Shown: positions 1 to 64,000 of the stretch, one piece after another | How the letters are laid out: every line of letters begins with the position of its first letter | How positions within the stretch are numbered: position 1 is the first letter of the stretch | DNA from: Marinosulfonomonas sp. | GTDB lineage: Bacteria > Pseudomonadota > Alphaproteobacteria > Rhodobacterales > Rhodobacteraceae | Direction: 5' to 3' | Assembly: GCA_026984915.1 (NCBI GenBank) | Contig: JALSRG010000106.1 | Location: 1 to 64,000, forward strand | DNA: 64,000 nt | Program-made: the position numbers and the translations under genes | Notes under the pieces: generated by a model | Told to the model about the DNA's origin: nothing | The model's database searches: none | Seen by the model: the letters and a program-made list of their open reading frames with translations, nothing else

Positions 1-1043
<1,043 letters not shown>

Positions 1044-1044
1044 G

Positions 1045-1350
1045 TTACAGGCCTCCCATGATCTGTTGATTGAAACCGAACACCTTGCGCCCCCCGCCAA
1101 ACGGCACCAGCGCCACCTCGCGTCGCTGTCCCGGTTCGAACCGAACGGCGGTTCCGGCGGCGATGTCCAGCCGCATGCCGCGCGCCGCATTCCGGTCGAA
1201 CTCCAGCGCAGGGTTGGTCTCGGCAAAGTGGTAATGGCTGCCCACCTGCACCGGCCTGTCGCCTGTGTTGGCCACCATCAGCACTACGGCCTCGGCCCCC
1301 TCGTTCAGGGTCAAGGACCCTTCGGCAGGGAATATTTCTCCGGGAATCAT
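1045..1350 (-). CDS. ureB: Urease subunit beta
   Basis: This 101-residue structural subunit of urease starts [11 protein letters not shown], the typical opening of the free beta subunit, and contains [17 protein letters not shown]. Length and sequence match the stand-alone beta subunit of alphaproteobacterial three-subunit ureases. It lies between an unrelated membrane protein gene upstream (11-base gap) and ureC downstream (one-base gap). I chose the internal ATG because the upstream in-frame extension has no family resemblance and overlaps the membrane protein gene. It acts with UreA and UreC as the apo-urease that the accessory proteins load with nickel. Confidence 0.97.
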
Positions 1351-1361
1351 GGTTTGGCCTT

Positions 1362-1961
1362 TCATATGATTGCGGTTGTATAAATCAGAATCGAAGCCAG
1401 AATTGCGACGCCGGTCGTAACGGCCAGAATGGAACCCCACAGGTGCCGGAGCATTTGGGAGTATCCTTGCTTGATCTCGCGTTCTTTGATTGCACTGTGA
1501 AGACGGGCCAGTATCGGGTCTGAGGGCAGTGCACGATCCGGCCACGAATCGATTTTTTCACCTTTTTCCTTTAACTTAATCTTCCGTGCTGGCTCGCGCA
1601 TGAAGATCAAAGTGTTATGCCAACCTTTCAGATCATCGTCTGCATATTTTTCCTCGATCATCGCCAAATAGGCGCCAGCCTGTTTCACCCCTTTGGAGGC
1701 CGTGTAATTCATTACCAAGCCGGCCGCGGCAATAAAAACAGGCAACCACCATGCTGCAATAATCAGTATCATTCCGGCGGTTTGAAATGGCCCGTCTTGC
1801 AGAAAGTCCCACGTTCCACGCAAAACGAAAGCCCAGATGGCAATGATGCCCGCGACACCCAATTGAAAGGTTTGCTGCCGCACCCTTTGTTGCGCAAGGA
1901 TCTCGGTTTTGAGGGCGTTATATTCCGTCATATGCAACTGGAATGCGTGCTCTTCACTCAT
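1362..1961 (-). CDS. Three-helix membrane protein encoded between ureA and ureB
   Basis: A 199-residue protein with three hydrophobic segments (about residues 33-49, 61-84 and 175-197) and a charged, soluble middle section of roughly 90 residues rich in Lys and Glu ([13 protein letters not shown]). The start ATG overlaps the ureA stop codon by four bases (ATGA), so it is part of the urease operon and likely translated by coupling. It is not a urease accessory protein I can name: it lacks the His-rich nickel sites of UreE or UreJ and the many helices of a urea transporter. The N-terminal [10 protein letters not shown] stretch followed by paired helices recalls a broad class of uncharacterised two- or three-helix bacterial membrane proteins. 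Function unknown; a role tied to the membrane or to urea or ammonia handling is only inferred from position. Confidence 0.85.
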
Positions 1962-2260
1962 CGGATCGGCCTGTGCACCGTCACCAGTTTGGTGCCGTCG
2001 GGAAAGGTGGCCTCGACCTGTACATCGGGTATCATCTCGGCGATGCCCTCCATGCACTGTTCCCGTGTCACCACATGCGCACCAGCCTGCATCAGATCGG
2101 CGACGCTGCGCCCGTCGCGGGCACCTTCGACCACAAAGTCGGTGATCAGGGCAATGGCCTCGGGGTGGTTCAGTTTTACGCCGCGTTCCAGCCGGCCCCG
2201 CGCCACCATCGCAGCCACACTGATCAGCAGTTTGTCTTTTTCACGCGGGGTCAGGTTCAT
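1958..2260 (-). CDS. ureA: Urease subunit gamma
   Basis: A 100-residue gamma subunit that opens [13 protein letters not shown] and contains [21 protein letters not shown] and [17 protein letters not shown], all diagnostic of UreA. It forms the trimer-of-trimers core with UreB and UreC. It starts one base after the ureD stop and its own stop overlaps the start of the membrane protein gene by four bases, which places all of them in one transcript reading ureD-ureA-orf-ureB-ureC. Length is the family norm. Confidence 0.97.
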
Positions 2261-2261
2261 G

Positions 2262-3101
2262 TCAGGTCATCCAGCATCTGGGTAGGTTGTCATCGGTCAA
2301 TCGGTTCAGGATCGGGATCAGGATTTGTCGCATAAGATAGCTGTCAGCAGCCAACAGGCGCAAGGCAAGAAGGTCGTCCTGTATCAGGCTAACACCCGCC
2401 GTATCAGGCAGCATGGCCCGCAAGGGGGCAAGCTGTGCGCTGGCATCGGCTGCGATATAGAGCAGGTTGACCATTGCGCCGGCACCATTGGCGGTGTTCG
2501 GACGGGCCATTTGCGCGGCGATGTTGCCTTGCAGGGCGACCCTGTCAAGGTAGCACAGCTGCCCCTCGCGGCGAATTTCGATCCGGTCGGTGAAAGAGGC
2601 GGCTGTCAGGGTTTCGCCCATCGCCGCGCGCCCGAAAACCAGAGGTTCAACCATGAGGAATGACGCGCCGGCCTGCATATCGACATGCAGGAAACGTGCA
2701 AGCGAACATCCCTGGAAAAGGATTGTTTCTTGCGGCATCCAGTTCACATGCGCACCTTTCTCAACCACCACTCTGTTTTCCAGTCGCCCAACCTGGCCCG
2801 GTTGCGCACGATAGGCCCGTTCCGCCGCCTGTGTGGTCAGGACCAGGCGCGAATCTGTCGCGGCGCGGGCTGTGATGCTGAAACTGTCGCCGCCGGTAAT
2901 ACCGCCTGCCGTGTTGATCAGAACCGCCTGAAAATCAGGGCCGCTCTGCTGCGGAAACAGCGCCTTCAGCGAACCGGATTGGTGCAAGTCATTCAAGGTG
3001 GTCGTCTGCCCAAAAGATCGGACAGACAAACTGACTGCGCCTTGTGCTCTTGGCTGTTTCGCAAAAGGTCGCGCAGCAGTATTGGCGATCGGGAGCGAGA
3101 T
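2262..3101 (-). CDS. ureD: Urease accessory protein UreD (start codon unusual)
   Basis: This is the urease activation chaperone that, with UreF and UreG, delivers nickel to the apo-enzyme. The core is clear: [12 protein letters not shown], then [12 protein letters not shown] and [12 protein letters not shown]. UreD proteins normally open with a PRAxGxVxLSV element before the LxxLxQSGSLK motif. Here that element ([12 protein letters not shown]) is encoded upstream of the nearest legal start, a TTG at 3029-3027 that would truncate the protein to 255 residues. No ATG, GTG or other TTG exists in frame back to the stop codon near 3140. A good Shine-Dalgarno (AAGGAG, 3113-3108) lies six bases before an ATC codon (3101-3099). 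I therefore give the 279-residue reading with an AUC start, but the TTG start remains possible. Confidence 0.75.
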
Positions 3102-3444
3102 GGAACTCTCCTTTTGGTTCTTGATTCGGTGTGATTATTGCGCATTGCTACAGCAAAAGCAGTATTAACCACCGCAAGCTTTCTTTGGAACTTGCAATTC
3201 GCCAAAAAATTAATCGCGCCGTATGAGCTTAACCCGGGTTTACATCATCCGTGCAAAAGGGCGTGGTGTCGGTGTTCAGCGCGCCGCTTGAACCTGACCC
3301 CGGATTGATATGGCCAAACCGGGTACCTTCCAGCCTTTCGGGGCCAGCATGCCTGCTTGATGGCGAATGTCAGATATTCGCCATTTCATGTTACTTTCCC
3401 GGAAAATTTATGCCAGGATCGGCCAAGCAGCAGGGGAAATTTAT
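3102..3444. other. Intergenic region between divergent ureD and a DsbA-like gene
   Basis: About 340 bases separate ureD from the start chosen for the next gene. Apart from the ureD ribosome-binding site, I see no gene, RNA or convincing terminator. It should carry two divergent promoters, but no sequence close enough to a consensus stands out for me to name one. Confidence 0.5.
3108..3113 (-). promoter_or_regulatory. Shine-Dalgarno pointing to a non-AUG ureD start
   Basis: The minus strand reads AAGGAG, then six bases (AGTTCC), then ATC. The position and spacing are what a start codon would need, yet no ATG, GTG or TTG lies there in any frame. The nearest in-frame start (TTG at 3029) has no comparable ribosome-binding site and cuts off conserved residues. 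Confidence 0.6.
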
Positions 3445-4218
3445 TTGGCAATTGTGACAGTTACCCGACGACAGGCCGTTTTGGCGGCTGCCGCCATAGT
3501 AGGGTTGGCATGGGGAGGATCCGTTTTGGTTCGCCCGCTGCTGCAAAACAAACTTGCTTTTGAAGCACTGGATTCACCATCAGGATTTCGTCGCATGGCC
3601 GGCGGGGCTGTTTCACAAGCCCGCGCGTTTCTGATCGGCCTGAATCAAAACGATGATCCGCTGTTTCAGCAGACCCTTTCCACCGTTGAACAAAACATCT
3701 GCAATGCTCTGTACCAGCGCGAAACCGTCGGCAAAGGCATCGTCCCGATCGCATTCTTTACCGACTACAACTGTCCCTATTGCCGGGTTCTGACCCGAAA
3801 ACTCGCAATACTGGAAGACAAGCCAAACAGCGGTATCCGGGTGTTCTGGCACGAACTTCCCATTCTGGGAAATACATCCGTCCAGGCCGCCAAAGGCGCT
3901 TTGGCCGCAAAGCGACAGGGGGCATACCGCCAGTTTCACCAGCGCCTGATGCGATCGCGGTTTGTCGCCACCGAAAGCTACCTGATGGCACTTGCTTCAC
4001 AGTTGGACATCGACGGGCCCCAACTGATCGCAGACATGCAGAGCCCCGAAATTGAGCAGGAAATCAGAACAGGAAAAGCTCTGGCGAAACTGTTCGGCAT
4101 TGTGGGGACACCTGCCCTGATCGTCGGGCGCACTCTGGTCATGGGCGAACTGGATGAACCCACTCTGGAGAGGTTGATCGAACGGGAAAGGGCAGAAGGC
4201 CCGCTGAAAGCCTGCTAG
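3445..4218 (+). CDS. DsbA-family thiol:disulfide oxidoreductase, exported
   Basis: A thioredoxin-fold protein of the DsbA/Com1 type. With the TTG start used here it has 257 residues: a signal or anchor segment that begins VTRRQAVLAAAAIVGLAWGG, a linker, then FFTDYNCPYCR with the redox pair at residues 110 and 113, and the cis-proline loop VGTPALIVG near the C-terminus. It should form or shuffle disulfides in periplasmic proteins. The TTG has AGGGG eight bases upstream; an in-frame ATG at 3367 has no ribosome-binding site and would put an uncharacteristic stretch before the signal, and a GTG at 3454 is also possible. The TRRQ motif is weakly Tat-like. It is alone upstream of the RNase D-like gene. 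Confidence 0.85.
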   Translation: MAIVTVTRRQAVLAAAAIVGLAWGGSVLVRPLLQNKLAFEALDSPSGFRRMAGGAVSQARAFLIGLNQNDDPLFQQTLSTVEQNICNALYQRETVGKGIVPIAFFTDYNCPYCRVLTRKLAILEDKPNSGIRVFWHELPILGNTSVQAAKGALAAKRQGAYRQFHQRLMRSRFVATESYLMALASQLDIDGPQLIADMQSPEIEQEIRTGKALAKLFGIVGTPALIVGRTLVMGELDEPTLERLIERERAEGPLKAC

Positions 4219-4331
4219 GATGTAGGTGTAGGACACTTGGTGTTGTCAGCAGGATCGCTTGACATTCATGCTGTATGCGATACCGGAATGCCACGAGATT
4301 TCTGGATTGCACCCAGCCGGAAAGGAAAAGA

Positions 4332-4943
4332 ATGGCAAATCACCTGTATCAGCATGATCTACCCGACGGGTTGGATTTGGGGCCGGTTGTGGCCATTGAT
4401 TGCGAAACCATGGGGCTGAACCCGCACCGTGACCGCCTGTGCCTTGTGCAAATGTCGTCTGGTGACGGAAATGCACATCTGGTTCAGATTGCAAAGGGCC
4501 AGACAGAAGCCCCAAACCTGTGCAGAATGCTGGCGGATCCCGACGTGCTCAAACTTTTCCATTTCGGCCGTTTTGATATTGCAGCCATGTTTCAGGCCTT
4601 TGGAACCCTGGCCGAACCGGTTTATTGCACCAAAATTGCCTCCAAGCTTGTGCGCACCTATACTGACCGGCACGGTCTGAAAAACCTGCTGCAAGAGCTG
4701 CTGGGCATCGACATTTCCAAACTTCAGCAAAGCTCTGACTGGGGCGCGCCGGTTTTGACCGAAGCCCAGTTGGAATATGCTGCATCCGATGTCCTGTATC
4801 TCCACAACCTGCGCGAAAAACTGGATAGCAACCTTGAGCGGGAAGGCAGATTGGAACTGGCGCAGTCGTGTTTCGGGTTTTTGCCAACCAGAGCCTTGCT
4901 CGACCTGAAGGGTTGGCCGGAACAGGATATATTCGCGCATTGA
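4332..4943 (+). CDS. RNase D-like 3'-5' exonuclease
   Basis: A 203-residue single-domain protein of the DEDDy exonuclease family. The DxE motif is AIDCETMGL (D23, E25), a second metal-binding Asp lies in FHFGRFDIAAMF, and the third motif is YAASDVLYL with the catalytic Tyr and Asp. Full RNase D has about 370 residues with two HRDC domains; these are absent, so this is the short alphaproteobacterial form. It probably trims the 3' ends of tRNA or other small RNAs. AAAGGAAAAG sits directly before the ATG, which is why I prefer it to an upstream start. It lies upstream of lptC but is separated from it by 355 bases. Confidence 0.9.
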   Translation: MANHLYQHDLPDGLDLGPVVAIDCETMGLNPHRDRLCLVQMSSGDGNAHLVQIAKGQTEAPNLCRMLADPDVLKLFHFGRFDIAAMFQAFGTLAEPVYCTKIASKLVRTYTDRHGLKNLLQELLGIDISKLQQSSDWGAPVLTEAQLEYAASDVLYLHNLREKLDSNLEREGRLELAQSCFGFLPTRALLDLKGWPEQDIFAH

Positions 4944-5298
4944 CTTCGCTCGCCGGCGCCTGCCAGAAAAGATATGTCTCAATTCCTTGTAATGCGATAA
5001 TTGTGTGCCATCTGTTGCCGGTCCGCCCGAATTCATGAGCAAAGCATTGCTGATCAGGCCGGATGGGCAAGTTTATGCGAGGGAACAGGGTGAGTCTGTT
5101 GTAATATTGGCGTAACTTGTTTCACCAGTTAAAACCCTACTCAAGCTGGGGGATTGCCATAAAAAGGCCTGCACCCATAATGATCGATATCCACATCCTT
5201 CCTGCATCAATAGCGGCCCCCGATCAGGTCGGCGGGTTTACGTATTCCTGCGCTTGTAGGTCGGCGGATTTTGGCAGAATGGAAAGCTCTGGTTAGCA
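4944..5298. other. Intergenic region between the RNase D-like gene and lptC
   Basis: This 355-base gap holds no gene I can support. A 26-codon open frame at 5035-5115 has no ribosome-binding site. Related genomes often carry a sugar-phosphate isomerase gene near lptC; no remnant of one is recognisable here. The lptC promoter is presumably in the right half, but I cannot pick it out. Confidence 0.5.
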
Positions 5299-5907
5299 AT
5301 GACAGTTTACGATAACAGCTATTCACGGTTTGTTGCCTGGGCAAAAATCCTTTTGCCGCTGTTTGCGCTCGGGGTCTTGTCCACATTGTTTTTGTTTTCA
5401 AAACAAATTGACCCGACACGTGCAATACCCTTTTCCAAAGTCGACGTGAAAGAACTGGCGCGCGAGGAACGCATCGGATCTCCGAATTACTCCGGCGTTA
5501 CCCAGGATGGGGCCGCCATTTCCATTGCGGCAAGCAACGCCAAACCCGACCCGGAGAACCCTCAGCGCATGATCGCCAGCAACCTTGTGGCAAAAATCGA
5601 GATGCCTGACGGGGGGCTCGTGGATATTTCCGCCAGGGACGGCGAGATTGATAGCGCCGGACAGATTGCCAGGCTGGAAGGTGGGGTCGATATTCAGACC
5701 TCTTCCGGATACAGGATTCGCACCGCTGCGCTCACGGCATTGCTGGATAAAACCGATATCAAATCAGATGACCAGGTTACGGCAAAAGGGCCGATCGGAA
5801 CACTGGAAGCCGGCCTGATGGAAATAAATCAGGCACCAGATGGCGAAACCAACTATGTTCTTGTTTTCAAGAATGGTGTTAAGCTGGTATACGATCCCGA
5901 AAAATGA
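5299..5907 (+). CDS. lptC: LPS export protein LptC
   Basis: LptC is the bitopic inner-membrane component that takes lipopolysaccharide from the LptB2FG extractor and passes it to LptA. The 202-residue protein has a short cytoplasmic N-terminus, one transmembrane helix (about residues 17-34, ILLPLFALGVLSTLFLF) and a periplasmic beta-jellyroll with DGEIDSAGQIARLEGGVDI. It is the first gene of lptC-lptA-lptB: its stop overlaps the possible lptA start (ATGA) and lptB follows by a one-base overlap. The lptF and lptG partners are not in the window. Confidence 0.93.
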   Translation: MTVYDNSYSRFVAWAKILLPLFALGVLSTLFLFSKQIDPTRAIPFSKVDVKELAREERIGSPNYSGVTQDGAAISIAASNAKPDPENPQRMIASNLVAKIEMPDGGLVDISARDGEIDSAGQIARLEGGVDIQTSSGYRIRTAALTALLDKTDIKSDDQVTAKGPIGTLEAGLMEINQAPDGETNYVLVFKNGVKLVYDPEK

Positions 5908-6422
5908 GGGAAAATATGCTTTTCTTACCCCGTGCCCTTCTTGTGGCGGTACTATTGCTTTCAATGCCTGTCTCATCCAATGCTCAGGGGGCGCAGGTGG
6001 CTTTTGGCGGTCTGAAACAGGATACATCGCTTCCGGTTGAGATCACCTCAGATCAATTACAGGTCAATCAGGCAGACGGCACTGCGGTTTTCACTGGCAA
6101 TGTCGTTATCGGCCAGGGGGAAATGCGCCTGACGGCTGACCGTGTCCGGGTTGAATACACCACGGAAAACGGCGATTCTACCGGCCGTATCTCGCGGCTT
6201 TTGGCAAACGGAAATGTTTTGCTGGTAAACGGGGCCGAAGCCGCCGAGGCCGATGCAGCGGTTTACACGATTGATGACGGCATGGTGGTGATGACAGGCA
6301 ATGTCCTGCTGACGCAGGGGCAGAACGCGCTTTCGTCCGAACGGATGGACATTGATCTGAAAACAGGGACGGCAATAATGAAAGGCCGCGTCAAATCCAT
6401 CCTGAAAACGGGCAGCAATTAA
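5904..6422 (+). CDS. lptA: LPS transport periplasmic protein LptA
   Basis: LptA forms the periplasmic bridge that carries lipopolysaccharide to the outer-membrane LptDE complex. After a signal peptide (LLVAVLLLSMPVSSNAQG) comes an OstA-like beta-jellyroll with repeated VNQADGTAVFTGNVVIGQGEMRLTADRVRV-type strands. The full reading has 172 residues, normal for the family. Two starts are possible: ATG at 5904, which overlaps the lptC stop, or ATG at 5916, which has GAGGG a few bases upstream; the second looks better for initiation, and only four residues differ. The stop shares its last base with the lptB start. Confidence 0.93.
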   Translation: MRENMLFLPRALLVAVLLLSMPVSSNAQGAQVAFGGLKQDTSLPVEITSDQLQVNQADGTAVFTGNVVIGQGEMRLTADRVRVEYTTENGDSTGRISRLLANGNVLLVNGAEAAEADAAVYTIDDGMVVMTGNVLLTQGQNALSSERMDIDLKTGTAIMKGRVKSILKTGSN

Positions 6423-7183
6423 TGGCAGTATCGCCAAATCTGACGGTCGAAAGCGGCGGCGCAGGGCTGCGCATACTGGGCTTGCGCAAAAGCTACCGCA
6501 AACGCCCGGTGATCCGCGACGTCAGCATTGATCTGGGGCGCGGTGAGGTCGTGGCGCTGCTTGGCCCCAACGGATCCGGCAAAACAACCTGTTTTTATGC
6601 AATCGCTGGCCTCATCATGCCCGAAGGTGGTCAGGTATTGATCGACGGGCGCGATGTAACCCTGCTCCCGATGTATCGCCGTGCGAAACTGGGAATTGGC
6701 TATCTGCCGCAGGAAGTTTCGATTTTTCGAGGGCTTTCGGTCGAAGACAACATTCTGGCGATTCTGGAAATTTCCATAGCCGATCACCACAAACGCCGCG
6801 AACGGCTCGAAGAACTCTTGTCCGATTTCTCGATAGAACACCTGCGCCGTGCGCCGGCATTGTCGCTGTCCGGCGGGGAACGGCGCCGCGTTGAAATTGC
6901 CCGCTGTCTGGCCGCCGACCCGAAATATCTGTTGCTGGACGAACCCTTTGCCGGGGTTGACCCTATTGCCGTCAATGAAATCCGCACCCTTGTTGCCGAC
7001 CTGAAAAATCGCGGTATCGGTGTCTTGATTACAGACCACAACGTGCGTGAGACGCTGGAAATCGTTGACCGGGCCTACATCCTGCATGACGGCAAAGTTC
7101 TGATGAGCGGGACGGCCGAAGAAGTCATCCAGGATGAAAACGTCCGCCGGGTTTATCTGGGGCAGAACTTTCGCATTTCGTGA
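6422..7183 (+). CDS. lptB: LPS export ABC transporter ATPase LptB
   Basis: This cytoplasmic ATPase powers lipopolysaccharide extraction by LptFG. The 253 residues contain all ABC motifs: Walker A GPNGSGKTT, the signature LSGGERRR, Walker B YLLLDEPFAGVDP with the catalytic Glu, and the switch His in TDHNV. The LPQEVSIFRGLSVEDN stretch is typical of LptB rather than of branched-chain amino acid transporters. It begins at the last base of the lptA stop codon, so the two are tightly coupled. A hairpin at 7292-7316 probably ends the transcript. Confidence 0.96.
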   Translation: MAVSPNLTVESGGAGLRILGLRKSYRKRPVIRDVSIDLGRGEVVALLGPNGSGKTTCFYAIAGLIMPEGGQVLIDGRDVTLLPMYRRAKLGIGYLPQEVSIFRGLSVEDNILAILEISIADHHKRRERLEELLSDFSIEHLRRAPALSLSGGERRRVEIARCLAADPKYLLLDEPFAGVDPIAVNEIRTLVADLKNRGIGVLITDHNVRETLEIVDRAYILHDGKVLMSGTAEEVIQDENVRRVYLGQNFRIS

Positions 7184-7787
7184 TTTGTTTTCTGTCAGCG
7201 GCACCGCACCTGTCGGGCATGCGGCCTGAAACCGAAAAGGCTGATTCGTACCGTGCACCGACATCCGGGGCGCAACCGATCCGGCACAATTAAAAAGAAT
7301 GCATTACATTCTTTTTTGCCCTGACACGAGCTGCATTGGTGCAGATCAACCATCGTATGCTGCGCTCAAGCCAGCCTCAATTCCCGCTTCAGCAAACCTC
7401 TGATTGCCGAAAATGAAGGTTCTCATGGTGTTTTTCCCTGATTCCAGGGCCAGACAAAACACGGCCGGATCAACCAAGGGTGCATTCTGGAATATTATTT
7501 CCACCTATGGTAGGTTTCAAATAACAGGATCGGCGATGGACTGTTATTGTTCCGGCAGATCACATTGAAGTATTTGCGAGGTCGCAGAGTTGACATTACC
7601 CAGTGAATTGGCGCCAAATACACATGATGCATGAAAAGCCTATCATCGTTCGAGCGGCGGCACACAATTGCCATGCAACGAACGCGCCCGACACTATCGG
7701 GCAGCGGACAATCAACCAATACCTTAACTATTCCGGCGCCCTGTCTTTGGCAGGGTTAATGTCTTTGCAGCGAAAAAAGGAGAAGTG
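7184..7787. other. Long intergenic region between lptB and hpf
   Basis: Six hundred bases contain a terminator-like hairpin (7292-7316) and the promoter region of hpf-ptsN. A 26-codon open frame on the minus strand (7346-7426) begins MRTFIFGNQR and has AGGG eight bases before its ATG; I cannot show that it is a gene. In other proteobacteria rpoN commonly sits between lptB and hpf; it is not here and no remnant is recognisable. Confidence 0.55.
7292..7316. terminator. Bidirectional hairpin after lptB
   Basis: AAAAAGAATG and CATTCTTTTT form a perfect 10-bp stem around a five-base loop. The A-run on the left and T-run on the right let it act on either strand. It lies 108 bases past the lptB stop. 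Confidence 0.7.
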
Positions 7788-8363
7788 ATGCGATACCAGA
7801 TCACCGGCAGACATCTTGATATTGGCGAAGCCCTTCAGCAATACGTGAAAGAAGAACTCTCGTCTGTTCTTGAAAAATACGGCCAGCGTCCGACAGATGC
7901 GGAAGTGATTTTTTCAAAGAATGCGCATGAATTTGTTTGCGAAGCCTCTGTGCATCTATCCACCGGGATGACCGCGGCTGCAAAAGCCAGTGCAACCGAA
8001 ATCTATAGCGCTTTTGACAAATGCCGCGATAAAATGGAAAAACAGCTCCGCCGGTACAAGCGCCGCCTGAAAGATCATCAGCGCGAACGTTCACAACCGG
8101 TTGAACTTTCCCAGGCTTCCTCGTATATCCTCGCCGCAACTGAAACTTCGGAAGAATCTGAGCCCGAATCGCTGACCCCCATGATCATTGCAGAGATGGA
8201 GACAAAAATTGCGTCTCTGTCTGTTGGTGAGGCAGTGATGCAAATGGAATTGGCGGGCGCCCCTCTTCTGGTTTTTCGAAATGAGGGACACAAGGGCGTC
8301 AATGTCGTTTACCGTCGTGATGATGGAAACATAGGCTGGATCGACCCATCAATTACTGCCTGA
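7788..8363 (+). CDS. hpf: Ribosome hibernation-promoting factor, long form
   Basis: This protein inactivates ribosomes by dimerising them or blocking the decoding centre when growth stops. The 191-residue product has the N-terminal S30AE fold (MRYQITGRHLDIGEAL, through KCRDKMEKQLRRYKRRLKDH, residues 1-95), an acidic linker, and the C-terminal dimerisation domain of the long form (LSVGEAVMQMELAGAPLLVFRNE, then VNVVYRRDDGNIGWIDP). AAGGAG lies six bases before the ATG at 7788, so the preceding in-frame GTG was not used. It is followed 36 bases later by ptsN, the usual partner in proteobacteria. Confidence 0.95.
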   Translation: MRYQITGRHLDIGEALQQYVKEELSSVLEKYGQRPTDAEVIFSKNAHEFVCEASVHLSTGMTAAAKASATEIYSAFDKCRDKMEKQLRRYKRRLKDHQRERSQPVELSQASSYILAATETSEESEPESLTPMIIAEMETKIASLSVGEAVMQMELAGAPLLVFRNEGHKGVNVVYRRDDGNIGWIDPSITA

Positions 8364-8399
8364 ACCCGAACGGGAAGATGGTGCGGGAAAGAAGAAGCA

Positions 8400-8864
8400 A
8401 TGGAACTATCCAGTTTTCTGAAACCAGAGGCTGTTCGCGTTGTCAGTCAGTTAACCAGCAAGAAGCGGCTATTCCAACAACTGGGAGAGATCGTCGCATC
8501 CTGTTGCGATATCAATGCTGATGAGGCTGTAGACGCTTTGCAAGAGCGCGAAAGCCTGGGGCCGACAGGCGTGGGGCACGGTGTGGCTTTGCCCCATGCC
8601 CGACTTGAGGGTCTTGATGGCATCACCGGTGCTTTCATACGCTTGGAAAAACCCATTGATTTCGGGTCTGTCGACCGCCAGCCGGTTGATCTTGTCTTCG
8701 CACTTTTTGCGCCCGAAGATACCGGTGTAGATCATCTGAAAGCCCTGGCACTCGTTTCGCGAACCATGCGTGATAACAGCATCTGTTCCAAATTGCGCGC
8801 CAACAGCGATCCGGCAACACTGCATGCATTGCTGACGGAACCGAAAACCACGCGCGCGGCTTAA
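8400..8864 (+). CDS. ptsN: Nitrogen-related PTS IIA protein
   Basis: EIIA-Ntr, the last phosphoryl acceptor of the regulatory PTS, which acts on potassium, nitrogen and stress responses by protein contact rather than sugar transport. The 154-residue protein carries the phospho-histidine motif GVALPHARLEGL and VDLVFALFAPEDTGVDHLKALALVSR, both typical of PtsN. It follows hpf in the same operon. Its 3' end overlaps by four bases the 3' end of the convergent sulfotransferase gene, so there is no room for an ordinary terminator between them. Confidence 0.94.
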   Translation: MELSSFLKPEAVRVVSQLTSKKRLFQQLGEIVASCCDINADEAVDALQERESLGPTGVGHGVALPHARLEGLDGITGAFIRLEKPIDFGSVDRQPVDLVFALFAPEDTGVDHLKALALVSRTMRDNSICSKLRANSDPATLHALLTEPKTTRAA

Positions 8865-10303
8865 CGGCCTTTCATCATTGCCTTGTCCCAGGCTTTGTAT
8901 CCAAACATCATGTAATCCCGCTGATACACATCGCGCACAGCGGCTTCGACCTCTTCGTCATAAATGTCAGCCAGCCGATACGGCAATTCTTCTTCTTCCG
9001 GCAGCGGCGGGGCCTCGCGCGCAACCTGATCTGCCAGTTGGACCAGACCCGATTGCAATTGCTCGGCCCGCAAAACCATATCCGGCAGGGAAAACTGGCT
9101 GAAACCTTGCAGGATCTCGGTCTGGCTGGCCCAGGCGGCATCCACCCGGATGCTTGTTTGCCCGGCCAGATTGCTTTTCAGGAATGACAGAAACTCCAGA
9201 AAAACACGCCTGTGCTGGCGGCAATCATAGCTGTCTGCGCCCATGTTCGCCGGTATCTTCAGCTTGTATATCCGTCGGAGGGTATCACGGATTTTTGGAA
9301 AGGTGCCGGGACCCGCACCGAGTATCTTGTTGCAGAATACGGCGTGCGCACGCGCAACCGGATGCCGTACGACCGTAAAACTGCGATGCCCCGGATGCCT
9401 GCGCTTCCACTGACGCAGCATTTTTTGGTTGAACTGTGTGGAGAGCGACTCTGCACTTGTTCCGTCCAATGCGCTCAGCCATGCCTGCAAGGCTGTCGTC
9501 ATCCCGATTTCTATCGGAAGGTAGATAAGCGGGGCGTTGACGGTTGCGATATAGGACGGCACAAAAGGCCCGCGTTTCGGCTCAAAGCTGGGCAGCCGTG
9601 ACAGGCCGAAAAAATCCAACCCTGCCAGAGCCTGTTGCATCTCTTGTGGGTTTTCGACCTTGTCGCTCAATGCATTCGGATTCTGTTTTTTGACGGCACC
9701 GGAAACCGTTTTCAGCTTGTCGGTCTGGCCAAGAAACCGGGCCAATCCGTTTATAACGCGAACGTCCCCGATATCTTCGTAGTCAATATGAAACGCCGTC
9801 TGGCCTGTTACCTGCAGGCCCTGTTGCAATTCTTTCTCAAAGGCTTCGGCCATTTGCAAACGGGTGATGAACTCATTGGCGTCAAACGTCACCTTGGCCG
9901 ATTTCTTGTGCTTTGCGTCCGTCAGTTTCCACTGCCCCGTGGCTTGGGCAATTTTCCAGGACACATAGCTTTCAAGCGGATTGCGCGTCAGAATGATCTT
10001 TGCGCAACGCACATCCGCCAGACAGTGGGCCAGAACACGCGGATCGTGGTCCTGAAAAAACCTGAACCCGGCCAAACCGGTCGTATTCCTTCGCATTTCC
10101 CGGATCAGTTGCAGCGGGTCTTTTTCCCGCAAGGACAGGGTCATTCCAAAACGTTCTTTCCCGTCGGGATAACAAACAAATCCGGGGTTGAAAGCCTCTC
10201 CATGGCAGGAAAGACCGGGAAAAGCGTTTATGTTTGCCTCCAGAAAATTGGAACCGGTGCGCATGCCTGCGAAAATAACGAAATAATCAAAGGGCTGGTC
10301 CAT
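8861..10303 (-). CDS. Two-domain sulfotransferase
   Basis: A 480-residue protein with two sulfotransferase-like halves. The N-terminal half has a PAPS-binding loop (IFAGMRTGSNFLEANI, residues 10-25) and a 3'-phosphate loop (LTRNPLESYVSWKIA, near residue 105), like NodH-type carbohydrate sulfotransferases. The C-terminal half, from about residue 270, contains SFTVVRHPVARAHAVFCNKIL, a 3'-phosphate-type loop of the membrane-associated family, but its 5' loop (IEIGMTTALQAWL) is degenerate. It should transfer sulfate from PAPS to a sugar, consistent with the upstream glycosyltransferases and the nearby PAP phosphatase gene cysQ. It starts five bases after the GT14-like gene. Substrate unknown; activity of the second half is uncertain. 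Confidence 0.85.
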   Translation of the reverse strand: MDQPFDYFVIFAGMRTGSNFLEANINAFPGLSCHGEAFNPGFVCYPDGKERFGMTLSLREKDPLQLIREMRRNTTGLAGFRFFQDHDPRVLAHCLADVRCAKIILTRNPLESYVSWKIAQATGQWKLTDAKHKKSAKVTFDANEFITRLQMAEAFEKELQQGLQVTGQTAFHIDYEDIGDVRVINGLARFLGQTDKLKTVSGAVKKQNPNALSDKVENPQEMQQALAGLDFFGLSRLPSFEPKRGPFVPSYIATVNAPLIYLPIEIGMTTALQAWLSALDGTSAESLSTQFNQKMLRQWKRRHPGHRSFTVVRHPVARAHAVFCNKILGAGPGTFPKIRDTLRRIYKLKIPANMGADSYDCRQHRRVFLEFLSFLKSNLAGQTSIRVDAAWASQTEILQGFSQFSLPDMVLRAEQLQSGLVQLADQVAREAPPLPEEEELPYRLADIYDEEVEAAVRDVYQRDYMMFGYKAWDKAMMKGR

Positions 10304-10308
10304 TGGGG

Positions 10309-12021
10309 TTATTTCACAACGAATGGTTTAACGCTCGGGCGGCCGGATTGAACATTGGTGTCATCCTTTGGAAACTCTCCCATCAGATACGGGTGCATTC
10401 CGTGATTTTTGAGATTCTGCAAGAACTGCCCGAAACCCGCCAGATCAGACATTCTGGGCGCTTCGGTAAGGCGCCGCATTGCACGCGGAGAGATTTCGTC
10501 AATCAGGGTTTGCAAATGTACCATCGGGGCCTCAATGAATTCAGCCAGTGTCCAAACCCGGACGTTGGCTTTTGCATAGGGCGACCGTAACACATCCAGA
10601 AAGGCGCTTTCCGATTTTTGCCGTTCAGCGGCAATGGTTCGAATGGCCGAGAAATTCAGATTTGAATGAAACAGCGGAACCGCCCACGCACCCGTTATGA
10701 CCGAAATCTGCGCATTGGGGTCCTTGGCCATGAACCAGCGGATATCCGGGGTGTCATCCGGTCCATACTGAAAAGCCTGCCGTTCACCGCGCGTATTCCA
10801 GATCAGATTGGCCAGCAGGGCCTTGGGGTTGTTGTTTCTTATGGCCGCACTGTCGCACAACCCGCCGGTGTATACGCTTTCTCCGCCCGCAAACTCTGCT
10901 TTCTCAGGCGCAAACAAATGGCCATGCACACGGGCCCCGGTTGTACGCCCCAACCAGTTTTCAAAGCCCTCGAAAAGCTCGCTGAAACCTTCAAAAACCG
11001 AATAAGGCGCCGATGTCAGCCCGTTTTCCCACCCTTCTTTCGGGAAACGGCTGTGCATATACAGCCCGGTGCGCCCGCGGGTCCGGCATTCCAGGGCTTT
11101 CGCGAAAATACGATCAATCTTGCTTGGGTCCGGTTCCACACGGCTTTCCGGATTGTCCCTGTTGCCGAGAAATTCCTCGTACAGCAGGTCAGCATGGCGC
11201 CAGATTTTACGGGCAACAAAACACTGCGACTGGCGCAACAACTGAAGGTGATCGTCATAGAAAATATGCGGCCTGCCCTGATAGTCGAATTTCGAGAGCG
11301 TAAGGGACCGGCTTTCTATATCCCGCGAATACAATCGCACGATGGTTTGAAAATAGGATTCATCGGGGATCCAGACGCGTTTGAAATAGCGATCGTACAC
11401 TTTTCGCTTTGGGTCTTCCAGTATTGCCGAGAGCGTCTGCCGTGTCAGGCACCACCACTGCGACCCCATATGCGGAACAATACCTTCGGGAATTCTGCGG
11501 CCCATGCGCAACTTGCGCTGCAACCTTACATAACCGTCAAACAGCCTGCGCTGCCGCTTCCAGGAAAACGGAAAGCGAAGAGTGAAACGTTCTATATCAA
11601 GCCCGCCCACTGTCCATGGAACATCCTCGGTTGTCGCAGATTCAATAAAATCCGTGCGTGGCCTTTGCGCCAGATAGCTGCGCAATTCCTGAATGGGCCG
11701 CAGGGGCAGACACGAACCCGATGCCAGATACACATGCCGAACGTCCGGAAACGATTGAAGGATCAACTCGGCGGCGGACTGAGTAGCTCCGACGATTGAC
11801 CAACGTCCCCATTCGCAGCGCTGCCGTCGCGAAAACCGTATGTCATCCAGATCCGACAAGCTCTTGACGAATCCGGCATATTTCTTGGGCGCTATATCCT
11901 TGTCCACATGAATGACAACCGGGCAGCCGCTCTCGGCCCAATGGCGCGCAACCTGCGACGCCCGGTCCAAGGCCGTATGCACCAACAGGATAACGCCCAA
12001 ATCCCCGGTTTTATCTGTCAT
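10309..12021 (-). CDS. GT14-type glycosyltransferase with a long C-terminal extension
   Basis: The N-terminal ~280 residues resemble the core-2/I-branching (GT14) fold: GVILLVHTALDRASQVARHW, VVIHVDKDI, HVYLASGSCLPLRPIQEL and GSQWWCLTRQTL followed by WIPDESYFQTIVR, the acceptor and metal-binding elements of that family. The remaining ~290 residues form a second region I cannot assign, which may be shared with other roseobacter homologues. It probably adds a sugar to a cell-surface or exported glycan from the cytoplasmic side; no membrane segment is apparent. Its start overlaps the upstream GT2 gene stop (ATGA), and the sulfotransferase follows five bases downstream, so the three form an operon. 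Confidence 0.85.
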   Translation of the reverse strand: MTDKTGDLGVILLVHTALDRASQVARHWAESGCPVVIHVDKDIAPKKYAGFVKSLSDLDDIRFSRRQRCEWGRWSIVGATQSAAELILQSFPDVRHVYLASGSCLPLRPIQELRSYLAQRPRTDFIESATTEDVPWTVGGLDIERFTLRFPFSWKRQRRLFDGYVRLQRKLRMGRRIPEGIVPHMGSQWWCLTRQTLSAILEDPKRKVYDRYFKRVWIPDESYFQTIVRLYSRDIESRSLTLSKFDYQGRPHIFYDDHLQLLRQSQCFVARKIWRHADLLYEEFLGNRDNPESRVEPDPSKIDRIFAKALECRTRGRTGLYMHSRFPKEGWENGLTSAPYSVFEGFSELFEGFENWLGRTTGARVHGHLFAPEKAEFAGGESVYTGGLCDSAAIRNNNPKALLANLIWNTRGERQAFQYGPDDTPDIRWFMAKDPNAQISVITGAWAVPLFHSNLNFSAIRTIAAERQKSESAFLDVLRSPYAKANVRVWTLAEFIEAPMVHLQTLIDEISPRAMRRLTEAPRMSDLAGFGQFLQNLKNHGMHPYLMGEFPKDDTNVQSGRPSVKPFVVK

Positions 12022-13022
12022 GCCCAGTTTCCTTTGGACATCAGCCCCAGTATTTCCAATTGGCGCCAGTTGATATATTTTTCAGACCATTTGCACCAGA
12101 AATCCGGGTTTTCCTTCAGCCTGTCGTGATAGGCCTTATATTCGTGGCTGTTTGCATAGTGTTGTTTCCGCACCAGTTCTTCGGCGGCCTTGTCGGTAAA
12201 CGTGTTCAGAAACTTTGCATGCAGCAGACACCCGGATGCTTTTTCACCACCCCATTCATCATAGACCTGGTTCAGCCCACGCGGCAAAAGCATGTGCGTT
12301 GAACTGATATAAGCATAGCGCCGGTTCCACTTCACCAGCGGAATTTTATTCAGCGCCGGCGCCCTTTCCGGATTGTCGCCAAAAAAGGCGCGCATGCGTG
12401 GCCCACCCTGAACCCACAGATTTTTATAGCGCTCATTCTTTTGAATCGTGTAGTTGCCACCGTCAAACCACGCTGCAATCTCAAACGGGTTCTGGCCGGC
12501 CCGATAGGGAACAGCATCAATGCTCCCCTTTGGGTACATATCCAAAAGCATGGCGCTGAACGATCTGACGGAAGACGCATCCAGCCAATCGGTCAGGGCG
12601 CCGATGGGGCGGGTATCGCAGAACGGATAGACGAAAAATTCATCCGTATCGACCACGAGTGACCAATGGCCATGGGCATATTTGTATTGCAGCCAGGTCA
12701 GCCAATCCGCCCCGAATGATGCCTTCTTGTAACTGTGTTTCGTTGTCCAGATGGATACATCCGGCTGGTCGGCCAAAAATTCCAGCGTCCCGTCATCGCT
12801 GTCGTTATCCACCATCAAAAAATGATCAATGCCCAAATCACGATAGTAGCGCAGAAAAAAGGAAAGTCTGACCCGCTCATTTCTGAGGGTGGTAAAAGAT
12901 AAAATATCCTCTGGCAGGATATCCCCCGTCCGATCTGCAATGCACTTGAGCTCTCGCCGTTTTCGAAACGCCCGGACAAGCCGACGCTTTCGCTGCAACC
13001 TCAACCTATATGATTGCAACAT
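12018..13022 (-). CDS. GT2-type glycosyltransferase, paralogue 1
   Basis: A 334-residue protein of the Glyco_tranf_2_4 / GT92-like type. After an Arg- and Lys-rich N-terminus come FTTLRNERVRLSFFLRYYRDLG, the nucleotide-sugar strand FLMVDNDSDDGTLEF, and the metal-binding LVVDTDEFFVYP. The second half carries KWNRRYAYISSTHMLLP. A TTG lies two codons before the ATG used here. It overlaps the GT14-like gene by four bases. It is clearly paralogous to the next gene upstream in transcription, with matching motif order and the same C-terminal ending (WRQLEILGLMSKG versus WKQLESLGLMSRG). Donor and acceptor cannot be told from sequence. Confidence 0.88.
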   Translation of the reverse strand: MLQSYRLRLQRKRRLVRAFRKRRELKCIADRTGDILPEDILSFTTLRNERVRLSFFLRYYRDLGIDHFLMVDNDSDDGTLEFLADQPDVSIWTTKHSYKKASFGADWLTWLQYKYAHGHWSLVVDTDEFFVYPFCDTRPIGALTDWLDASSVRSFSAMLLDMYPKGSIDAVPYRAGQNPFEIAAWFDGGNYTIQKNERYKNLWVQGGPRMRAFFGDNPERAPALNKIPLVKWNRRYAYISSTHMLLPRGLNQVYDEWGGEKASGCLLHAKFLNTFTDKAAEELVRKQHYANSHEYKAYHDRLKENPDFWCKWSEKYINWRQLEILGLMSKGNWA

Positions 13023-13238
13023 TCCCAAAGTCTAATCCTTCACTGGCTTCGCAAATGGCCAACTCAACTTAACCGGTACTCCTTAACACAGCTTTGATTC
13101 ACCACGTTTTCCGTCCGGATCGTGAACCGCGGCTTTATCCACCCATAAACCTGTGTCTGGTTCAGGTACACAACAGTGCTTGTTTATGTTCGTTTTTTTC
13201 AAAATGTTGTTTGTAATGGCACACTGGCGCATCCCTTT

Positions 13239-14315
13239 TCATCGCCATTGACCACGTGACATAAGCCCCAGAGATTCCAGTTGTTTCCAATCGGAATACC
13301 TCACAGAATCAGCGCACCACAAACATGGGTTTGCACTCACGCTGTCATAGTAGGATTCATAATATTCACTGTTGGCGAAATGCTCTTTCCTTTGCTTTTC
13401 AATCGCTGATCGCTGAACAACACTATCAAGAAACTTGGCATGCAGCAGAACCCCGGATGCCATTTCTCCGGCTGTTTCCTCGTGAACATCATTCAAGCAA
13501 CGCGGGAGCAACGAATGGGTGGAACTGACATACACATATCGCCGGTTCCATTTGACTAATGGTTTCTTTCCAAGGGTTGGCGCACGTCTTGGATCATCGC
13601 TGAAAAATCGCCGTGCCCTGACACCACCCTGTATCCAGAGGTTTTTCAGGACTGGCTGATAGGTAAATGTGTAATTGTCCGCATCAAACCAGCATAGCGT
13701 TTCAAACGGATCGTTGCCGGGCACATAGGCGTTTTCGGCCAGACGCCCCTTTGGATACATGTCTAACATGATCGCGCCAAAGGACCGGGTTTGATTTGCA
13801 TCAAGCCAATTCGTCAGCTCCCTCAGCGGGCGCTCATCATGGTAGGGGTAAACGAAAAATTCGTCCGCATCTACGGTCAGGCACCAATGCCCATGCGCAT
13901 ATTTGATCTGCAGCCACGTCAGCCAGTCAATTCCGAACCGTGAGAGCTTGTAGCTGTGGGGCGTTGCCCAAAGGGAAACATCCGGCTGCTTTCCGAGAAA
14001 CTCTCGTGTTCCGTCGTCACTGTCGTTGTCAACAAACAGAAAATGATCAATGCCAAGTTTCCTGTAATAGGACAGAAAGAACGGAAGCCTTGCAATTTCA
14101 TTCCGCACCGTCGAGGCGGCAATCAGATCCCGTGAACCGATTTGGTCTGTCCGGTCACTGACCACAGATAACTGCCGCCTCTTTCGCAGGGCCCGGAAGA
14201 GGAGGCGTCGTCGTTTCCATCGCAACCGGTAAGCGGTCCGGAGTTCGGAGGCAAAGCTTTGCCTCTGCCTGCAATCCTGGGCTGTGTTGATACCCGGCCG
14301 GGTGCGTTTGTTCAT
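13239..14315 (-). CDS. GT2-type glycosyltransferase, paralogue 2
   Basis: A 358-residue paralogue of the neighbouring glycosyltransferase, about 20 residues longer at the N-terminus. The same landmarks appear: STVRNEIARLPFFLSYYRKLG, FLFVDNDSDDGTREF, the metal motif LTVDADEFFVYP, and KWNRRYVYVSSTHSLLP. Tandem duplication is the simplest explanation. The 216-base gap between the two copies has no gene; it may hold a separate promoter for the downstream three-gene operon. It probably acts on the same surface glycan as its neighbours. Confidence 0.88.
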   Translation of the reverse strand: MNKRTRPGINTAQDCRQRQSFASELRTAYRLRWKRRRLLFRALRKRRQLSVVSDRTDQIGSRDLIAASTVRNEIARLPFFLSYYRKLGIDHFLFVDNDSDDGTREFLGKQPDVSLWATPHSYKLSRFGIDWLTWLQIKYAHGHWCLTVDADEFFVYPYHDERPLRELTNWLDANQTRSFGAIMLDMYPKGRLAENAYVPGNDPFETLCWFDADNYTFTYQPVLKNLWIQGGVRARRFFSDDPRRAPTLGKKPLVKWNRRYVYVSSTHSLLPRCLNDVHEETAGEMASGVLLHAKFLDSVVQRSAIEKQRKEHFANSEYYESYYDSVSANPCLWCADSVRYSDWKQLESLGLMSRGQWR

Positions 14316-14471
14316 AATTACCTATTGTGCCGTTTGCGCAGCTAGGCAACCAGAAATATTGCCAGACCATGATACGGCTGACCGCCGTTTTCCCGCTTGC
14401 CAAAGCCTTTCCCGGTCTTCGTCTGCGCTCAAATGGGAAAGGCGTTACTTGGAGTCTTCAATAAAAAACTG

Positions 14472-15365
14472 TTACTGAGCTGCTTTTTGCAAAGCGACCA
14501 TTTCGGTCAGATAAGTCGAGAATTCATCGCGCAGGTCGTCGCGTGCAAGCCCGAAGGCAACTGTTGCCTGCAGGAAACCCGCCTTGGAACCGCAATCAAA
14601 CCGTTGCCCGCGGAACCGAAAGCCAAAAACGTCACGGCCACATTTGATTTCTTCTGCGATGGCATCTGTCAGTTGTATTTCCCCACCGCTTCCCTGCTTT
14701 ATCCGGCTCAGATTCTGCAGCACATGCGGTGTCAGAATATAGCGCCCGATCACCGCAAGGTTTGAAGGCGCCTTATCTTTGTCGGGCTTCTCGACCATTC
14801 CGGCCACAGACACCATCGCGCCCATGTCATCCTTGATATCAAGCACACCATAAGACGAAACCTTGTCTTGCGGCACCTCCATTGCAGCAACCATGCAGCC
14901 ACCGGTTTCGGCATAGGCTTCGGTCATCTGCTGCAAACAGGATGTCTCGGCCGCAATGACATCATCCGTCAGAATGACAGCAAATGGCTCGTTCGCAATC
15001 AACCGTCTGGCACACCAAACCGCATGGCCCAGCCCCAAGGCGCGGTGCTGGCGGATATAGGCGATTGCGCCACTTTCCATGTTGGTGTTTTTCAACTCTT
15101 TAAGCAGGGCACTCTTGCCCTTTTTGCGCAGCGCGTTTTCAAGCTCGGGCGCCGTGTCAAAATAGTCTTCCAGTGCGCCCTTGCCCCGGGATGTCACGAA
15201 AATGAACTCTTTGATCCCGGCTGCGCGCGCCTCATCAATGGCGTATTGAATCAGCGGCCGATCCACCAATGTCATTATTTCCTTCGGGACCGATTTGGTC
15301 GCAGGAAGAAATCTCGTGCCCAAACCTGCAACCGGAAAAATTGCTTTGGTTACTCTTCGCTTCAT
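14472..15365 (-). CDS. galU: UTP-glucose-1-phosphate uridylyltransferase
   Basis: Makes UDP-glucose, the donor and precursor for many surface polysaccharides. The 297 residues have the nucleotidyltransferase loop PVAGLGTRFLPATKSVPKEI, DRPLIQYAIDEA, and GGCMVAAMEVPQDKVSSYGV followed by MVEKPDKDKAPS, all typical of GalU/ExoN. I use the ATG giving MKRRVTKAIFP, which has GGAAGAG at good spacing; an ATG eight codons upstream is also open. The gene lies upstream of the glycosyltransferases on the same strand, separated by 156 bases, and could supply their donor. Confidence 0.95.
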   Translation of the reverse strand: MKRRVTKAIFPVAGLGTRFLPATKSVPKEIMTLVDRPLIQYAIDEARAAGIKEFIFVTSRGKGALEDYFDTAPELENALRKKGKSALLKELKNTNMESGAIAYIRQHRALGLGHAVWCARRLIANEPFAVILTDDVIAAETSCLQQMTEAYAETGGCMVAAMEVPQDKVSSYGVLDIKDDMGAMVSVAGMVEKPDKDKAPSNLAVIGRYILTPHVLQNLSRIKQGSGGEIQLTDAIAEEIKCGRDVFGFRFRGQRFDCGSKAGFLQATVAFGLARDDLRDEFSTYLTEMVALQKAAQ

Positions 15366-15430
15366 AAGATCACTCTTCCATTTTGACATCCTCTATTGAA
15401 GGAATGTCCTTTCACCCAGATTAGTGCCCT

Positions 15431-15444
15431 GTTTGTGAACAAAC
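15431..15444. repeat. Small inverted repeat upstream of galU
   Basis: GTTTG-TGAA-CAAAC is a 14-base perfect palindrome about 65 bases upstream of the galU start, in an AT-rich stretch between cysQ and galU. It could be an operator or chance; nothing else supports a role. Confidence 0.25.
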
Positions 15445-15636
15445 AATAATGATTTCACATTACTATCTATACTAGAGTTGAATTTGTGTCATTTTTATCC
15501 ATTAAACGCGGCCCTTTCTTGGTCAAATTTTATCTGATTGTGGCAAAATGCAGGACCCACGCCGGCAAACCTGTGGGCGCCGGTCACAGATGATACCCGC
15601 AAATGACCCGCCCCAACCGATACATGCCTATCTGGG

Positions 15637-16461
15637 TCAACCGTTTGCTTTCTTCAGTTCAACACCGGGCGCATAAGCTATGAAAAACGGGTTTTCATAG
15701 CCGGGCTTGCCATAGTGCAAGACCGTATGATCATCAAAACAAACGACTTTCCCCCCTGCACCCTGAAGCACAGCCTGCCCTGCCGCTGTGTCCCACTCCA
15801 TCGTCCGGCCGAGGCGGGGGTAAATATCCGCCTCTCCCGTGGCGACAAGACAGAATTTGAGCGATGAGCCGGCGCTCTTTGAATCCTTCACCCTGTATTT
15901 GGAAATATAGTCATCCGTTGCCTGGTCCCTGTGCGATTTTGAGGCAACGACCATCAGGGCCTCATTATCCGGTTGCGAAACGTGTATTGGCTCTGTCCGA
16001 CCGGGGTTTTGCTTGGCAAACGGGCCAGACTCTTCGACCGATCTGCCATCGGAATCCGTATAAAACAGGCGCGCTCTTGCCGGCGCATAGACTACGCCGC
16101 GCACAGGAATGCCGGCCTCGACATAGGCAATATTCACCGTAAAATCTCCACGGCGCTTGATGAATTCCTTGGTGCCATCCAGGGGATCGACAATGAAAAA
16201 CCGTTCGGCAGCCCGACCATGGGTTTCCGCCTGTTCTTCCGTCACCACCAGCACATCGGGAAAGGCGGCTTTCAATCCTGCGGAAATGATGGCGTCGGCC
16301 GCCTCATCCGCCACCGTAACCGGGCTTTGGTCTGCTTTGGTTTTCACCTCGAAAGCGGCGCTTTCGTAGATTTCCATGATCTTGTCACCCGCTTCCAATG
16401 CAAGGCGTCTCAATACCCGGCTTACTGCTTCGAAATCCAAAAGTTTTCTCCCTCGCGACAT
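15637..16461 (-). CDS. cysQ: 3'(2'),5'-bisphosphate nucleotidase
   Basis: CysQ hydrolyses PAP (adenosine 3',5'-bisphosphate) to AMP, removing the by-product of PAPS-dependent sulfation. The 274-residue protein has the lithium-sensitive inositol-phosphatase fold: VTVADEAADAII, the metal motif VDPLDGTKEFIKRRGDFTVNIA, and the second metal site MEWDTAAGQAVLQGAGG. Its place on the same strand and upstream of galU, glycosyltransferases and a sulfotransferase fits a role in supporting glycan sulfation, although CysQ also serves general sulfur assimilation. Confidence 0.94.
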   Translation of the reverse strand: MSRGRKLLDFEAVSRVLRRLALEAGDKIMEIYESAAFEVKTKADQSPVTVADEAADAIISAGLKAAFPDVLVVTEEQAETHGRAAERFFIVDPLDGTKEFIKRRGDFTVNIAYVEAGIPVRGVVYAPARARLFYTDSDGRSVEESGPFAKQNPGRTEPIHVSQPDNEALMVVASKSHRDQATDDYISKYRVKDSKSAGSSLKFCLVATGEADIYPRLGRTMEWDTAAGQAVLQGAGGKVVCFDDHTVLHYGKPGYENPFFIAYAPGVELKKANG

Positions 16462-16574
16462 CTTTTTGCACCGATGTTGTGCAACACGGTCTATGCCCTT
16501 ATGATCATGGGTCAGGGAAACAACAAGGATTTCCTGTTACAACAGGGCTCTGAATCGACCATACAGGTAAACGC

Positions 16575-17396
16575 ATGTTTCAGACGCGATCAAGTACAAC
16601 CAAGGCGCATGCCGCTGCCAGTCTGGCATCGGTCATCTACCTTGCAACGGTCCGAAATGTACGAAAGAGCCACGGCAATGCCCTGATCGGTCTGTTGCTC
16701 AACATCGTTCAGACGCTAGTCATGCTGCTGGCCTTTTATATCATGTTTACAATTCTCGGCATGCGTGCAAGGGCCGTTCGCGGAGACTATCTTCTCTATA
16801 TCATGTCCGGAATTTTCCTGTTCATGACGCATACAAAGGCAATGGGGGCCGTCGTCGGGTCGGAAGGCCCCGCCTCACCGATGATGAAACACGCGCCCAT
16901 GAACACGGCCGTTGCCATCACTTCATCCGCCCTTGCGTCGCTGTATATTCAGCTCTTGTCGGTAACCGTCATTCTTTTCGTCTATCACGTTGCCATCAAA
17001 CCCGTGGTCATATTCAGCCCGTTCGGGGCAATGGCGATGTTTCTGCTGGCCTGGTTTTCCGGCGTGGCAATCGGAATGGTGTTTCTGGCGGTCAAACCCT
17101 GGTTTCCCAATTTCACCGGCATCGTTTCAACGATATATTCACGGGCGAACATGATTGCATCGGGGAAAATGTTCCTGGCCAATACCTTGCCAACCAGCAA
17201 GATTGCCCTTTTTTCCTGGAACCCGTTGTTCCATGCCATTGATCAGGCACGAGGCTATACATTCATAAACTACAACCCGCATTACAGTAATTACGAATAC
17301 GCGATCAAGCTCAGCATTGTCCTGCTGATGATTGGCCTGATGGGTGAGTTTTTCACACGCAAACACGCCTCTCTCAGTTGGCAGGCGCGAAAGTAA
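16575..17396 (+). CDS. ABC-2 type polysaccharide export permease
   Basis: A 273-residue membrane protein with about six hydrophobic segments, in the KpsM/Wzm-like ABC-2 permease family. It begins with a short cytoplasmic helix region (SLASVIYLATVRNVRKSHGNALIG) leading into LLNIVQTLVMLLAFYIMFTIL, and ends SNYEYAIKLSIVLLMIGLMGEFFTRKHASLSW, the usual C-terminal helix plus a charged tail. It would export a polysaccharide or capsule across the inner membrane. No ATP-binding partner gene is adjacent, so it must use one from elsewhere. It is divergent from cysQ and convergent with the wHTH gene. Confidence 0.88.
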   Translation: MFQTRSSTTKAHAAASLASVIYLATVRNVRKSHGNALIGLLLNIVQTLVMLLAFYIMFTILGMRARAVRGDYLLYIMSGIFLFMTHTKAMGAVVGSEGPASPMMKHAPMNTAVAITSSALASLYIQLLSVTVILFVYHVAIKPVVIFSPFGAMAMFLLAWFSGVAIGMVFLAVKPWFPNFTGIVSTIYSRANMIASGKMFLANTLPTSKIALFSWNPLFHAIDQARGYTFINYNPHYSNYEYAIKLSIVLLMIGLMGEFFTRKHASLSWQARK

Positions 17397-17502
17397 CCTT
17401 GCCGGCAAATGCGCCTGTCTTGTCGGGAGGATTCAGGCTGACCCGGCTTTTTCAGGGTCATTTCCCAAAAAGATCCCGCATAGACGTTTTGGCATTCCGG
17501 CC

Positions 17503-18213
17503 TCAAACCATGCGGATCACATCTTTGTCGATCGCCAGCATATAGCCGCGCCGGGCGATGTTTTTCACCAGAAGCTCGCTCACCATCTGATTGCCCAGAC
17601 TGTCGCGCAGCCGTTTGATGCGGGTGGCACCGGCCGCTTCCTCGCATTCCGACGGATCACGCCCTGAAATCATCCCTTCGATCTCGGCCCCCGAGAGTAC
17701 ATCCTCATCCATTCGGGCCTCTGCCAGGACAGACAGGGTTTCGATCGCCGCTTCGGTCAGCTTGAACTCCAGGTTATTCAGGTAAACCGTGTTTTCCTCG
17801 CGGCTGATCAGCAACGAAGAAACCTGAATGCCGGTGCGCTCGATTTCGCTCATCCGGCGATTGAGTGTAATGATGGTGACAAGAAAAACCAAAGCCGCCA
17901 CCAGCAGCGCGGTTGCGAAAACCAGCAGCACAAAGATCACGAAACGATAGGACGCCAAAGTATCGGAAAAGGCCGTTCCGGATTGCGCCAGAATTTCCAG
18001 CAGCTTGATTTCGGCATTTGATGTCAGATCGTTGTTTTCAACGAAAATCTGTTCAACGCGGCTGTTGAATGCGTTGGCATCAGGGAGATTGTAAAAAAGG
18101 ACGGCCGCAGCCCCCAGTAGAATGGCGACAATGCCGACAATGCCAAAAACAACAATACGATTGTCCGGTTTCGCCCCTTTGGGAACGGATTGATCAGTCT
18201 GGCTATGGCTCAT
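17503..18213 (-). CDS. Two-helix membrane protein with a C-terminal winged-helix domain
   Basis: The 236-residue protein has two transmembrane helices (about residues 20-41 and 91-117) flanking a ~50-residue loop that would be periplasmic if the N-terminus is inside. The C-terminal ~110 residues (EFKLTEAAIETLSVLAEARMDEDVLSGAEIEG, then ATRIKRLRDSLGNQMVSELLVKNIARRGYML) read as an OmpR/ToxR-like winged helix. With two helices the DNA-binding-like domain would again be cytoplasmic. It may be a membrane-anchored transcription regulator in the style of ToxR or CadC, but with the domain order reversed. Targets unknown. It stands alone, convergent with the ABC permease and 87 bases downstream of the alkB stop. 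Confidence 0.8.
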   Translation of the reverse strand: MSHSQTDQSVPKGAKPDNRIVVFGIVGIVAILLGAAAVLFYNLPDANAFNSRVEQIFVENNDLTSNAEIKLLEILAQSGTAFSDTLASYRFVIFVLLVFATALLVAALVFLVTIITLNRRMSEIERTGIQVSSLLISREENTVYLNNLEFKLTEAAIETLSVLAEARMDEDVLSGAEIEGMISGRDPSECEEAAGATRIKRLRDSLGNQMVSELLVKNIARRGYMLAIDKDVIRMV

Positions 18214-18300
18214 TTTGCCTCCGAATTTACCCGGCCTTTGGTGCCTGTAACCGGGCGAATGGTCAAGCCCGGCACTTTCCCCGGCGCTCTCTGGGGCTGG

Positions 18301-18912
18301 CTATGTCACAACACGCAGCGTCAGGTTTAACCGCCCGCCATTTTTCAGCAGCTTTGATGTCCCAAACCGTATCCGGTCAATGCCATGGTAAACAAGGCGC
18401 GCCTTTTCCCCCATGACCAGAACATCACCCGATGACAGAACGAGCGACTCTGTCGGCCCGCCCCTTTCTTCACGACCGACCCGGAACGTGGCATCATCCC
18501 CCAGCGATATCGAGACCACAGGCCAGCGAAAATCGGCCTCGTCCCGATCCTGATGCATCCCCATGCGCGCATCTTTTCCGTAGTAGTTTATCAGGCAGCA
18601 TTCGGGCGCCGGAGCCGCTGCAGCCAGGTCTTTCCATATTCCGAGTGCCAGGGGCGGAATGGCCGGCCACGCCATGCCGCCAGGATGGCGCTGGTCATAG
18701 CGATAACCTCCTGTATCGGAAACCCAGCCATATTTGCCGGCAGATGTCATGCGAACCGACATTGGCTTGCCGCCTGCGGTGGTTGGCGAAAATAACGGCG
18801 CCTGCCTCTGGACCGCGCGGGCTTCCTCCAGCAGCGTCACCTGTTGCGCCGGCGAAAGGTACGCCTTGAAAACCGCAATTCCACGGATCATGATTGTCGG
18901 ACTGGTGCTCAT
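18301..18912 (-). CDS. alkB: DNA alkylation repair dioxygenase AlkB
   Basis: An Fe(II)/2-oxoglutarate dioxygenase that removes methyl groups from 1-methyladenine and 3-methylcytosine in DNA. The 203-residue product has the substrate-lid motif SVRMTSAGKYGWVSDTGGYRY, the iron motif MHQDRDEADF (HxD), the distal His in YHGIDRIRFG, and the 2-oxoglutarate-binding Arg in GGRLNLTLR. I use the ATG giving MSTSPTIMIRG; 16 extra codons upstream are open but look non-coding. It sits upstream of the dnaK promoter in the opposite orientation. Confidence 0.94.
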   Translation of the reverse strand: MSTSPTIMIRGIAVFKAYLSPAQQVTLLEEARAVQRQAPLFSPTTAGGKPMSVRMTSAGKYGWVSDTGGYRYDQRHPGGMAWPAIPPLALGIWKDLAAAAPAPECCLINYYGKDARMGMHQDRDEADFRWPVVSISLGDDATFRVGREERGGPTESLVLSSGDVLVMGEKARLVYHGIDRIRFGTSKLLKNGGRLNLTLRVVT

Positions 18913-18989
18913 TTGTTGCTTCTTCGCAGCTTTGTCGGAAATGAATCCAATTTTTCGCAATGAATCTGCATTTCTTGGCCCTTCTCCCG

Positions 18990-19018
18990 CTTGCAGCAGG
19001 CATACCCCCTACTTATAT
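18990..19018 (+). promoter_or_regulatory. RpoH (sigma-32) type promoter for dnaK
   Basis: CTTG (18990-18993) and CTTATAT (19012-19018) are separated by 18 bases. This matches the alphaproteobacterial heat-shock pattern CTTG-N17/18-CYTATNT. The ATG of dnaK follows 110 bases downstream with GAAGAGG as a ribosome-binding site. Confidence 0.75.
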
Positions 19019-19128
19019 ACGCCAAGAAGCTGATCGGGATACTACCCCGATTATAAATTGGGATCGGGGCGCAAATGCCTTTTTAGGGTTTACGCCCCAT
19101 AACATCGCCGAAAGAAGAGGATTAAAGC

Positions 19129-21048
19129 ATGGCTAAAGTCATAGGTATCGACCTCGGGACAACCAACTCCTGTGTTGCCATCATGGATGGTGCAAAACCC
19201 CGGGTCATTGAAAATGCGGAAGGTGCCCGCACAACCCCGTCGGTTGTTGCTTTCACCGAAAACGAAGTTCTAGTTGGCCAGCCCGCCAAACGGCAGGCCG
19301 TGACCAACCCCGAAAACACCATTTTCGCCGTCAAACGTCTGATCGGACGTCGGATCACCGACCCCGAAGTCAAAAAAGACAAAGAGATCATGCCGTTCAA
19401 AATTGTCGATGGCGGCAACGGCGACGCTTGGGTCGAGGTCCGCGGAGAGAAATACTCCCCGAGCCAGATCTCGGGTTACATTCTCGGCAAGATGAAAGAA
19501 ACCGCCGAAAGCTATCTGGGTGAGAAGGTCGAACAGGCCGTCATCACTGTCCCGGCCTATTTCAACGATGCTCAGCGTCAGGCCACGAAAGACGCCGGTA
19601 AAATCGCCGGCCTGGAAGTGCTGCGGATCATAAACGAGCCCACAGCCGCCGCGCTGGCCTATGGTCTGGACAAGAAGGAAAGCAAAACCATCGCCGTTTA
19701 CGACCTTGGCGGCGGTACGTTCGACGTGACCATTCTGGAAATTGACGATGGATTGTTCGAAGTGAAATCAACCAACGGGGATACGTTCCTGGGTGGTGAG
19801 GATTTCGATATGCGGATCGTCAATTACCTGGCCGACGAATTCAAGAAAGAGCATGGCGTTGACCTGACCAAAGACAAGATGGCGCTGCAACGGCTGAAAG
19901 AAGCGGCCGAGAAAGCCAAGATCGAACTGTCTTCGGCCAACCAGACCGAAATCAACCAGCCCTTCATCTCGATGGATCCGAACAGCGGCACACCGCTGCA
20001 CATGGTCGTCAAGATGACCCGCGCCAAACTGGAAAGCCTTGTTGGCGATCTGATCAAGCGCACAATGAAGCCCTGCAAGGCCGCTCTGAAAGATGCGGGC
20101 CTCAGCACCGGCGACATTGACGAGGTTCTGCTGGTCGGCGGTATGACCCGGATGCCAAAGGTTGCAGAAGAGGTCACCAAGTTCTTTGGCAAAGAGCCGC
20201 ACAAGGGTGTGAACCCGGATGAGGTGGTTGCCATGGGGGCTGCCATTCAGGCCGGCGTGCTGCAAGGCGACGTCAAAGACGTGGTCCTGCTGGACGTTAC
20301 CCCGCTGTCGCTGGGTATCGAAACGCTCGGGGGTGTGTTTACGCGTCTGATCGACCGCAACACAACGATCCCCACCAAAAAGTCGCAGATCTTCTCGACA
20401 GCCGAAGACAACCAGAACGCCGTAACCATCCGCGTGTTCCAGGGTGAGCGCGAAATGGCCGCAGACAATAAACTGCTGGGCCAGTTCAATCTGGAAGATA
20501 TTCCGCCAGCGCCGCGTGGCATGCCGCAGATCGAGGTGACATTCGATATTGATGCCAACGGTATCGTATCGGTCAGCGCCAAGGACAAGGGCACCGGCAA
20601 AGAGCAGAAGATCACCATCCAGGCCTCAGGCGGTCTGTCCGAGGAAGAGATCGAACAAATGGTCAAGGACGCCGAAGCCAATGCCGAGGCGGACAAAGAG
20701 CGCAAAGAGCTGGTCGAGGCCAAGAACCAGGCCGAAAGTCTGGTCCACGCGACTGAAAAGTCTCTGGAAGAGCATGGCGACAAGGTCGATCCAGCTACGG
20801 TTGAGGCGATTGAACTGGCCGTCAGTGCGCTGAAGGAAACCATGGAAGGCGACGACGCCGGCAAGATCAAATCCGGCATCCAGAACGTGACCGAAGCGGC
20901 CATGAAACTGGGTGAGGCAATCTACAAGGCCGAGCAGGAAAAATCCGGCGAGGCCGAAAGCGAAGATGCTGCGGAATCTCCCCGCGGTGTAGACGAAGAC
21001 ATCGTTGATGCCGATTTTGAAGACATTGACGACGACAAACGCGCATAA
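19129..21048 (+). CDS. dnaK: Chaperone DnaK (Hsp70)
   Basis: The 639-residue Hsp70 chaperone. The ATPase domain opens [17 protein letters not shown], with [17 protein letters not shown] and [17 protein letters not shown]; the substrate-binding domain includes [19 protein letters not shown] and [21 protein letters not shown]. The C-terminus ends in an acidic EDIDDDKRA tail. It works with DnaJ, encoded 71 bases downstream, and GrpE, which is not in the window. The gap to dnaJ contains a weak hairpin (CCTGA/TCAGG) that might reduce read-through. A heat-shock-type promoter lies upstream. Confidence 0.99.
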
Positions 21049-21119
21049 GGGACGATCGTTCCTGTGGGTCGGCCTGATGTGAGTCAGGTCGGCCTTCGCG
21101 TTCCTCGAGGGGACAAAAG

Positions 21120-22259
21120 ATGGCAAAGCGCGACTACTATGAAATCCTCGGCGTTCAGGTCAGCGCCTCGGCAGAAGAAATAAAGAAAGCCTTTCGCAAG
21201 AAGGCCAAACAGCTGCACCCTGACAGCAATTCTGACAACCCTGATGCCGAGGCCCAGTTCAAGGAAGCCAACGAGGCCTATGAGGTTCTGAAAGACCCGG
21301 AAAAACGGGCGGCCTACGACCGGTTCGGCCATGCGGCATTCGAAGGCGGCATGGGTGGCATGGGCGGCGGCCCGCGCGGCGGCGGTGATTTCGCCTCGGC
21401 CTTCTCTGACGTCTTTGACGATCTGTTCGGTGATTTCATGGGCGGGCAGCGAACGGCGGCGCGCCAACGGGCCACCCGCGGCTCTGATTTGCGCTATAAC
21501 CTGCGCGTTACCCTGGAAGAGGCCTTTTCCGGCGTGCAGAAAACCATCACGGTTCCAACCTCGGTTGCCTGTAACGAATGCAACGGAACAGGGGCACAAA
21601 GCGGTGCCGAGCCGACAACCTGTCCGACATGTTCCGGCATGGGGAAAGTGCGGGCGCAACAGGGCTTTTTCACGGTCGAACGTACCTGCCCCACATGCGG
21701 CGGGCTTGGCCAGATGATCAAGGACCCCTGCAAGGTCTGCCATGGTGCAGGCCGGGTTGAAAAAGAACGTTCTCTGTCAGTCAATATTCCCGCAGGCGTT
21801 GAAACCGGCACCCGTATCCGCCTGGCTGGCGAGGGCGAGGCAGGTCTGCGTGGCGGGCCAACCGGTGATCTCTATATCTTCATTGAGGTGAAGGAACACG
21901 CTCTGTTTCACCGTGACGGCACCAATCTTTACTGTCAGGTGCCGGTGTCCATGACCAAGGCCGCACTGGGCGGCGAGGTGGAAGTTCCCACCATTGATGG
22001 CGGACGATCCCGCGTCAAGGTTCCAGCCGGCAGCCAGTCGGGTCGCCAGATGCGGTTGCGTGGCAAAGGTATGCCAGCCCTGCGTGGTGGTGGAACCGGC
22101 GACATGTTTATCGAACTGCAGGTCGAAACGCCGGTCAATCTCAACACCCGCCAAAAAGAATTGCTGCGCGAGTTCGAAGAGCAATCGGCCGACAACAACC
22201 CGGTCGGGTCAAAATTCTTCAAGACGGTAAAATCGTTTTGGGAAAGCATGAAAAGCTAG
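21120..22259 (+). CDS. dnaJ: Chaperone DnaJ (Hsp40)
   Basis: The 379-residue co-chaperone that stimulates DnaK ATPase and presents substrates. It has a J-domain ([20 protein letters not shown]) with the HPD motif in [10 protein letters not shown], a Gly-rich segment ([14 protein letters not shown]), four CxxCxGxG zinc motifs (from [12 protein letters not shown] to [10 protein letters not shown]), and the C-terminal substrate domain. This is a complete type I DnaJ. GAGGGGAC lies just before the ATG. It is cotranscribed with dnaK. Confidence 0.98.
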
Positions 22260-22319
22260 ACCGGAATCTGGTTAATCTGCGTTAACCAAATTTTGAGGGA
22301 ATCAGCACAGCCTTGTGGC

Positions 22320-23081
22320 ATGGATACGCCGCACCAGTTTGCAGAAATGCCGCTTCCCCTCTTTGAAGGGGATGAGGTTGCTGCACCCGCCCCGCTTCCC
22401 GCCAGACTTCCATCCTACATCAAGGACCATCGCAAGCGTTTGCGTGAACGCTTCCTGAATGGCGGCGCACAGGCAATGCCCGATTATGAATTGCTGGAGC
22501 TTGTCCTGTTTCGCGCCATTCCCAGACGGGATGTCAAACCCTTGGCCCGAACATTGATGGAGACTTTTGGCGATTTCAATCGTGTGGTTTCCGCGCCCAT
22601 TGAGCGGTTGCGGCAAATCAGCGGTGTCGGAGAGTCCGTCGTGCAGGAACTGAAGATTGTCGAGGCGGCGGCGCATCGTCTGGCGCGCGCGCGTGTCATG
22701 AAGCGCCCGGTCATATCCAGTTGGCGTGCCATTCTGGATTATTGCCAGACAACGATGGCCCACAGGGAAACCGAGCAGTTCCGCATTCTGTTTCTGGATC
22801 GCAAGAACGTGCTGATTGCGGATGAGGAACAGGCCAGGGGAACGGTGGATCACGTCCCCGTCTACCCCCGCGAAATTGTAAAACGCGCGCTTGAGCTTAA
22901 CGCCTCGGCGCTCATACTCGTTCACAACCACCCTTCCGGTGATCCAACCCCATCCAGCGAAGATATCGCCATGACAACGCAGATCAAGGATGCCGCCACC
23001 ACATTGGGTCTGACCCTGCATGACCACCTGATTATTGGCAAATCGCGTGAGCTCAGCTTCAGATCCGAGGGGTATCTTTAG
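22320..23081 (+). CDS. radC: RadC family JAB/MPN-domain protein
   Basis: A 253-residue member of the RadC (UPF0758) family. It has a helix-hairpin-helix segment (RLRQISGVGESVVQELKIVEAAA) and a JAB1/MPN metalloprotease-like domain with EQFRILFLDRKNVLIADE and the zinc motif ILVHNHPSGDPTPSSED. The biochemical role is unsettled; the older DNA-repair label is no longer well supported. The ATG giving MDTPHQFAEM is used; a TTG nine codons upstream is also in frame and has no better signal. It follows dnaJ after 60 bases and converges exactly, stop to stop, on the TetR gene. Confidence 0.93.
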   Translation: MDTPHQFAEMPLPLFEGDEVAAPAPLPARLPSYIKDHRKRLRERFLNGGAQAMPDYELLELVLFRAIPRRDVKPLARTLMETFGDFNRVVSAPIERLRQISGVGESVVQELKIVEAAAHRLARARVMKRPVISSWRAILDYCQTTMAHRETEQFRILFLDRKNVLIADEEQARGTVDHVPVYPREIVKRALELNASALILVHNHPSGDPTPSSEDIAMTTQIKDAATTLGLTLHDHLIIGKSRELSFRSEGYL

Positions 23082-23732
23082 TTAATCCGCGCCGCTGGAA
23101 TCTTGCGGCAGCAAATGGGCGTGTCGCGCCATGAACCGGGCAATTTCACGCTCCGTCGGCGCTGTGCTGGTATACATTTCAACGTAAGAAGGCATCCACA
23201 ACAACCGCTCTTCCCACGGGTCCCTGACATTCATCGAGATATAGCCAACCTGTGCCAGATACACCGTATTGGCCCGCACAGTGGCGTTTTCAGCCCTATA
23301 GCCAAAACGCTGAAACATTTCTGATATGGCCAAAATACGTTGTGCATCCGCACTCCGGATGGCGCTTTCCACTTCATGGTCCTTTCTGGACCAGTTTCGG
23401 ACAGCGAAATCCAGGCGCGCATCAAACAGATCTTCGTCAACCCAGCAGTCAAACAGGTTGAACATCGCTTCGGTAATCGTGTCCGCATATTGTCTGGTTC
23501 GAGCGATCAGATTGCCGGTGTTTTTCTTCTCCCAAAGGGTCAGAAGCGCCGCAAGCAGGGCTTTTCTGTCTTTGAAATGCCAGTAAAACCCCGTGCGTGA
23601 AAGTCCCAGCGCCTTGGCCATTGGCATCACTTTCACCGCATCCACACCAGACGAAACCAGCAGATCATAGGCAACACTCAACCAGGCCTGCTCGGATCCG
23701 CGATGGCCGGTTCTTTCCCGTAATTCTTCCAT
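23082..23732 (-). CDS. TetR-family regulator of the methylated-amine island
   Basis: A 216-residue repressor-type protein. The N-terminal helix-turn-helix is AWLSVAYDLLVSSGVDAVKV followed by AKALGLSRTGFYWHFKDRKALL (residues 16-60), standard for TetR. The C-terminal ligand domain is helical and rich in aromatic residues and Arg. It is divergent from the first MttB-like gene, and a perfect palindrome lies in the gap between them, the classical layout for a ligand-released repressor of the neighbouring operon. The ligand is probably a substrate or intermediate of that operon, but this is inference. Confidence 0.9.
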   Translation of the reverse strand: MEELRERTGHRGSEQAWLSVAYDLLVSSGVDAVKVMPMAKALGLSRTGFYWHFKDRKALLAALLTLWEKKNTGNLIARTRQYADTITEAMFNLFDCWVDEDLFDARLDFAVRNWSRKDHEVESAIRSADAQRILAISEMFQRFGYRAENATVRANTVYLAQVGYISMNVRDPWEERLLWMPSYVEMYTSTAPTEREIARFMARHAHLLPQDSSGAD

Positions 23733-23770
23733 GTTCAGATTCAGGTACTCTCATTCGCAGGGCCATTTTT

Positions 23771-23788
23771 CTTGACATAAGTGTCAAG
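23771..23788. promoter_or_regulatory. Probable TetR operator between the regulator and mttB-like genes
   Basis: CTTGACA-TAAG-TGTCAAG is a perfect 7-bp inverted repeat around four bases, an 18-bp site of the size TetR dimers use. It includes a TTGACA that could also serve as a -35 element, so bound repressor would block transcription. It lies about 40 bases from the regulator start and 70 from the MttB-like start. A related TGTCAA half-site follows at 23803-23808. Confidence 0.6.
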
Positions 23789-23857
23789 CGTATCGACGAT
23801 AATGTCAATTCAAGATGAGTCGTTTGCCCTGCCGTCGCCAACTTCAAAGGAAACAGG

Positions 23858-25453
23858 ATGAAATCCGGCACCGAATCCACACAAACTACATCCCGCCGTC
23901 GCCGGACCGCGGGCGGCGGCCGGGCCGCGTTAAGGGCCAGGCGCATCGGTGGCGCCAGCACCTCGGCCGGCAGCGCAAGATCACCCTATATCACCCGGAA
24001 CATACCGCCCGTTGACCTGTTGGATGAAGAAGCGCTGGAGAAGATTGAGGCAGGAACAGAGACGATTCTTGCCGAAATCGGCATCGAATTTCGGGATGAT
24101 CCTGAAACGGTTGCGCTGTTTCGCGCGGCGGGTGGGCATGTCACCCCGATCAGCGCAACCGCCTGGAATATCCGGTTTGAGCCAGGGATGATTACGGAAA
24201 TTCTTCAGTCCGCTCCGGCGCGTTTTACCCAGCATGCCCGCAATCCGCAGAACTCGGTTGAAATCGGCGGGGATTCTGTCGTTTTTGCGCCTGCCTACGG
24301 GTCGCCGTTTGTCATGGATCTGGATAAGGGCCGGCGGTACGGAACGCTTCAGGATTTCGAGAATTTCGTGAAACTTGCACAGAGTACACCGTGGTTGCAC
24401 CATTCCGGCGGCACGGTTTGTGAACCAACAGACATCGCGGTCAACAAACGTCATCTCGATATGGTCTATGCGCATATGCGCTATTCGGATCGTGCCTTCC
24501 TGGGTTCGGTCACAGCACCCGAGCGGGCAGAGGACAGCATCGACATGTGCCGCATCCTGTTTGGGGAGGATTTTGTCGCGCGCAATTGTGTAATCATGGG
24601 TAATTTCAACTCTACCTCGCCGCTGGTCTGGGATGGGATTTCGACCAGGGGCATTCGCGCCTATGCGGCGGCAGGTCAGGGATCCATCCATTTACCCTTC
24701 CTGCTGGGGGGTGCGGTTTCGCCGGTTACAATCCCTGGCGCCATTGCCCAAAGCATGGCAGAATCTCTGGTCGGCTGCGCCTTGACACAACTGGTAAAAC
24801 CAGGCAGTCCGGCTGTGTTAGGCTCTTTTATTGCCTCTCTTTCCCTCCGCTCGGGCAGCCCGACATTCGGTACGCCGGAACCGGCTCTCGGGTCACTTGT
24901 GGTCGGCCAGCTTGCCCGGCGGGCGAAACTTCCGCTGCGTTGTGCGGGTAACTTTTCCACCTCCAAGCTTCCGGATGGTCAGGCCATGTCGCAGGCGGTG
25001 ATCTCCATGACATCCGCAATCCAGTCCGGCGCACATTATATTCTGCACGCGGCCGGCTTTCTCGATGGCCTGCTGTCCATGTCCTATGAAAAGTTCATGA
25101 TGGATGTCGATCTTTGCGCGGCCCTGCATGCCTATCTGAACGGGCTTGAGGTGAGCGACGACACGCTCGGCCTGGAATCTTTGCGCGAAGGCGGCCCTGG
25201 TGCGCATATGTTCGGTTCTGCCCATACGCTTGCCCATTACGAAACCGCCTATTGGGACAGCGCCCTGAATGATGACCGCCCTTACGAAACCTGGAGCGAA
25301 CATGGTCGTGAAGACTGTATGCATCGCGCCAATCGACAGTGGAAGAGCACACTGGAAACCTATGAAGCCCCCTTGCTGGAAGAATCCAGGGATGAGGCCC
25401 TGAAAGAATTCATTGCCAGAAAGAAATCATCCATGGAAGATGCCTGGCATTGA
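23858..25453 (+). CDS. MttB-family methyltransferase, non-pyrrolysine, copy 1
   Basis: A 531-residue member of the trimethylamine:corrinoid methyltransferase (MttB) superfamily. The first ~45 residues are low-complexity and rich in Arg, Gly, Ala and Ser; the TIM-barrel part starts near LLDEEALEKIEAGTETILAEIGIEF and includes GSVTAPERAEDSIDMCRILFGE, LLGGAVSPVTIPGAIAQSMAE, and SGAHYILHAAGFLDGLLSMSYEKFMMD. The frame has no internal TAG, so it is not the pyrrolysine-containing archaeal type; non-pyrrolysine members include the glycine betaine methyltransferase MtgB. It probably removes a methyl group from a quaternary or tertiary amine. No corrinoid-binding protein gene is nearby. First gene of the four-gene plus-strand operon; AAAGGA precedes the ATG. 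Confidence 0.88.
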   Translation: MKSGTESTQTTSRRRRTAGGGRAALRARRIGGASTSAGSARSPYITRNIPPVDLLDEEALEKIEAGTETILAEIGIEFRDDPETVALFRAAGGHVTPISATAWNIRFEPGMITEILQSAPARFTQHARNPQNSVEIGGDSVVFAPAYGSPFVMDLDKGRRYGTLQDFENFVKLAQSTPWLHHSGGTVCEPTDIAVNKRHLDMVYAHMRYSDRAFLGSVTAPERAEDSIDMCRILFGEDFVARNCVIMGNFNSTSPLVWDGISTRGIRAYAAAGQGSIHLPFLLGGAVSPVTIPGAIAQSMAESLVGCALTQLVKPGSPAVLGSFIASLSLRSGSPTFGTPEPALGSLVVGQLARRAKLPLRCAGNFSTSKLPDGQAMSQAVISMTSAIQSGAHYILHAAGFLDGLLSMSYEKFMMDVDLCAALHAYLNGLEVSDDTLGLESLREGGPGAHMFGSAHTLAHYETAYWDSALNDDRPYETWSEHGREDCMHRANRQWKSTLETYEAPLLEESRDEALKEFIARKKSSMEDAWH

Positions 25454-25465
25454 AGGAGAGAGCCG

Positions 25466-27502
25466 ATGTCCAATGACCCCCTATTGCAGCCTTACCAGCT
25501 AAAGAATCTGACTTTGCGCAACCGGATCATGACCACCAGCCATGAACCCGCCTACCCCGAGGACGGCATGCCCAAGGATCGCTACCGCGCCTATCACGAG
25601 GAACGCGCCAAGGCGGGTATTGCCCTCGCGATGACAGCCGGTTCCGCGTCAGTGGCCAGGGACAGCCCGCCGTCTTTCAACAATGTGCTGGCCTATAAAG
25701 ACGAGGTTGTGCCATGGATCCAGCGCCTGACCGATGCCTGCCATGAACATGGCGCAGCGGTGATGATCCAGCTTACACATCTGGGGCGGCGCACCCGCTG
25801 GGACAAAGGTGACTGGCTACCGGTGGTCACGCCTTCGCACAGGCGCGAACCGGCACACCGGGCTTTTCCCAAAAAGCTTGAGGACTGGGACATCGCCCGC
25901 ATCATCACCGATTACGCCGATGCCGCCGAACGGATGCAGGCCGGTGGCATGGACGGGATTGAACTCGAAGTATTCGGCCATCTGATGGACCAGTTTATAT
26001 CGCCGCTGACCAACACGCTTGACGCGCCCTATGGCGGCACGCTGGAAAACCGGATGCGGTTCTCCATGGATGTTCTGCGTGCTATCCGCAAACGGGTGGG
26101 GGACGATTTCATCGTCGGCATGCGCTTTACCGTGGACGAGGCGCAACAGGGCGGCATCACATTCGAGGACGGGATCGAAGTGTGCAACACATGGCGCGAC
26201 AGCGGCATGGTCGATTTCCTCAATGTCATTCGTGGCCGCATCCATACTGATCCGGCAATGACCGATGTGATCCCGGTTCAGGGCATGAAAAACGCCCCGC
26301 ATCTGGATTTCGCCGGATCGGTGCGCAAGGCCACCGGCCTGCCCACCTTCCACGCCGCCAAAATCCCCGATGTCGCCACCGCCCGCCACGCTGTTTCCGC
26401 CGGTTTGCTGGATATGGTCGGCATGACCCGCGCCCATCTGGCTGACCCGCATATCGTGCGCAAAATCACTGAGGGGCGCGAGGATGATATCCGCCCTTGC
26501 GTCGGTGCCACCTATTGTCTGGACCGGATTTATCAGGGCGGAGAGGCCCTGTGCATGCACAATGCCGCCACCGGGCGCGAACTGACCATGCCGCATGACA
26601 TCCCGCCCGCAAAGACCCGCAAGAAAGTGGTGATCGTCGGCGCAGGCCCCGCCGGGCTGGAAGCCGCCCGCGTGGCCGCCGAACGGGGCCACAGCGTGAC
26701 AGTGCTGGAAGCCGCTGCCGACCCCGGCGGGCAGGTCCGCCTGACCGCGCAAAGCCCGCGCCGGCGAGAAATGATCAGCATCATTGATTGGCGCATGTCC
26801 CAATGCGCCGCCCGTAATGTGGATTTCCGTTTCAACACCTGGGCCGAGGCCGAAGATATCACCGCCTTCGCCCCCGATGTGGTGATCATCGCCACCGGCG
26901 GCCTGCCCGATACCGAAGTGCTGGAAACCGGCAATGATCTGGTTGTGTCCAGTTGGGATATCATCGCCGGTGACGTGAAACCAGGTGAAAACGTGCTGAT
27001 CTACGATGACGCGGGCGACCACCCGGCCCTGCAGGCCGCCGAAGTAATCGCCAACAGTCGCGCGCATGTCGAGATCATGACCCCTGATCGCACATTTGCC
27101 CCAGAAATCATGGGAATGAACCTCGTGCCCTACATGCGCAGCCTTCAGGACAAGGATGTCAGTTTTACCGTCACCCGCCGCCTGTTGGGGGTAGAGCGTG
27201 ACGGCAATCTCTTGCGCGCCACCATCGGCACTGATTACAGCGATTTTCGCAGTACAGCGACTTATGACCAAATCGTTGTAAACCATGGAACACTTCCGCT
27301 TGACAGTCTCTATTTCACCCTGAAATCGTATTCCATCAACTTTGGTGAAGTGGATTATGACGCCCTGATCGCGGGTCGGCCGCAAACCATTACCAGCAAC
27401 CCCGACGGGGTGTTTCAGCTGTTCCGCATTGGCGATGCGGTTGCGGCCCGCAATACGCATGCCGCAATCTACGACGCGCTGAGACTGGTAAAAGACCTAT
27501 GA
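25466..27502 (+). CDS. Old-yellow-enzyme / trimethylamine dehydrogenase-like demethylase
   Basis: A 678-residue flavoprotein with the layout of trimethylamine dehydrogenase, 2,4-dienoyl-CoA reductase and N-methylproline or dimethylglycine demethylases: an FMN TIM-barrel (residues 1-~340, PYQLKNLTLRNRIMTTSHEP), a Cys-rich iron-sulfur segment, and a C-terminal dinucleotide-binding region (KKVVIVGAGPAGLEAARVAAERGHSVTVLE). The iron-sulfur motif reads C345, A348, C351, C363: the second of the four usual cysteines is Ala. The 4Fe-4S cluster may thus use another ligand or be missing. It probably oxidatively demethylates a tertiary or quaternary amine and passes electrons on. It follows copy 1 of mttB by 12 bases. 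Confidence 0.87.
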   Translation: MSNDPLLQPYQLKNLTLRNRIMTTSHEPAYPEDGMPKDRYRAYHEERAKAGIALAMTAGSASVARDSPPSFNNVLAYKDEVVPWIQRLTDACHEHGAAVMIQLTHLGRRTRWDKGDWLPVVTPSHRREPAHRAFPKKLEDWDIARIITDYADAAERMQAGGMDGIELEVFGHLMDQFISPLTNTLDAPYGGTLENRMRFSMDVLRAIRKRVGDDFIVGMRFTVDEAQQGGITFEDGIEVCNTWRDSGMVDFLNVIRGRIHTDPAMTDVIPVQGMKNAPHLDFAGSVRKATGLPTFHAAKIPDVATARHAVSAGLLDMVGMTRAHLADPHIVRKITEGREDDIRPCVGATYCLDRIYQGGEALCMHNAATGRELTMPHDIPPAKTRKKVVIVGAGPAGLEAARVAAERGHSVTVLEAAADPGGQVRLTAQSPRRREMISIIDWRMSQCAARNVDFRFNTWAEAEDITAFAPDVVIIATGGLPDTEVLETGNDLVVSSWDIIAGDVKPGENVLIYDDAGDHPALQAAEVIANSRAHVEIMTPDRTFAPEIMGMNLVPYMRSLQDKDVSFTVTRRLLGVERDGNLLRATIGTDYSDFRSTATYDQIVVNHGTLPLDSLYFTLKSYSINFGEVDYDALIAGRPQTITSNPDGVFQLFRIGDAVAARNTHAAIYDALRLVKDL

Positions 27503-27560
27503 GACCCCGATACGCGACAGGTCGAGGCACTGCATCACATCGAATTTCCAGAGGACCGGC

Positions 27561-29963
27561 ATGAAATCATCCTACAAGGCAGTTGTGATAGGCGGAGGCG
27601 TCGTTGGCGCCTCGGTCATGTATCACCTGACAAGGCTTGGCTGGTCTGATGTCGCACTGATCGAGCGCGCCGAGCTGACAGCGGGGTCAACCTGGCACGC
27701 GGCGGCGGGGTTTCACCCGCTGAATGCCGACCCGAATATTGCGGCTTTGCAGGATTACACGATCAACCTCTATAAACAGATCGAGAAGGAAAGCGGCGTT
27801 GATTGCGGCCTGCACATGACCGGCGGTGTCAATATTGCCTCTGATCCGGCCCGGTGGGAACAGTTAAAGGCGGGGTGGGCCACCTTTCAGGCCATTGGCG
27901 TCAATACGGCCCGGCTGGTGACGCCAGACGAAATTGATGCGTTGACAGGCGGCATGATCAGAACCGACGACCTGTTGGGCGGGTTATATGATTCAAACGA
28001 GGGTTATCTGGATCCGAATGGGACCACTTACGCCTATGTTGGTGCTGCCAGAAAACGCGGCGCCGACCTGATCCTGCGCAATCGAGTACTTGAGTTGGAT
28101 CAACGCGGCGATGCTACATGGAACATTGTCACTGAAAAAGGCACTATTCAGGCCGAACACGTGGTCAATGCGGCCGGGTTGTGGGCCAAGCAGGTTGGCC
28201 GGATGGTGGGTGTCGACCTTCCTGTTACACCGATGGAGCACCACTATCTGGTTACCGATTCAATCGAAGAGCTGGGCCATCTGCCCGGTGAACTGCCGAA
28301 TGTCATTGATCTGGATGGCTTCACCTATGCCCGCCAGGAACGCGATGGCCTTTTGCTCGGGGTTTACGAACTGAACCCGAAACACTGGCATATGGACGGG
28401 GCCCCGTGGGATTATGGCATGGAACTGATCCCCGAGGATATAGACCGGATCAGCCCGCAGCTCTCCAAGGGGTTTGAGCGGTTTCCGGTTCTGGCCCGCA
28501 CCGGCATCAAGCGCTGGGTGAACGGGGCCTTCACCTTTGCCCCTGACGGCAACCCGTTGGTTGGCCCTGTCGGGCCACGCGGATACTGGGTGGCCTGCGG
28601 GGTTATGGCCGGTTTCTGTCAGGGCGGCGGGGTTGGTAAATCCTTGGCAGAATGGATGATTCGGGGTGAAACAGAGACTGATATATTTGGAATGGACGTG
28701 GCGCGCTTTGGCCTGCATCAGTCAAACAAGGAATACATCCGCCAGACCACCGGTCAGTTCTATTCGCGCCGGTTCGTGCTGACATTTCCCAACGAACAAC
28801 TGCCGGCAGGCCGCCCCCTGCGCGTTGCCGGCGCCTATCGCGACATGACAGAGGCCGGGGCGCGGTGGGGTACAAGCTGGGGGCTGGAAGTGCCGCTCTA
28901 CTTTGCACCAACGCCCGATTTTGAGGAACCCGGAACCGCCAGACGATCCGCCGCCTTCCCCATCATTGCCGACGAATGCCGGGCCGTGCAAAACGCCGCG
29001 GGCCTGCTCGATATCACCGGATTTTCGAGGTTTGAGGTCAAGGGCCCGCATGCCAGGGCCTGGCTCGACAGGATTTTGGCCTGCCGCCTGCCGGACAGAG
29101 GCAAGATTGCGCTTGCCCCCATGCTCGCCCCGGATGGCCGCCTGAAGGGCGATCTTACATGTCTCAACTGGGGGAATGGCACCTATTGGCTTATGGGATC
29201 CTACTATCTGCGCCGGTTTCATATGCGCTGGTTTGACGCTCATAGACAGTCCGGCGTCATGGTGCAGGATATATCCGATCATGCCGCCGGGTTTTCCGTC
29301 AGCGGGCCAAATGCCCGCAAGGTTCTGCAAAAGCTGACAGATACAGATCTTTCCGGCCTGTCGATGATGTCCTGCAAGACTGTCGATCTGGGGCTTTTCC
29401 GGGTAAATCTGGCGCGGCTCTCGCTGTCGGGTGAGTTGGCATATGAGATCAACTGCCTCTCGTGCGAACATGCACCATTGCGCCAGGCTCTCCTCTGGGC
29501 GGGGGCCGGTCTGGGATTGCGCGAAATCGGCTTTAACGCCATGCTTTCCCTGCGTCTCGAAAAGAGTATCGGCATCTGGAACGCCGAATATACCCAGGGC
29601 TACACCCCCGCCATGACGCAGCTTGACCGGTGGATCGACTGGCAGAAAGATGACTTCATCGGCAAAGGTGCTGCTGCCGCCTCCCGGCCCCCGGACCGGA
29701 TTCTGACCATGCTGGACGTCGCGGCAGATAATGCGGATTGCGCAGGGTTTGAGCCGGTTTGGAAGGATGGCTCCCTGGTTGGCATCACCACATCGGGTGG
29801 TTATGGGCACCGTTTGACGCGCAGTTTTGCGCTAGCGCTTGTTGACAGGGGCCATGCCCGCCCCGGAACAGAGCTGATTGTTCATGTGATGGGCGAGGAA
29901 CGCCCGGCCCGCGTCATTGAAATGTCACCTTACGACCCGTCAGGTACCAGGATGAGGGCATAG
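27561..29963 (+). CDS. Dimethylglycine/sarcosine dehydrogenase-like flavoprotein
   Basis: An 800-residue protein of the mitochondrial DMGDH/SARDH type. The FAD-binding N-terminal half starts AVVIGGGVVGASVMYHL and has GSTWHAAAG, where H46 corresponds to the histidine that carries covalent FAD in the family. The C-terminal half (from about 430) is a GcvT-like aminomethyltransferase fold, with GFSRFEVKGPHARAWLDRIL and LRLEKSIGIWNAEYTQGYTPAMTQLDRWIDW, which in relatives binds tetrahydrofolate and traps the released formaldehyde as methylene-THF. It would demethylate dimethylglycine, sarcosine or a similar N-methyl compound made by the other island enzymes. It is 58 bases after the flavoprotein gene and 5 bases before the second mttB. 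Confidence 0.88.
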   Translation: MKSSYKAVVIGGGVVGASVMYHLTRLGWSDVALIERAELTAGSTWHAAAGFHPLNADPNIAALQDYTINLYKQIEKESGVDCGLHMTGGVNIASDPARWEQLKAGWATFQAIGVNTARLVTPDEIDALTGGMIRTDDLLGGLYDSNEGYLDPNGTTYAYVGAARKRGADLILRNRVLELDQRGDATWNIVTEKGTIQAEHVVNAAGLWAKQVGRMVGVDLPVTPMEHHYLVTDSIEELGHLPGELPNVIDLDGFTYARQERDGLLLGVYELNPKHWHMDGAPWDYGMELIPEDIDRISPQLSKGFERFPVLARTGIKRWVNGAFTFAPDGNPLVGPVGPRGYWVACGVMAGFCQGGGVGKSLAEWMIRGETETDIFGMDVARFGLHQSNKEYIRQTTGQFYSRRFVLTFPNEQLPAGRPLRVAGAYRDMTEAGARWGTSWGLEVPLYFAPTPDFEEPGTARRSAAFPIIADECRAVQNAAGLLDITGFSRFEVKGPHARAWLDRILACRLPDRGKIALAPMLAPDGRLKGDLTCLNWGNGTYWLMGSYYLRRFHMRWFDAHRQSGVMVQDISDHAAGFSVSGPNARKVLQKLTDTDLSGLSMMSCKTVDLGLFRVNLARLSLSGELAYEINCLSCEHAPLRQALLWAGAGLGLREIGFNAMLSLRLEKSIGIWNAEYTQGYTPAMTQLDRWIDWQKDDFIGKGAAAASRPPDRILTMLDVAADNADCAGFEPVWKDGSLVGITTSGGYGHRLTRSFALALVDRGHARPGTELIVHVMGEERPARVIEMSPYDPSGTRMRA

Positions 29964-29968
29964 ATACC

Positions 29969-31516
29969 ATGCAACCCCCGACATCACACGGCCGGCCTGA
30001 AAGGCGTCGCAACCGGCGGGGCGCAAAGCCATCGTCCGGCTCCCGAAAGCCCGACTATATACATCTGAAACACCCGTTTCAGCCTCAGTCGATTTTTTCC
30101 GCGGACGAGGTCAATGCCATTCACAACACCGCCCTGCGGGTTTTGCAGGACCTGGGCATAAAGATCCTGTTGCCCGAAGCGCAGAAAATCTTTGCGGATG
30201 CGGGTGCGGTTCTCAACGATGACAATATGGTTTTCATCGGTCGTGACATCGTTGAAGCCGCTTTGCAAACCGCCCCGTCCTCATTCCGTCTGCGCGCCAT
30301 TAATCCGGCACATGAACATGATTATGCCGACGGAACCCTGTTGTTCATGGCTGGCTCGGGGTGCCCCAACAACACCGATTTTGAGCGTGGCCGCCGCCCC
30401 GGCTGCCTGCGCGACTTTGAGGAAACCATCAAACTCGCCCAGAGTTTTGATGTCATCCACCTGTTTGGCGCATCGGCCGAACCGCAGGATATTCCCATTC
30501 AGTTTCGTCATTACGAAACAATGCGCACACAACTGGAATTTGGCGACAAGCCCCTGCATATCTACGCGCGTGGGCGTGGTCAGGTCTTTGATGCCTTTGA
30601 GATGATCCGGCTGGGTCTGAACCTTTCCGATGACGAATTCACCGGCAATGTCTGGCTGAACACGGTGATCAATTCGAATTCTCCGCGAATGCTCGACAAA
30701 CCCATGGCGCAGGGGATCATGGATTTTGCCCGCGCGGGGCAGATGACCATCATAACGCCTTTCTGTCTGGCTGGCGCCATGGCGCCGATCACAATCGCCG
30801 GCGCCCTCACCCTGCAACATGCCGAGGCCCTGGCCTGCATCACCCTTGCGCAACTCTCCCGGGCCGGCGCGCCCGTCAGCTATGGCGGTTTCAGTTCAAA
30901 TGTTGACATGAAATCCGGCTCACCTGCCTTTGGCACCCCCGAACATGTCAAAATGCAGATCGGAACCGGGCAATTGGCCCGACACATCGGGCTGCCCTGG
31001 CGCTCGGCCACGGGAACGGCCGCAAACACGCCTGATATGCAGGCGGCAACAGAAACCGACATGGCGCTTTGGGGAACGATGATGGCAAATGCGACACTGA
31101 CACTGCACGCGGCCGGTTGGCTGGAGGGTGGGCTGAGCTTTGGCTATGAAAAGTTCATCAACGATATAGAGGCCCTGCAAACACTGGCCGAGCTATGTTT
31201 GGTCACCAGAGCGAATGCTGACGAAATCGGGTTTGACGCCCTTGCCGACGTTCAGCCCGGCGGGCATTTCTTTGCCACCCGACATACGATGGACCGCTAT
31301 CAGACTGCCTTTTACGAACCGGTCGTTGCCGACCTGAACAATATCGGGACATGGGAGGAAGCCGGCTCCAAAACTTCGGCGGAAAGGGCAACAGAAATCT
31401 GGAAACGTATTTTGGCCGAGTTTGTTTCACCGCCAACAGGAGAAGAAGCCGCCGACCGTGTGCAGCCCTTCATCCGCAAGAGAAAATCCGAAGGCGGCGC
31501 ACACCCTTTGGAATAG
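29969..31516 (+). CDS. MttB-family methyltransferase, non-pyrrolysine, copy 2
   Basis: A 515-residue second member of the MttB superfamily, distant from copy 1. It again has a basic, low-complexity N-terminus (RRRNRRGAKPSSGSRK), followed by FSADEVNAIHNTALRVLQDLGIKIL, FCLAGAMAPITIAGALTLQHAEAL, and GYEKFINDIEALQTLAELC. The frame is open without TAG. A second paralogue in the same operon suggests two methyl-transfer steps or two substrates. It starts five bases after the dehydrogenase gene and is the last gene of the operon, ending 27 bases from the convergent PstS/OmpA gene. Confidence 0.87.
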   Translation: MQPPTSHGRPERRRNRRGAKPSSGSRKPDYIHLKHPFQPQSIFSADEVNAIHNTALRVLQDLGIKILLPEAQKIFADAGAVLNDDNMVFIGRDIVEAALQTAPSSFRLRAINPAHEHDYADGTLLFMAGSGCPNNTDFERGRRPGCLRDFEETIKLAQSFDVIHLFGASAEPQDIPIQFRHYETMRTQLEFGDKPLHIYARGRGQVFDAFEMIRLGLNLSDDEFTGNVWLNTVINSNSPRMLDKPMAQGIMDFARAGQMTIITPFCLAGAMAPITIAGALTLQHAEALACITLAQLSRAGAPVSYGGFSSNVDMKSGSPAFGTPEHVKMQIGTGQLARHIGLPWRSATGTAANTPDMQAATETDMALWGTMMANATLTLHAAGWLEGGLSFGYEKFINDIEALQTLAELCLVTRANADEIGFDALADVQPGGHFFATRHTMDRYQTAFYEPVVADLNNIGTWEEAGSKTSAERATEIWKRILAEFVSPPTGEEAADRVQPFIRKRKSEGGAHPLE

Positions 31517-31543
31517 AACAGGCTCTGTTCCTGCGGAAAATGC

Positions 31544-33103
31544 CTATTTCAGCCAGACTTCGACCCGTCGGTTCACGCGACGCCCCCAGTCTTCGTCATC
31601 ACAGGCCATCGGCATCGCTTCGCCAAAGGCCTCAACCTGTATGGTCAGGCGTGACGCATCCAATGCAGGCGCCGCCTTCAGAACCGCATCCCTGACCGCA
31701 TTTGCCCGTTTTCTTGCAATACGCATATTCGCATCCGCCCCGCCATCACCATCCGTAAACCCGGCAAAGATCAGCGTCCTGTCCTGATAGGCTCCGGCTT
31801 CGAGCAGTTGCGCAAGCTGCTCGATATTGGTTCGCGATTGCACATCGAGTTTTGTCGATCCTGTCTGGAAGCGAAATGTAATCGAAAGCCGCCTTGCCGA
31901 TTGCAGAACCGCAACCATCCGTTTCAAATCTTCCAATGTGATTTCGTCTCCCGCCGCCGCAATGGCGTTTGCCAACCGCGCGCCCTGGGCTTTCAGCGAA
32001 ATTTCGACCGGGCGCTGATCAACAAACCCGGCGCGGCGAACCACTTGCTGCGCGGAAGGTGAACGAAGGTAGCGGATGAAATCCCGCGCGGTTTTCGGCA
32101 GACGGCGGGCTGGTGTGTACAACAGTAACGGCGCCGTCAGGGGATAGTCCTCGGTTTTCAGGTTGAGCACGGTCGGGCGAATCGAAAACCCACAAGCCCC
32201 CGTCAGCGACAACACCTTGGTGTTGCCAACCTCGGAATAGCTGGAAATCCCGATGGCAAAGGGATCTTTGGCAACGGCATCGACCAGCTCTGCATTGCTG
32301 TTGTGCAGTATGACGTTCTTTGCAAAACCAAGCCCGAAAATGCGCATTGCCTTATCCTCAAAGCTCTGCGCCATCCCCGCGTTCATGGTGCGAAGGTGCA
32401 GCGCAATGGGCGCATCCGGCCCGCCCAGATCCGCCCAGTTTTTCACCTCGCCAGCAAAGACAAGCGCCAGCGCCTTCAGCGAAATGCCGGAAAGCGTGTT
32501 TCCGGGCGCCACCACCGGCACCAGACCATCCAGCCCGATAATCCGGCTCCGGTTGGCGGCGGACAAATCCCCCAGCCCGACCTCTCGTGCGCGCCTGATT
32601 TCATCTGGCCGCAACTCGCGCAGGGCCATCATCATATCGGATTCATCAGCCAGCAGATCGGCGAAGCCTTCATCCGTGTTGGTGTTGTGAAAGGAAATTC
32701 GCGCAACCGTACGCCCTGTTTCGGGTTGGCTCAGGATATAGGAAAACTTTCGGTCGGACTGGACCGTTCTTCGCAATTTCATTCCATTATGTCGGGCGAA
32801 TGATTCGACCAGCGCCGGCATCAGAATATCGCCCATGGTGCGCGCACCTGAAATGCGTATTTCAGCGACATATCCCTTCAGGTCGGGACATCCCGGTCCG
32901 GCACAGGTTACGCCCGACCCATCCAGTGTCAGTTCACCGAACACCGTATCGACCCGGTAGAATTCGCCGTCATACCCAAGCAGAGTGCCGGCAACCTCGA
33001 CCGTTCCGTCGCGGGATGTCAATGTCACATCCTGAGCCGCCAAAGGGCCGCCGGTCGTTAAAATGAAAAGTGCGGCGAGTACCGCCGCACGAAACTTGTT
33101 CAT
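31544..33103 (-). CDS. PstS-like substrate-binding protein fused to an OmpA domain
   Basis: The 519 residues comprise a signal peptide (AALFILTTGGPLAAQ), a periplasmic-binding module like phosphate-binding PstS (residues ~80-370, RISGARTMGDILMPALVESFARHNG, KALALVFAGEVKNWADLGG, KDPFAIGISSYSEVG), and a C-terminal OmpA/MotB peptidoglycan-binding domain (SITFRFQTGSTKLDVQSRTNIEQLA through RVEVWLK). It should sit in the periplasm, tethered to the cell wall, holding a small ligand. No ABC transporter genes are adjacent. It follows the unknown anchored protein by 24 bases on the same strand and may be cotranscribed with it. Confidence 0.88.
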   Translation of the reverse strand: MNKFRAAVLAALFILTTGGPLAAQDVTLTSRDGTVEVAGTLLGYDGEFYRVDTVFGELTLDGSGVTCAGPGCPDLKGYVAEIRISGARTMGDILMPALVESFARHNGMKLRRTVQSDRKFSYILSQPETGRTVARISFHNTNTDEGFADLLADESDMMMALRELRPDEIRRAREVGLGDLSAANRSRIIGLDGLVPVVAPGNTLSGISLKALALVFAGEVKNWADLGGPDAPIALHLRTMNAGMAQSFEDKAMRIFGLGFAKNVILHNSNAELVDAVAKDPFAIGISSYSEVGNTKVLSLTGACGFSIRPTVLNLKTEDYPLTAPLLLYTPARRLPKTARDFIRYLRSPSAQQVVRRAGFVDQRPVEISLKAQGARLANAIAAAGDEITLEDLKRMVAVLQSARRLSITFRFQTGSTKLDVQSRTNIEQLAQLLEAGAYQDRTLIFAGFTDGDGGADANMRIARKRANAVRDAVLKAAPALDASRLTIQVEAFGEAMPMACDDEDWGRRVNRRVEVWLK

Positions 33104-33127
33104 CTGGTCAGGTCCAAGATTTTCGCG

Positions 33128-34159
33128 TCAGTTCTGCGCGATCTTCAGGTCTTGGAGAACATTTTTCAACACCATATGATCGCCAATTGCCCCACAATCC
33201 GGCATTATCAGGGTCAAATCCACCGTTTTTATGGTGCCTGTTGCATCTTTTTGCAAAACCTGCGCGTCAACGTCGTGACCACAGCTGTAGGCGCTGACCT
33301 CGGCTTCCACGCTCAGCCGGACGGTCCCGGCCCGGTTGATGCTTCCGGTTGGAAAACTGTAAACCTCGGCCTGTTTGGCATCCGGCAGGTTCGCATTTCC
33401 CAGATCGACAATAAATCCGCCGCGCGCCTGCACCCCATAAGATATGGTTCGCGGTGCTTTCGCCCAGACATGGCCCGCATCCGCATAGCGGGCGCCAAAC
33501 TCCAGCGCATGAATTTTCAGGTTGCTTTTTCCCTGCCATTGCACGGCCACACGATCATAGATTGTGAACTCCGGCACGGATGTTGCTGCCCACAATGTTT
33601 CACCGTTGTTGAAGCGCACTTCAAATTCGGCATCCTTCGCCATCGCCGGCACTGTTACGCTGGCGGCGCCAAATGTTGTCGTTCTGACGGTAAAAGCCAG
33701 CCCGTTATGGGAAATTTCAACGGCTTCTCTGCCGTGACAGGGGGCGTTCAGTGTCACATTGACCATCGCGGCCGGGGCGGGTTTGACCGTAAACGTAGCA
33801 CTGCATGCCAACCCGAACGGGCTGAACTGTTGAAATCCGACAGCCGGCGTTTTGCGAATGGCAGACCTGCGAACGCGTTCCCTGATAGCGGCCTTGTCTA
33901 TCTGCCCTGAAACAGGGTGCAACGCAGCCCGGGGCGGGCGCGGCATTGTGAACTGGTGGGCTGAGGTGGTGTCGTTTTTTGTAGTCAGGTCGGCCGATGC
34001 AAGCTCAACAGCATGCACCGGTGAAACCTGCGTCACACCCAGTTGTTCCGCGATAAGGTCGCTGTTCTGCATGGCAAAGCCGGTTGCCCATGCCACAAAG
34101 AATGTTGCCGATACTGTGAAAATCTTGCGCTTGTCGAGCGTCTTGAACTTGTTGAGCAA
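33128..34159 (-). CDS. Uncharacterised anchored periplasmic protein
   Basis: Not a family I can name. The TTG start used here is preceded by GGAGG with six bases of spacing, better than the GTG nine codons upstream; it gives 343 residues. A short basic cytoplasmic start (LLNKFKTLDKRKIF) leads into one membrane helix (TVSATFFVAWATGFA), then a long soluble, presumably periplasmic, part with three or four cysteines (GLACSATFTV, NAPCHGREAV, AYSCGHDVDA, MPDCGAIGDH) that could form two disulfides. The NAPCHGREAVEISHNGLAFTVR stretch is beta-rich. It lies downstream of secA and immediately upstream of the PstS/OmpA fusion. Confidence 0.75.
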   Translation of the reverse strand: MLNKFKTLDKRKIFTVSATFFVAWATGFAMQNSDLIAEQLGVTQVSPVHAVELASADLTTKNDTTSAHQFTMPRPPRAALHPVSGQIDKAAIRERVRRSAIRKTPAVGFQQFSPFGLACSATFTVKPAPAAMVNVTLNAPCHGREAVEISHNGLAFTVRTTTFGAASVTVPAMAKDAEFEVRFNNGETLWAATSVPEFTIYDRVAVQWQGKSNLKIHALEFGARYADAGHVWAKAPRTISYGVQARGGFIVDLGNANLPDAKQAEVYSFPTGSINRAGTVRLSVEAEVSAYSCGHDVDAQVLQKDATGTIKTVDLTLIMPDCGAIGDHMVLKNVLQDLKIAQN

Positions 34160-34311
34160 GGCATGCCTCCGTCGCCTGGCTCCCACCCAGAATCAGAACC
34201 TACTCCGATTCGGGGCGCAATGTATCTAAATTTTTGAATTAATTTTTGCTATGGCCTGCCCGCCACAGTTTCCACGGCAGGAACAGCGCACCCCGTCCAG
34301 CAATGACCAAA

Positions 34312-34334
34312 GGCCACCCATTCGCCGGGCGGCC
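34312..34334 (-). terminator. Probable secA terminator hairpin
   Basis: On the minus strand GGCCGCCC and GGGTGGCC pair (one G-T) around a seven-base loop and are followed by TTT. It lies 24 bases past the secA stop codon. Confidence 0.5.
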
Positions 34335-34357
34335 TGTCCATCAAGAGATGCCTGCGC

Positions 34358-37060
34358 TCAAACTACCCGGCCGTGACAATGTTTGAACTTTTTCCCGGAT
34401 CCGCAGGGGCAGGGATCATTGCGGCCCGGATCACCCCAGGTTGACGGGTCATTCTCATCAAACCCTTCCAGCAGGGGGGGTGCCGGGTTTGCCGTATCCG
34501 GCCCTTCGGTCTGTGCCGCCTGTTGCAGAGCCTGTTGCTGTTGCAACATCTGCTGCATCATGGCCGCTTGCTCTTCTTCGGTCATCGGCCGAATCTGTGC
34601 CAGCTGTTTGGTGACATCTTCGCGCAGCCCGTTCAGCAGCATTTCAAACAACTGGAACGCTTCTGTCTTGTATTCGTTCAGCGGATCGCGTTGGGCATAG
34701 CCCCGAAACCCGACAACCGAGCGCAAATGTTCAAGCGTCACCAGATGTTCGCGCCATTTTGAATCAATTGTCTGAAGCAAAACCTGCTTTTCGATCATCC
34801 GCATGTTTTCGGGGCCGAACTGGGCCGCTTTCTGCGCCATGAATTCATCGGCGGCATCATAGAGACGCTCGCGGATATCGCTGTCATCCACGCCCTCTTC
34901 CTTGGCCCAGGCCATCACCGGCACATCAATGCCCAGATGTTCGATCACGGCGGCATACAGCCCCTCGGTATCCCATTGGTCAGCATAGGTTTTTGGCGGC
35001 ATATAGGCATCAACCAGGTCGTCGATCACCTCATTGCGCATATCCTGAATAATCTCGGAAAGATCCTCGGCTTCCATGATTTCACGACGTTGCGAGAAAA
35101 TGACCTTGCGCTGGTCGTTCATCACATCGTCAAATTTCAGCAGATGCTTGCGAATGTCGAAGTTGCGCGCTTCCACCTTGGCCTGCGCTTTCTCAAGTGA
35201 TTTGTTGACCCAGGGGTGGACGATGGCCTCGCCTTCCTTCATGCCCAGTTTCGACAGAACCGCATCCAGCCGCTCTGACCCGAAAATGCGCATCAGATCA
35301 TCCTGTAGCGACAGGAAGAATGCGGATCGCCCCGGATCACCCTGCCGCCCGGACCGGCCCCGCAGCTGGTTGTCGATGCGGCGGCTTTCGTGCCGCTCGG
35401 TTGCCAGCACAAACAGGCCGCCCGCCTCCAGCACCTTCTGCTTTTCTTCGGCGTGTTCTGCCTCGATCTTTGCACGAAGCGCCTCGGGATCAGCCTCCGG
35501 ATCCGCGTCCAGCGCCTCCATCACCTTCATTTCAACATTGCCGCCCAGCTGAATATCGGTGCCACGGCCAGCCATGTTGGTGGCAATGGTGACGGCGCCG
35601 AACTTGCCGGCATCCGCAACGATCTGCGCCTCTTTCTCGTGCTGGCGGGCGTTCAGAACATTGTGCTTCACACCTGCTTTCGTCAGTAGTTGCGACAGTT
35701 CCTCGGATTTCTCGATCGACGTGGTCCCCACCAGAATGGGCTGGCCTTTTTCATGAGCCTCCTGAATGGTTTCGACAATGGCCGCGTCTTTTTCCTTGGC
35801 CGTGCGATAAACCCGGTCATGTTCATCTTCTCTGATGACAGGCATGTTGGTCGGCACTTCGACCACGCCCAGCTTGTAAATTTCTTCAAATTCCTCGGCT
35901 TCGGTCAGCGCGGTGCCGGTCATCCCGGCCAGCTTGTCATAGAGACGGAAATAGTTCTGGAACGTAACCGAGGCCAGGGTGACGTTTTCCGGCTGAATAT
36001 CCACGCCTTCCTTGGCTTCAATGGCCTGATGCAGCCCGTCCGACAGGCGCCGCCCGGCCATCATCCGGCCGGTGAATTCGTCAATCAGCATCACTTCGCC
36101 GTTGCGAACAATATAATCCTTGTCCCTGAGAAACAGCTTATGGGCCTTCAGGGCCTGATTGATGTGATGCACGATCGTTGTCGATTCCGGATCATACAGC
36201 GATTGTTCCTCGGGCAGAATGCCGGCGACATGCAGCCGTTGTTCCAGAAACTCATTGCCTTCCTCGGTAAAGGTTGCATTGCGGGTTTTTTCATCCAGGG
36301 AATAATGCTCTTCCGTCAGTTCGGGAATGATACCATCAACAATCTGGTACAGTTCCGAGCGATCCTGTGAAGGCCCTGAAATGATCAGCGGTGTGCGTGC
36401 CTCATCGATCAGGATCGAGTCCACCTCGTCCACAATTGCAAAATTGTGGCCGCGCTGCGCCATTTCGCTCAGCTCCGACTTCATATTGTCGCGCAGATAG
36501 TCAAACCCCAGTTCGTTATTGGTCGCATAGGTGACATCGGCAGCATAGGCGGCGCGTTTTTCGTCCTCGGGTTGCTGCGGATAGATAACGCCGGTCGTCA
36601 TGCCCAGCGCGCCATATACCTTGCTCATCCAGTCGGCATCGCGCTTGGCAAGATAGTCGTTGACCGTGACGATATGCACGCCTTTGCCCGTCAGGGCATT
36701 CAGATAGGCCGGGAATGTTGCGACAAGCGTTTTGCCCTCGCCGGTTTTCATTTCGGCGATATTGCCCTGATGCAGGAAAATTCCGCCCATCAACTGCACA
36801 TCAAAGGCCCGCAGGCCCAGCGCCCGGTGCGCGGCTTCGCGGCAGTTGGCAAATGCCTCGGGCAGCAGGTCTTCCAGGCTTTCGCCTTCCTTGGCACGTT
36901 TGGCCAGTTCTTGCGTCTTTTGCTTTATCTCGTCATCGGACAGCTTTTGGAACTCGGGCTCCAGTGCGTTGATCTTTTCCACGATTGGCCGGGTCGCCTT
37001 GATCTTGCGATCATTTGGCGTTCCGAAAACCTTTTTGGCGAGTGTTCCGATTCCAAGCAT
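34358..37060 (-). CDS. secA: Preprotein translocase ATPase SecA
   Basis: SecA drives preproteins through the SecYEG channel at the inner membrane. The 900-residue protein has nucleotide-binding domain 1 with [11 protein letters not shown] (Walker A) and [19 protein letters not shown] (DEVD Walker B), the preprotein cross-linking domain, and nucleotide-binding domain 2 with [12 protein letters not shown] and [14 protein letters not shown]. The C-terminus has the zinc-binding SecB-contact motif [16 protein letters not shown]. It is complete. It is divergent from the parvulin isomerase gene across a 201-base gap. Confidence 0.99.
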
Positions 37061-37261
37061 TTTTTCTCCGGCCCGTGTTCAAAATTCACGGTGATCTACT
37101 TACATATGTTGGGCGAGGATGCCTTGCCCCCAACCGCATACAGCCCTAAGACGGTGTGGAAGGGGTTTTGTGGCCGAACCACGTCCCTTTGGCGATGTAA
37201 GGGGCCACACTGTTAGTGTCAACGCCGCGCGCCCATGCGGCCAGATCAAAGGACAATATAG

Positions 37262-38119
37262 ATGTTGAAACGCCATAATATCTGGCAGAATTCCGTTCTG
37301 GGGGCCATTTTGGCTGTTGGAATGGCCGTACCGGTCTTTGCCGAGGAAGTGACTGCCGACAAAGTCGTTGCCACCGTCAACGGCACGGATATCACTTTGG
37401 GAGAGATGATCGCAGCGGCAGAAACGCTTCCCGATCAGTACAAAAGCCTGCCGGATGATGTGCTGTACGACGGCATTCTCCAGCAGTTGATCCAACAAAC
37501 CGCACTCTCGCAATCGCTGGAAGGCACCCCTCCGAAGCGAATCGATTTTGCAGTTACCAATGAGCGTCGCACCCTGCGGGCCGGAACGGTTATTGACCGG
37601 ATCGTTGAAAAGGCCGTCACCGACGAGGCCATTCAGGCCGCCTACGAAGAAAAATTTGCCAATGCAGCGCCCAGCAAGGAATACAATGCCTCGCATATTC
37701 TGGTAAAAACCCGCGAAGAGGCCGACGCCATCCGCAAGGAACTGGAAGACGGCGCCGATTTCGCAGAGCTTGCCAAGGAAAAATCGACCGGCCCCTCTGG
37801 CCCCAATGGCGGGAGCCTTGGCTGGTTTGGCCCCGGCATGATGGTCAAGCCGTTCGAGGATGCGGTTGTCGGCATGGAGCCGGGCCAGATATCCGAGCCG
37901 GTTGAAACCCAGTTCGGCTGGCATGTGATCAAGCTGAATGAAACGCGCCTGAAAGACGCGCCGAAACTGGACGATGTGCGCGAAGAACTGAAGGCCCAGC
38001 TAGAGCGCGACGCAGTCGAGAATGCCGTCGCGGACCTGACAGAAAGCGCGACGGTCACCCAGGCGGAAAAAGGCTCTATTCCGGCCTCTGCCGTGCGTGA
38101 CACCAGCCTGATCGACTAG
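37262..38119 (+). CDS. Exported parvulin-type peptidylprolyl isomerase
   Basis: A 285-residue periplasmic folding factor related to PrsA/PpiD/SurA. The signal peptide is AILAVGMAVPVFAEE; an N-terminal chaperone-like helical region follows, then a parvulin domain (about residues 135-235) starting EYNASHILVKTREEADAIRKEL and including GGSLGWFGPGMMVKPFEDAV and TQFGWHVIKL. It would help outer-membrane and periplasmic proteins fold after Sec export, which fits the divergent secA. It is followed 13 bases later by argJ. Confidence 0.93.
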   Translation: MLKRHNIWQNSVLGAILAVGMAVPVFAEEVTADKVVATVNGTDITLGEMIAAAETLPDQYKSLPDDVLYDGILQQLIQQTALSQSLEGTPPKRIDFAVTNERRTLRAGTVIDRIVEKAVTDEAIQAAYEEKFANAAPSKEYNASHILVKTREEADAIRKELEDGADFAELAKEKSTGPSGPNGGSLGWFGPGMMVKPFEDAVVGMEPGQISEPVETQFGWHVIKLNETRLKDAPKLDDVREELKAQLERDAVENAVADLTESATVTQAEKGSIPASAVRDTSLID

Positions 38120-38132
38120 AAAGGGCCGCAAC

Positions 38133-39389
38133 ATGTCGACACAAGACGGGGAAACGCCGGTTTCCCCACTTGCGCCCAGGGGCGGGTTTGCGGACCTGCC
38201 GGTTATCGCCGGGGCAGAGTTTGCCGCCATTGAGGCTGGCGTTCGTTACAGCGGGCGCGATGATGTCATGCTGGCACGGCTTTGCCCCGGCACCACGATT
38301 GCCGGGGTGTTCACCCGCTCGGCCACCCGCGCCGCCCCGGTTCTGGACTGCCAGGCCAAACTGCCCTCTTTGCCGGACGCCGGTGCGGCAATTCTGGTCA
38401 ATTCCGGCAATGCAAACGCCTTTACCGGCCGGCGCGGGGAAACCGCCGTCGCACAGATTACCCGGCAGGTGGCGCAATGTCTGGGCATTCCGCAATCGCG
38501 TATTTTCACTGCCTCGACCGGCGTTATTGGCGAACCGCTGCCGTTCAGGCGGATCACGGAAAAACTGGACGCTTTGGCAAAAGGCCTGGCGCCGGATCGT
38601 CTGCCAGATGCCGCGCGCGCAATCATGACAACGGACACTTTCGCCAAAGGCGCGAGCGCCACGATCTCTGTCGGCAACAACAGCCTTCGGATTGCGGGCA
38701 TCGCCAAAGGCTCTGGCATGATTGCCCCGGACATGGCCACCATGCTGGTTTACATCTTTACCGACGCCAGGGTCGCGCAACCGGTCTTGCAGGACATGCT
38801 CTTGGAGCTTTCAGACATGACCTTCAACTGCATCACGGTTGACAGCGATACATCCACCTCGGACACGCTGCTTCTGGCCGCCACGGGGCAGGCTGCAGCG
38901 CCGGAAATTACCGACAGGCACAGCCCTGGCTATCAGCCGTTCAAAGACGCCCTTCACGCCGTCATGCTGGATTTGGCGCATCAGGTCGTGCGTGACGGCG
39001 AAGGTGCGACGAAATTTGCGGAAATCCGTGTGACCGGTGCCGATTCAGACGCTGATGCCCGCAAGGTGGCCATGGCCACCGCCAACTCACCCCTTGTCAA
39101 AACCGCGCTCGCTGGCGAAGATCCAAACTGGGGCCGGATTGTCATGGCCGTCGGAAAATCCGGCGCAAAAGCCGACCGTGACAGGCTCAGTATCCGGTTT
39201 GGTGATATTCCGGTGGCCGAAAACGGCTGGGTTTCCCCCGGTTATGATGAATCTGCCGCCGCAGCCTACATGAAGAACGACGAATTGCTGATTGGTATTG
39301 ATCTGGGATTGGGGGCAGGATCCAGCACCGTCTGGACCTGCGATCTGACCAAGCGCTATATCGAAATCAACGCGGATTACAGATCGTGA
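38133..39389 (+). CDS. argJ: Glutamate N-acetyltransferase / amino-acid acetyltransferase
   Basis: ArgJ transfers the acetyl group from N-acetylornithine to glutamate, closing the cyclic arginine pathway, and can use acetyl-CoA in the bifunctional form. The 418-residue precursor has the self-cleavage site before the nucleophilic Thr in KGSGMIAPDMATMLVYIFTDA, which splits it into alpha and beta chains, and the family motifs ILVNSGNANAFTG and GEDPNWGRIVMAVGKSGA. The stop codon overlaps the start of mutT. argG, another arginine gene, lies at the far end of the window. Confidence 0.97.
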   Translation: MSTQDGETPVSPLAPRGGFADLPVIAGAEFAAIEAGVRYSGRDDVMLARLCPGTTIAGVFTRSATRAAPVLDCQAKLPSLPDAGAAILVNSGNANAFTGRRGETAVAQITRQVAQCLGIPQSRIFTASTGVIGEPLPFRRITEKLDALAKGLAPDRLPDAARAIMTTDTFAKGASATISVGNNSLRIAGIAKGSGMIAPDMATMLVYIFTDARVAQPVLQDMLLELSDMTFNCITVDSDTSTSDTLLLAATGQAAAPEITDRHSPGYQPFKDALHAVMLDLAHQVVRDGEGATKFAEIRVTGADSDADARKVAMATANSPLVKTALAGEDPNWGRIVMAVGKSGAKADRDRLSIRFGDIPVAENGWVSPGYDESAAAAYMKNDELLIGIDLGLGAGSSTVWTCDLTKRYIEINADYRS

Positions 39390-39784
39390 AAACGATTCTT
39401 GTTTCCGCTGTCGCGCTGGTCGATGTTGACGGTCGCGTTCTTTTGGCCCAGCGCCCGGCCGGCAAGCCCATGGCGGGCCTTTGGGAATTTCCCGGTGGCA
39501 AGGTTGAGCCCGGCGAAACCCCGGAACTGGCGCTGATTCGCGAGCTTGAGGAAGAACTCGGCATCAGCACCTGGTCCAGTTGTCTGGCGCCGCTCACTTT
39601 TGCCAGCCACGCTTACGATAATTTCCATCTTTTAATGCCCCTGTTCATCTGCCGAAAATGGAAAGGCCAACCGCACCCGCGTGAAGGGCAGGCCCTGAAA
39701 TGGGTCAAGGCCGGGGATCTGAGAAACTATCCCATGCCGCCGGCAGACCTACCATTAATACCTATTTTGCGAGATTGGCTATAA
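39386..39784 (+). CDS. mutT: 8-oxo-dGTP diphosphatase MutT
   Basis: A 132-residue Nudix hydrolase that removes oxidised dGTP from the nucleotide pool and prevents A:T to C:G changes. The Nudix box is complete (GGKVEPGETPELALIREL followed by EEELGI), preceded by RPAGKPMAGLWEFPG as in MutT. It starts with GTG overlapping the argJ stop (GTGA), so the two are coupled, as commonly seen in alphaproteobacteria. Confidence 0.93.
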   Translation: MKTILVSAVALVDVDGRVLLAQRPAGKPMAGLWEFPGGKVEPGETPELALIRELEEELGISTWSSCLAPLTFASHAYDNFHLLMPLFICRKWKGQPHPREGQALKWVKAGDLRNYPMPPADLPLIPILRDWL

Positions 39785-39927
39785 GTCGCATTCGTTAAGG
39801 TTGTATTAAACACATTTTTAGATAATAATTACCTGGAATCATATCCATTGTGCACAAATTTCTCGTGCATTTCTGGGATTTTTCGGAAATGCTACAACAA
39901 GGCTTTTAACCTGGGGAGGCTAAGCCA

Positions 39928-40065
39928 ATGCTACGCACTATAATCATTGGGAGCTGCGTTTGGGTGCAGGGGACGTTCGTGCGCAACCTTGCAGATGGCA
40001 GAATAGAGGTGCGTGTCGGTTCGCGCCTCTATGAAGGCCTGCCCATCGGTGAAATGGCAGCATGA
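39928..40065 (+). CDS. Small 45-residue protein of unknown function
   Basis: An open frame of 46 codons starting MLRTIIIGSCVWVQGTF and ending EGLPIGEMAA. A strong ribosome-binding site (GGGGAGG, 39913-39919) sits eight bases before the ATG, and a textbook terminator follows 22 bases after the stop, so it is an independent transcription unit in the 370-base gap between mutT and infB. The middle, VRNLADGRIEVRVGSRLYEG, is beta-strand-like with a DGRIEVRVG turn. It has a single Cys and no signal peptide. I believe similar short proteins occur in other roseobacters, but that is memory, not a search. Function unknown. Confidence 0.8.
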   Translation: MLRTIIIGSCVWVQGTFVRNLADGRIEVRVGSRLYEGLPIGEMAA

Positions 40066-40087
40066 TTTTTACGTAAATTCGAATAAC

Positions 40088-40116
40088 AAAAGGGAAGGTT
40101 AAAACCTTCCCTTTTT
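40088..40116. terminator. Bidirectional terminator between the small gene and infB
   Basis: AAAAGGGAAGG and CCTTCCCTTTT form a perfect 11-bp stem around TTAAAA, with T-runs available on both strands. It can end the small gene on the plus strand and the rimP-nusA-ylxR-infB transcript on the minus strand. Confidence 0.88.
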
Positions 40117-40154
40117 CGTTTCTGAGGCATCATTTCTGAACGGCCTGATCGCAT

Positions 40155-42659
40155 CTAGTCCAAAGAGCGTTCGACCTCTTCGCGTTCGAATATCTCGATC
40201 ACATCTTTCGGGCGAATATCATCGTAATTTTCGAATGCCATGCCACATTCCTGGCCCGACTGCACCTCGGCCACCTCGTCCTTGAAGCGCTTCAGGGTTT
40301 TCAGCGTGCCTTCGTGGATCACCACATTGTCACGCAACAGCCGGACACCGGCCGAACGACGTGCCACACCTTCGGTCACAAGACAGCCCGCAACCTTGCC
40401 AACACCGGTAACCTTGAACACCTCTTTGATTTCGGCATAACCGATGAACTTTTCGCGAATCTCGGCACTGAGAAGACCCGAGGCAGCCGCCTTTACATCA
40501 TCCACCAGATCATAAATCACCGAATAATAGCGGATTTCCACGCCTTTCTGGTTGGCCGTGGCGCGGGCGCTGGCGTTGGCGCGAACGTTAAAGCCAAACA
40601 CCGGGGCGCCTGATGCCTCGGCCAGGCCGATATCTGATTCGGTAATTGCCCCGACACCGGAATGCAGCACGCGCACGCGTACTTCTTCATTGCCGATTTT
40701 CTCCATGGCCTGGGTTATCGCCTCGGCGGATCCTTGCACATCGGCTTTGACGACGATCGGCAGTTCGGAAACATTCTCGTTTTCCTTGGCCTGCGCCATC
40801 AACTGTTCCAGCGTTGTCGCGGCGCCCTGGGCCGCGCGTTTTTCCTTGGCCAGGTTTGCACGGTACTCCGCAATCTCGCGCGCCTGCGCTTCGGTCTCGA
40901 CAACATTCAGAACATCTCCGGCTTCGGGTGTACCATGCAGCCCCAGAACCTCGACCGGAACCGAAGGTCCGGCTTCCTTGATGCGATCGCCACGATCATT
41001 GATCAGGGCGCGGACCTTGCCCCACTTTTCACCGACAACAAAAATATCACCTTGGCGCAGGGTGCCGTTCTGCACCAGAACCGTCGCAACAGGCCCTCGG
41101 CCAACGTCCAGTTGTGCCTCGATAACCGCACCTTCGGCGGCACGTTTCGGGTTTGCCTTCAGATCCAGAAGCTCGGCCTGCAGTGCGATATTTTCCAGCA
41201 GCGTATCCAGGCCTTGCCCGGTTATTGCGGAAACTTCCACGTCCAGCACGTCACCCGACATTTTCTCGACGATGACTTCGTGTTGCAGCAGTTCGGTGCG
41301 CACCTTGTCCGGGTCTGCGGTCGGCTTGTCGCATTTGTTGATCGCCACGATCATCGGCACCTCGGCAGCCTTGGCGTGATTGATCGCCTCAATCGTTTGC
41401 GGCATGACGGAATCATCCGCCGCCACCACCAGAACCACAATATCGGTCACCTGTGCGCCGCGCGCCCGCATCGAGGTAAACGCGGCGTGGCCAGGCGTAT
41501 CGAGAAACGTCAGGACAGATCCGTCGTCTGTCGTCACCTGATAGGCGCCGATATGCTGGGTGATGCCGCCGGCCTCACCGGAAACAACCTTGGCATTGCG
41601 AATCGCATCCAGAATCGAGGTTTTTCCGTGGTCCACGTGGCCCATCACCGTGATGACCGGCGGGCGTGGCTCCAGATCCTCGGGTTTGTCCTCGACGGCA
41701 GCAATAACATCTTCCACATCCGCATCGGAAACACGCACCACCTTGTGGCCGAATTCCTCGATGATCAATTCCGCCGTGTCCGCGTCAATGTATTGGTTCT
41801 GCGTCACCATCATGCCCATCTGCATCAGTGACTTGACCACATCGGCCACGCGTTCCGCCATACGGTTTGCCAGTTCCTGCACCACAATCGTTTCGGGCAG
41901 TTGAACTTCGCGAACGACCTTTTCGTGTTCGACAGTCCCGCCCATGGCTTTTTGCCGGGCCCGCTCCTGTTTGCGTTTCATCGCGGCCATTGACCGTTGC
42001 CGGCCGCCGTCCCCCGAAAGCGCCTGATTGAGCGTCAGCTTGCCCGAGCGACGCCCGTCATTGCGGCCTTTGCCTTTTGACGTGCGCTCGCGGTTGTCGC
42101 GCTCCTGCTTGCGTGGGGCCGAAGACGGGCGACCGCCGCCGCGCGGGGCGGTGGTCGTTTCGCCAGATGGCGGCATAACCGGCTGCGCCGCCGGTTTCGC
42201 CGCGGCTTTGGCGGCCTCTTCTTTCGCGGCCTCCGCGGCTTTGCGTTCCTGCTCGGCGGCTTCGGCCTTGGCGCGCTTGCGTTCTTCGCGCTCCTGTTCC
42301 TCGCGTTCTTTGGCCTCCATCTCGGCCCGGCGGCGCGCGCGTTCTTCCGCGCGTTGCTCCTCCTCGGCCTTACGCTTTGCCGCATCTTCGACTTCGCGTG
42401 CCTTGGCCGCTTTCAACGCCTTCATACGGCGTTCCATTTCTGCATCGCTGATCCCGGCGGGGCGTTTGGTCGGGTTGCTGACCGAGGGCCCGGATGTCGC
42501 CATCGGTTTCGCAGCACCCGGCTTTTGCACGATGATGCGCTTACGCTTGGTTTCCACCACAACGTTCTTGGTGCGCCCATGGCTAAAGCTTTGCTTTACA
42601 TTGCCCGAACGCGGACCGCCACGCAGGCCCAGGGTTTTTTTGCCGTCATTATCACTCAT
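40155..42659 (-). CDS. infB: Translation initiation factor IF-2
   Basis: The 834-residue GTPase that places initiator tRNA on the ribosome. A long, charged N-terminal region (residues ~60-220, mostly Lys, Arg, Glu and Ala, probably coiled coil) precedes the GTPase with [15 protein letters not shown] (G1), DTPGHAAF (G3) and NKCDKP (G4), then the C-terminal initiator-tRNA domains. The start overlaps the ylxR-like stop by four bases. It is last in the rimP-nusA-ylxR-infB operon; rbfA and truB, which often follow, are not here, and a strong terminator closes the unit. Confidence 0.99.
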
Positions 42660-43288
42660 GTGGTCTTCGTATCCTTTCCGGTGGAGGTCCCACCGACATT
42701 GCCGCGCAAGCCTGATAGCTTTGCAGCTTCCTCTACAACACGTGTTGTGAGTCCACCAGACGCAAGCGCGCCATGTATCACATTTTCCCGCCCGAAAGCC
42801 AAACCCAATTCTGACCCGGTCAGAATTCCGATAAAACTGCCTTTGCCGTCAGGCGATCGCAGCTTTGATTTGCCGCGGCCGGATCCGTCTGAGGCCTGCA
42901 GTAAAACCCGGGCTTCGCCGCTGTTCAGCCAGCTTTTGACCTTTTCAAACCCGGCCACGGCCCGCCCGGCCTTTCGCGCCAGTGAAATCAGGTCAACCAC
43001 CCGCCGGGCCAGTTGCCTTTCCAGATCGTCGATCAGCCCTTCCGGCACCGCAACCTGCTGTTTTGCCGCCCGGGAAAACAGGTTTTTCGCAACGGCCTTT
43101 TCCAGCGCCGCCCTTTCCGCTGTAACCCAGATTCCCCGGCCCGGCAATTTGCCCAGTACATCCGGCACGATTTCGCCCTCCGGCCCCACAACAAACCGGA
43201 TCATGCCGGTGGTGGGCTGCACCTTGCCGCTGGCAACACAGCGCCGCTCGGAAACATTCCGCTCCTTGTTGCGACCACCGCGCCCCAT
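42656..43288 (-). CDS. YlxR/DUF448 RNA-binding protein with L7Ae-like second domain
   Basis: A 210-residue protein found between nusA and infB. The N-terminal ~85 residues form the YlxR (DUF448) fold with [25 protein letters not shown] and [20 protein letters not shown] second part (about 90-190, [49 protein letters not shown]) resembles the L7Ae/L30e ribosomal-protein fold. In Gram-positives these are separate ylxR and ylxQ genes. It likely binds RNA or RNase P-type substrates; the exact role is not settled. It overlaps infB by four bases and follows nusA by 24. Confidence 0.9.
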
Positions 43289-43312
43289 TTTCAGATACTC
43301 CGAAGCCTGCGA

Positions 43313-44950
43313 TCAGGCTTCGGACTCCTCTTTGGCTGCTTCTGATTCTGTATCCGCGTCTTTCCCTTCTTCTTCCGATGCGCCTTCAAGATCGGCAGGA
43401 TCAACCCAGCCCAGCATGACGCGTGCGGTCATGATCAGGTTCTGGGCCTCTTCCAGCGCCATGTCGAATTTTTCCAAAAGGCCTTCGTCTTTTACCCGCT
43501 CGCCATCCACGGTTGTCCAGCCGCCGGCCAGTTCCCAATCGGCGCAGGTTGCGAAATCTTCCAGCGTCTTGATACCATCCTCGGCAAGCGCCTCGATCAT
43601 CTGTGGCGACAATCCCTCGAAATTGACCAGGCTGTCTTCAACACCCAGTTCGCGGGCATGCTCCAGCGCCTTCTTGTTGGCGGCTTCCAGGTTGTCGCGC
43701 GCACGGGCCTGCAATTCCTTGGCCGTATCTTCGTCAACACCGTCAATGACCAGCAGTTCATCCAGTTCCACATAGCCGACTTCTTCCAGGCTGGTGAACC
43801 CTTCGGAAACCAGAAGCTGGGCAAAGAACTCATCCACATCCAATGTGTCCATGAACAGCTTGGTGCGTTCGGCAAACTCTGCCTGGCGGCGTTCTGATTC
43901 CTCGGCTTCGGTCATGATATCAATATCCAGACCGGTCAACTGGCTGGCCAGACGCACATTCTGACCGCGGCGGCCAATGGCAAGGCTCAGCTGTTCGTCA
44001 GGGACGACCACCTCGATCTTGCCAGCATCTTCGTCCAGAACCACCTTGGAAACCTCGGCGGGTTGCAGGGCGTTCACCAGGAAGGTCGGCGCGTCTTCGT
44101 TCCATGGAATGATGTCGATCTTTTCGCCCTGCAACTCGTTCACAACAGCCTGTACACGGCTGCCGCGCATACCGACGCAGGCGCCGACGGGGTCTATCGA
44201 ATTGTCATAGGAAATCACGGCAATCTTGGCGCGCGATCCCGGATCACGGGCAACCGCCTTGATTTCAATGATACCGTCATAGATTTCCGGCACTTCCATC
44301 TTGAACAGTTCGGCCATGAATTCCGGCGCGGTGCGGCTGAGGAAAATCTGCGGCCCGCGAACCTCGCGCCGGACGTCCTTGATATAGCAGCGGATACGAT
44401 CATTGGGGCGATAGCTCTCGCGGCCGATCTTTTCGTTCCGGCGCAAAATGGCCTCGCCACGCCCCACATCGACGATGACATTGCCGTATTCTTCGCGCTT
44501 GACCACGCCGTTGATAATGGTGCCGGCACGGTCCTTGAATTCTTCGTACTGGCGGTCACGCTCGGCCTCGCGAATTTTCTGCAAAATGACCTGTTTGGCA
44601 GACTGCGCCGCGATCCGGCCCATTTCAACCGGCGGCACCTCTTCCACAAAAACATCCCCAACCTTGGGATCCTCCAGGTACTGCTTGGCCTGCTCAACGG
44701 TCATTTCCGCCTGATAATTCTCCAGCGCGTCATCTTCGACAACGGTGCGTACACGGGTAAACGTGGCGCGGCCGGTTTTGCGGTCGATCGACACGTGAAT
44801 ATCCATTTCCGCGCCGTAGCGTGATTTTGCGGCACGGGCGAGGCTCTCCTCCATCGCTTCAACCACCAGCTCGGGGTCGATCATTTTCTCGCGGGCAACA
44901 GCCTCGGCTGTTTGCAAAAGCTCTAGCTGGTTCGCACTGGTAATAGCCAT
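43313..44950 (-). CDS. nusA: Transcription termination/antitermination factor NusA
   Basis: NusA binds RNA polymerase and modulates pausing, termination and antitermination. The 545 residues include the N-terminal polymerase-binding domain, the S1 domain (GTIINGVVKREEYGNVIVDVGRGEAIL), two KH domains (GSRAKIAVISYDNSIDPVGACVGMRGSRVQ; LAIGRRGQNVRLASQLTG), helix-hairpin-helix repeats, and an acidic C-terminal tail of Glu and Asp. All expected parts are present. It is the second gene of the operon, 11 bases after rimP. Confidence 0.98.
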   Translation of the reverse strand: MAITSANQLELLQTAEAVAREKMIDPELVVEAMEESLARAAKSRYGAEMDIHVSIDRKTGRATFTRVRTVVEDDALENYQAEMTVEQAKQYLEDPKVGDVFVEEVPPVEMGRIAAQSAKQVILQKIREAERDRQYEEFKDRAGTIINGVVKREEYGNVIVDVGRGEAILRRNEKIGRESYRPNDRIRCYIKDVRREVRGPQIFLSRTAPEFMAELFKMEVPEIYDGIIEIKAVARDPGSRAKIAVISYDNSIDPVGACVGMRGSRVQAVVNELQGEKIDIIPWNEDAPTFLVNALQPAEVSKVVLDEDAGKIEVVVPDEQLSLAIGRRGQNVRLASQLTGLDIDIMTEAEESERRQAEFAERTKLFMDTLDVDEFFAQLLVSEGFTSLEEVGYVELDELLVIDGVDEDTAKELQARARDNLEAANKKALEHARELGVEDSLVNFEGLSPQMIEALAEDGIKTLEDFATCADWELAGGWTTVDGERVKDEGLLEKFDMALEEAQNLIMTARVMLGWVDPADLEGASEEEGKDADTESEAAKEESEA

Positions 44951-44961
44951 ATCAGTCCTCT

Positions 44962-45534
44962 TTAGATCCCGGTTGCGGGTTTTTCCGTTTCAATTGCATC
45001 AAACTTGTCTTCGTCCAGAACGCCGGCCAGTTTACGTTGGCGCAGCATCTCGCGGATCAATTCATCTGTCAGAACCAGTTTGGCATCCGACAGCCAGTCG
45101 AATTTCAATCCGACAGTGCCTTCGTCGATATTGATCAGAACCTCGTCACCTTCTACGCCGGCCAGCACACCCTTGAACCGGCGGCGGCCGTCGATCAGCT
45201 CTTCGGTTTCAATCTTGGCCTCATAGCCCTGCCAGACATCAAAATCTTTCAGGCGTGTCAGCGGCCGGTCAATACCGGGGCTGGAAACCTCCAGCGCATA
45301 GGCATCATCGATCGGGTCCTCGACATCCAGAATCGCCGAAACCTCGTTTGAAATGCGGGCGCAATCATCCACCTCTATGCCGCCATCCGGGCGGTCAGCC
45401 ATGATCTGCACCGTTTTCTTTTTGCCGCCCATCAGGCGCACACGCACCAACTCAAACCCCAGCCCCTCGATGACGGGTTGGATGATGTCAGCCAATCGGC
45501 GGTCGATGGCGGCTTTTGCGATCAGATCATTCAT
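44962..45534 (-). CDS. rimP: Ribosome maturation factor RimP
   Basis: RimP is needed for late assembly of the 30S subunit. The 190-residue protein has the usual two domains: [31 protein letters not shown] and [30 protein letters not shown], both diagnostic. It is the first gene of the rimP-nusA-ylxR-infB operon. Directly upstream are four 11-bp-phased CCATAC-type repeats and, further up, a minus-strand terminator, so the operon promoter must lie in or next to the repeats. Confidence 0.96.
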
Positions 45535-45547
45535 TTGTCATTCTTAC

Positions 45548-45591
45548 CCATACGAAATCCATACAAAACCCATACGTTTTCCATATGCACA
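45548..45591. repeat. Four 11-bp-phased repeats just upstream of rimP
   Basis: CCATAC begins at 45548, 45559 and 45570, and CCATAT at 45581, an exact 11-base spacing (on the minus strand GTATGG/ATATGG). The spacer bases are A/T-rich. The array ends 14 bases from the rimP start codon. One repeat per helical turn puts each copy on the same face of the DNA, as for a cooperatively bound regulator; in RNA it would be in the leader. Confidence 0.8.
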
Positions 45592-45613
45592 AAAAAACGG
45601 GCGCGCGGCCCGT
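45591..45613 (-). terminator. Intrinsic terminator after pip, upstream of rimP
   Basis: On the minus strand ACGGGC-CGCGC-GCCCGT is followed by a run of seven T residues. It probably ends the proline iminopeptidase transcript, but since it precedes rimP it also insulates (or attenuates) that operon. Confidence 0.8.
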
Positions 45614-45770
45614 CGATATTTCCCGGTGGAGCGTTGGGGGTGGAGACCAGCGCGCCGCTGTTGAAAGTCATATAGGCGTTTGCCGCCGAGTCTGCAAGGC
45701 CCCGTCTATCACGTTTCCAATCCGGTTCAGGCAGGCGTGGTTTTCCGCGCAGGCAGCAAGGGGCCGGACC

Positions 45771-46760
45771 CTACAGATCCAGTTTCGATCTCAATGAACG
45801 CAGCGCCCGGGTGATTCGCAATAGCTCGGCACTGATGGCGGGCTCTGACAGCGCGTGGCCGGACAGGGGCAGAATCGACAGGTCGGCACGCGACCAGCCC
45901 TCGGCAAGCTGCCACGCCCCGGAGGGTGGACAGATCATGTCAAAGCGTCCCTGAACAATGCTGGCCGGAATATGCGCAATACGGGTTTTTTCCTTTAGAA
46001 TCCAACGGTCACACTCCAGAAACCCACCATTGAAAAAATAGTGGTTTTCCAGTCGGGCAAAGGCGCGGGCATAGTTGGGCGGGCTGCTGCTGATCGCACC
46101 TGTACTGTTGATAGAGGCCAGCGCATTCTCCCAGGCCGCCCAGGCCTGCGAAAATCGCTGCTCCGAGACACGATCCCCGGAAAACAGCCGGCGATGATAC
46201 GCGGCGATCAGATCGTCCTGCTCATCCTTTGGTATCATCTCGGTGAACTTTTCCCAGAGATCCGGCCAGAAGGCCCCCGCGCCGCCGCCATAAAACCATT
46301 GCAATTCTGCCTGCGTCATCAGGAAAACCCCGCGCAACACCAGATAGGCTGTGCGATCCGGATGGGTAATGCCATAAATCAGCGCCAGAGTTGCCCCCCA
46401 ACTGCCCCCGAAAATCACCCAGCGATCAATGTTCAAAACCGTCCGGATCCGCTCCATGTCGGCCACCAGATGCCAGGATGTGTTGTTGTCAACGCTGGCA
46501 AAGGGTTGCGACCGCCCGCAACCGCGCTGGTCAAACAGAACAATCCGATATGTTTCCGGATCAAAAAAGCGGCGCATCATCGGGCTGCACCCGCCACCGG
46601 GGCCACCATGCAGCACGACAACCGGCAGGCCCTTGGGGTTTCCGCACTGCTCTACATAGACGCTGTGGCCGTCTCCGACATCCAGCATCCGTTGGTCAAA
46701 CGGCTCTATTTGCGGATAAAGATGCGCGGCTGCGCTTTTTTGACCTGCGGTTCTGTCCAT
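45771..46760 (-). CDS. pip: Proline iminopeptidase
   Basis: An alpha/beta-hydrolase that releases N-terminal proline from peptides. The 329-residue protein has the oxyanion-hole motif VVLHGGPGGGCSP, FDQRGCGRSQPFA, the nucleophile elbow FGGSWGATLAL, and the C-terminal His in PLSGHALSEP. The start chosen (MDRTAGQKSAAAHLYP) fits the family; the 57 codons open upstream overlap the divergent ubiG promoter and look non-coding. It stands alone, divergent from ubiG, and ends at a terminator. Confidence 0.94.
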   Translation of the reverse strand: MDRTAGQKSAAAHLYPQIEPFDQRMLDVGDGHSVYVEQCGNPKGLPVVVLHGGPGGGCSPMMRRFFDPETYRIVLFDQRGCGRSQPFASVDNNTSWHLVADMERIRTVLNIDRWVIFGGSWGATLALIYGITHPDRTAYLVLRGVFLMTQAELQWFYGGGAGAFWPDLWEKFTEMIPKDEQDDLIAAYHRRLFSGDRVSEQRFSQAWAAWENALASINSTGAISSSPPNYARAFARLENHYFFNGGFLECDRWILKEKTRIAHIPASIVQGRFDMICPPSGAWQLAEGWSRADLSILPLSGHALSEPAISAELLRITRALRSLRSKLDL

Positions 46761-46829
46761 CAATACCCTATATAGCTGAGGAATGCTCCGGGGCGAGAGT
46801 CGCCCCAACAAAAACACATGGAGGCCGAA

Positions 46830-47576
46830 ATGCAAACCACCGAGACGACGATTGATGCTGCCGAGGTGGCGAAATTTGAGGCCATGGCTGCAGAATGGTG
46901 GGATCCGAACGGGAAATTCAAGCCTCTGCATATGCTCAACCCCTGCCGGCTGGACTATATCACCAGCCAGATCGCGGCAGAGTTCGGACGTGATCTGGCG
47001 GCCAACTCTCCTTTCGATGGTTTGCGAATTCTTGATATCGGATGCGGTGGCGGGCTGCTTTCAGAACCCATGGCGCGTCTTGGCGCCACGGTTGTCGGCG
47101 CCGACGCTGCCGAGGGCAATATCCCGGTGGCAGAAATCCATGCGCGGTCGCAGGGGCTGGAAATAGACTATCGCCACTGCACCGCAGAATCACTGGCCGC
47201 TGCCGGGGAACAGTTCGACGTTGTGCTGAACATGGAGGTGATCGAACATGTTGCTGACCCCGCCACCTATCTCTCTGCCTGCCAGCAATTGCTGAAACCC
47301 GGTGGGCTGATGCTGTGTTCAACGCTCAATCGCAACGCCAAAAGCTTTATGGTCGCAATCGTTGGCGCAGAGCACATCATGCGCTGGCTACCCAAAGGCA
47401 CGCATGACTGGCATAAATTCATCACTCCGGACGAGCTGTATGACCTGATTGGAAACGCGGGTCTCTCTCCGGTGGACCGAAAGGGGTTTGTCTTTAATCC
47501 CATCGCATGGTCCTGGTCTCTCTCGGACCGGGATTTATCGGTCAACTATGTGACAGCCAGCGTAAAACGCGCCTAG
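46830..47576 (+). CDS. ubiG: Ubiquinone biosynthesis O-methyltransferase
   Basis: UbiG carries out both O-methylation steps of ubiquinone synthesis using S-adenosylmethionine. The 248 residues include [24 protein letters not shown], the SAM motif [20 protein letters not shown], and [11 protein letters not shown], all typical. The ATG at 46830 has GGAGG five bases upstream; that same GGAGG begins inside an earlier in-frame ATG (46818), so the later start is favoured. It is divergent from pip, and converges with and overlaps the MarR gene by four bases. Confidence 0.95.
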
Positions 47577-48016
47577 TCGCCTTCATCCAACCGGGCGCGA
47601 AGCTCTCGTAAAACCGGCAGGACGGCACGTACTTTCTCACTGCCCAGCGTTTCAACGGCTGCGGAAATCACCGGCGTTATCGCCTTTAGCGCCACATCGC
47701 GGGCCACCCGCCCGGACGGGCTGATTGTTATCAGCTTGCGCCGCGCATCTTCCCAATCCGGGCGGATATGGATGTGGCCGGCCCATTCCAGTTTGGCCAG
47801 TGTGTTGGTCATTGCCCCACGTGTTACATGAAATGTTGCGGCCAACTGGGCCGGACTGCGTTCGCCGTTCACATGTGCCAAATGGTTAAGCACGGAAAAA
47901 TGCGAAAGCTCCATACCTTTTGGCAATGCTTTGCTCAGCCGGTTTCGGGCCAGTTGGTCTGCCATGAAGATTTCGCCAAACAGCGCCACGGCAAGCGATT
48001 CGTTTTGTTCCGACAT
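47573..48016 (-). CDS. MarR-family transcriptional regulator
   Basis: A 147-residue winged-helix regulator. The DNA-binding region ([43 protein letters not shown]-type, residues 40-85) and the wing ([17 protein letters not shown]) are clear. It begins directly after the stop of the nitrilase-family gene (TGAATG, no spacer), so both are made from the same message. The effector is unknown; MarR proteins commonly sense phenolic compounds or thiol stress. Confidence 0.9.
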
Positions 48017-48850
48017 TCAGGGCCCCTCAAAAATACGGTCGTGCGACAGAGACGGAATCTTCCTGCGGCAGGCGGCCACCTGCGCCAGATCAAGATCAAC
48101 CACTGTTATGCCAGGCGTGTTGCCAGCGTCCGCCAGAATTTCACCCCAGGGCGAAACGGCCAGCGAATGGCCATATGTCTTGCGGGCCCGGCCGATACTC
48201 GCCGCATGTTCGCCACATTGGGCCGGCGCCAACATGAAACATCCGGTTTCAATGGCGCGGGCACGCAAAAGAACATGCCAGTGTGCAGCACCGGTAATCG
48301 GGGAAAACGCTGCCGGCCCGGTCAGGATTTCAGCCCCCGCCTTGGCCAAGGTGCGATGCAGATCGGCAAACCGCAGATCATAACAGATTGTCATGCCGAT
48401 ACTGCCAAGGGATGTCTCGGCCACCACAGCCCTGTCACCCGGTCTGTAACCCTCTGATTCACGATAGGTTTCACTGGGTGAAATCTCGACATCGAACATA
48501 TGGATTTTGTCATATCGTACAATTATCGTGCCCTGGGGCGATATCAGGAACGACCGGTTGGCAAATCGTCCGTCCTTGTCACGGGTTTTCAGCGCCAGGG
48601 ATCCGATCAGCACCCAGACCCCCAATGTGCGGGCCTCTTGCCGGATGGCTGACAGCGTCTGATCCTTGTCCTCGCGCTCTAGAACATCCTGCTGATGTCT
48701 GCGGCTGTCAGACACGCAGTTTGTCACCTCTGGCGTCAGGATAAAGCTGGCCCCTTCGGAGGCCGCCTGCCGAAGATACCGCACCGTGACCGGCAGATTT
48801 CTGTCAGGCCGATCCGAGGAATTCAGTTGGATCAGAGCCGCACGCAGCAT
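48017..48850 (-). CDS. Nitrilase-superfamily amidohydrolase
   Basis: A 277-residue carbon-nitrogen hydrolase with the catalytic triad in order: Glu in LTPEVTNCV, Lys in VRYDKIHMFDV, and Cys in MTICYDLRFADL. The closest functional match by motif is the Nit1/deaminated-glutathione amidase group (FDVEISPSETYRESEGYRPG), which repairs a by-product of transaminases acting on glutathione. This fits the glutaredoxin gene two bases upstream. Other omega-amidase activity is possible. Confidence 0.9.
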   Translation of the reverse strand: MLRAALIQLNSSDRPDRNLPVTVRYLRQAASEGASFILTPEVTNCVSDSRRHQQDVLEREDKDQTLSAIRQEARTLGVWVLIGSLALKTRDKDGRFANRSFLISPQGTIIVRYDKIHMFDVEISPSETYRESEGYRPGDRAVVAETSLGSIGMTICYDLRFADLHRTLAKAGAEILTGPAAFSPITGAAHWHVLLRARAIETGCFMLAPAQCGEHAASIGRARKTYGHSLAVSPWGEILADAGNTPGITVVDLDLAQVAACRRKIPSLSHDRIFEGP

Positions 48851-48852
48851 GT

Positions 48853-49110
48853 TTACGCTGCCAGCAGCGGATCAAGCTTGCCTTGCCGGTCCAGTGTGCT
48901 CAATTCGTCATAGCCGCCAATATGGGTGTCACCGACAAAGATTTGCGGAACGGTATAACCGCCATTGGCACGCGCCAGCATGATCTGACGCTGTTCCGGA
49001 TCGCGTGACACGTCGATTTCGGTAAATGTCACACCTTTTTCGGTCAACAGCCGTTTGGCCGCCAGACAATATCCGCAAAATGGCGTGGTATAGATTTCAA
49101 TGGTTTTCAT
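48853..49110 (-). CDS. grxC: Glutaredoxin 3
   Basis: An 85-residue dithiol glutaredoxin. The active site is TTPFCGYCLAAKRLL, and the glutathione site includes GGYTVPQIFVGDTHIGGYDEL, with the cis-Pro in TVPQ. It reduces disulfides using glutathione. The ATG giving MKTIEIYTTPF is used; a start three codons earlier is also possible. It is in an apparent operon: comF (38 bases upstream), grxC, nitrilase-family gene, marR. Confidence 0.95.
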   Translation of the reverse strand: MKTIEIYTTPFCGYCLAAKRLLTEKGVTFTEIDVSRDPEQRQIMLARANGGYTVPQIFVGDTHIGGYDELSTLDRQGKLDPLLAA

Positions 49111-49148
49111 CGGGTCCAATCCTGAATGCTGGCTTGTCTTATCAGGAT

Positions 49149-49865
49149 TTATGTATCTTTCGCAACGCGCGCCAGTACCAGGACCGAAACATCACTTGCC
49201 CCGGCAGCCAGGCAGGCCTCGGAGGCCGCCGCCAACGTGGCACCCGAGGTCATGACATCATCAACCAACAGAACCGGGCGGCCTATGACACGATGCCGCC
49301 TGCGCGGCTGAATGCGAATGCTGTCCGCCAGCATGGCAAAGCGTGCATCCCTGCCCAACCCCTCCAGACTCCGTGTGCGCCTGGTGCGCTGTAACAGGTC
49401 CGGGCAAACGGCCCTCTGGGTGATCTTTGCCAACTCTGCCGCCAGCAGGGCAGATTGATTGTAACGCCGCTTCAGCAGGCGCATCCAGTGCAGTGGCACC
49501 GGGGCAATCAGCGAATGCTCCTGCAAAAGATGCTTTGCCGCCTGTGCCATCCAGCCCGCAGCCGGGCGGGCCAGATCCTGCCTGTCACCATGTTTGAAGG
49601 CCAGGACAATCTGGCGCCCTTTTTCACTGTACAGCATGGCCGCGCGGCCCTTGTTCCACGGGCGTGCGGTTGTCATGCACTCGTCGCATAAAACAGTTTC
49701 GCCTGTTTCTTCGCCCATCAGAGGTACACCGCATTTGTCACAAACCAGCCCTGCAATAAATGGCGTGTCCCGCCAGCAGGGTCCGCACAGGCCAAAATCG
49801 TCATCAACCAGCCCGCCACAAGACAGGCATTGCGGGGGATAAAGCATACGAAGAGCACTTTGCAT
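49149..49865 (-). CDS. ComF-family phosphoribosyltransferase-like protein
   Basis: A 238-residue ComF homologue. It has an N-terminal Cys-rich zinc-binding part (PPQCLSCGG, CGPCWRDT, VCDKCGVPLMG, LCDECM) and a C-terminal phosphoribosyltransferase-type domain with PVPLHWMRLLKRRYNQSALLA and the PRPP loop PVLLVDDVMTSGATL. In naturally transformable bacteria ComF helps with uptake of DNA; in most alphaproteobacteria its role is unknown. It is divergent from the methyltransferase-like gene. Confidence 0.92.
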   Translation of the reverse strand: MQSALRMLYPPQCLSCGGLVDDDFGLCGPCWRDTPFIAGLVCDKCGVPLMGEETGETVLCDECMTTARPWNKGRAAMLYSEKGRQIVLAFKHGDRQDLARPAAGWMAQAAKHLLQEHSLIAPVPLHWMRLLKRRYNQSALLAAELAKITQRAVCPDLLQRTRRTRSLEGLGRDARFAMLADSIRIQPRRRHRVIGRPVLLVDDVMTSGATLAAASEACLAAGASDVSVLVLARVAKDT

Positions 49866-49910
49866 TTCCGATCCGGTCTCCTAGTTTGGCTGCATCAACA
49901 GGACCAGCAC

Positions 49911-50759
49911 ATGACACAGCCTCCAAATCTGACCGACTGCACTGCCCTGGCCCGTTTTCGGGCCCGTGCCAAACGGTTGCCCAATCCTGCCCTTTTCCTG
50001 CAGCAGCAGACGGTTGATGAGATTCAGCAAAGACTGAACGAGGTTAACAGGAGGTTTACAAAGCCCGCGGTCGTGACATCTTTTCCGCAACTGTGGCAAC
50101 CGGTCCTGCCAGACGCAAAATTTGTAACTGATGCAGATTGCCTTGATCTTGAAACAGAGGCGCATGATCTGATTATTCACGCCCTTTCCCTGCATTGGGC
50201 GAATGACCCTGTTGGCCAGTTGGTTCAATGCCGGCGGGCCTTGAAACCTGACGGTTTGTTCATATGCGCCACTTTCGGCGGCCAGACACTATCCGAACTG
50301 AGGAGTGCTCTGGCAGAGGCTGAAACGACCCTGACGGGCGGTCTCTCGCCGCGCGTGGTGCCAATGGGGGAAATACGTGACCTGGGTGCATTGTTGCAAC
50401 GCGCCGGGTTTGCCATGCCTGTTGCAGATGTTTTGCCGCAAAAGGTCAGCTATGAATCGCCCTTGCATCTTATGCATGATCTGCGTGCAATGGGTGAAAC
50501 CAATGCGCTGGCCGCACGCCACAAAACCATCCCGCCACGGGACTTGTTCACAGAGGCCGCTCGCCACTATTATCAGCATTATTCCACCCCCGACGGCCGT
50601 ATCTTTGCAACATTTGAAACGGTTTTTCTGACCGGTTGGGCGCCTGACGCAAGCCAGCCGCAGCCTCTGCGCCCCGGATCCGCAAAGGTGCGATTGGCCG
50701 ATGCGCTGAACACCGAGGAAATGCCTCTGCCCGACTCTGCGCCCATTGGGCGCAATTGA
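49911..50759 (+). CDS. Methyltransferase-fold protein lacking the SAM glycine motif
   Basis: A 282-residue protein that resembles BioC/NDUFAF5-like methyltransferases through ARFRARAKRLPNPALFLQQQTVDEIQQRL, LIIHALSLHWANDPVGQLVQCRRALKPDG, and LRAMGETNA. Where a Gly-rich SAM-binding loop should be, it has KPAVVTSFPQLWQPVLPD without the GxGxG. It may have lost methyl transfer or may bind SAM differently; human NDUFAF5 itself is a hydroxylase of complex I. AGGA precedes the ATG. The gene is between comF (divergent) and hemH (52 bases downstream). Confidence 0.82.
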   Translation: MTQPPNLTDCTALARFRARAKRLPNPALFLQQQTVDEIQQRLNEVNRRFTKPAVVTSFPQLWQPVLPDAKFVTDADCLDLETEAHDLIIHALSLHWANDPVGQLVQCRRALKPDGLFICATFGGQTLSELRSALAEAETTLTGGLSPRVVPMGEIRDLGALLQRAGFAMPVADVLPQKVSYESPLHLMHDLRAMGETNALAARHKTIPPRDLFTEAARHYYQHYSTPDGRIFATFETVFLTGWAPDASQPQPLRPGSAKVRLADALNTEEMPLPDSAPIGRN

Positions 50760-50811
50760 AGGCCGGGAAAAACCTGCTATCAGAACATCAACGCAGCACA
50801 GGGCCAGTCCA

Positions 50812-51843
50812 ATGACAGCAAAACCTGACAATCACCCGACAATACCCGAGGAAAAGGTCGGGGTTCTGATTGCCAACCTCGGCACGCCAGACGGCTATGA
50901 CTACTGGTCCATGCGCCGCTATCTGAATGAATTCTTGTCCGACAAGCGGGTAATAGACTACCCGTCCTGGAAATGGCAGCCACTGTTGCAACTGATCATC
51001 CTGACCAAACGGCCATTTTCATCGGGTGCTGCCTATAAAAGCATCTGGAACGAGGATGCTGGCGAAAGCCCGCTCATGACCATCACAAAAGCTCAGACCG
51101 CCGCGTTAAATCAGGCTCTGACAAAGCGTTATGGTGAAAAAGTGATGATAGATTTCTGTATGCGTTACGGCAATCCGTCAACAGAATCCAAGGTCCGGAA
51201 CATGATCCGGTCCGGATGTACAAAAATTGTATTTCTGCCCCTGTATCCTCAATACGCCGGCGCAACCACCGCAACAGCAAATGACGCGTTTTTCAAAGCA
51301 CTGGCAAAGGAAAAATGGCAACCATCCGTCCGGACCATTACATCCTATTTTGACCACCCTCTTTATATAGACGCGTTGGCACAATCGGTTGAATCAGCCT
51401 ACGCGGCGATGAACAGCAAGCCGGATGTGCTGGTTGTCTCGTACCACGGGATGCCAGAACGCTACCTGACAGAGGGCGATCCGTATCACTGCCAGTGTCA
51501 GAAAACATCTCGACTTTTGCGGGAACGGCTGGGCTGGTCCGAAGATCAGATGATAACAACCTTTCAATCCAAATTCGGGCCCGAGGAATGGCTTCAGCCC
51601 TATACGGTTGAAGAGGTCGCGCGGCTGGCCCAGGCTGGAAAAACAAAAATCGCGGTTATTGCTCCGGCCTTTGCTGCCGACTGCATAGAAACCCTGGAAG
51701 AAATAAATGAGGAAATCGGGGATTCATTCAAGGCTGCTGGCGGGCAGGAATTCACCTATATACCATGCCTTAACGACAATCCGGCCCATATATCCGCCCT
51801 GGCAGCCATTCTTGACGAAAATCTGGATGGCTGGCTGACGTGA
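50812..51843 (+). CDS. hemH: Ferrochelatase
   Basis: Inserts iron into protoporphyrin IX, the last step of haem synthesis, at the cytoplasmic face of the inner membrane. The 343 residues contain VLIANLGTPDGYDYWSMRRYL, the catalytic-His segment LVVSYHGMPERYL, then the typical DPYHCQCQKTSRLL and IAPAFAADCIETLEE. The Cys residues of DPYHCQCQ recall alphaproteobacterial ferrochelatases reported to carry an iron-sulfur cluster. It follows the methyltransferase-like gene and converges on a small membrane-protein gene. Confidence 0.96.
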   Translation: MTAKPDNHPTIPEEKVGVLIANLGTPDGYDYWSMRRYLNEFLSDKRVIDYPSWKWQPLLQLIILTKRPFSSGAAYKSIWNEDAGESPLMTITKAQTAALNQALTKRYGEKVMIDFCMRYGNPSTESKVRNMIRSGCTKIVFLPLYPQYAGATTATANDAFFKALAKEKWQPSVRTITSYFDHPLYIDALAQSVESAYAAMNSKPDVLVVSYHGMPERYLTEGDPYHCQCQKTSRLLRERLGWSEDQMITTFQSKFGPEEWLQPYTVEEVARLAQAGKTKIAVIAPAFAADCIETLEEINEEIGDSFKAAGGQEFTYIPCLNDNPAHISALAAILDENLDGWLT

Positions 51844-51856
51844 TATGCCACCACGG

Positions 51857-51884
51857 AAAAGGGCGGTGAAATCTATCACCGCCC
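51857..51884 (-). terminator. Hairpin between hemH and the small membrane gene
   Basis: GGGCGGTGA and TCACCGCCC form a 9-bp stem with loop AATCTA (plus-strand view). On the minus strand the hairpin is followed by TTTT, so it most likely ends the 61-residue gene; it could also slow hemH transcription. Confidence 0.7.
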
Positions 51885-51908
51885 CAAACTATTCTGTGCT
51901 GATAAAGC

Positions 51909-52094
51909 TTAGTTGCTTGCGGCAGCTGCCAGCAGAACAACCAGGAACAGCGGAATCAACAGACCACTGCCGGACGAAGAAGAACCGGTATCTTCAACGA
52001 TAACTTCTTCTTCCATGACCGGCGGTGCCATGCTACCGGCAAATGCGGTTGATGCGGCGAGTGTAATTGCAGCAGCTAGTGCGATCTTTTTCAT
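51909..52094 (-). CDS. Small secreted/membrane protein next to hemH
   Basis: A 61-residue protein with a signal peptide (MKKIALAAAITLAASTAFAG), a short acidic segment (MEEEVIVEDTG), a Ser/Gly linker and a C-terminal hydrophobic helix (LLIPLFLVVLLAAAA) ending in SN. The layout is that of a small protein anchored with the acidic part in the periplasm. GGAG precedes the ATG. I recall similar short proteins beside hemH in roseobacters, sometimes wrongly labelled ferrochelatase, but have not checked. Function unknown. Confidence 0.8.
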   Translation of the reverse strand: MKKIALAAAITLAASTAFAGSMAPPVMEEEVIVEDTGSSSSGSGLLIPLFLVVLLAAAASN

Positions 52095-52236
52095 TGTATT
52101 CTCCAGTTTTTGCCTGTCGTAATAATGAGGACAACGGCAGACACCCAAGACTGTACCTCGTAGGGATCTATAAGCAGGAAAATCCCTGAAATGCAAATCC
52201 TACCTACGATGGCCCCGCCAGATCAGCAAAATGTCG

Positions 52237-52833
52237 TCAAATTAGCAACACTTGCGTGCCGACTTTTGCCAGCCCGAACAGCTCTTTGATATTTTCGTTA
52301 TAGAGCCCGATGCAGCCGTTTGAGGACCGGCGGCCAATTTTGCGTGTGTCCTGCGTGCCGTGAATGCGGTAAAATTTCCATGACAGGTAAAGCGCGTGCG
52401 TCCCCAGCGGGTTTTCCGGGCCCGGCGGGATGAAGTCAGGCCACTCGGGGTTACGCTTTTTCATGGCTGGAGTAGGCGCCCAACTGGGGCCTTTCACCTT
52501 GCGGACAACCTTTGTCCGCCCTCGGCGTGTCAGATCCTCGGTCAGCGGCACACTTGTCGGGTAAAGCTTGTAGATGCTTTGGTCTTCCGACCAGAAATGC
52601 AATGCGCGTGATGTGGTATCGACCAGAATGGCACCATTTTTCAGATTTGAAAAATACGGTTGCCAACGCAACGAACGAAAACTGGAAATGTTGTGCCGCA
52701 CGGCGTGAGAAAGATCCTTCTCCATCTCTGTCGTGCTTTCTGCAAGGGCGGGCGTTGAAAGCGCGCCCAATGCTGCAGCCGTTCCGCCCAGAAACAACCG
52801 ACGATCCATTTTTCTGGAAATATGGTCACTCAT
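52237..52833 (-). CDS. L,D-transpeptidase (YkuD fold), Tat-type signal
   Basis: A 198-residue exported protein of the YkuD family, which makes 3-3 cross-links in peptidoglycan or attaches proteins to it. The signal peptide has a twin-arginine motif (KMDRRLFLGGTAAALG). The catalytic region reads YRIHGTQDTRKIGRRSSNGCIGLYN, containing the conserved HG and SxGC. GGAGAG precedes the ATG used; an upstream ATG adds seven codons. It is isolated between the small membrane gene and the CAP lipoprotein gene. Confidence 0.9.
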   Translation of the reverse strand: MSDHISRKMDRRLFLGGTAAALGALSTPALAESTTEMEKDLSHAVRHNISSFRSLRWQPYFSNLKNGAILVDTTSRALHFWSEDQSIYKLYPTSVPLTEDLTRRGRTKVVRKVKGPSWAPTPAMKKRNPEWPDFIPPGPENPLGTHALYLSWKFYRIHGTQDTRKIGRRSSNGCIGLYNENIKELFGLAKVGTQVLLI

Positions 52834-53003
52834 ATCTCTCTCTCCTACTCTCATTCTGAACCTGATTTCCTGTTATATATGGCGCGAAAGCCTCAGTCGC
52901 AAATCAAACTGATGAAATTTCCTTTAATTCATGGCAAGTGGGTTTGATCCGCAACGCGGATCACTATAGAGGGGTCTCGATATCAAACTTGGATGGGTCT
53001 TAA

Positions 53004-53528
53004 ATGAAACGACTGTTTATACTGGCCTTTACGGCCCTGTTTGCACTTTCCGCCTGTGAAACCGGCACCAGCGGCCCGCGTACAGGCCCGGATGGCAAAC
53101 CGCTGCCAAAGGTCTACAGAATTTCAAATGCAAACAAGGCCAAGATTCAGTATCGCATGCTTGATTCGGTAAATGCGTTGCGGCAGGCCGCCGGCTTGCG
53201 TCCTTTACAGTTGAATGCGCAGTTGAATGCCGCGGCGGCCACACATTCACGCGACATGTCGGTCCAGAACAGACCGTGGCATTTCGGTTCTGACGGCTCC
53301 TCTCCTCTGCTGCGCGTGCAGCGCACCGGCTATCCGGGTACGTTTCTTGGTGAAGACATTTCGGAAACCTATGAAACCGAGCTTGAAACACTTGCCGCAT
53401 GGATGGAGGAAAAAGGCACGCGTGATGTCATTCTGGATCCGAATGCAACCGATATGGGATTTTCCTGGTATCAGGAGCCAAATGGCAAGATTTGGTGGAC
53501 GCTTGTAACTGGCGGGACCCGGGCCTGA
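53004..53528 (+). CDS. CAP-domain (SCP/PR1-like) lipoprotein
   Basis: A 174-residue lipoprotein: signal peptide with lipobox ALSAC, then a linker with GTSGPRTGPDGKPL, and a CAP domain with DSVNALRQAAGLRPLQLNAQLNAAAATHSRDM, RPWHFGSDGSSPLLRVQRTGY, and GENI-like LGEDISETYE. Bacterial CAP proteins are secreted or surface-tethered and mostly of unknown role. It would be anchored in a membrane facing the periplasm. It stands between two YkuD-type genes and converges with the second. Confidence 0.9.
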   Translation: MKRLFILAFTALFALSACETGTSGPRTGPDGKPLPKVYRISNANKAKIQYRMLDSVNALRQAAGLRPLQLNAQLNAAAATHSRDMSVQNRPWHFGSDGSSPLLRVQRTGYPGTFLGEDISETYETELETLAAWMEEKGTRDVILDPNATDMGFSWYQEPNGKIWWTLVTGGTRA

Positions 53529-53561
53529 TCGGGTACGGACAACCCTATCTCAGGCAAATAA

Positions 53562-54068
53562 TCACGGCTGTATAAGGATAGGTGTTCCGTCTTTAACCAT
53601 GGCGTAAATGTCCCGTATTTCCTTGTTAGAGACTGAAATACAGCCCCAAGTCCAATCTGGTCCGCTTTTGTCGATCGGTCGCCGCCCGCCGTGAATAAAG
53701 ATGTCTCCGCCCGGATCTTTGCCCAGCGCCCTTGCAACTTCTATGTCTTTCTCGTTCGGGTATGAAATACCAAGGGAAAGATAGAAACTGCTGTTTGGAT
53801 TGCGCCGGTCAATGATGTACTCACCTTCCGGCGTTCTGCCGTCGCCTTCTTCCACTTTGTGTCCAACGGGGGCAAACCCGAGATCGATTTTATAAGACTT
53901 CAAAACCCTGTTGTCGTTCAAAAGGTATAACCGCCGGTCTGCCTTTTTGATTACGACCCTTGTGACCTCCGGCCCGTTATAGGTTTTGAACTTGGGCGAA
54001 CAAGCGCCAAGAACCGCCATCAGTGCTATGATCAAGGTAAATTTTACTGCCCGCATCCCAATGCCCAT
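53562..54068 (-). CDS. L,D-transpeptidase-like lipoprotein (YkuD fold)
   Basis: A 168-residue protein with a lipobox (LMAVLGACSPK) after its signal peptide, then a YkuD domain: VTRVVIKKADRRLYLLNDNRVLKSYKI, TPEGEYIIDRRNPNSSF, the His motif DIFIHGGRRP, and the Cys motif WGCISVSNKEI. This short, lipid-anchored form is related to E. coli YafK-type amidase/transpeptidase proteins. Two ATG codons (54068 and 54056) are possible starts. It lies downstream of rlmD on the same strand with a 62-base gap. Confidence 0.9.
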   Translation of the reverse strand: MGIGMRAVKFTLIIALMAVLGACSPKFKTYNGPEVTRVVIKKADRRLYLLNDNRVLKSYKIDLGFAPVGHKVEEGDGRTPEGEYIIDRRNPNSSFYLSLGISYPNEKDIEVARALGKDPGGDIFIHGGRRPIDKSGPDWTWGCISVSNKEIRDIYAMVKDGTPILIQP

Positions 54069-54130
54069 ACATTTTTCTTTTGCCTGTTTTACACCAATCT
54101 CCTGTTTGCGAAAAGGCCGGAAAAGCCGCG

Positions 54131-55345
54131 TCACGACAAGGTGAATCTTGCCGTCAGTTCCAGATGGGGCGACCATCTGAACTGATCCACCGGCCGAATC
54201 TGATCCAGATGATAGCCCGCATCCACCAGAATACGCGCGTCACGCGCAAAGGTCACCGGGTTGCAGGACACCGCAGCAATGACCGGCACCCGTGACCGGG
54301 CAAGTATTTTGGTCTGCGCCTCGGCCCCCGCGCGGGGCGGATCAATCACCACGGCATCAAAACCCGCCAACTCATCCGGCAATAACGGACGGCGAAACAA
54401 ATCCCGGGCTTCGGTCGAGACATGTTTCAACCCTGGCAACTGTCGCCAGCCACTATCCAGAGCCTTCAGCATTTCCGCGTCCTGCTCCACCGCGTGAACC
54501 GATGCTCGCTCTGCCAAAGGCAACGAAAATGTACCACAGCCCGAAAACAGATCAGCAATCTTTTCACAGCCTGAAACAGTCTCTGACACAGCCAAAACGA
54601 GGGCCCTTTCTCCTTCCTCTGTTGCTTGCAGAAATACACCGGGCGGTGGCGCGACCAACGTTCTGCCAAACCTCAGAAAAGGTTTGGTCAGCTCTGCGAC
54701 AAGATCGTCATCCCAAACCAGTCGCGCCAATCCGTGCCGTGCTGCAAGGGCCGCCAGTTCTGCCCGCAGATCCTGTTCCAGTGCCCGGCCACCCGATGCG
54801 CTGACATCTGTCCCTTGCAGGGTTCTGGTAATGGCAAATGTCATTTCCTGGCGGCGTGTCGCCCCGGCCCGGGTAAGTTCGCCCAGCGCCGGCAGCGTCG
54901 CTACAAGATCCGGATGCAGCAAGTGACAGTCCGAAATCGGAATGATCACACCAGACGCGCGGGCATGAAACCCGATTATTACCCCCTTTTTTGAGCGCCT
55001 GGCCGATAACGAGGCCCGCCTGCGTGTTCTGGGCGCAGAAACCTGCATGGGCAGGATATCCGCTGTCAGCCCCTGTGCATCCAAAGCGTTCCGCAGGATT
55101 TGCCTTTTCCATTCGCCGATGGTTTCGTCGTTGACGTGCTGCATCTGGCAGCCGCCGCAACTTTTGAAATGGCTGCAGGGCGGACGTACCCTGTTTGGTG
55201 AAGGTGTAAGAATGCGCGGTGCGGCCATCCGGCCGCTGACAATCTCTCCCTCCACTTCTTCCCCCGGCAAAGCCAGGGGAACAATCACGGGTCCTTTTGC
55301 GATCCCATCCCCAAAGCGGCCCAGATGTTCAATTTTCAATTTCAT
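54131..55345 (-). CDS. rlmD: 23S rRNA (uracil-C5)-methyltransferase, RlmD/RumA-like
   Basis: A 404-residue RNA m5U methyltransferase. It opens with a TRAM-like region (GRFGDGIAKGPVIVPLALPGEEVEGEI) and a 4Fe-4S motif (CSHFKSCGGCQMQH, plus a Cys in SDCHLLHP). The catalytic half has DLFSGCGTFSLPLAERA (SAM binding), VIDPPRAGA, and the active Cys in AAVSCNPVTFARD. The family includes RlmD, RlmC and TrmA; RlmD fits best because of the iron-sulfur and TRAM parts, but U747 or tRNA specificity cannot be excluded. Confidence 0.87.
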   Translation of the reverse strand: MKLKIEHLGRFGDGIAKGPVIVPLALPGEEVEGEIVSGRMAAPRILTPSPNRVRPPCSHFKSCGGCQMQHVNDETIGEWKRQILRNALDAQGLTADILPMQVSAPRTRRRASLSARRSKKGVIIGFHARASGVIIPISDCHLLHPDLVATLPALGELTRAGATRRQEMTFAITRTLQGTDVSASGGRALEQDLRAELAALAARHGLARLVWDDDLVAELTKPFLRFGRTLVAPPPGVFLQATEEGERALVLAVSETVSGCEKIADLFSGCGTFSLPLAERASVHAVEQDAEMLKALDSGWRQLPGLKHVSTEARDLFRRPLLPDELAGFDAVVIDPPRAGAEAQTKILARSRVPVIAAVSCNPVTFARDARILVDAGYHLDQIRPVDQFRWSPHLELTARFTLS

Positions 55346-55528
55346 TCCGCCGCATTCTCCAGCCCCAGGAACCCGTCTATCCAGCTGGAAATGTTCATTC
55401 GCGCCCCCGACATTCACCTGCTTGGCTCAATCTATACCCTCACGTCCCGTGAAAGCCAGCAACTGACCGAAAATCAATATACCGGTCCATTATAGAGCTT
55501 TGGCAATACTTTGGTCGCGTTCAGCAGA

Positions 55529-56680
55529 TCACGACAGCAGTTCTTCTTTCCCGGCCTGAAAGCCCGACGCAATCCATTTTGCTTCCAATTCCTTCAGCTT
55601 TCTGCCCAGCGCCGGGCCGGTAAACTCTGGCATCAGATCGTTTGGCGATACTGGAAAAATTGCCGAATCTCCTTTTCGGGCCGCCATGAGCGCAGCCTCC
55701 TCAACCTGATGGTCTTGCTGTGCCGCACGCAATAGCAGTATATCCTTGGCCACCTCATAGCCAAATCGGTATCCCAGCGCGGCAGGGTTGCTGTTTGTCG
55801 ACGTTTGCTTTTGCAAAATCGCGATGCGTGCTGCCTGCTTCTTGCTCAGCCGCAAATCTTGGGGCTCTCCTCTTTTTCTCAGGGCTGCAAGCCTGCGCAA
55901 GGGATCCGGCTGCACAGATGGTTTTTGCTCCAAATCCTGCAGACGCCGAAGCGGTTGTACGTCACTTTCAGGCAACACAGCAGCCAGAACCCCGGTTTCT
56001 TCCATCGCGACAATTGCCGGAACTGGGTTGTCGGCACTCAATAGCTTCAGTACTTCCGAGGTGATACGTTCCCTGGATAACGTCTCTAACCCTGCGATAT
56101 TCTTGGAACAGGCCTTCATCCCGTCCGGATCTGGGCCAACCTTCGGGTCGCCATACCAGGCGTAAAACCGAAAGAATCGCAAGATACGCAGATAATCTTC
56201 TTTGATACGGTCATCTGCGCTGCCAATGAATCGAACACGCCGGTCTTTCAGGTCTTTCAATCCACCCAAAGGGTCAACGATTTTACCATCTGGAGTAGCA
56301 TAAAGCGCATTCATGGTGAAATCGCGCCGCCGGGCATCCTGTTCCAGACTGTCGCCAAAGGCCACAACAGCGTGTCGCCCATCTGTGCTGACATCCCGGC
56401 GGAACGTTGTTACTTCTATTGGCTGCCCGTTGGATACAACCGTTACCGTACCATGGTCTATCCCGGTGGGAATGACCTTTATCCCGGCTGCCTGAAACAG
56501 GTCGACCACCTGTTCAGGCAGGGCATTTGTTGCGATGTCAATATCGTTGATCTTCTCTTTCAGAAGGGCATTTCGCACACATCCCCCAACAAAAAGGGCC
56601 CTGAAACCACCCTCCTCCAGAATCCGGCAAACGGTCTGGCTGGCCGGGCTTTCCAGCCAACTGTCCTTTATCCTGGTCAT
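55529..56680 (-). CDS. cca: CCA tRNA nucleotidyltransferase
   Basis: Adds or repairs the 3' CCA of tRNAs. The 383-residue class II enzyme has the nucleotidyltransferase loop LFVGGCVRNALL with the metal pair DIDIATN, EVTTFRRD, RRRDFTMNALY and the tRNA-binding EDYLRILRFFRFYAW. The ATG giving MTRIKDSWLESP is used; 43 codons are open upstream but belong to the Nudix gene region. The start overlaps the stop of the Nudix gene (ATGA). Confidence 0.94.
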   Translation of the reverse strand: MTRIKDSWLESPASQTVCRILEEGGFRALFVGGCVRNALLKEKINDIDIATNALPEQVVDLFQAAGIKVIPTGIDHGTVTVVSNGQPIEVTTFRRDVSTDGRHAVVAFGDSLEQDARRRDFTMNALYATPDGKIVDPLGGLKDLKDRRVRFIGSADDRIKEDYLRILRFFRFYAWYGDPKVGPDPDGMKACSKNIAGLETLSRERITSEVLKLLSADNPVPAIVAMEETGVLAAVLPESDVQPLRRLQDLEQKPSVQPDPLRRLAALRKRGEPQDLRLSKKQAARIAILQKQTSTNSNPAALGYRFGYEVAKDILLLRAAQQDHQVEEAALMAARKGDSAIFPVSPNDLMPEFTGPALGRKLKELEAKWIASGFQAGKEELLS

Positions 56681-57279
56681 TGTGCAACCCTTTCCGCCAA
56701 ACCGCGGAGAATTCGGGCCGTGGCCCCCCAGATATAATAGGGACCATAAGGCACGGTGAAATAGTAGCGGGGTTTTCCGCGCCAGTGTCTCCATTGTATT
56801 GAAAAGCAATCCGGGTTTGTCACGAGCCTATAGGGTACGTCAAAAACTTCGGAGACTTCATCTGTATTAGGTACGGGGCGAAAGCTATTGGCAACATGGC
56901 CGACAATGGGGGTAACGTTAAATCCGGTTACGGTACGATGTGCGGGCAATCTTCCCAGTATCTGTACCAAATCGCTGTTCAGCCCTATTTCTTCTTCTGC
57001 TTCGCGCAGGGCCGTTGCAACCTCGTCTCTGTCCTGCGCGTCGCACCTGCCACCCGGAAAGGCGATTTGCCCCGGATGATGCTTCAAGGCCGACGACCGC
57101 TTGGTCAGAAGCACGCGCAAGCCAGTGCTGGCTTTCAGAACAGGCACCAAAACTGCGGCTTCTTTCAGTTTATCCGGCTGAAACGGTTCTTCGCCCGGAT
57201 TCAGGTCAAAGTCCGAGGTTTTCGCACCTGGCGTCTTCAGAGCGGAAACCAGATGGTCGATTGGATCAATCCGGCTCAC
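56677..57279 (-). CDS. Nudix hydrolase, CoA pyrophosphatase type
   Basis: A 200-residue Nudix protein of the NudL/CoAse group. The signature KRSSALKHHPGQIAFPGG (UPF0035 CoAse motif) precedes a complete Nudix box (GGRCDAQDRDEVATALREA, EEEIGL). It would cleave CoA or acyl-CoA to phosphopantetheine and 3',5'-ADP. I use a GTG at 57279 that overlaps the end of hslO; a start 20 codons earlier is also open. It is in the middle of hslO-nudix-cca. Confidence 0.9.
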   Translation of the reverse strand: MSRIDPIDHLVSALKTPGAKTSDFDLNPGEEPFQPDKLKEAAVLVPVLKASTGLRVLLTKRSSALKHHPGQIAFPGGRCDAQDRDEVATALREAEEEIGLNSDLVQILGRLPAHRTVTGFNVTPIVGHVANSFRPVPNTDEVSEVFDVPYRLVTNPDCFSIQWRHWRGKPRYYFTVPYGPYYIWGATARILRGLAERVAQ

Positions 57280-58264
57280 CGATCGGCTCCGTTGCTTCAA
57301 AGCCCAGACTTGCCGGATCAAATTCGTAATGCGCGCCACAGAACTGGCAATCTGCTGTAACCAGCCCTTCGGGCGTTGTCATGTGGCCGATATCGCGCGC
57401 GGAATAGATGGACAGGCTCTGCCGCACACGATCGGCAGAACAGGTGCAACCGAACCGGACGGGTTGCGGGTCATACACCCGCGGCTTTTCTTCGTGAAAC
57501 AGCCGATACAACAGATCTGTCGGTCTGATCACCGGCCCGACCAGCTCCATTTCCTCTACTGTATCCAGCAATGTGTTGGCACGCACCCAGCTTTCAGCCG
57601 ACTCTTCATCGACCAGATCCAATGCGGTCAGCAATCTGTTTTCCCCCACCACATCCTGATCGGCATGAAACGGAGAAGCCTTTGGCATCTTCTGAAGCAT
57701 TATGCCGCCAGCACGCCAGTTTTCCGTTCCCCCGGCAATTTGCGAGCGCCCGAAACTGAGCTGAAACCTGGTCGGTAGCTGCTCTGATTGGGCAAAATAC
57801 GTCTCTGCGCAGGCCGAAAGACTGTCACCGGCAATCGGTGTAATCCCCTGATAGGGCTTTGTGCCCTGACCCTGATCAATCAGAATTGCAAAATAGCCTT
57901 TGCCGATCTGCGCAAAAGGAGTGCCTGAGGAGCTGATCCGGTCAGAATCAAAGCTCGCATAGGCGCGCATGCGCGCCGGCGCGCCCTTTGTCTCCGGCGC
58001 ATAGTAATCCGTCGCGATTATGCGTGCCGGACCATCGCCACGGATTTGCAGCGACAGTTTCCAGCGCAAATCTATCATCTGGCCAATCATGGCCGTCAGC
58101 AACATGGCTTCGGCAACAAGGGCCTCGACACTGGCAGGGTAGTCGTGTTGCGCCAAAACCGCATTCAGCACCCCGTCCAGGCGCGCAACCCTGCCCCGAA
58201 TATCAGATCGGTCCAGTTGAAAGGGAAGAACTGTATCGTCCCAGGTCCTTGAATGGTCGGTCAT
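57266..58264 (-). CDS. hslO: Redox-regulated chaperone Hsp33
   Basis: Hsp33 holds unfolding proteins under oxidative stress; oxidation of its C-terminal zinc centre switches it on. The 332-residue protein has the N-terminal core (PFQLDRSDIRGRVARLDGVLN, RGDGPARIIATDYYAP) and the four zinc cysteines in the C-terminal switch (FGCTCSADRV and CQFCGAHYEF). The ATG giving MTDHSRTWDD is used; it has no spaced alternative with family resemblance. First gene of hslO-nudix-cca, divergent from another Nudix gene. Confidence 0.95.
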   Translation of the reverse strand: MTDHSRTWDDTVLPFQLDRSDIRGRVARLDGVLNAVLAQHDYPASVEALVAEAMLLTAMIGQMIDLRWKLSLQIRGDGPARIIATDYYAPETKGAPARMRAYASFDSDRISSSGTPFAQIGKGYFAILIDQGQGTKPYQGITPIAGDSLSACAETYFAQSEQLPTRFQLSFGRSQIAGGTENWRAGGIMLQKMPKASPFHADQDVVGENRLLTALDLVDEESAESWVRANTLLDTVEEMELVGPVIRPTDLLYRLFHEEKPRVYDPQPVRFGCTCSADRVRQSLSIYSARDIGHMTTPEGLVTADCQFCGAHYEFDPASLGFEATEPIGEPD

Positions 58265-58342
58265 TTTGATTCCTAACAGGTTGGCCCTGACATAACGCGC
58301 CTGTATAGGGGGGGCAAGCAACAGCCAGGGGCAGCAGAATAG

Positions 58343-58783
58343 ATGATCCGACGTTTTGGCGAACCGGCACAGGCCGAGAGAACATACCGACACCGGCCCG
58401 GTGTTTATGCCATTCTGGCTCAAGGCAGCAACCTGCTTGTGACGCATCAGGCGGAACCAGAGCCAGAATTTCAGCTACCCGGCGGCGGGATAGACGCCGG
58501 CGAATCCCCGTTGCCGGCCTTGTACCGTGAAGTGATGGAAGAAACCGGCTGGAGTATAGCAAGCCCGAAACGCTTGGGCGCCTTTCGCCGTTTCACCTAT
58601 ATGCCTGAATATGATCTCTGGGCTGAAAAGCTCTGCCATATCTATCTGGCGCGGCCAGTTCGCCCGCTGGGTCCACCCACCGAGGCAGGGCACACGGCCC
58701 TGTGGATGCCGGCCGAAATCGCGGCGCAGGAGCTGGCAAACGAAGGAGACCGGTATTTTGTTTCGCGGCTTCTGCGGGGTTAA
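58343..58783 (+). CDS. Nudix hydrolase
   Basis: A 146-residue Nudix protein with a full box (GGGIDAGESPLPALYREV, MEETGW) preceded by EFQLPGG. The substrate is not clear from sequence; it resembles small house-cleaning Nudix enzymes that act on nucleoside diphosphate derivatives. It is divergent from hslO and convergent with the receiver-PP2C gene, ending 13 bases from it. Confidence 0.88.
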   Translation: MIRRFGEPAQAERTYRHRPGVYAILAQGSNLLVTHQAEPEPEFQLPGGGIDAGESPLPALYREVMEETGWSIASPKRLGAFRRFTYMPEYDLWAEKLCHIYLARPVRPLGPPTEAGHTALWMPAEIAAQELANEGDRYFVSRLLRG

Positions 58784-58796
58784 AGCGTGTGGACGA

Positions 58797-60092
58797 TTAC
58801 CCCTTGGCACCAGCCCGGCCCCTGAATTCGACCAGTATGGCGGAAACATCATCTGTAAAATCATTCTCGCCGGAAAAGGCCTGCAGATCCCACATCATGG
58901 CCTCCAGAAACGCCTCTCCGGAAACGGCTGCGTTTCTTTTCATCAGCGCTGTCAGCCCATCTTCATCCAGCAGATTTCCGTCAGGATCCGCGCATTCGGT
59001 TACCCCATCCGACATTAACAGCAGCCGATCGCCGGGATGCAGGGTCAGTTCGAATTCACTGTAGGTTGCATCTGCAATCAGACCGACAGGCATGCCACCT
59101 TTGCCGACAAATTCAACCTGACCGTCTGCCTTTTGAACGGCCGGGTGCGGGTGTCCGGCTTGTGTTGCGATAATCCTGCCGGTTTCCAGATCAAGGAATG
59201 CCAGCACGAGCGTGAAATAATGCTCCGTATCCAGCTCTGTCAGAACAAATTCGTTCAGATCCTGGATAACCTGACAGGGCGGTCTGGCTGCATATTCGCC
59301 ATTTTCCAGCTGAATCAGTGCCAGATTCTGATCAGGAGATGACGAGGAGAGCGATCCTGCCAGACGTGCCGTCATCAGTGCTGACGTGATCCCGTGCCCC
59401 GAAACATCTATCGCATATAGCCCAAGCTGGTTTTCACCCGCCGGAAAAAATCCAACCAAATCACCGCCAACATGACCGCTCGGTCGCAGCAACAGCGAAA
59501 TATCCGCCGACCCGAATGTCTTGTGGCGATCGCTGACCAACGATTGCTGAAGCTTTTTAGCCTCGATCAAATCCCGGTCGATCATATTGTAAAGGCTCTG
59601 AATCTCTTTCAGCGCTTTTGTTACCAGGCTGTTCTTTGCCTTCAGTTCACGCTCCATTCGGAGTATGCGCTCTCCTGCCCGTATACGTGCGCGCAGTTCT
59701 GCTCCATTTACCGGCTTGCTCAGATAATCATCTGCGCCATTTTCCAGGCCATGCGCCACCTCGCCCTTTTCGGTTTTCGAAGTCAAAAGGATAAAATACC
59801 CGTACCCCTCCCGCTCCATCTCCCGAAAGGCCTTGCAGAACTCCAGCCCGTTCATGCCCGGCATCATCCAATCGCTGACAACGATATCAATCGCTGTTTG
59901 TGCGCAGATTTCCAGCGCCTCAAGCCCGGATCTGGCCTCCAGAACCTTGTACCCCCAGCGCGAGAGCTGAGCCGAAAGGATCCGACGTTGCACCCGGCTG
60001 TCGTCAACAACCAGCACAGTTCGAACAACGGCGCCATCTGCATGGGCTGCGTTTTCAAATTCTGCTGATGAAACTGTGGCCCGAAATACCAT
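58797..60092 (-). CDS. Response regulator with PP2C/SpoIIE phosphatase output
   Basis: A 431-residue RsbU-like protein. The receiver domain (residues ~22-140) has VVDDSRVQRR, the phospho-acceptor Asp in DIVVSDWMMPGMNG, and LLTSKTEKGE with the switch Lys in YLSKPVN. A coiled-coil linker follows (ERILRMERELKAKNSLVTKALKEI), then a PP2C-type phosphatase with GGDLVGFFPAG, DVSGHGITSALMTARLAG, SDGVTECADP and DDVSAILVEF. It should dephosphorylate a partner (usually an anti-sigma antagonist) in response to phosphorylation. No sigma or anti-sigma gene is adjacent; an Hpt protein gene is divergent. Confidence 0.92.
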   Translation of the reverse strand: MVFRATVSSAEFENAAHADGAVVRTVLVVDDSRVQRRILSAQLSRWGYKVLEARSGLEALEICAQTAIDIVVSDWMMPGMNGLEFCKAFREMEREGYGYFILLTSKTEKGEVAHGLENGADDYLSKPVNGAELRARIRAGERILRMERELKAKNSLVTKALKEIQSLYNMIDRDLIEAKKLQQSLVSDRHKTFGSADISLLLRPSGHVGGDLVGFFPAGENQLGLYAIDVSGHGITSALMTARLAGSLSSSSPDQNLALIQLENGEYAARPPCQVIQDLNEFVLTELDTEHYFTLVLAFLDLETGRIIATQAGHPHPAVQKADGQVEFVGKGGMPVGLIADATYSEFELTLHPGDRLLLMSDGVTECADPDGNLLDEDGLTALMKRNAAVSGEAFLEAMMWDLQAFSGENDFTDDVSAILVEFRGRAGAKG

Positions 60093-60248
60093 ATCAAGAA
60101 TTCCTGTGAATTGCCTGGTCGTTCTGACATTCAGCTCTTAACAGCAGGTGAACTGTAAAATTCAGTCAAAACTGTTGGTTGCCGGTAACAACTTGTTAGG
60201 GGCGGGCAGGTATGGTTTCACATGTTTGAGGTTTTTTCGGAGGCAATA

Positions 60249-60581
60249 ATGATTAACTGGGATAGGGTGGACGAACTGCGCGAGGAAGTCGGCGCAGAGG
60301 ATCTCGTCGAAGTCATTGAGTTGTTTCTGGAAGAGGTCGAGGAAGTCATTTCAAGGTTACAGACCGCGCCTGATCCGTCCCGTTATGAGGAAGATTTACA
60401 TTTTCTGAAGGGCAGCGCGCTGAACCTTGGGTTCAGAAAATTTGGCGCACTTTGCGAAGCGGGGGAAAAAGCAGCGGCGAACGGACAGACAGAATCCATC
60501 GTTCTGAATGACATAATCGATGCCTTCTTTGCCTCAAAGGCGATTTTTGCGGAAAAATGCAGCAGCCTGAAGGTGGCCTAA
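60249..60581 (+). CDS. Stand-alone histidine phosphotransfer (Hpt) protein
   Basis: A 110-residue four-helix Hpt domain with the phospho-His in DLHFLKGSALNLGF. It starts with GGAGG six to seven bases before MINWDRVDELREEVG. Its position, divergent from the receiver-PP2C gene, suggests it is the phosphate donor or drain for that receiver, with a hybrid kinase elsewhere; the pairing is inferred. The 3' end overlaps the ilvA stop by four bases. Confidence 0.9.
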   Translation: MINWDRVDELREEVGAEDLVEVIELFLEEVEEVISRLQTAPDPSRYEEDLHFLKGSALNLGFRKFGALCEAGEKAAANGQTESIVLNDIIDAFFASKAIFAEKCSSLKVA

Positions 60582-61816
60582 ACGACGAACTCGGCAATCG
60601 TTTCATCATTTGTGATGTCGCTATAAGTAAATCCGCTCTCGTCCATTTTCGCAAACAGACTGTCAAAATTTCGCGTATCAGTCGTCTCTATCCCGATCAG
60701 GACCGAGCCAAAATTTCGTGCTGATTTCTTCATATACTCAAAGCGGGCAATATTATCATCCGGTCCGAGAATCGAAAGAAAGTCCTTTAGCGCCCCCGGA
60801 CGTTGCGGCAAGCGCAGAATCAAATATTTCTTCAGCCCCAGATGGCGCTGGGCGCGTTCCTTGACCTCGGGCAGGCGCTCAAAATCAAAATTGCCGCCCG
60901 AGGTAATACAAACCACGGTTTTACCTTTGATCTGATCAGACAAGGTGGGTAACGCATCAACCGCCAACGCGCCGGCGGGCTCCAGAACGATACCTTCGAC
61001 ATTCAGCATTTCCACCATCGTGGTGCAAATACGATCCTCGGGGGCCAGCAGTACGTGTTCCGCCGGAATATCCCGTAAAGCCTTGAAATTTTCCTGGCCA
61101 ATGCGGGCCACGGCAGCCCCATCGACAAAGCTGTCAACCTTGTCCAGCGTCACGGGTTTGCCGGCAGCAATTGCGGCGGTCAGGCTGGGGGCTCCGGCGG
61201 GTTCAATATAGCGCAACGCCGTTTCCGCTGCCCGCTCGGACAGGTACAACCTGACGCCCGAAGCCAGCCCGCCACCGCCAACCGGCAACACCACCATATC
61301 CGGCGCACCACCCAGTTGTTTCAGTATTTCCACCGCGATAGAAGCCTGGCCTTCGATCACATCCGGGTCGTCAAAGGGGGCCAGAAAATGCGCGCCCACC
61401 TCTGTGCAGTAAGACTGAGCCGATGCAAGTGTATCATCGAAATAATCCCCGATCAGCCGGATTTCGATATTGTCCCCGCCGAAAATCCGGGTCTTGTTCA
61501 CCTTTTGCTGTGGTGTGGTGACGGGCATGAAGATCACCCCTTTCACCCCGAAATGACGGCAGACAAAAGCCACCCCCTGCGCGTGGTTCCCGGCGCTTGC
61601 GCAAACAAAAACATCCTGATGATCCACCACCTTTCGCATCGCATTCAGTGCACCGCGGATTTTATAGGAGCGCACCGGCGACAGATCCTCGCGCTTCAAC
61701 CATATATTTGCGTCAAACCGCTTGGAAAGATGGTCGTTTCTCTGCAATGGTGTCGGATCGAACAACGTGCGCATCGCGGCCGTTGCCGTCTGCGCCTTGT
61801 CGGAAAACGCGCTCAC
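60578..61816 (-). CDS. ilvA: Threonine ammonia-lyase
   Basis: A 412-residue PLP enzyme that converts threonine to 2-oxobutanoate, the first step to isoleucine. The PLP lysine is in VRSYKIRGALNAM, the phosphate loop in PVGGGGLASGVRLY, and CASAGNHAQGVAFVC is characteristic. The C-terminal ~85 residues form one ACT-like regulatory domain (LILRLPQRPGALKDFLSIL), fewer than the two of E. coli IlvA. It starts overlapping the stop of the membrane-protein gene (ATGA). Confidence 0.94.
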   Translation of the reverse strand: MSAFSDKAQTATAAMRTLFDPTPLQRNDHLSKRFDANIWLKREDLSPVRSYKIRGALNAMRKVVDHQDVFVCASAGNHAQGVAFVCRHFGVKGVIFMPVTTPQQKVNKTRIFGGDNIEIRLIGDYFDDTLASAQSYCTEVGAHFLAPFDDPDVIEGQASIAVEILKQLGGAPDMVVLPVGGGGLASGVRLYLSERAAETALRYIEPAGAPSLTAAIAAGKPVTLDKVDSFVDGAAVARIGQENFKALRDIPAEHVLLAPEDRICTTMVEMLNVEGIVLEPAGALAVDALPTLSDQIKGKTVVCITSGGNFDFERLPEVKERAQRHLGLKKYLILRLPQRPGALKDFLSILGPDDNIARFEYMKKSARNFGSVLIGIETTDTRNFDSLFAKMDESGFTYSDITNDETIAEFVV

Positions 61817-62592
61817 AATTCGCGCCCTTGGACATAATGCCCGTAGATCGTTGTCAGGATGCTGATGCCCACCATCATGTATATCCAGCCAAGAACATCG
61901 GAATAAACTATATTTATCAATGACGCCTTGTTGGGGTTCATCATGCTTGGCAGTTGTAAAAGGATTCCGGCAAGAATGCCGATGATCGCAAGCTGAAAAA
62001 TTACGCCTGATGCAGGTGCTGTTACCTTCATTGCTTCCGAAAATGTCATTGGCTCACCCACTGCCGCCGCCGGCAGTACCGGACTGAGACGATAGAACAG
62101 ATAGACAAGGGGGCCGAGTACGACAACCAGAAAGACCAACATAGACACTATACCGGCCGCCGGGCTGGTAGAGCCTCCAAGGAGGATTGCGATGAGGAAT
62201 GCAGACACAAAGCCAAGCACGAAGCCGACAAGCCCTAAAATCAACCCCAGAAGAAAAGAAACCTGGAAATACCTCAGGATCTGACTTGCGTGAAATGGCG
62301 GCAGAACGGCACCTGGGGTTTCTTCCAGAAGGATATACCGGTGCCAGGCAACAGCTATCCACAGGCTTGTAACGACTGTCACGATCATGAGCAGCAGCCA
62401 TACTCCCCAAAATCCCGGAGGAATCATGCCCGGCCCCTTCTGCATTTGTTGCATCGCGTCACCAAATTGGCTGATAAAAACATACCCGACAGCAATCTGC
62501 GCCAGATAGAGAACCAGCGAAACGCGAAATGCGGCCCCAAGATTGCCAAAAACCATTCTGAGAGAATGTGTAAATATTTTCCAACCTTGCAT
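61813..62592 (-). CDS. Six-helix membrane protein, function unknown
   Basis: A 259-residue hydrophobic protein with about six transmembrane segments (near residues 20-42, 60-84, 110-140, 147-170, 195-215 and 230-250). The segment [28 protein letters not shown], followed by a basic helix [10 protein letters not shown], is typical of a broad family of uncharacterised alphaproteobacterial membrane proteins. No catalytic motif is seen. It precedes ilvA with a four-base overlap and is divergent from argG. CAGGAG lies upstream of the ATG. Confidence 0.85.
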
Positions 62593-62720
62593 TGGGGACT
62601 CCTGTTCTGCAACGTTCCTACTGTTTGGCTGTTTCGCGTGATTTGGTCAACCGCCCGACGCCTTGCCCTTTGCAGGAAAAACCGATAATCGCCACTCGAT
62701 ACATGACGTTGGAGAATAAC

Positions 62721-63944
62721 ATGTCTGCGCCTAAAAAAGTTGTGCTGGCCTATTCCGGTGGCCTTGATACTTCGATCATTTTGAAGTGGCTGGAAATCGA
62801 ATTCGGCTGCGAGGTCGTCACCTTTACCGCCGACCTGGGGCAGGGCGAAGAGTTGGAACCAGCCCGCAAAAAGGCCGAGTTGCTGGGCGTGAAACCCGAA
62901 AACATCCATATCGAGGATCTGCGCGAGGAATTCGTGCGCGATTTCGTCTTCCCGATGTTCCGCGCCAATGCCCAATACGAAGGGCTGTATCTGCTGGGCA
63001 CCTCTATCGCGCGGCCGCTAATTTCCCAACGGCTGGTGGAAATTGCCGCCGAATGCGGCGCCGATGCAGTGTGCCATGGGGCAACCGGCAAGGGCAATGA
63101 TCAGGTCCGTTTTGAGCTATCCGCCTATGCGCTGAACCCCGAAATCAAGGTGATCGCGCCGTGGCGGGAATGGGATTTGTCCAGCCGCACCCGTCTGCTG
63201 GAATTCGCCGAGGCACACCAGATTCCGATCGCCAAAGACAAACGCGGCGAGGCTCCGTTCAGCGTGGACGCCAACCTGTTGCATACATCCTCCGAAGGCA
63301 AGGTGCTGGAAGATCCGGCCCAACCGGCCCCCGATTATGTTTACCAGCGCACGGTGAATCCCGAAGACGCGCCGGACACACCGGAATTCATCGAGATCAC
63401 CTATGAAAAGGGCGACCCCGTTGCACTGGACGGCAAGCCCCTGACACCTGCCGAAATGTTGACCGCGCTAAACGAATTGGGCGGCAAACACGGCATTGGC
63501 CGCCTTGATCTGGTCGAAGGCCGGTTCGTCGGTATGAAGTCCCGCGGTATCTATGAAACACCCGGCGGCACCATCATGCTCGAGGCACACCGCGGCATCG
63601 AAAGCATCACGCTGGACCGTGGGGCGGCGCATCTGAAAGACGAACTGATGCCGAAATACGCCGAGCTGATCTACAACGGTTTCTGGTTCTCGCCCGAACG
63701 CGAAATGTTGCAGGCGTTGATTGACAAATCGCAGGAACACGTCACCGGCACTGTGCGGTTGAAGCTGTACAAAGGCATGGTGCAAACCGTTGGCCGCTGG
63801 TCGGATCATTCGCTTTATTCCGAAGAGCATGTGACCTTCGAGGATGACGCGGGTGCCTACGACCAAAAAGACGCGGCCGGTTTCATCAAGATCAATGCGC
63901 TGCGGCTGAAACTACTGGCCGCGCGGGACAGGCGGGTAAAGTAA
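62721..63944 (+). CDS. argG: Argininosuccinate synthase
   Basis: Joins citrulline and aspartate, with ATP, to form argininosuccinate. The 407-residue protein opens [18 protein letters not shown] (ATP-PP loop), and has [17 protein letters not shown] and [29 protein letters not shown], all typical of the type 1 enzyme. GGAGAATAAC precedes the ATG; the 43 codons open upstream are not family-like. It is divergent from the six-helix membrane gene and followed by a hairpin. Confidence 0.98.
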
Positions 63945-63949
63945 TCGCT

Positions 63950-63970
63950 GCCCCGCACTTGATGCGGGGC
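63950..63970 (+). terminator. Palindromic hairpin after argG
   Basis: GCCCCGCA-CTTGA-TGCGGGGC is a perfect 8-bp stem six bases after the argG stop. The T-run is weak (CCTTCC). The beginning of a second copy in the reverse sense (GGCCCCGCAT) occupies the last ten bases of the window, which suggests a dispersed palindromic repeat that may double as a terminator. Confidence 0.6.
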
Positions 63971-64000
63971 CTTCCTGACAAACACCGTGAGGCCCCGCAT

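Follow-up and report, generated by a model that had tools for sequence, protein, structure and literature searches.

The locus described here lies in a 64,000-nucleotide stretch of contig JALSRG010000106.1 from a Marinosulfonomonas species (the whole stretch is hereafter called the window), and consists of four genes on the plus strand preceded by a divergent gene for a TetR-family regulator (23082..23732, minus strand; PF00440 TetR_N, 32.2 bits against a cut-off of 24). Between the regulator and the operon we found a perfect palindrome, TTGACATAAGTGTCAA (23772..23787), whose sequence pattern is operator-like and marks it as a probable TetR site, and 21 bases downstream of it a second operator-like site with one mismatch (23793..23808). 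The plus-strand genes encode, in order, a 531-residue member of the MttB superfamily that we term MttA (23858..25453), a 678-residue HpbA/StcD-type flavoprotein with an FMN-binding OYE domain and Rossmann domains (25466..27502), an 800-residue dimethylglycine dehydrogenase (DMGDH)-type flavoprotein with a folate-binding GcvT half (27561..29963) and a second MttB-superfamily protein of 515 residues, MttB2 (29969..31516). The gaps between them are 12, 58 and 5 bases. This layout, in both coordinates and domains, is as the first-pass annotation of the region had given it, and a chance arrangement can be ruled out because the genes and their order are conserved in other genomes. Counts of promoter- and terminator-like sites did not rise above those in shuffled sequences.

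Both MttB homologues match PF06253 over their full length (688 and 582.2 bits, cut-off 25), which places them in the MttB superfamily. Their scores with TIGR02369, the model for trimethylamine methyltransferases, are only 231.6 and 253.2 bits against a cut-off of 525, and neither frame contains an internal stop codon, amber or otherwise; hence we rejected an identity as the pyrrolysine-containing trimethylamine methyltransferase MttB, in keeping with their earlier description as non-pyrrolysine proteins.

The second gene had been read as an OYE-like flavoprotein resembling trimethylamine dehydrogenase (TMADH). The OYE-type domain is indeed present (PF00724, 176.7 bits), together with the Rossmann domains, but the resemblance to TMADH does not extend to its cysteines. 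In TMADH the Fe-S ligands are provided by a Cys-x2-Cys-x2-Cys ... Cys set; the window protein has Ala in place of the second Cys, and among 73 distinct HpbA-like sequences this position is Ala in 72 and Gly in one, so that a TMADH identity was discarded. Instead, the protein is 74% identical over 678/678 residues to one encoded on plasmid pSMED01 of Sinorhizobium medicae, which in turn gave a single DNA match (85.8%) in the S. meliloti 1021 record NC_003078.1; the available part of PMC12239276 places stcD, for an N-methylproline demethylase, on pSymB. Among the 60 plasmid matches listed, seven from Paracoccus, Rhodobacter and Thioclava (69.6-73.7% identity, full length) are annotated as 'hpbA, N-methyl-L-proline N-demethylase', and the others carry a generic name or none. 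By full-length, high identity to named members the gene is an HpbA/StcD homologue, and the first half of the operon therefore points to proline-type betaines. Demethylation of N-methylproline is the function predicted for it from this homology.

The association of MttA with HpbA is conserved well beyond the window. MttA is present in 28 of 149 genomes of the same family, and HpbA in all 28 of these versus 52 of the 121 others (p = 2.5e-9, in Fisher tests that count related genomes as independent). At the level of individual loci, HpbA at 68% identity or more was recovered at 62 of 80 MttA loci and was not seen in the stretch examined at the other 18. Proline- or betaine-type genes, sought with queries that were themselves drawn from MttA or HpbA neighbourhoods, lie near 37 of the 80 MttA loci versus 1 of 26 other MttB loci, and none of those sought was found at the remaining 43. 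Ruegeria pomeroyi strain SZCCDBG043 (locus L064) has the arrangement TetR-MttA-HpbA, and a stretch of about 13 kb in Rhodobacter sp. CZR27 contains an orthologue of MttA (67%), a Rieske gene together with the gene for its reductase, ProVWX, and TetR beside hpbA. A homologue of the Rieske-type stachydrine demethylase Stc2 likewise adjoins HpbA in Roseivivax, and no match to an Stc2-type Rieske gene was obtained in the window's genome at E 1e-60. The data do not support the idea that MttA always takes the place of the Rieske oxygenase, since the two occur together in six genomes and neither is present in 33 of the 80 HpbA genomes (p = 0.21, with Rieske matches at 33-44% identity, in 10 of 38 genomes, excluded from the count). 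In two genomes, G009 and G110, the excluded match is situated some 1 kb away from HpbA, and one of the matches counted (G104) has an internal TGA.

Based on PF06253 membership, its clade and its neighbours, we propose that MttA is a proline-betaine (or hydroxyproline-betaine):corrinoid methyltransferase. Hydroxyproline-type genes among the neighbours leave 3- or 4-hydroxyproline betaine as a possible substrate, and it is conceivable, if on balance unlikely, that one of these or another cyclic betaine is the natural substrate and proline betaine a secondary one, with the mechanism unchanged. A proline racemase family gene occurs near MttA in three loci, proline racemase family and OCD-family genes flank HpbA on a Pseudosulfitobacter plasmid, and in three Kiloniella loci an enolase-superfamily gene is inserted between MttA and HpbA. 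However, such racemase, OCD and enolase-type genes are found in a minority of loci, those HpbA homologues that are named carry the N-methyl-L-proline name, and the closest PDB entries to the enolase-superfamily protein, among the best 60 of 172 matches, are isomerases for which no function is named, so that we did not regard it as the known hydroxyproline-betaine epimerase. A homarine operon was also considered and set aside, the literature looked at giving no link to these families.

The second half of the operon proved to be a separate module. Its flavoprotein has the DAO, FAO_M, GCV_T and GCV_T_C domains of dimethylglycine dehydrogenase and an FAD motif with the His ('ELTAGSTWHAA'). It shares this motif and full-length alignment with dimethylglycine dehydrogenases of known structure (PDB 5l46, 4p9s and 4pab; residues 5-797 with 4pab), and differs from them in that genes of the window type are often paired with MttB2. 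None of the 25 NCBIfam models listed for it scored above its own cut-off. Across the 149 genomes of the family MttB2 is present in 47 and the DMGDH-type protein in 46, with both in 38 (p = 4e-19, related genomes again being counted as independent), and the two genes are adjacent at 27 of 48 copies of MttB2. DMGDH-MttB2 is therefore a conserved pair that forms a module distinct from MttA-HpbA.

The two modules also differ in the palindromes that precede them, the patterns for both of which were picked after sites had been seen. A TetR homologue (at least 45% identity) accompanies MttA at 48 of the 80 loci; TYGACA-N4-TGTCRA, with no mismatch, stands before 27 of 45 TetR-linked MttA genes and before none of 36 others, with none in shuffled sequences, while 13 of the 45 TetR-linked loci show three or more mismatches. 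Hence, TetR probably binds the TTGACA-N4-TGTCAA site before MttA. A related pattern, TRKACA-N4-TGTCYA with at most one mismatch, precedes 28 of 34 DMGDH genes (0.03 in shuffles); the DMGDH gene of the window was left out of this count and examined separately, and the best related palindrome in the 250 bases before it has at least four mismatches. As no operator-like site is left in front of it, this gene is probably co-regulated with MttA.

The first-pass annotation had read the four genes as one set for the stepwise removal of methyl groups from a quaternary or tertiary amine, and its theme of methylated-amine demethylation involving oxidative demethylases is borne out. That all four enzymes act in sequence on one substrate, such as glycine betaine or another trimethyl betaine, would fit the short gaps, which suggest a single transcript, the probable co-regulation of DMGDH with MttA and the MttB2 homologue (52%) found about 5 kb away on the opposite strand at one of the 80 MttA loci (L049). 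Against this, the pieces are together in the window alone among the six genomes that have all four genes, no MttA locus among the 80 has a DMGDH at 40% identity or more, MttA and MttB2 belong to separate clades with good support, and the proline- and betaine-type queries gave one match in 20 MttB2 loci. Moreover, both methyls of proline betaine are already accounted for by MttA and HpbA. With the halves apart elsewhere, and MttA associated with neither MttB2 nor DMGDH, we consider a single pathway on one amine improbable and the conserved units to be the two modules.

To better place MttA, we examined it in a phylogenetic tree of the superfamily, which was midpoint-rooted and contains long branches. 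In this tree MttA belongs to a clade of 19 rows (support 100/100) that is sister to a clade uniting PDB entry 4yyc with a paralogous PF06253 protein (C69-type), and 2qne, which we take to be D. hafniense MtgB, lies outside both. The nearest PDB entry to MttA is 4yyc, which names no substrate, and the C69-type paralogue is matched at 44-50% in 34 of 37 genomes of the family, with or without MttA. That MttA is itself a glycine-betaine methyltransferase of the MtgB type, paired with HpbA by coincidence, is very hard to credit: MtgB does belong to PF06253 and MttA aligns with 2qne (residues 44-523, E ~1e-104) and with 9yce, an entry named glycine betaine methyltransferase (49-523, E ~1e-103), but HpbA accompanies MttA in 28/28 genomes, and a general function would suit the C69-type paralogue better, given that it is so widespread regardless of MttA and groups with 4yyc in a clade of its own.

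The methyl acceptor, formerly left open, can now be narrowed, as the window's genome holds candidate genes of the MtgC, MtgD, RamA, DUF1638 and MtgE types. Family-level matches to PF02607, PF00809, PF14574 and PF07796 indicate a corrinoid protein, a pterin methyltransferase and a reductive activase; the gene before the MtgD-type pterin protein has no Pfam match at 1e-8, so that a MetF-like identity for it is tentative at most. Such a corrinoid/folate core, with a split methionine synthase, is described for glycine betaine in the aerobic Ruegeria pomeroyi in the available part of PMC12478193, where further substrates are expected for pfam06253 paralogues. Taking together what the genes encode, the conservation of the two pairings, the homology to HpbA/StcD, the acceptor-core gene set and the conserved palindromes, we infer that the region is probably a TetR-controlled betaine-demethylation operon of two modules, MttA-HpbA acting on proline betaine and DMGDH-MttB2 on another betaine. 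In this scheme the substrate of MttA would be proline betaine (N,N-dimethylproline) or a hydroxylated form of it, and MttA would load one of the N-methyl groups onto the Co(I) corrinoid of an MtgC-type protein that is shared and has its gene elsewhere in the genome, from where the methyl would pass to tetrahydrofolate via the MtgD-type pterin protein, with RamA/DUF1638-type proteins re-reducing the corrinoid; HpbA would then remove the second methyl oxidatively, converting N-methylproline to proline. In the second module MttB2 may demethylate another betaine, which probably carries three methyls, by one methyl; the DMGDH-type enzyme may then oxidise a further one, its GcvT half passing the formaldehyde to tetrahydrofolate. 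TetR would repress the operon from 23772-23787 and probably 23793-23808.

More generally, we lean slightly towards the view that many Alphaproteobacteria and some Gammaproteobacteria break down proline betaine by an O2-independent, cobalamin-dependent first step, in which MttA supplies the split methionine-synthase core and after which HpbA acts, a route alternative to that through the Stc2 Rieske oxygenase, that a TetR-linked DMGDH-MttB2 pair serves another betaine, and that the two regulons have merged here under one TetR. If so, one 'trimethylamine methyltransferase family' group left open in the available part of PMC12478193 would gain a specific, testable substrate, proline betaine would be added to the compounds that aerobic bacteria metabolise with the help of B12, and the shared corrinoid core would link methionine synthesis to the consumption of an osmolyte found in algae and plants. 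A second regulon is defined by the pairing of DMGDH with MttB2 and by the existence of two operator types, which makes a search for its substrate feasible. The host is a relative of marine roseobacters, with an apparent B12-type enzyme for a step that an oxygenase can perform in related bacteria.

The corrinoid core, MtpB and HpbA/StcD were already known. In the open-licence literature searched, we found no paper that connects an MttB-family protein to HpbA/StcD, or to proline betaine in an aerobic organism, so the earlier remark that the gene set matches no known pathway holds for this pairing, but not for aerobic MttB-type demethylation as such, which is published (PMC12478193, in the part available). 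The MtgBCD system of R. pomeroyi, as given there, resembles the window in combining a PF06253 protein with MtgC-, MtgD-, MtgE-, RamA- and DUF1638-type genes in the genome, and differs in acting on glycine betaine, whereas the MttA of the window sits with HpbA. MtpB of Eubacterium limosum, compared by description only, is like MttA a non-pyrrolysine MttB-superfamily protein, and its route leads from proline betaine via a corrinoid to THF; its host, however, is an anaerobic acetogen, and the available part of PMC8604678 mentions no HpbA partner for it. In the HpbA/StcD systems of P. aminovorans and Rhizobium NXC14 the neighbours of hpbA are a divergent TetR gene, a betaine ABC transporter and P5C-reductase-type genes; the TetR divergence is common to the window, where the upstream partner of HpbA is instead an MttB-family protein. 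Finally, Stc2 (PDB 3vca, termed stachydrine demethylase in the available part of PMC4014116) has the same proposed outcome as MttA, in that proline betaine loses its first methyl, and may carry out this step in some relatives, but the two are unrelated in protein and chemistry, Stc2 being an oxygenase and MttA a predicted catalyst of methyl transfer to a corrinoid.

The gene calls confirmed the positions of the five genes described in the first-pass annotation, with gaps of 12, 58 and 5 bases separating the four plus-strand members. Pfam assigned to them, in order, TetR_N (23082-23732, minus strand), MTTB (MttA, 23858-25453; 688 bits), Oxidored_FMN with Rossmann domains (the "OYE" gene, 25466-27502), DAO, FAO_M, GCV_T and GCV_T_C (DMGDH, 27561-29963), and MTTB again (MttB2, 29969-31516; 582.2 bits). 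Both MttB proteins score too low to pass as TMA methyltransferases under the model for that enzyme, which bears out their earlier description as non-pyrrolysine forms. Directly past the operon, a gene on the opposite strand (31544-33103) encodes a protein in which Pfam recognises a phosphate-binding-like part joined to an OmpA domain.

As judged from its sequence, the "OYE" gene at 25466-27502 is a homologue of HpbA/StcD. Its 678-residue product, of the same length as StcD is presumed to be (678 residues), is 74% identical across 678 residues to a protein of the Sinorhizobium medicae plasmid pSMED01, whose gene is adjoined by an OpuAC binding protein. This S. medicae gene has a single DNA match (85.8%) in the S. 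meliloti 1021 record NC_003078.1, which we take to be pSymB, and also matches record H103, labelled psymB, while the record of one strain that contains this gene bears the label pSymA. The excerpted text of PMC12239276 places stcD, encoding N-methylproline demethylase, on pSymB. Among the matches listed, 7 of 60 plasmid rows, from Paracoccus, Rhodobacter and Thioclava, are annotated "hpbA: N-methyl-L-proline N-demethylase HpbA" (69.6-73.7% identity to the window protein), the remaining plasmid rows carrying a generic name or none. In P. aminovorans and Rhizobium NXC14 the homologue is divergent from a TetR gene and has genes of the P5C-reductase type and for a glycine betaine/proline ABC transporter next to it. 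Comparison with TMADH showed that the window HpbA lacks the second cysteine of the trimethylamine dehydrogenase Cys motif; as this position of the TMADH/FadH-type motif is Ala in 72 and Gly in 1 of 73 distinct HpbA-like sequences (at least 65% identity) from the loci, the Fe-S cluster of these proteins may be absent or unusual.

MttA is closely coupled to HpbA. The best 80 of 394 MttA relatives (66-78% identity) come from Rhodobacteraceae, Kiloniella, Anderseniella, a Hyphomicrobiales MAG and Gammaproteobacteria such as Motiliproteus; 62 of these 80 loci contain HpbA (at least 68% identity) and 48 a TetR homologue (at least 45%), with LysR taking the place of TetR in some. Across 149 genomes of the same family, taken to be Rhodobacteraceae, MttA (E <=1e-190) is carried by 28 and HpbA (E <=1e-230) by 80, and HpbA is present in 28/28 MttA genomes versus 52/121 others (Fisher p = 2.5e-9, genomes being treated as independent of kinship), at just 59-61% identity in three of the 28. 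In two Marinosulfonomonas loci (L042, L044) HpbA is 90-91% identical to that of the window, MttA only 78% and TetR 65-67%, an uneven divergence that perhaps reflects recombination.

The palindrome TTGACATAAGTGTCAA occupies positions 23772-23787 in the gap between TetR and MttA, and a copy with a single mismatch follows at 23793-23808. Since both patterns were fixed after inspection of the sites, the counts are somewhat flattered: TYGACA-N4-TGTCRA lies within 250 bases upstream of MttA exactly in 27/45 loci with a divergent TetR, the window included (31/45 within one mismatch), and in 0/36 loci lacking one (one within one mismatch), and the related TRKACA-N4-TGTCYA precedes DMGDH homologues exactly in 24/34 cases (28/34 within one mismatch; shuffles 0.03). 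The former never occurs without mismatch in shuffled sequences. The 250 bases before the window's own DMGDH hold no such palindrome, the best having 4 mismatches; a further exact match in the window, at 61122-61137, is probably due to chance.

Part of the MttA loci hold proline- or betaine-type genes. The most frequent find of a tblastn search at 1e-25 over the 80 loci, 9 of them shorter than 10 kb, was a P5C-reductase-like gene (26 loci), followed by genes of the enolase superfamily (4) and of the proline racemase family, trans-3-hydroxyproline dehydratase type (3); an Stc2-type Rieske gene and OpuAC were recovered in 2 each, and an OCD-family gene, ProX and a P5CR-dimer gene in 1 each. At least one queried gene was found in 37/80 MttA loci versus 1/26 other MttB loci (20 of the 48 MttB2 copies plus 6 loci of the C69 type), a contrast flattered by the queries having been taken from MttA or HpbA neighbourhoods; none was found in 43/80. 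In Rhodobacter CZR27, an MttA orthologue, a Rieske gene with its reductase, ProVWX and TetR divergent from hpbA lie inside about 13 kb. The enolase-superfamily gene, a possible betaine epimerase, stands directly 3' of MttA in L035, L036, L038 and L061; in the three of these loci that belong to Kiloniella, HpbA follows on its other side.

The window's genome (3.16 Mb, 127 contigs) encodes four PF06253 proteins: two in the operon, one on contig C69 and a very distant one on contig C31 (14791-16275; 166 bits), which forms a long branch. In a midpoint-rooted tree of 54 rows, in which the program flags three long branches, MttA belongs to a 19-row clade (100/100) whose sister holds PDB 4yyc and the C69 copy, MttB2 to a separate 19-row clade (98/100), and 2qne, from D. 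hafniense, falls in neither. A candidate methyl acceptor core is encoded elsewhere in this genome (the L224/L225 set): on contig C40 a B12-binding_2 protein that contains the stretch DIHDIGKN is encoded together with a homocysteine methyltransferase and a DUF1638 protein, and on contig C66 a RACo-type activase accompanies a pterin-binding protein. The genome has just one PF02607 match, as would be expected with a split methionine synthase, and the gene set appears to be of that type. According to the excerpted text of PMC12478193, mutants show that in R. pomeroyi both the use of glycine betaine and the synthesis of methionine depend on MtgC and MtgD, two pfam06253 proteins are raised on N-osmolytes, and further such ORFs (up to seven) are suggested to act on other compounds; that of PMC8604678 describes one corrinoid protein common to several MttB-superfamily proteins in E. 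limosum. We consider a proline-type betaine, processed via the corrinoid core, the likely substrate of MttA; a minor share of this likelihood falls to a hydroxylated form as the main substrate.

The DMGDH-MttB2 pair behaves as a separate module. Among the matches listed, MttB2 (at least 50% identity) occurs in 47, DMGDH (at least 56%) in 46 and both in 38 of the 149 genomes (p = 4e-19), DMGDH lies directly upstream on the same strand in 27/48 MttB2 copies, and neither gene is associated with MttA (p = 0.37 for MttB2, 0.26 for DMGDH). Plasmid examples include Gemmobacter fulvus (DMGDH, MttB2, TetR), Mesorhizobium (TetR divergent from DMGDH, MttB2 and an ABC binding protein) and Leisingera; in Leisingera caerulea a cytochrome P450 gene (L237, 11411-12640) separates DMGDH from MttB2. 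Rhizobium tumorigenes has TetR and DMGDH with no annotated MttB gene alongside. Of the four-gene set proposed in the first-pass annotation, the joint presence holds for 6 genomes, the contiguous arrangement for the window only. The predicted substrate of the pair is another betaine.

In some relatives a Rieske oxygenase could carry out the step proposed here for MttA. The query, a gene adjoining HpbA in Roseivivax, matches PDB 3vca (E 6e-152), named stachydrine demethylase in the excerpted text of PMC4014116, and HpbA occurs in 25 of the 28 same-family genomes with a homologue (at least 54% identity, our own cut within 38 genomes with matches). The window's genome has no match at 1e-60. Strict exclusivity of MttA and the Rieske gene is unsupported, because 6 genomes have both and 33 HpbA genomes neither (p = 0.21 among the 149). 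Among the matches listed, Rieske genomes rarely carry MttB2 (3/28, p = 0.007) or DMGDH (2/28, p = 0.003). The HpbA/StcD enzyme and the corrinoid core are already known; compared with Stc2-type systems, the slot of the Rieske demethylase in the window is probably taken by a clade of MttB proteins.
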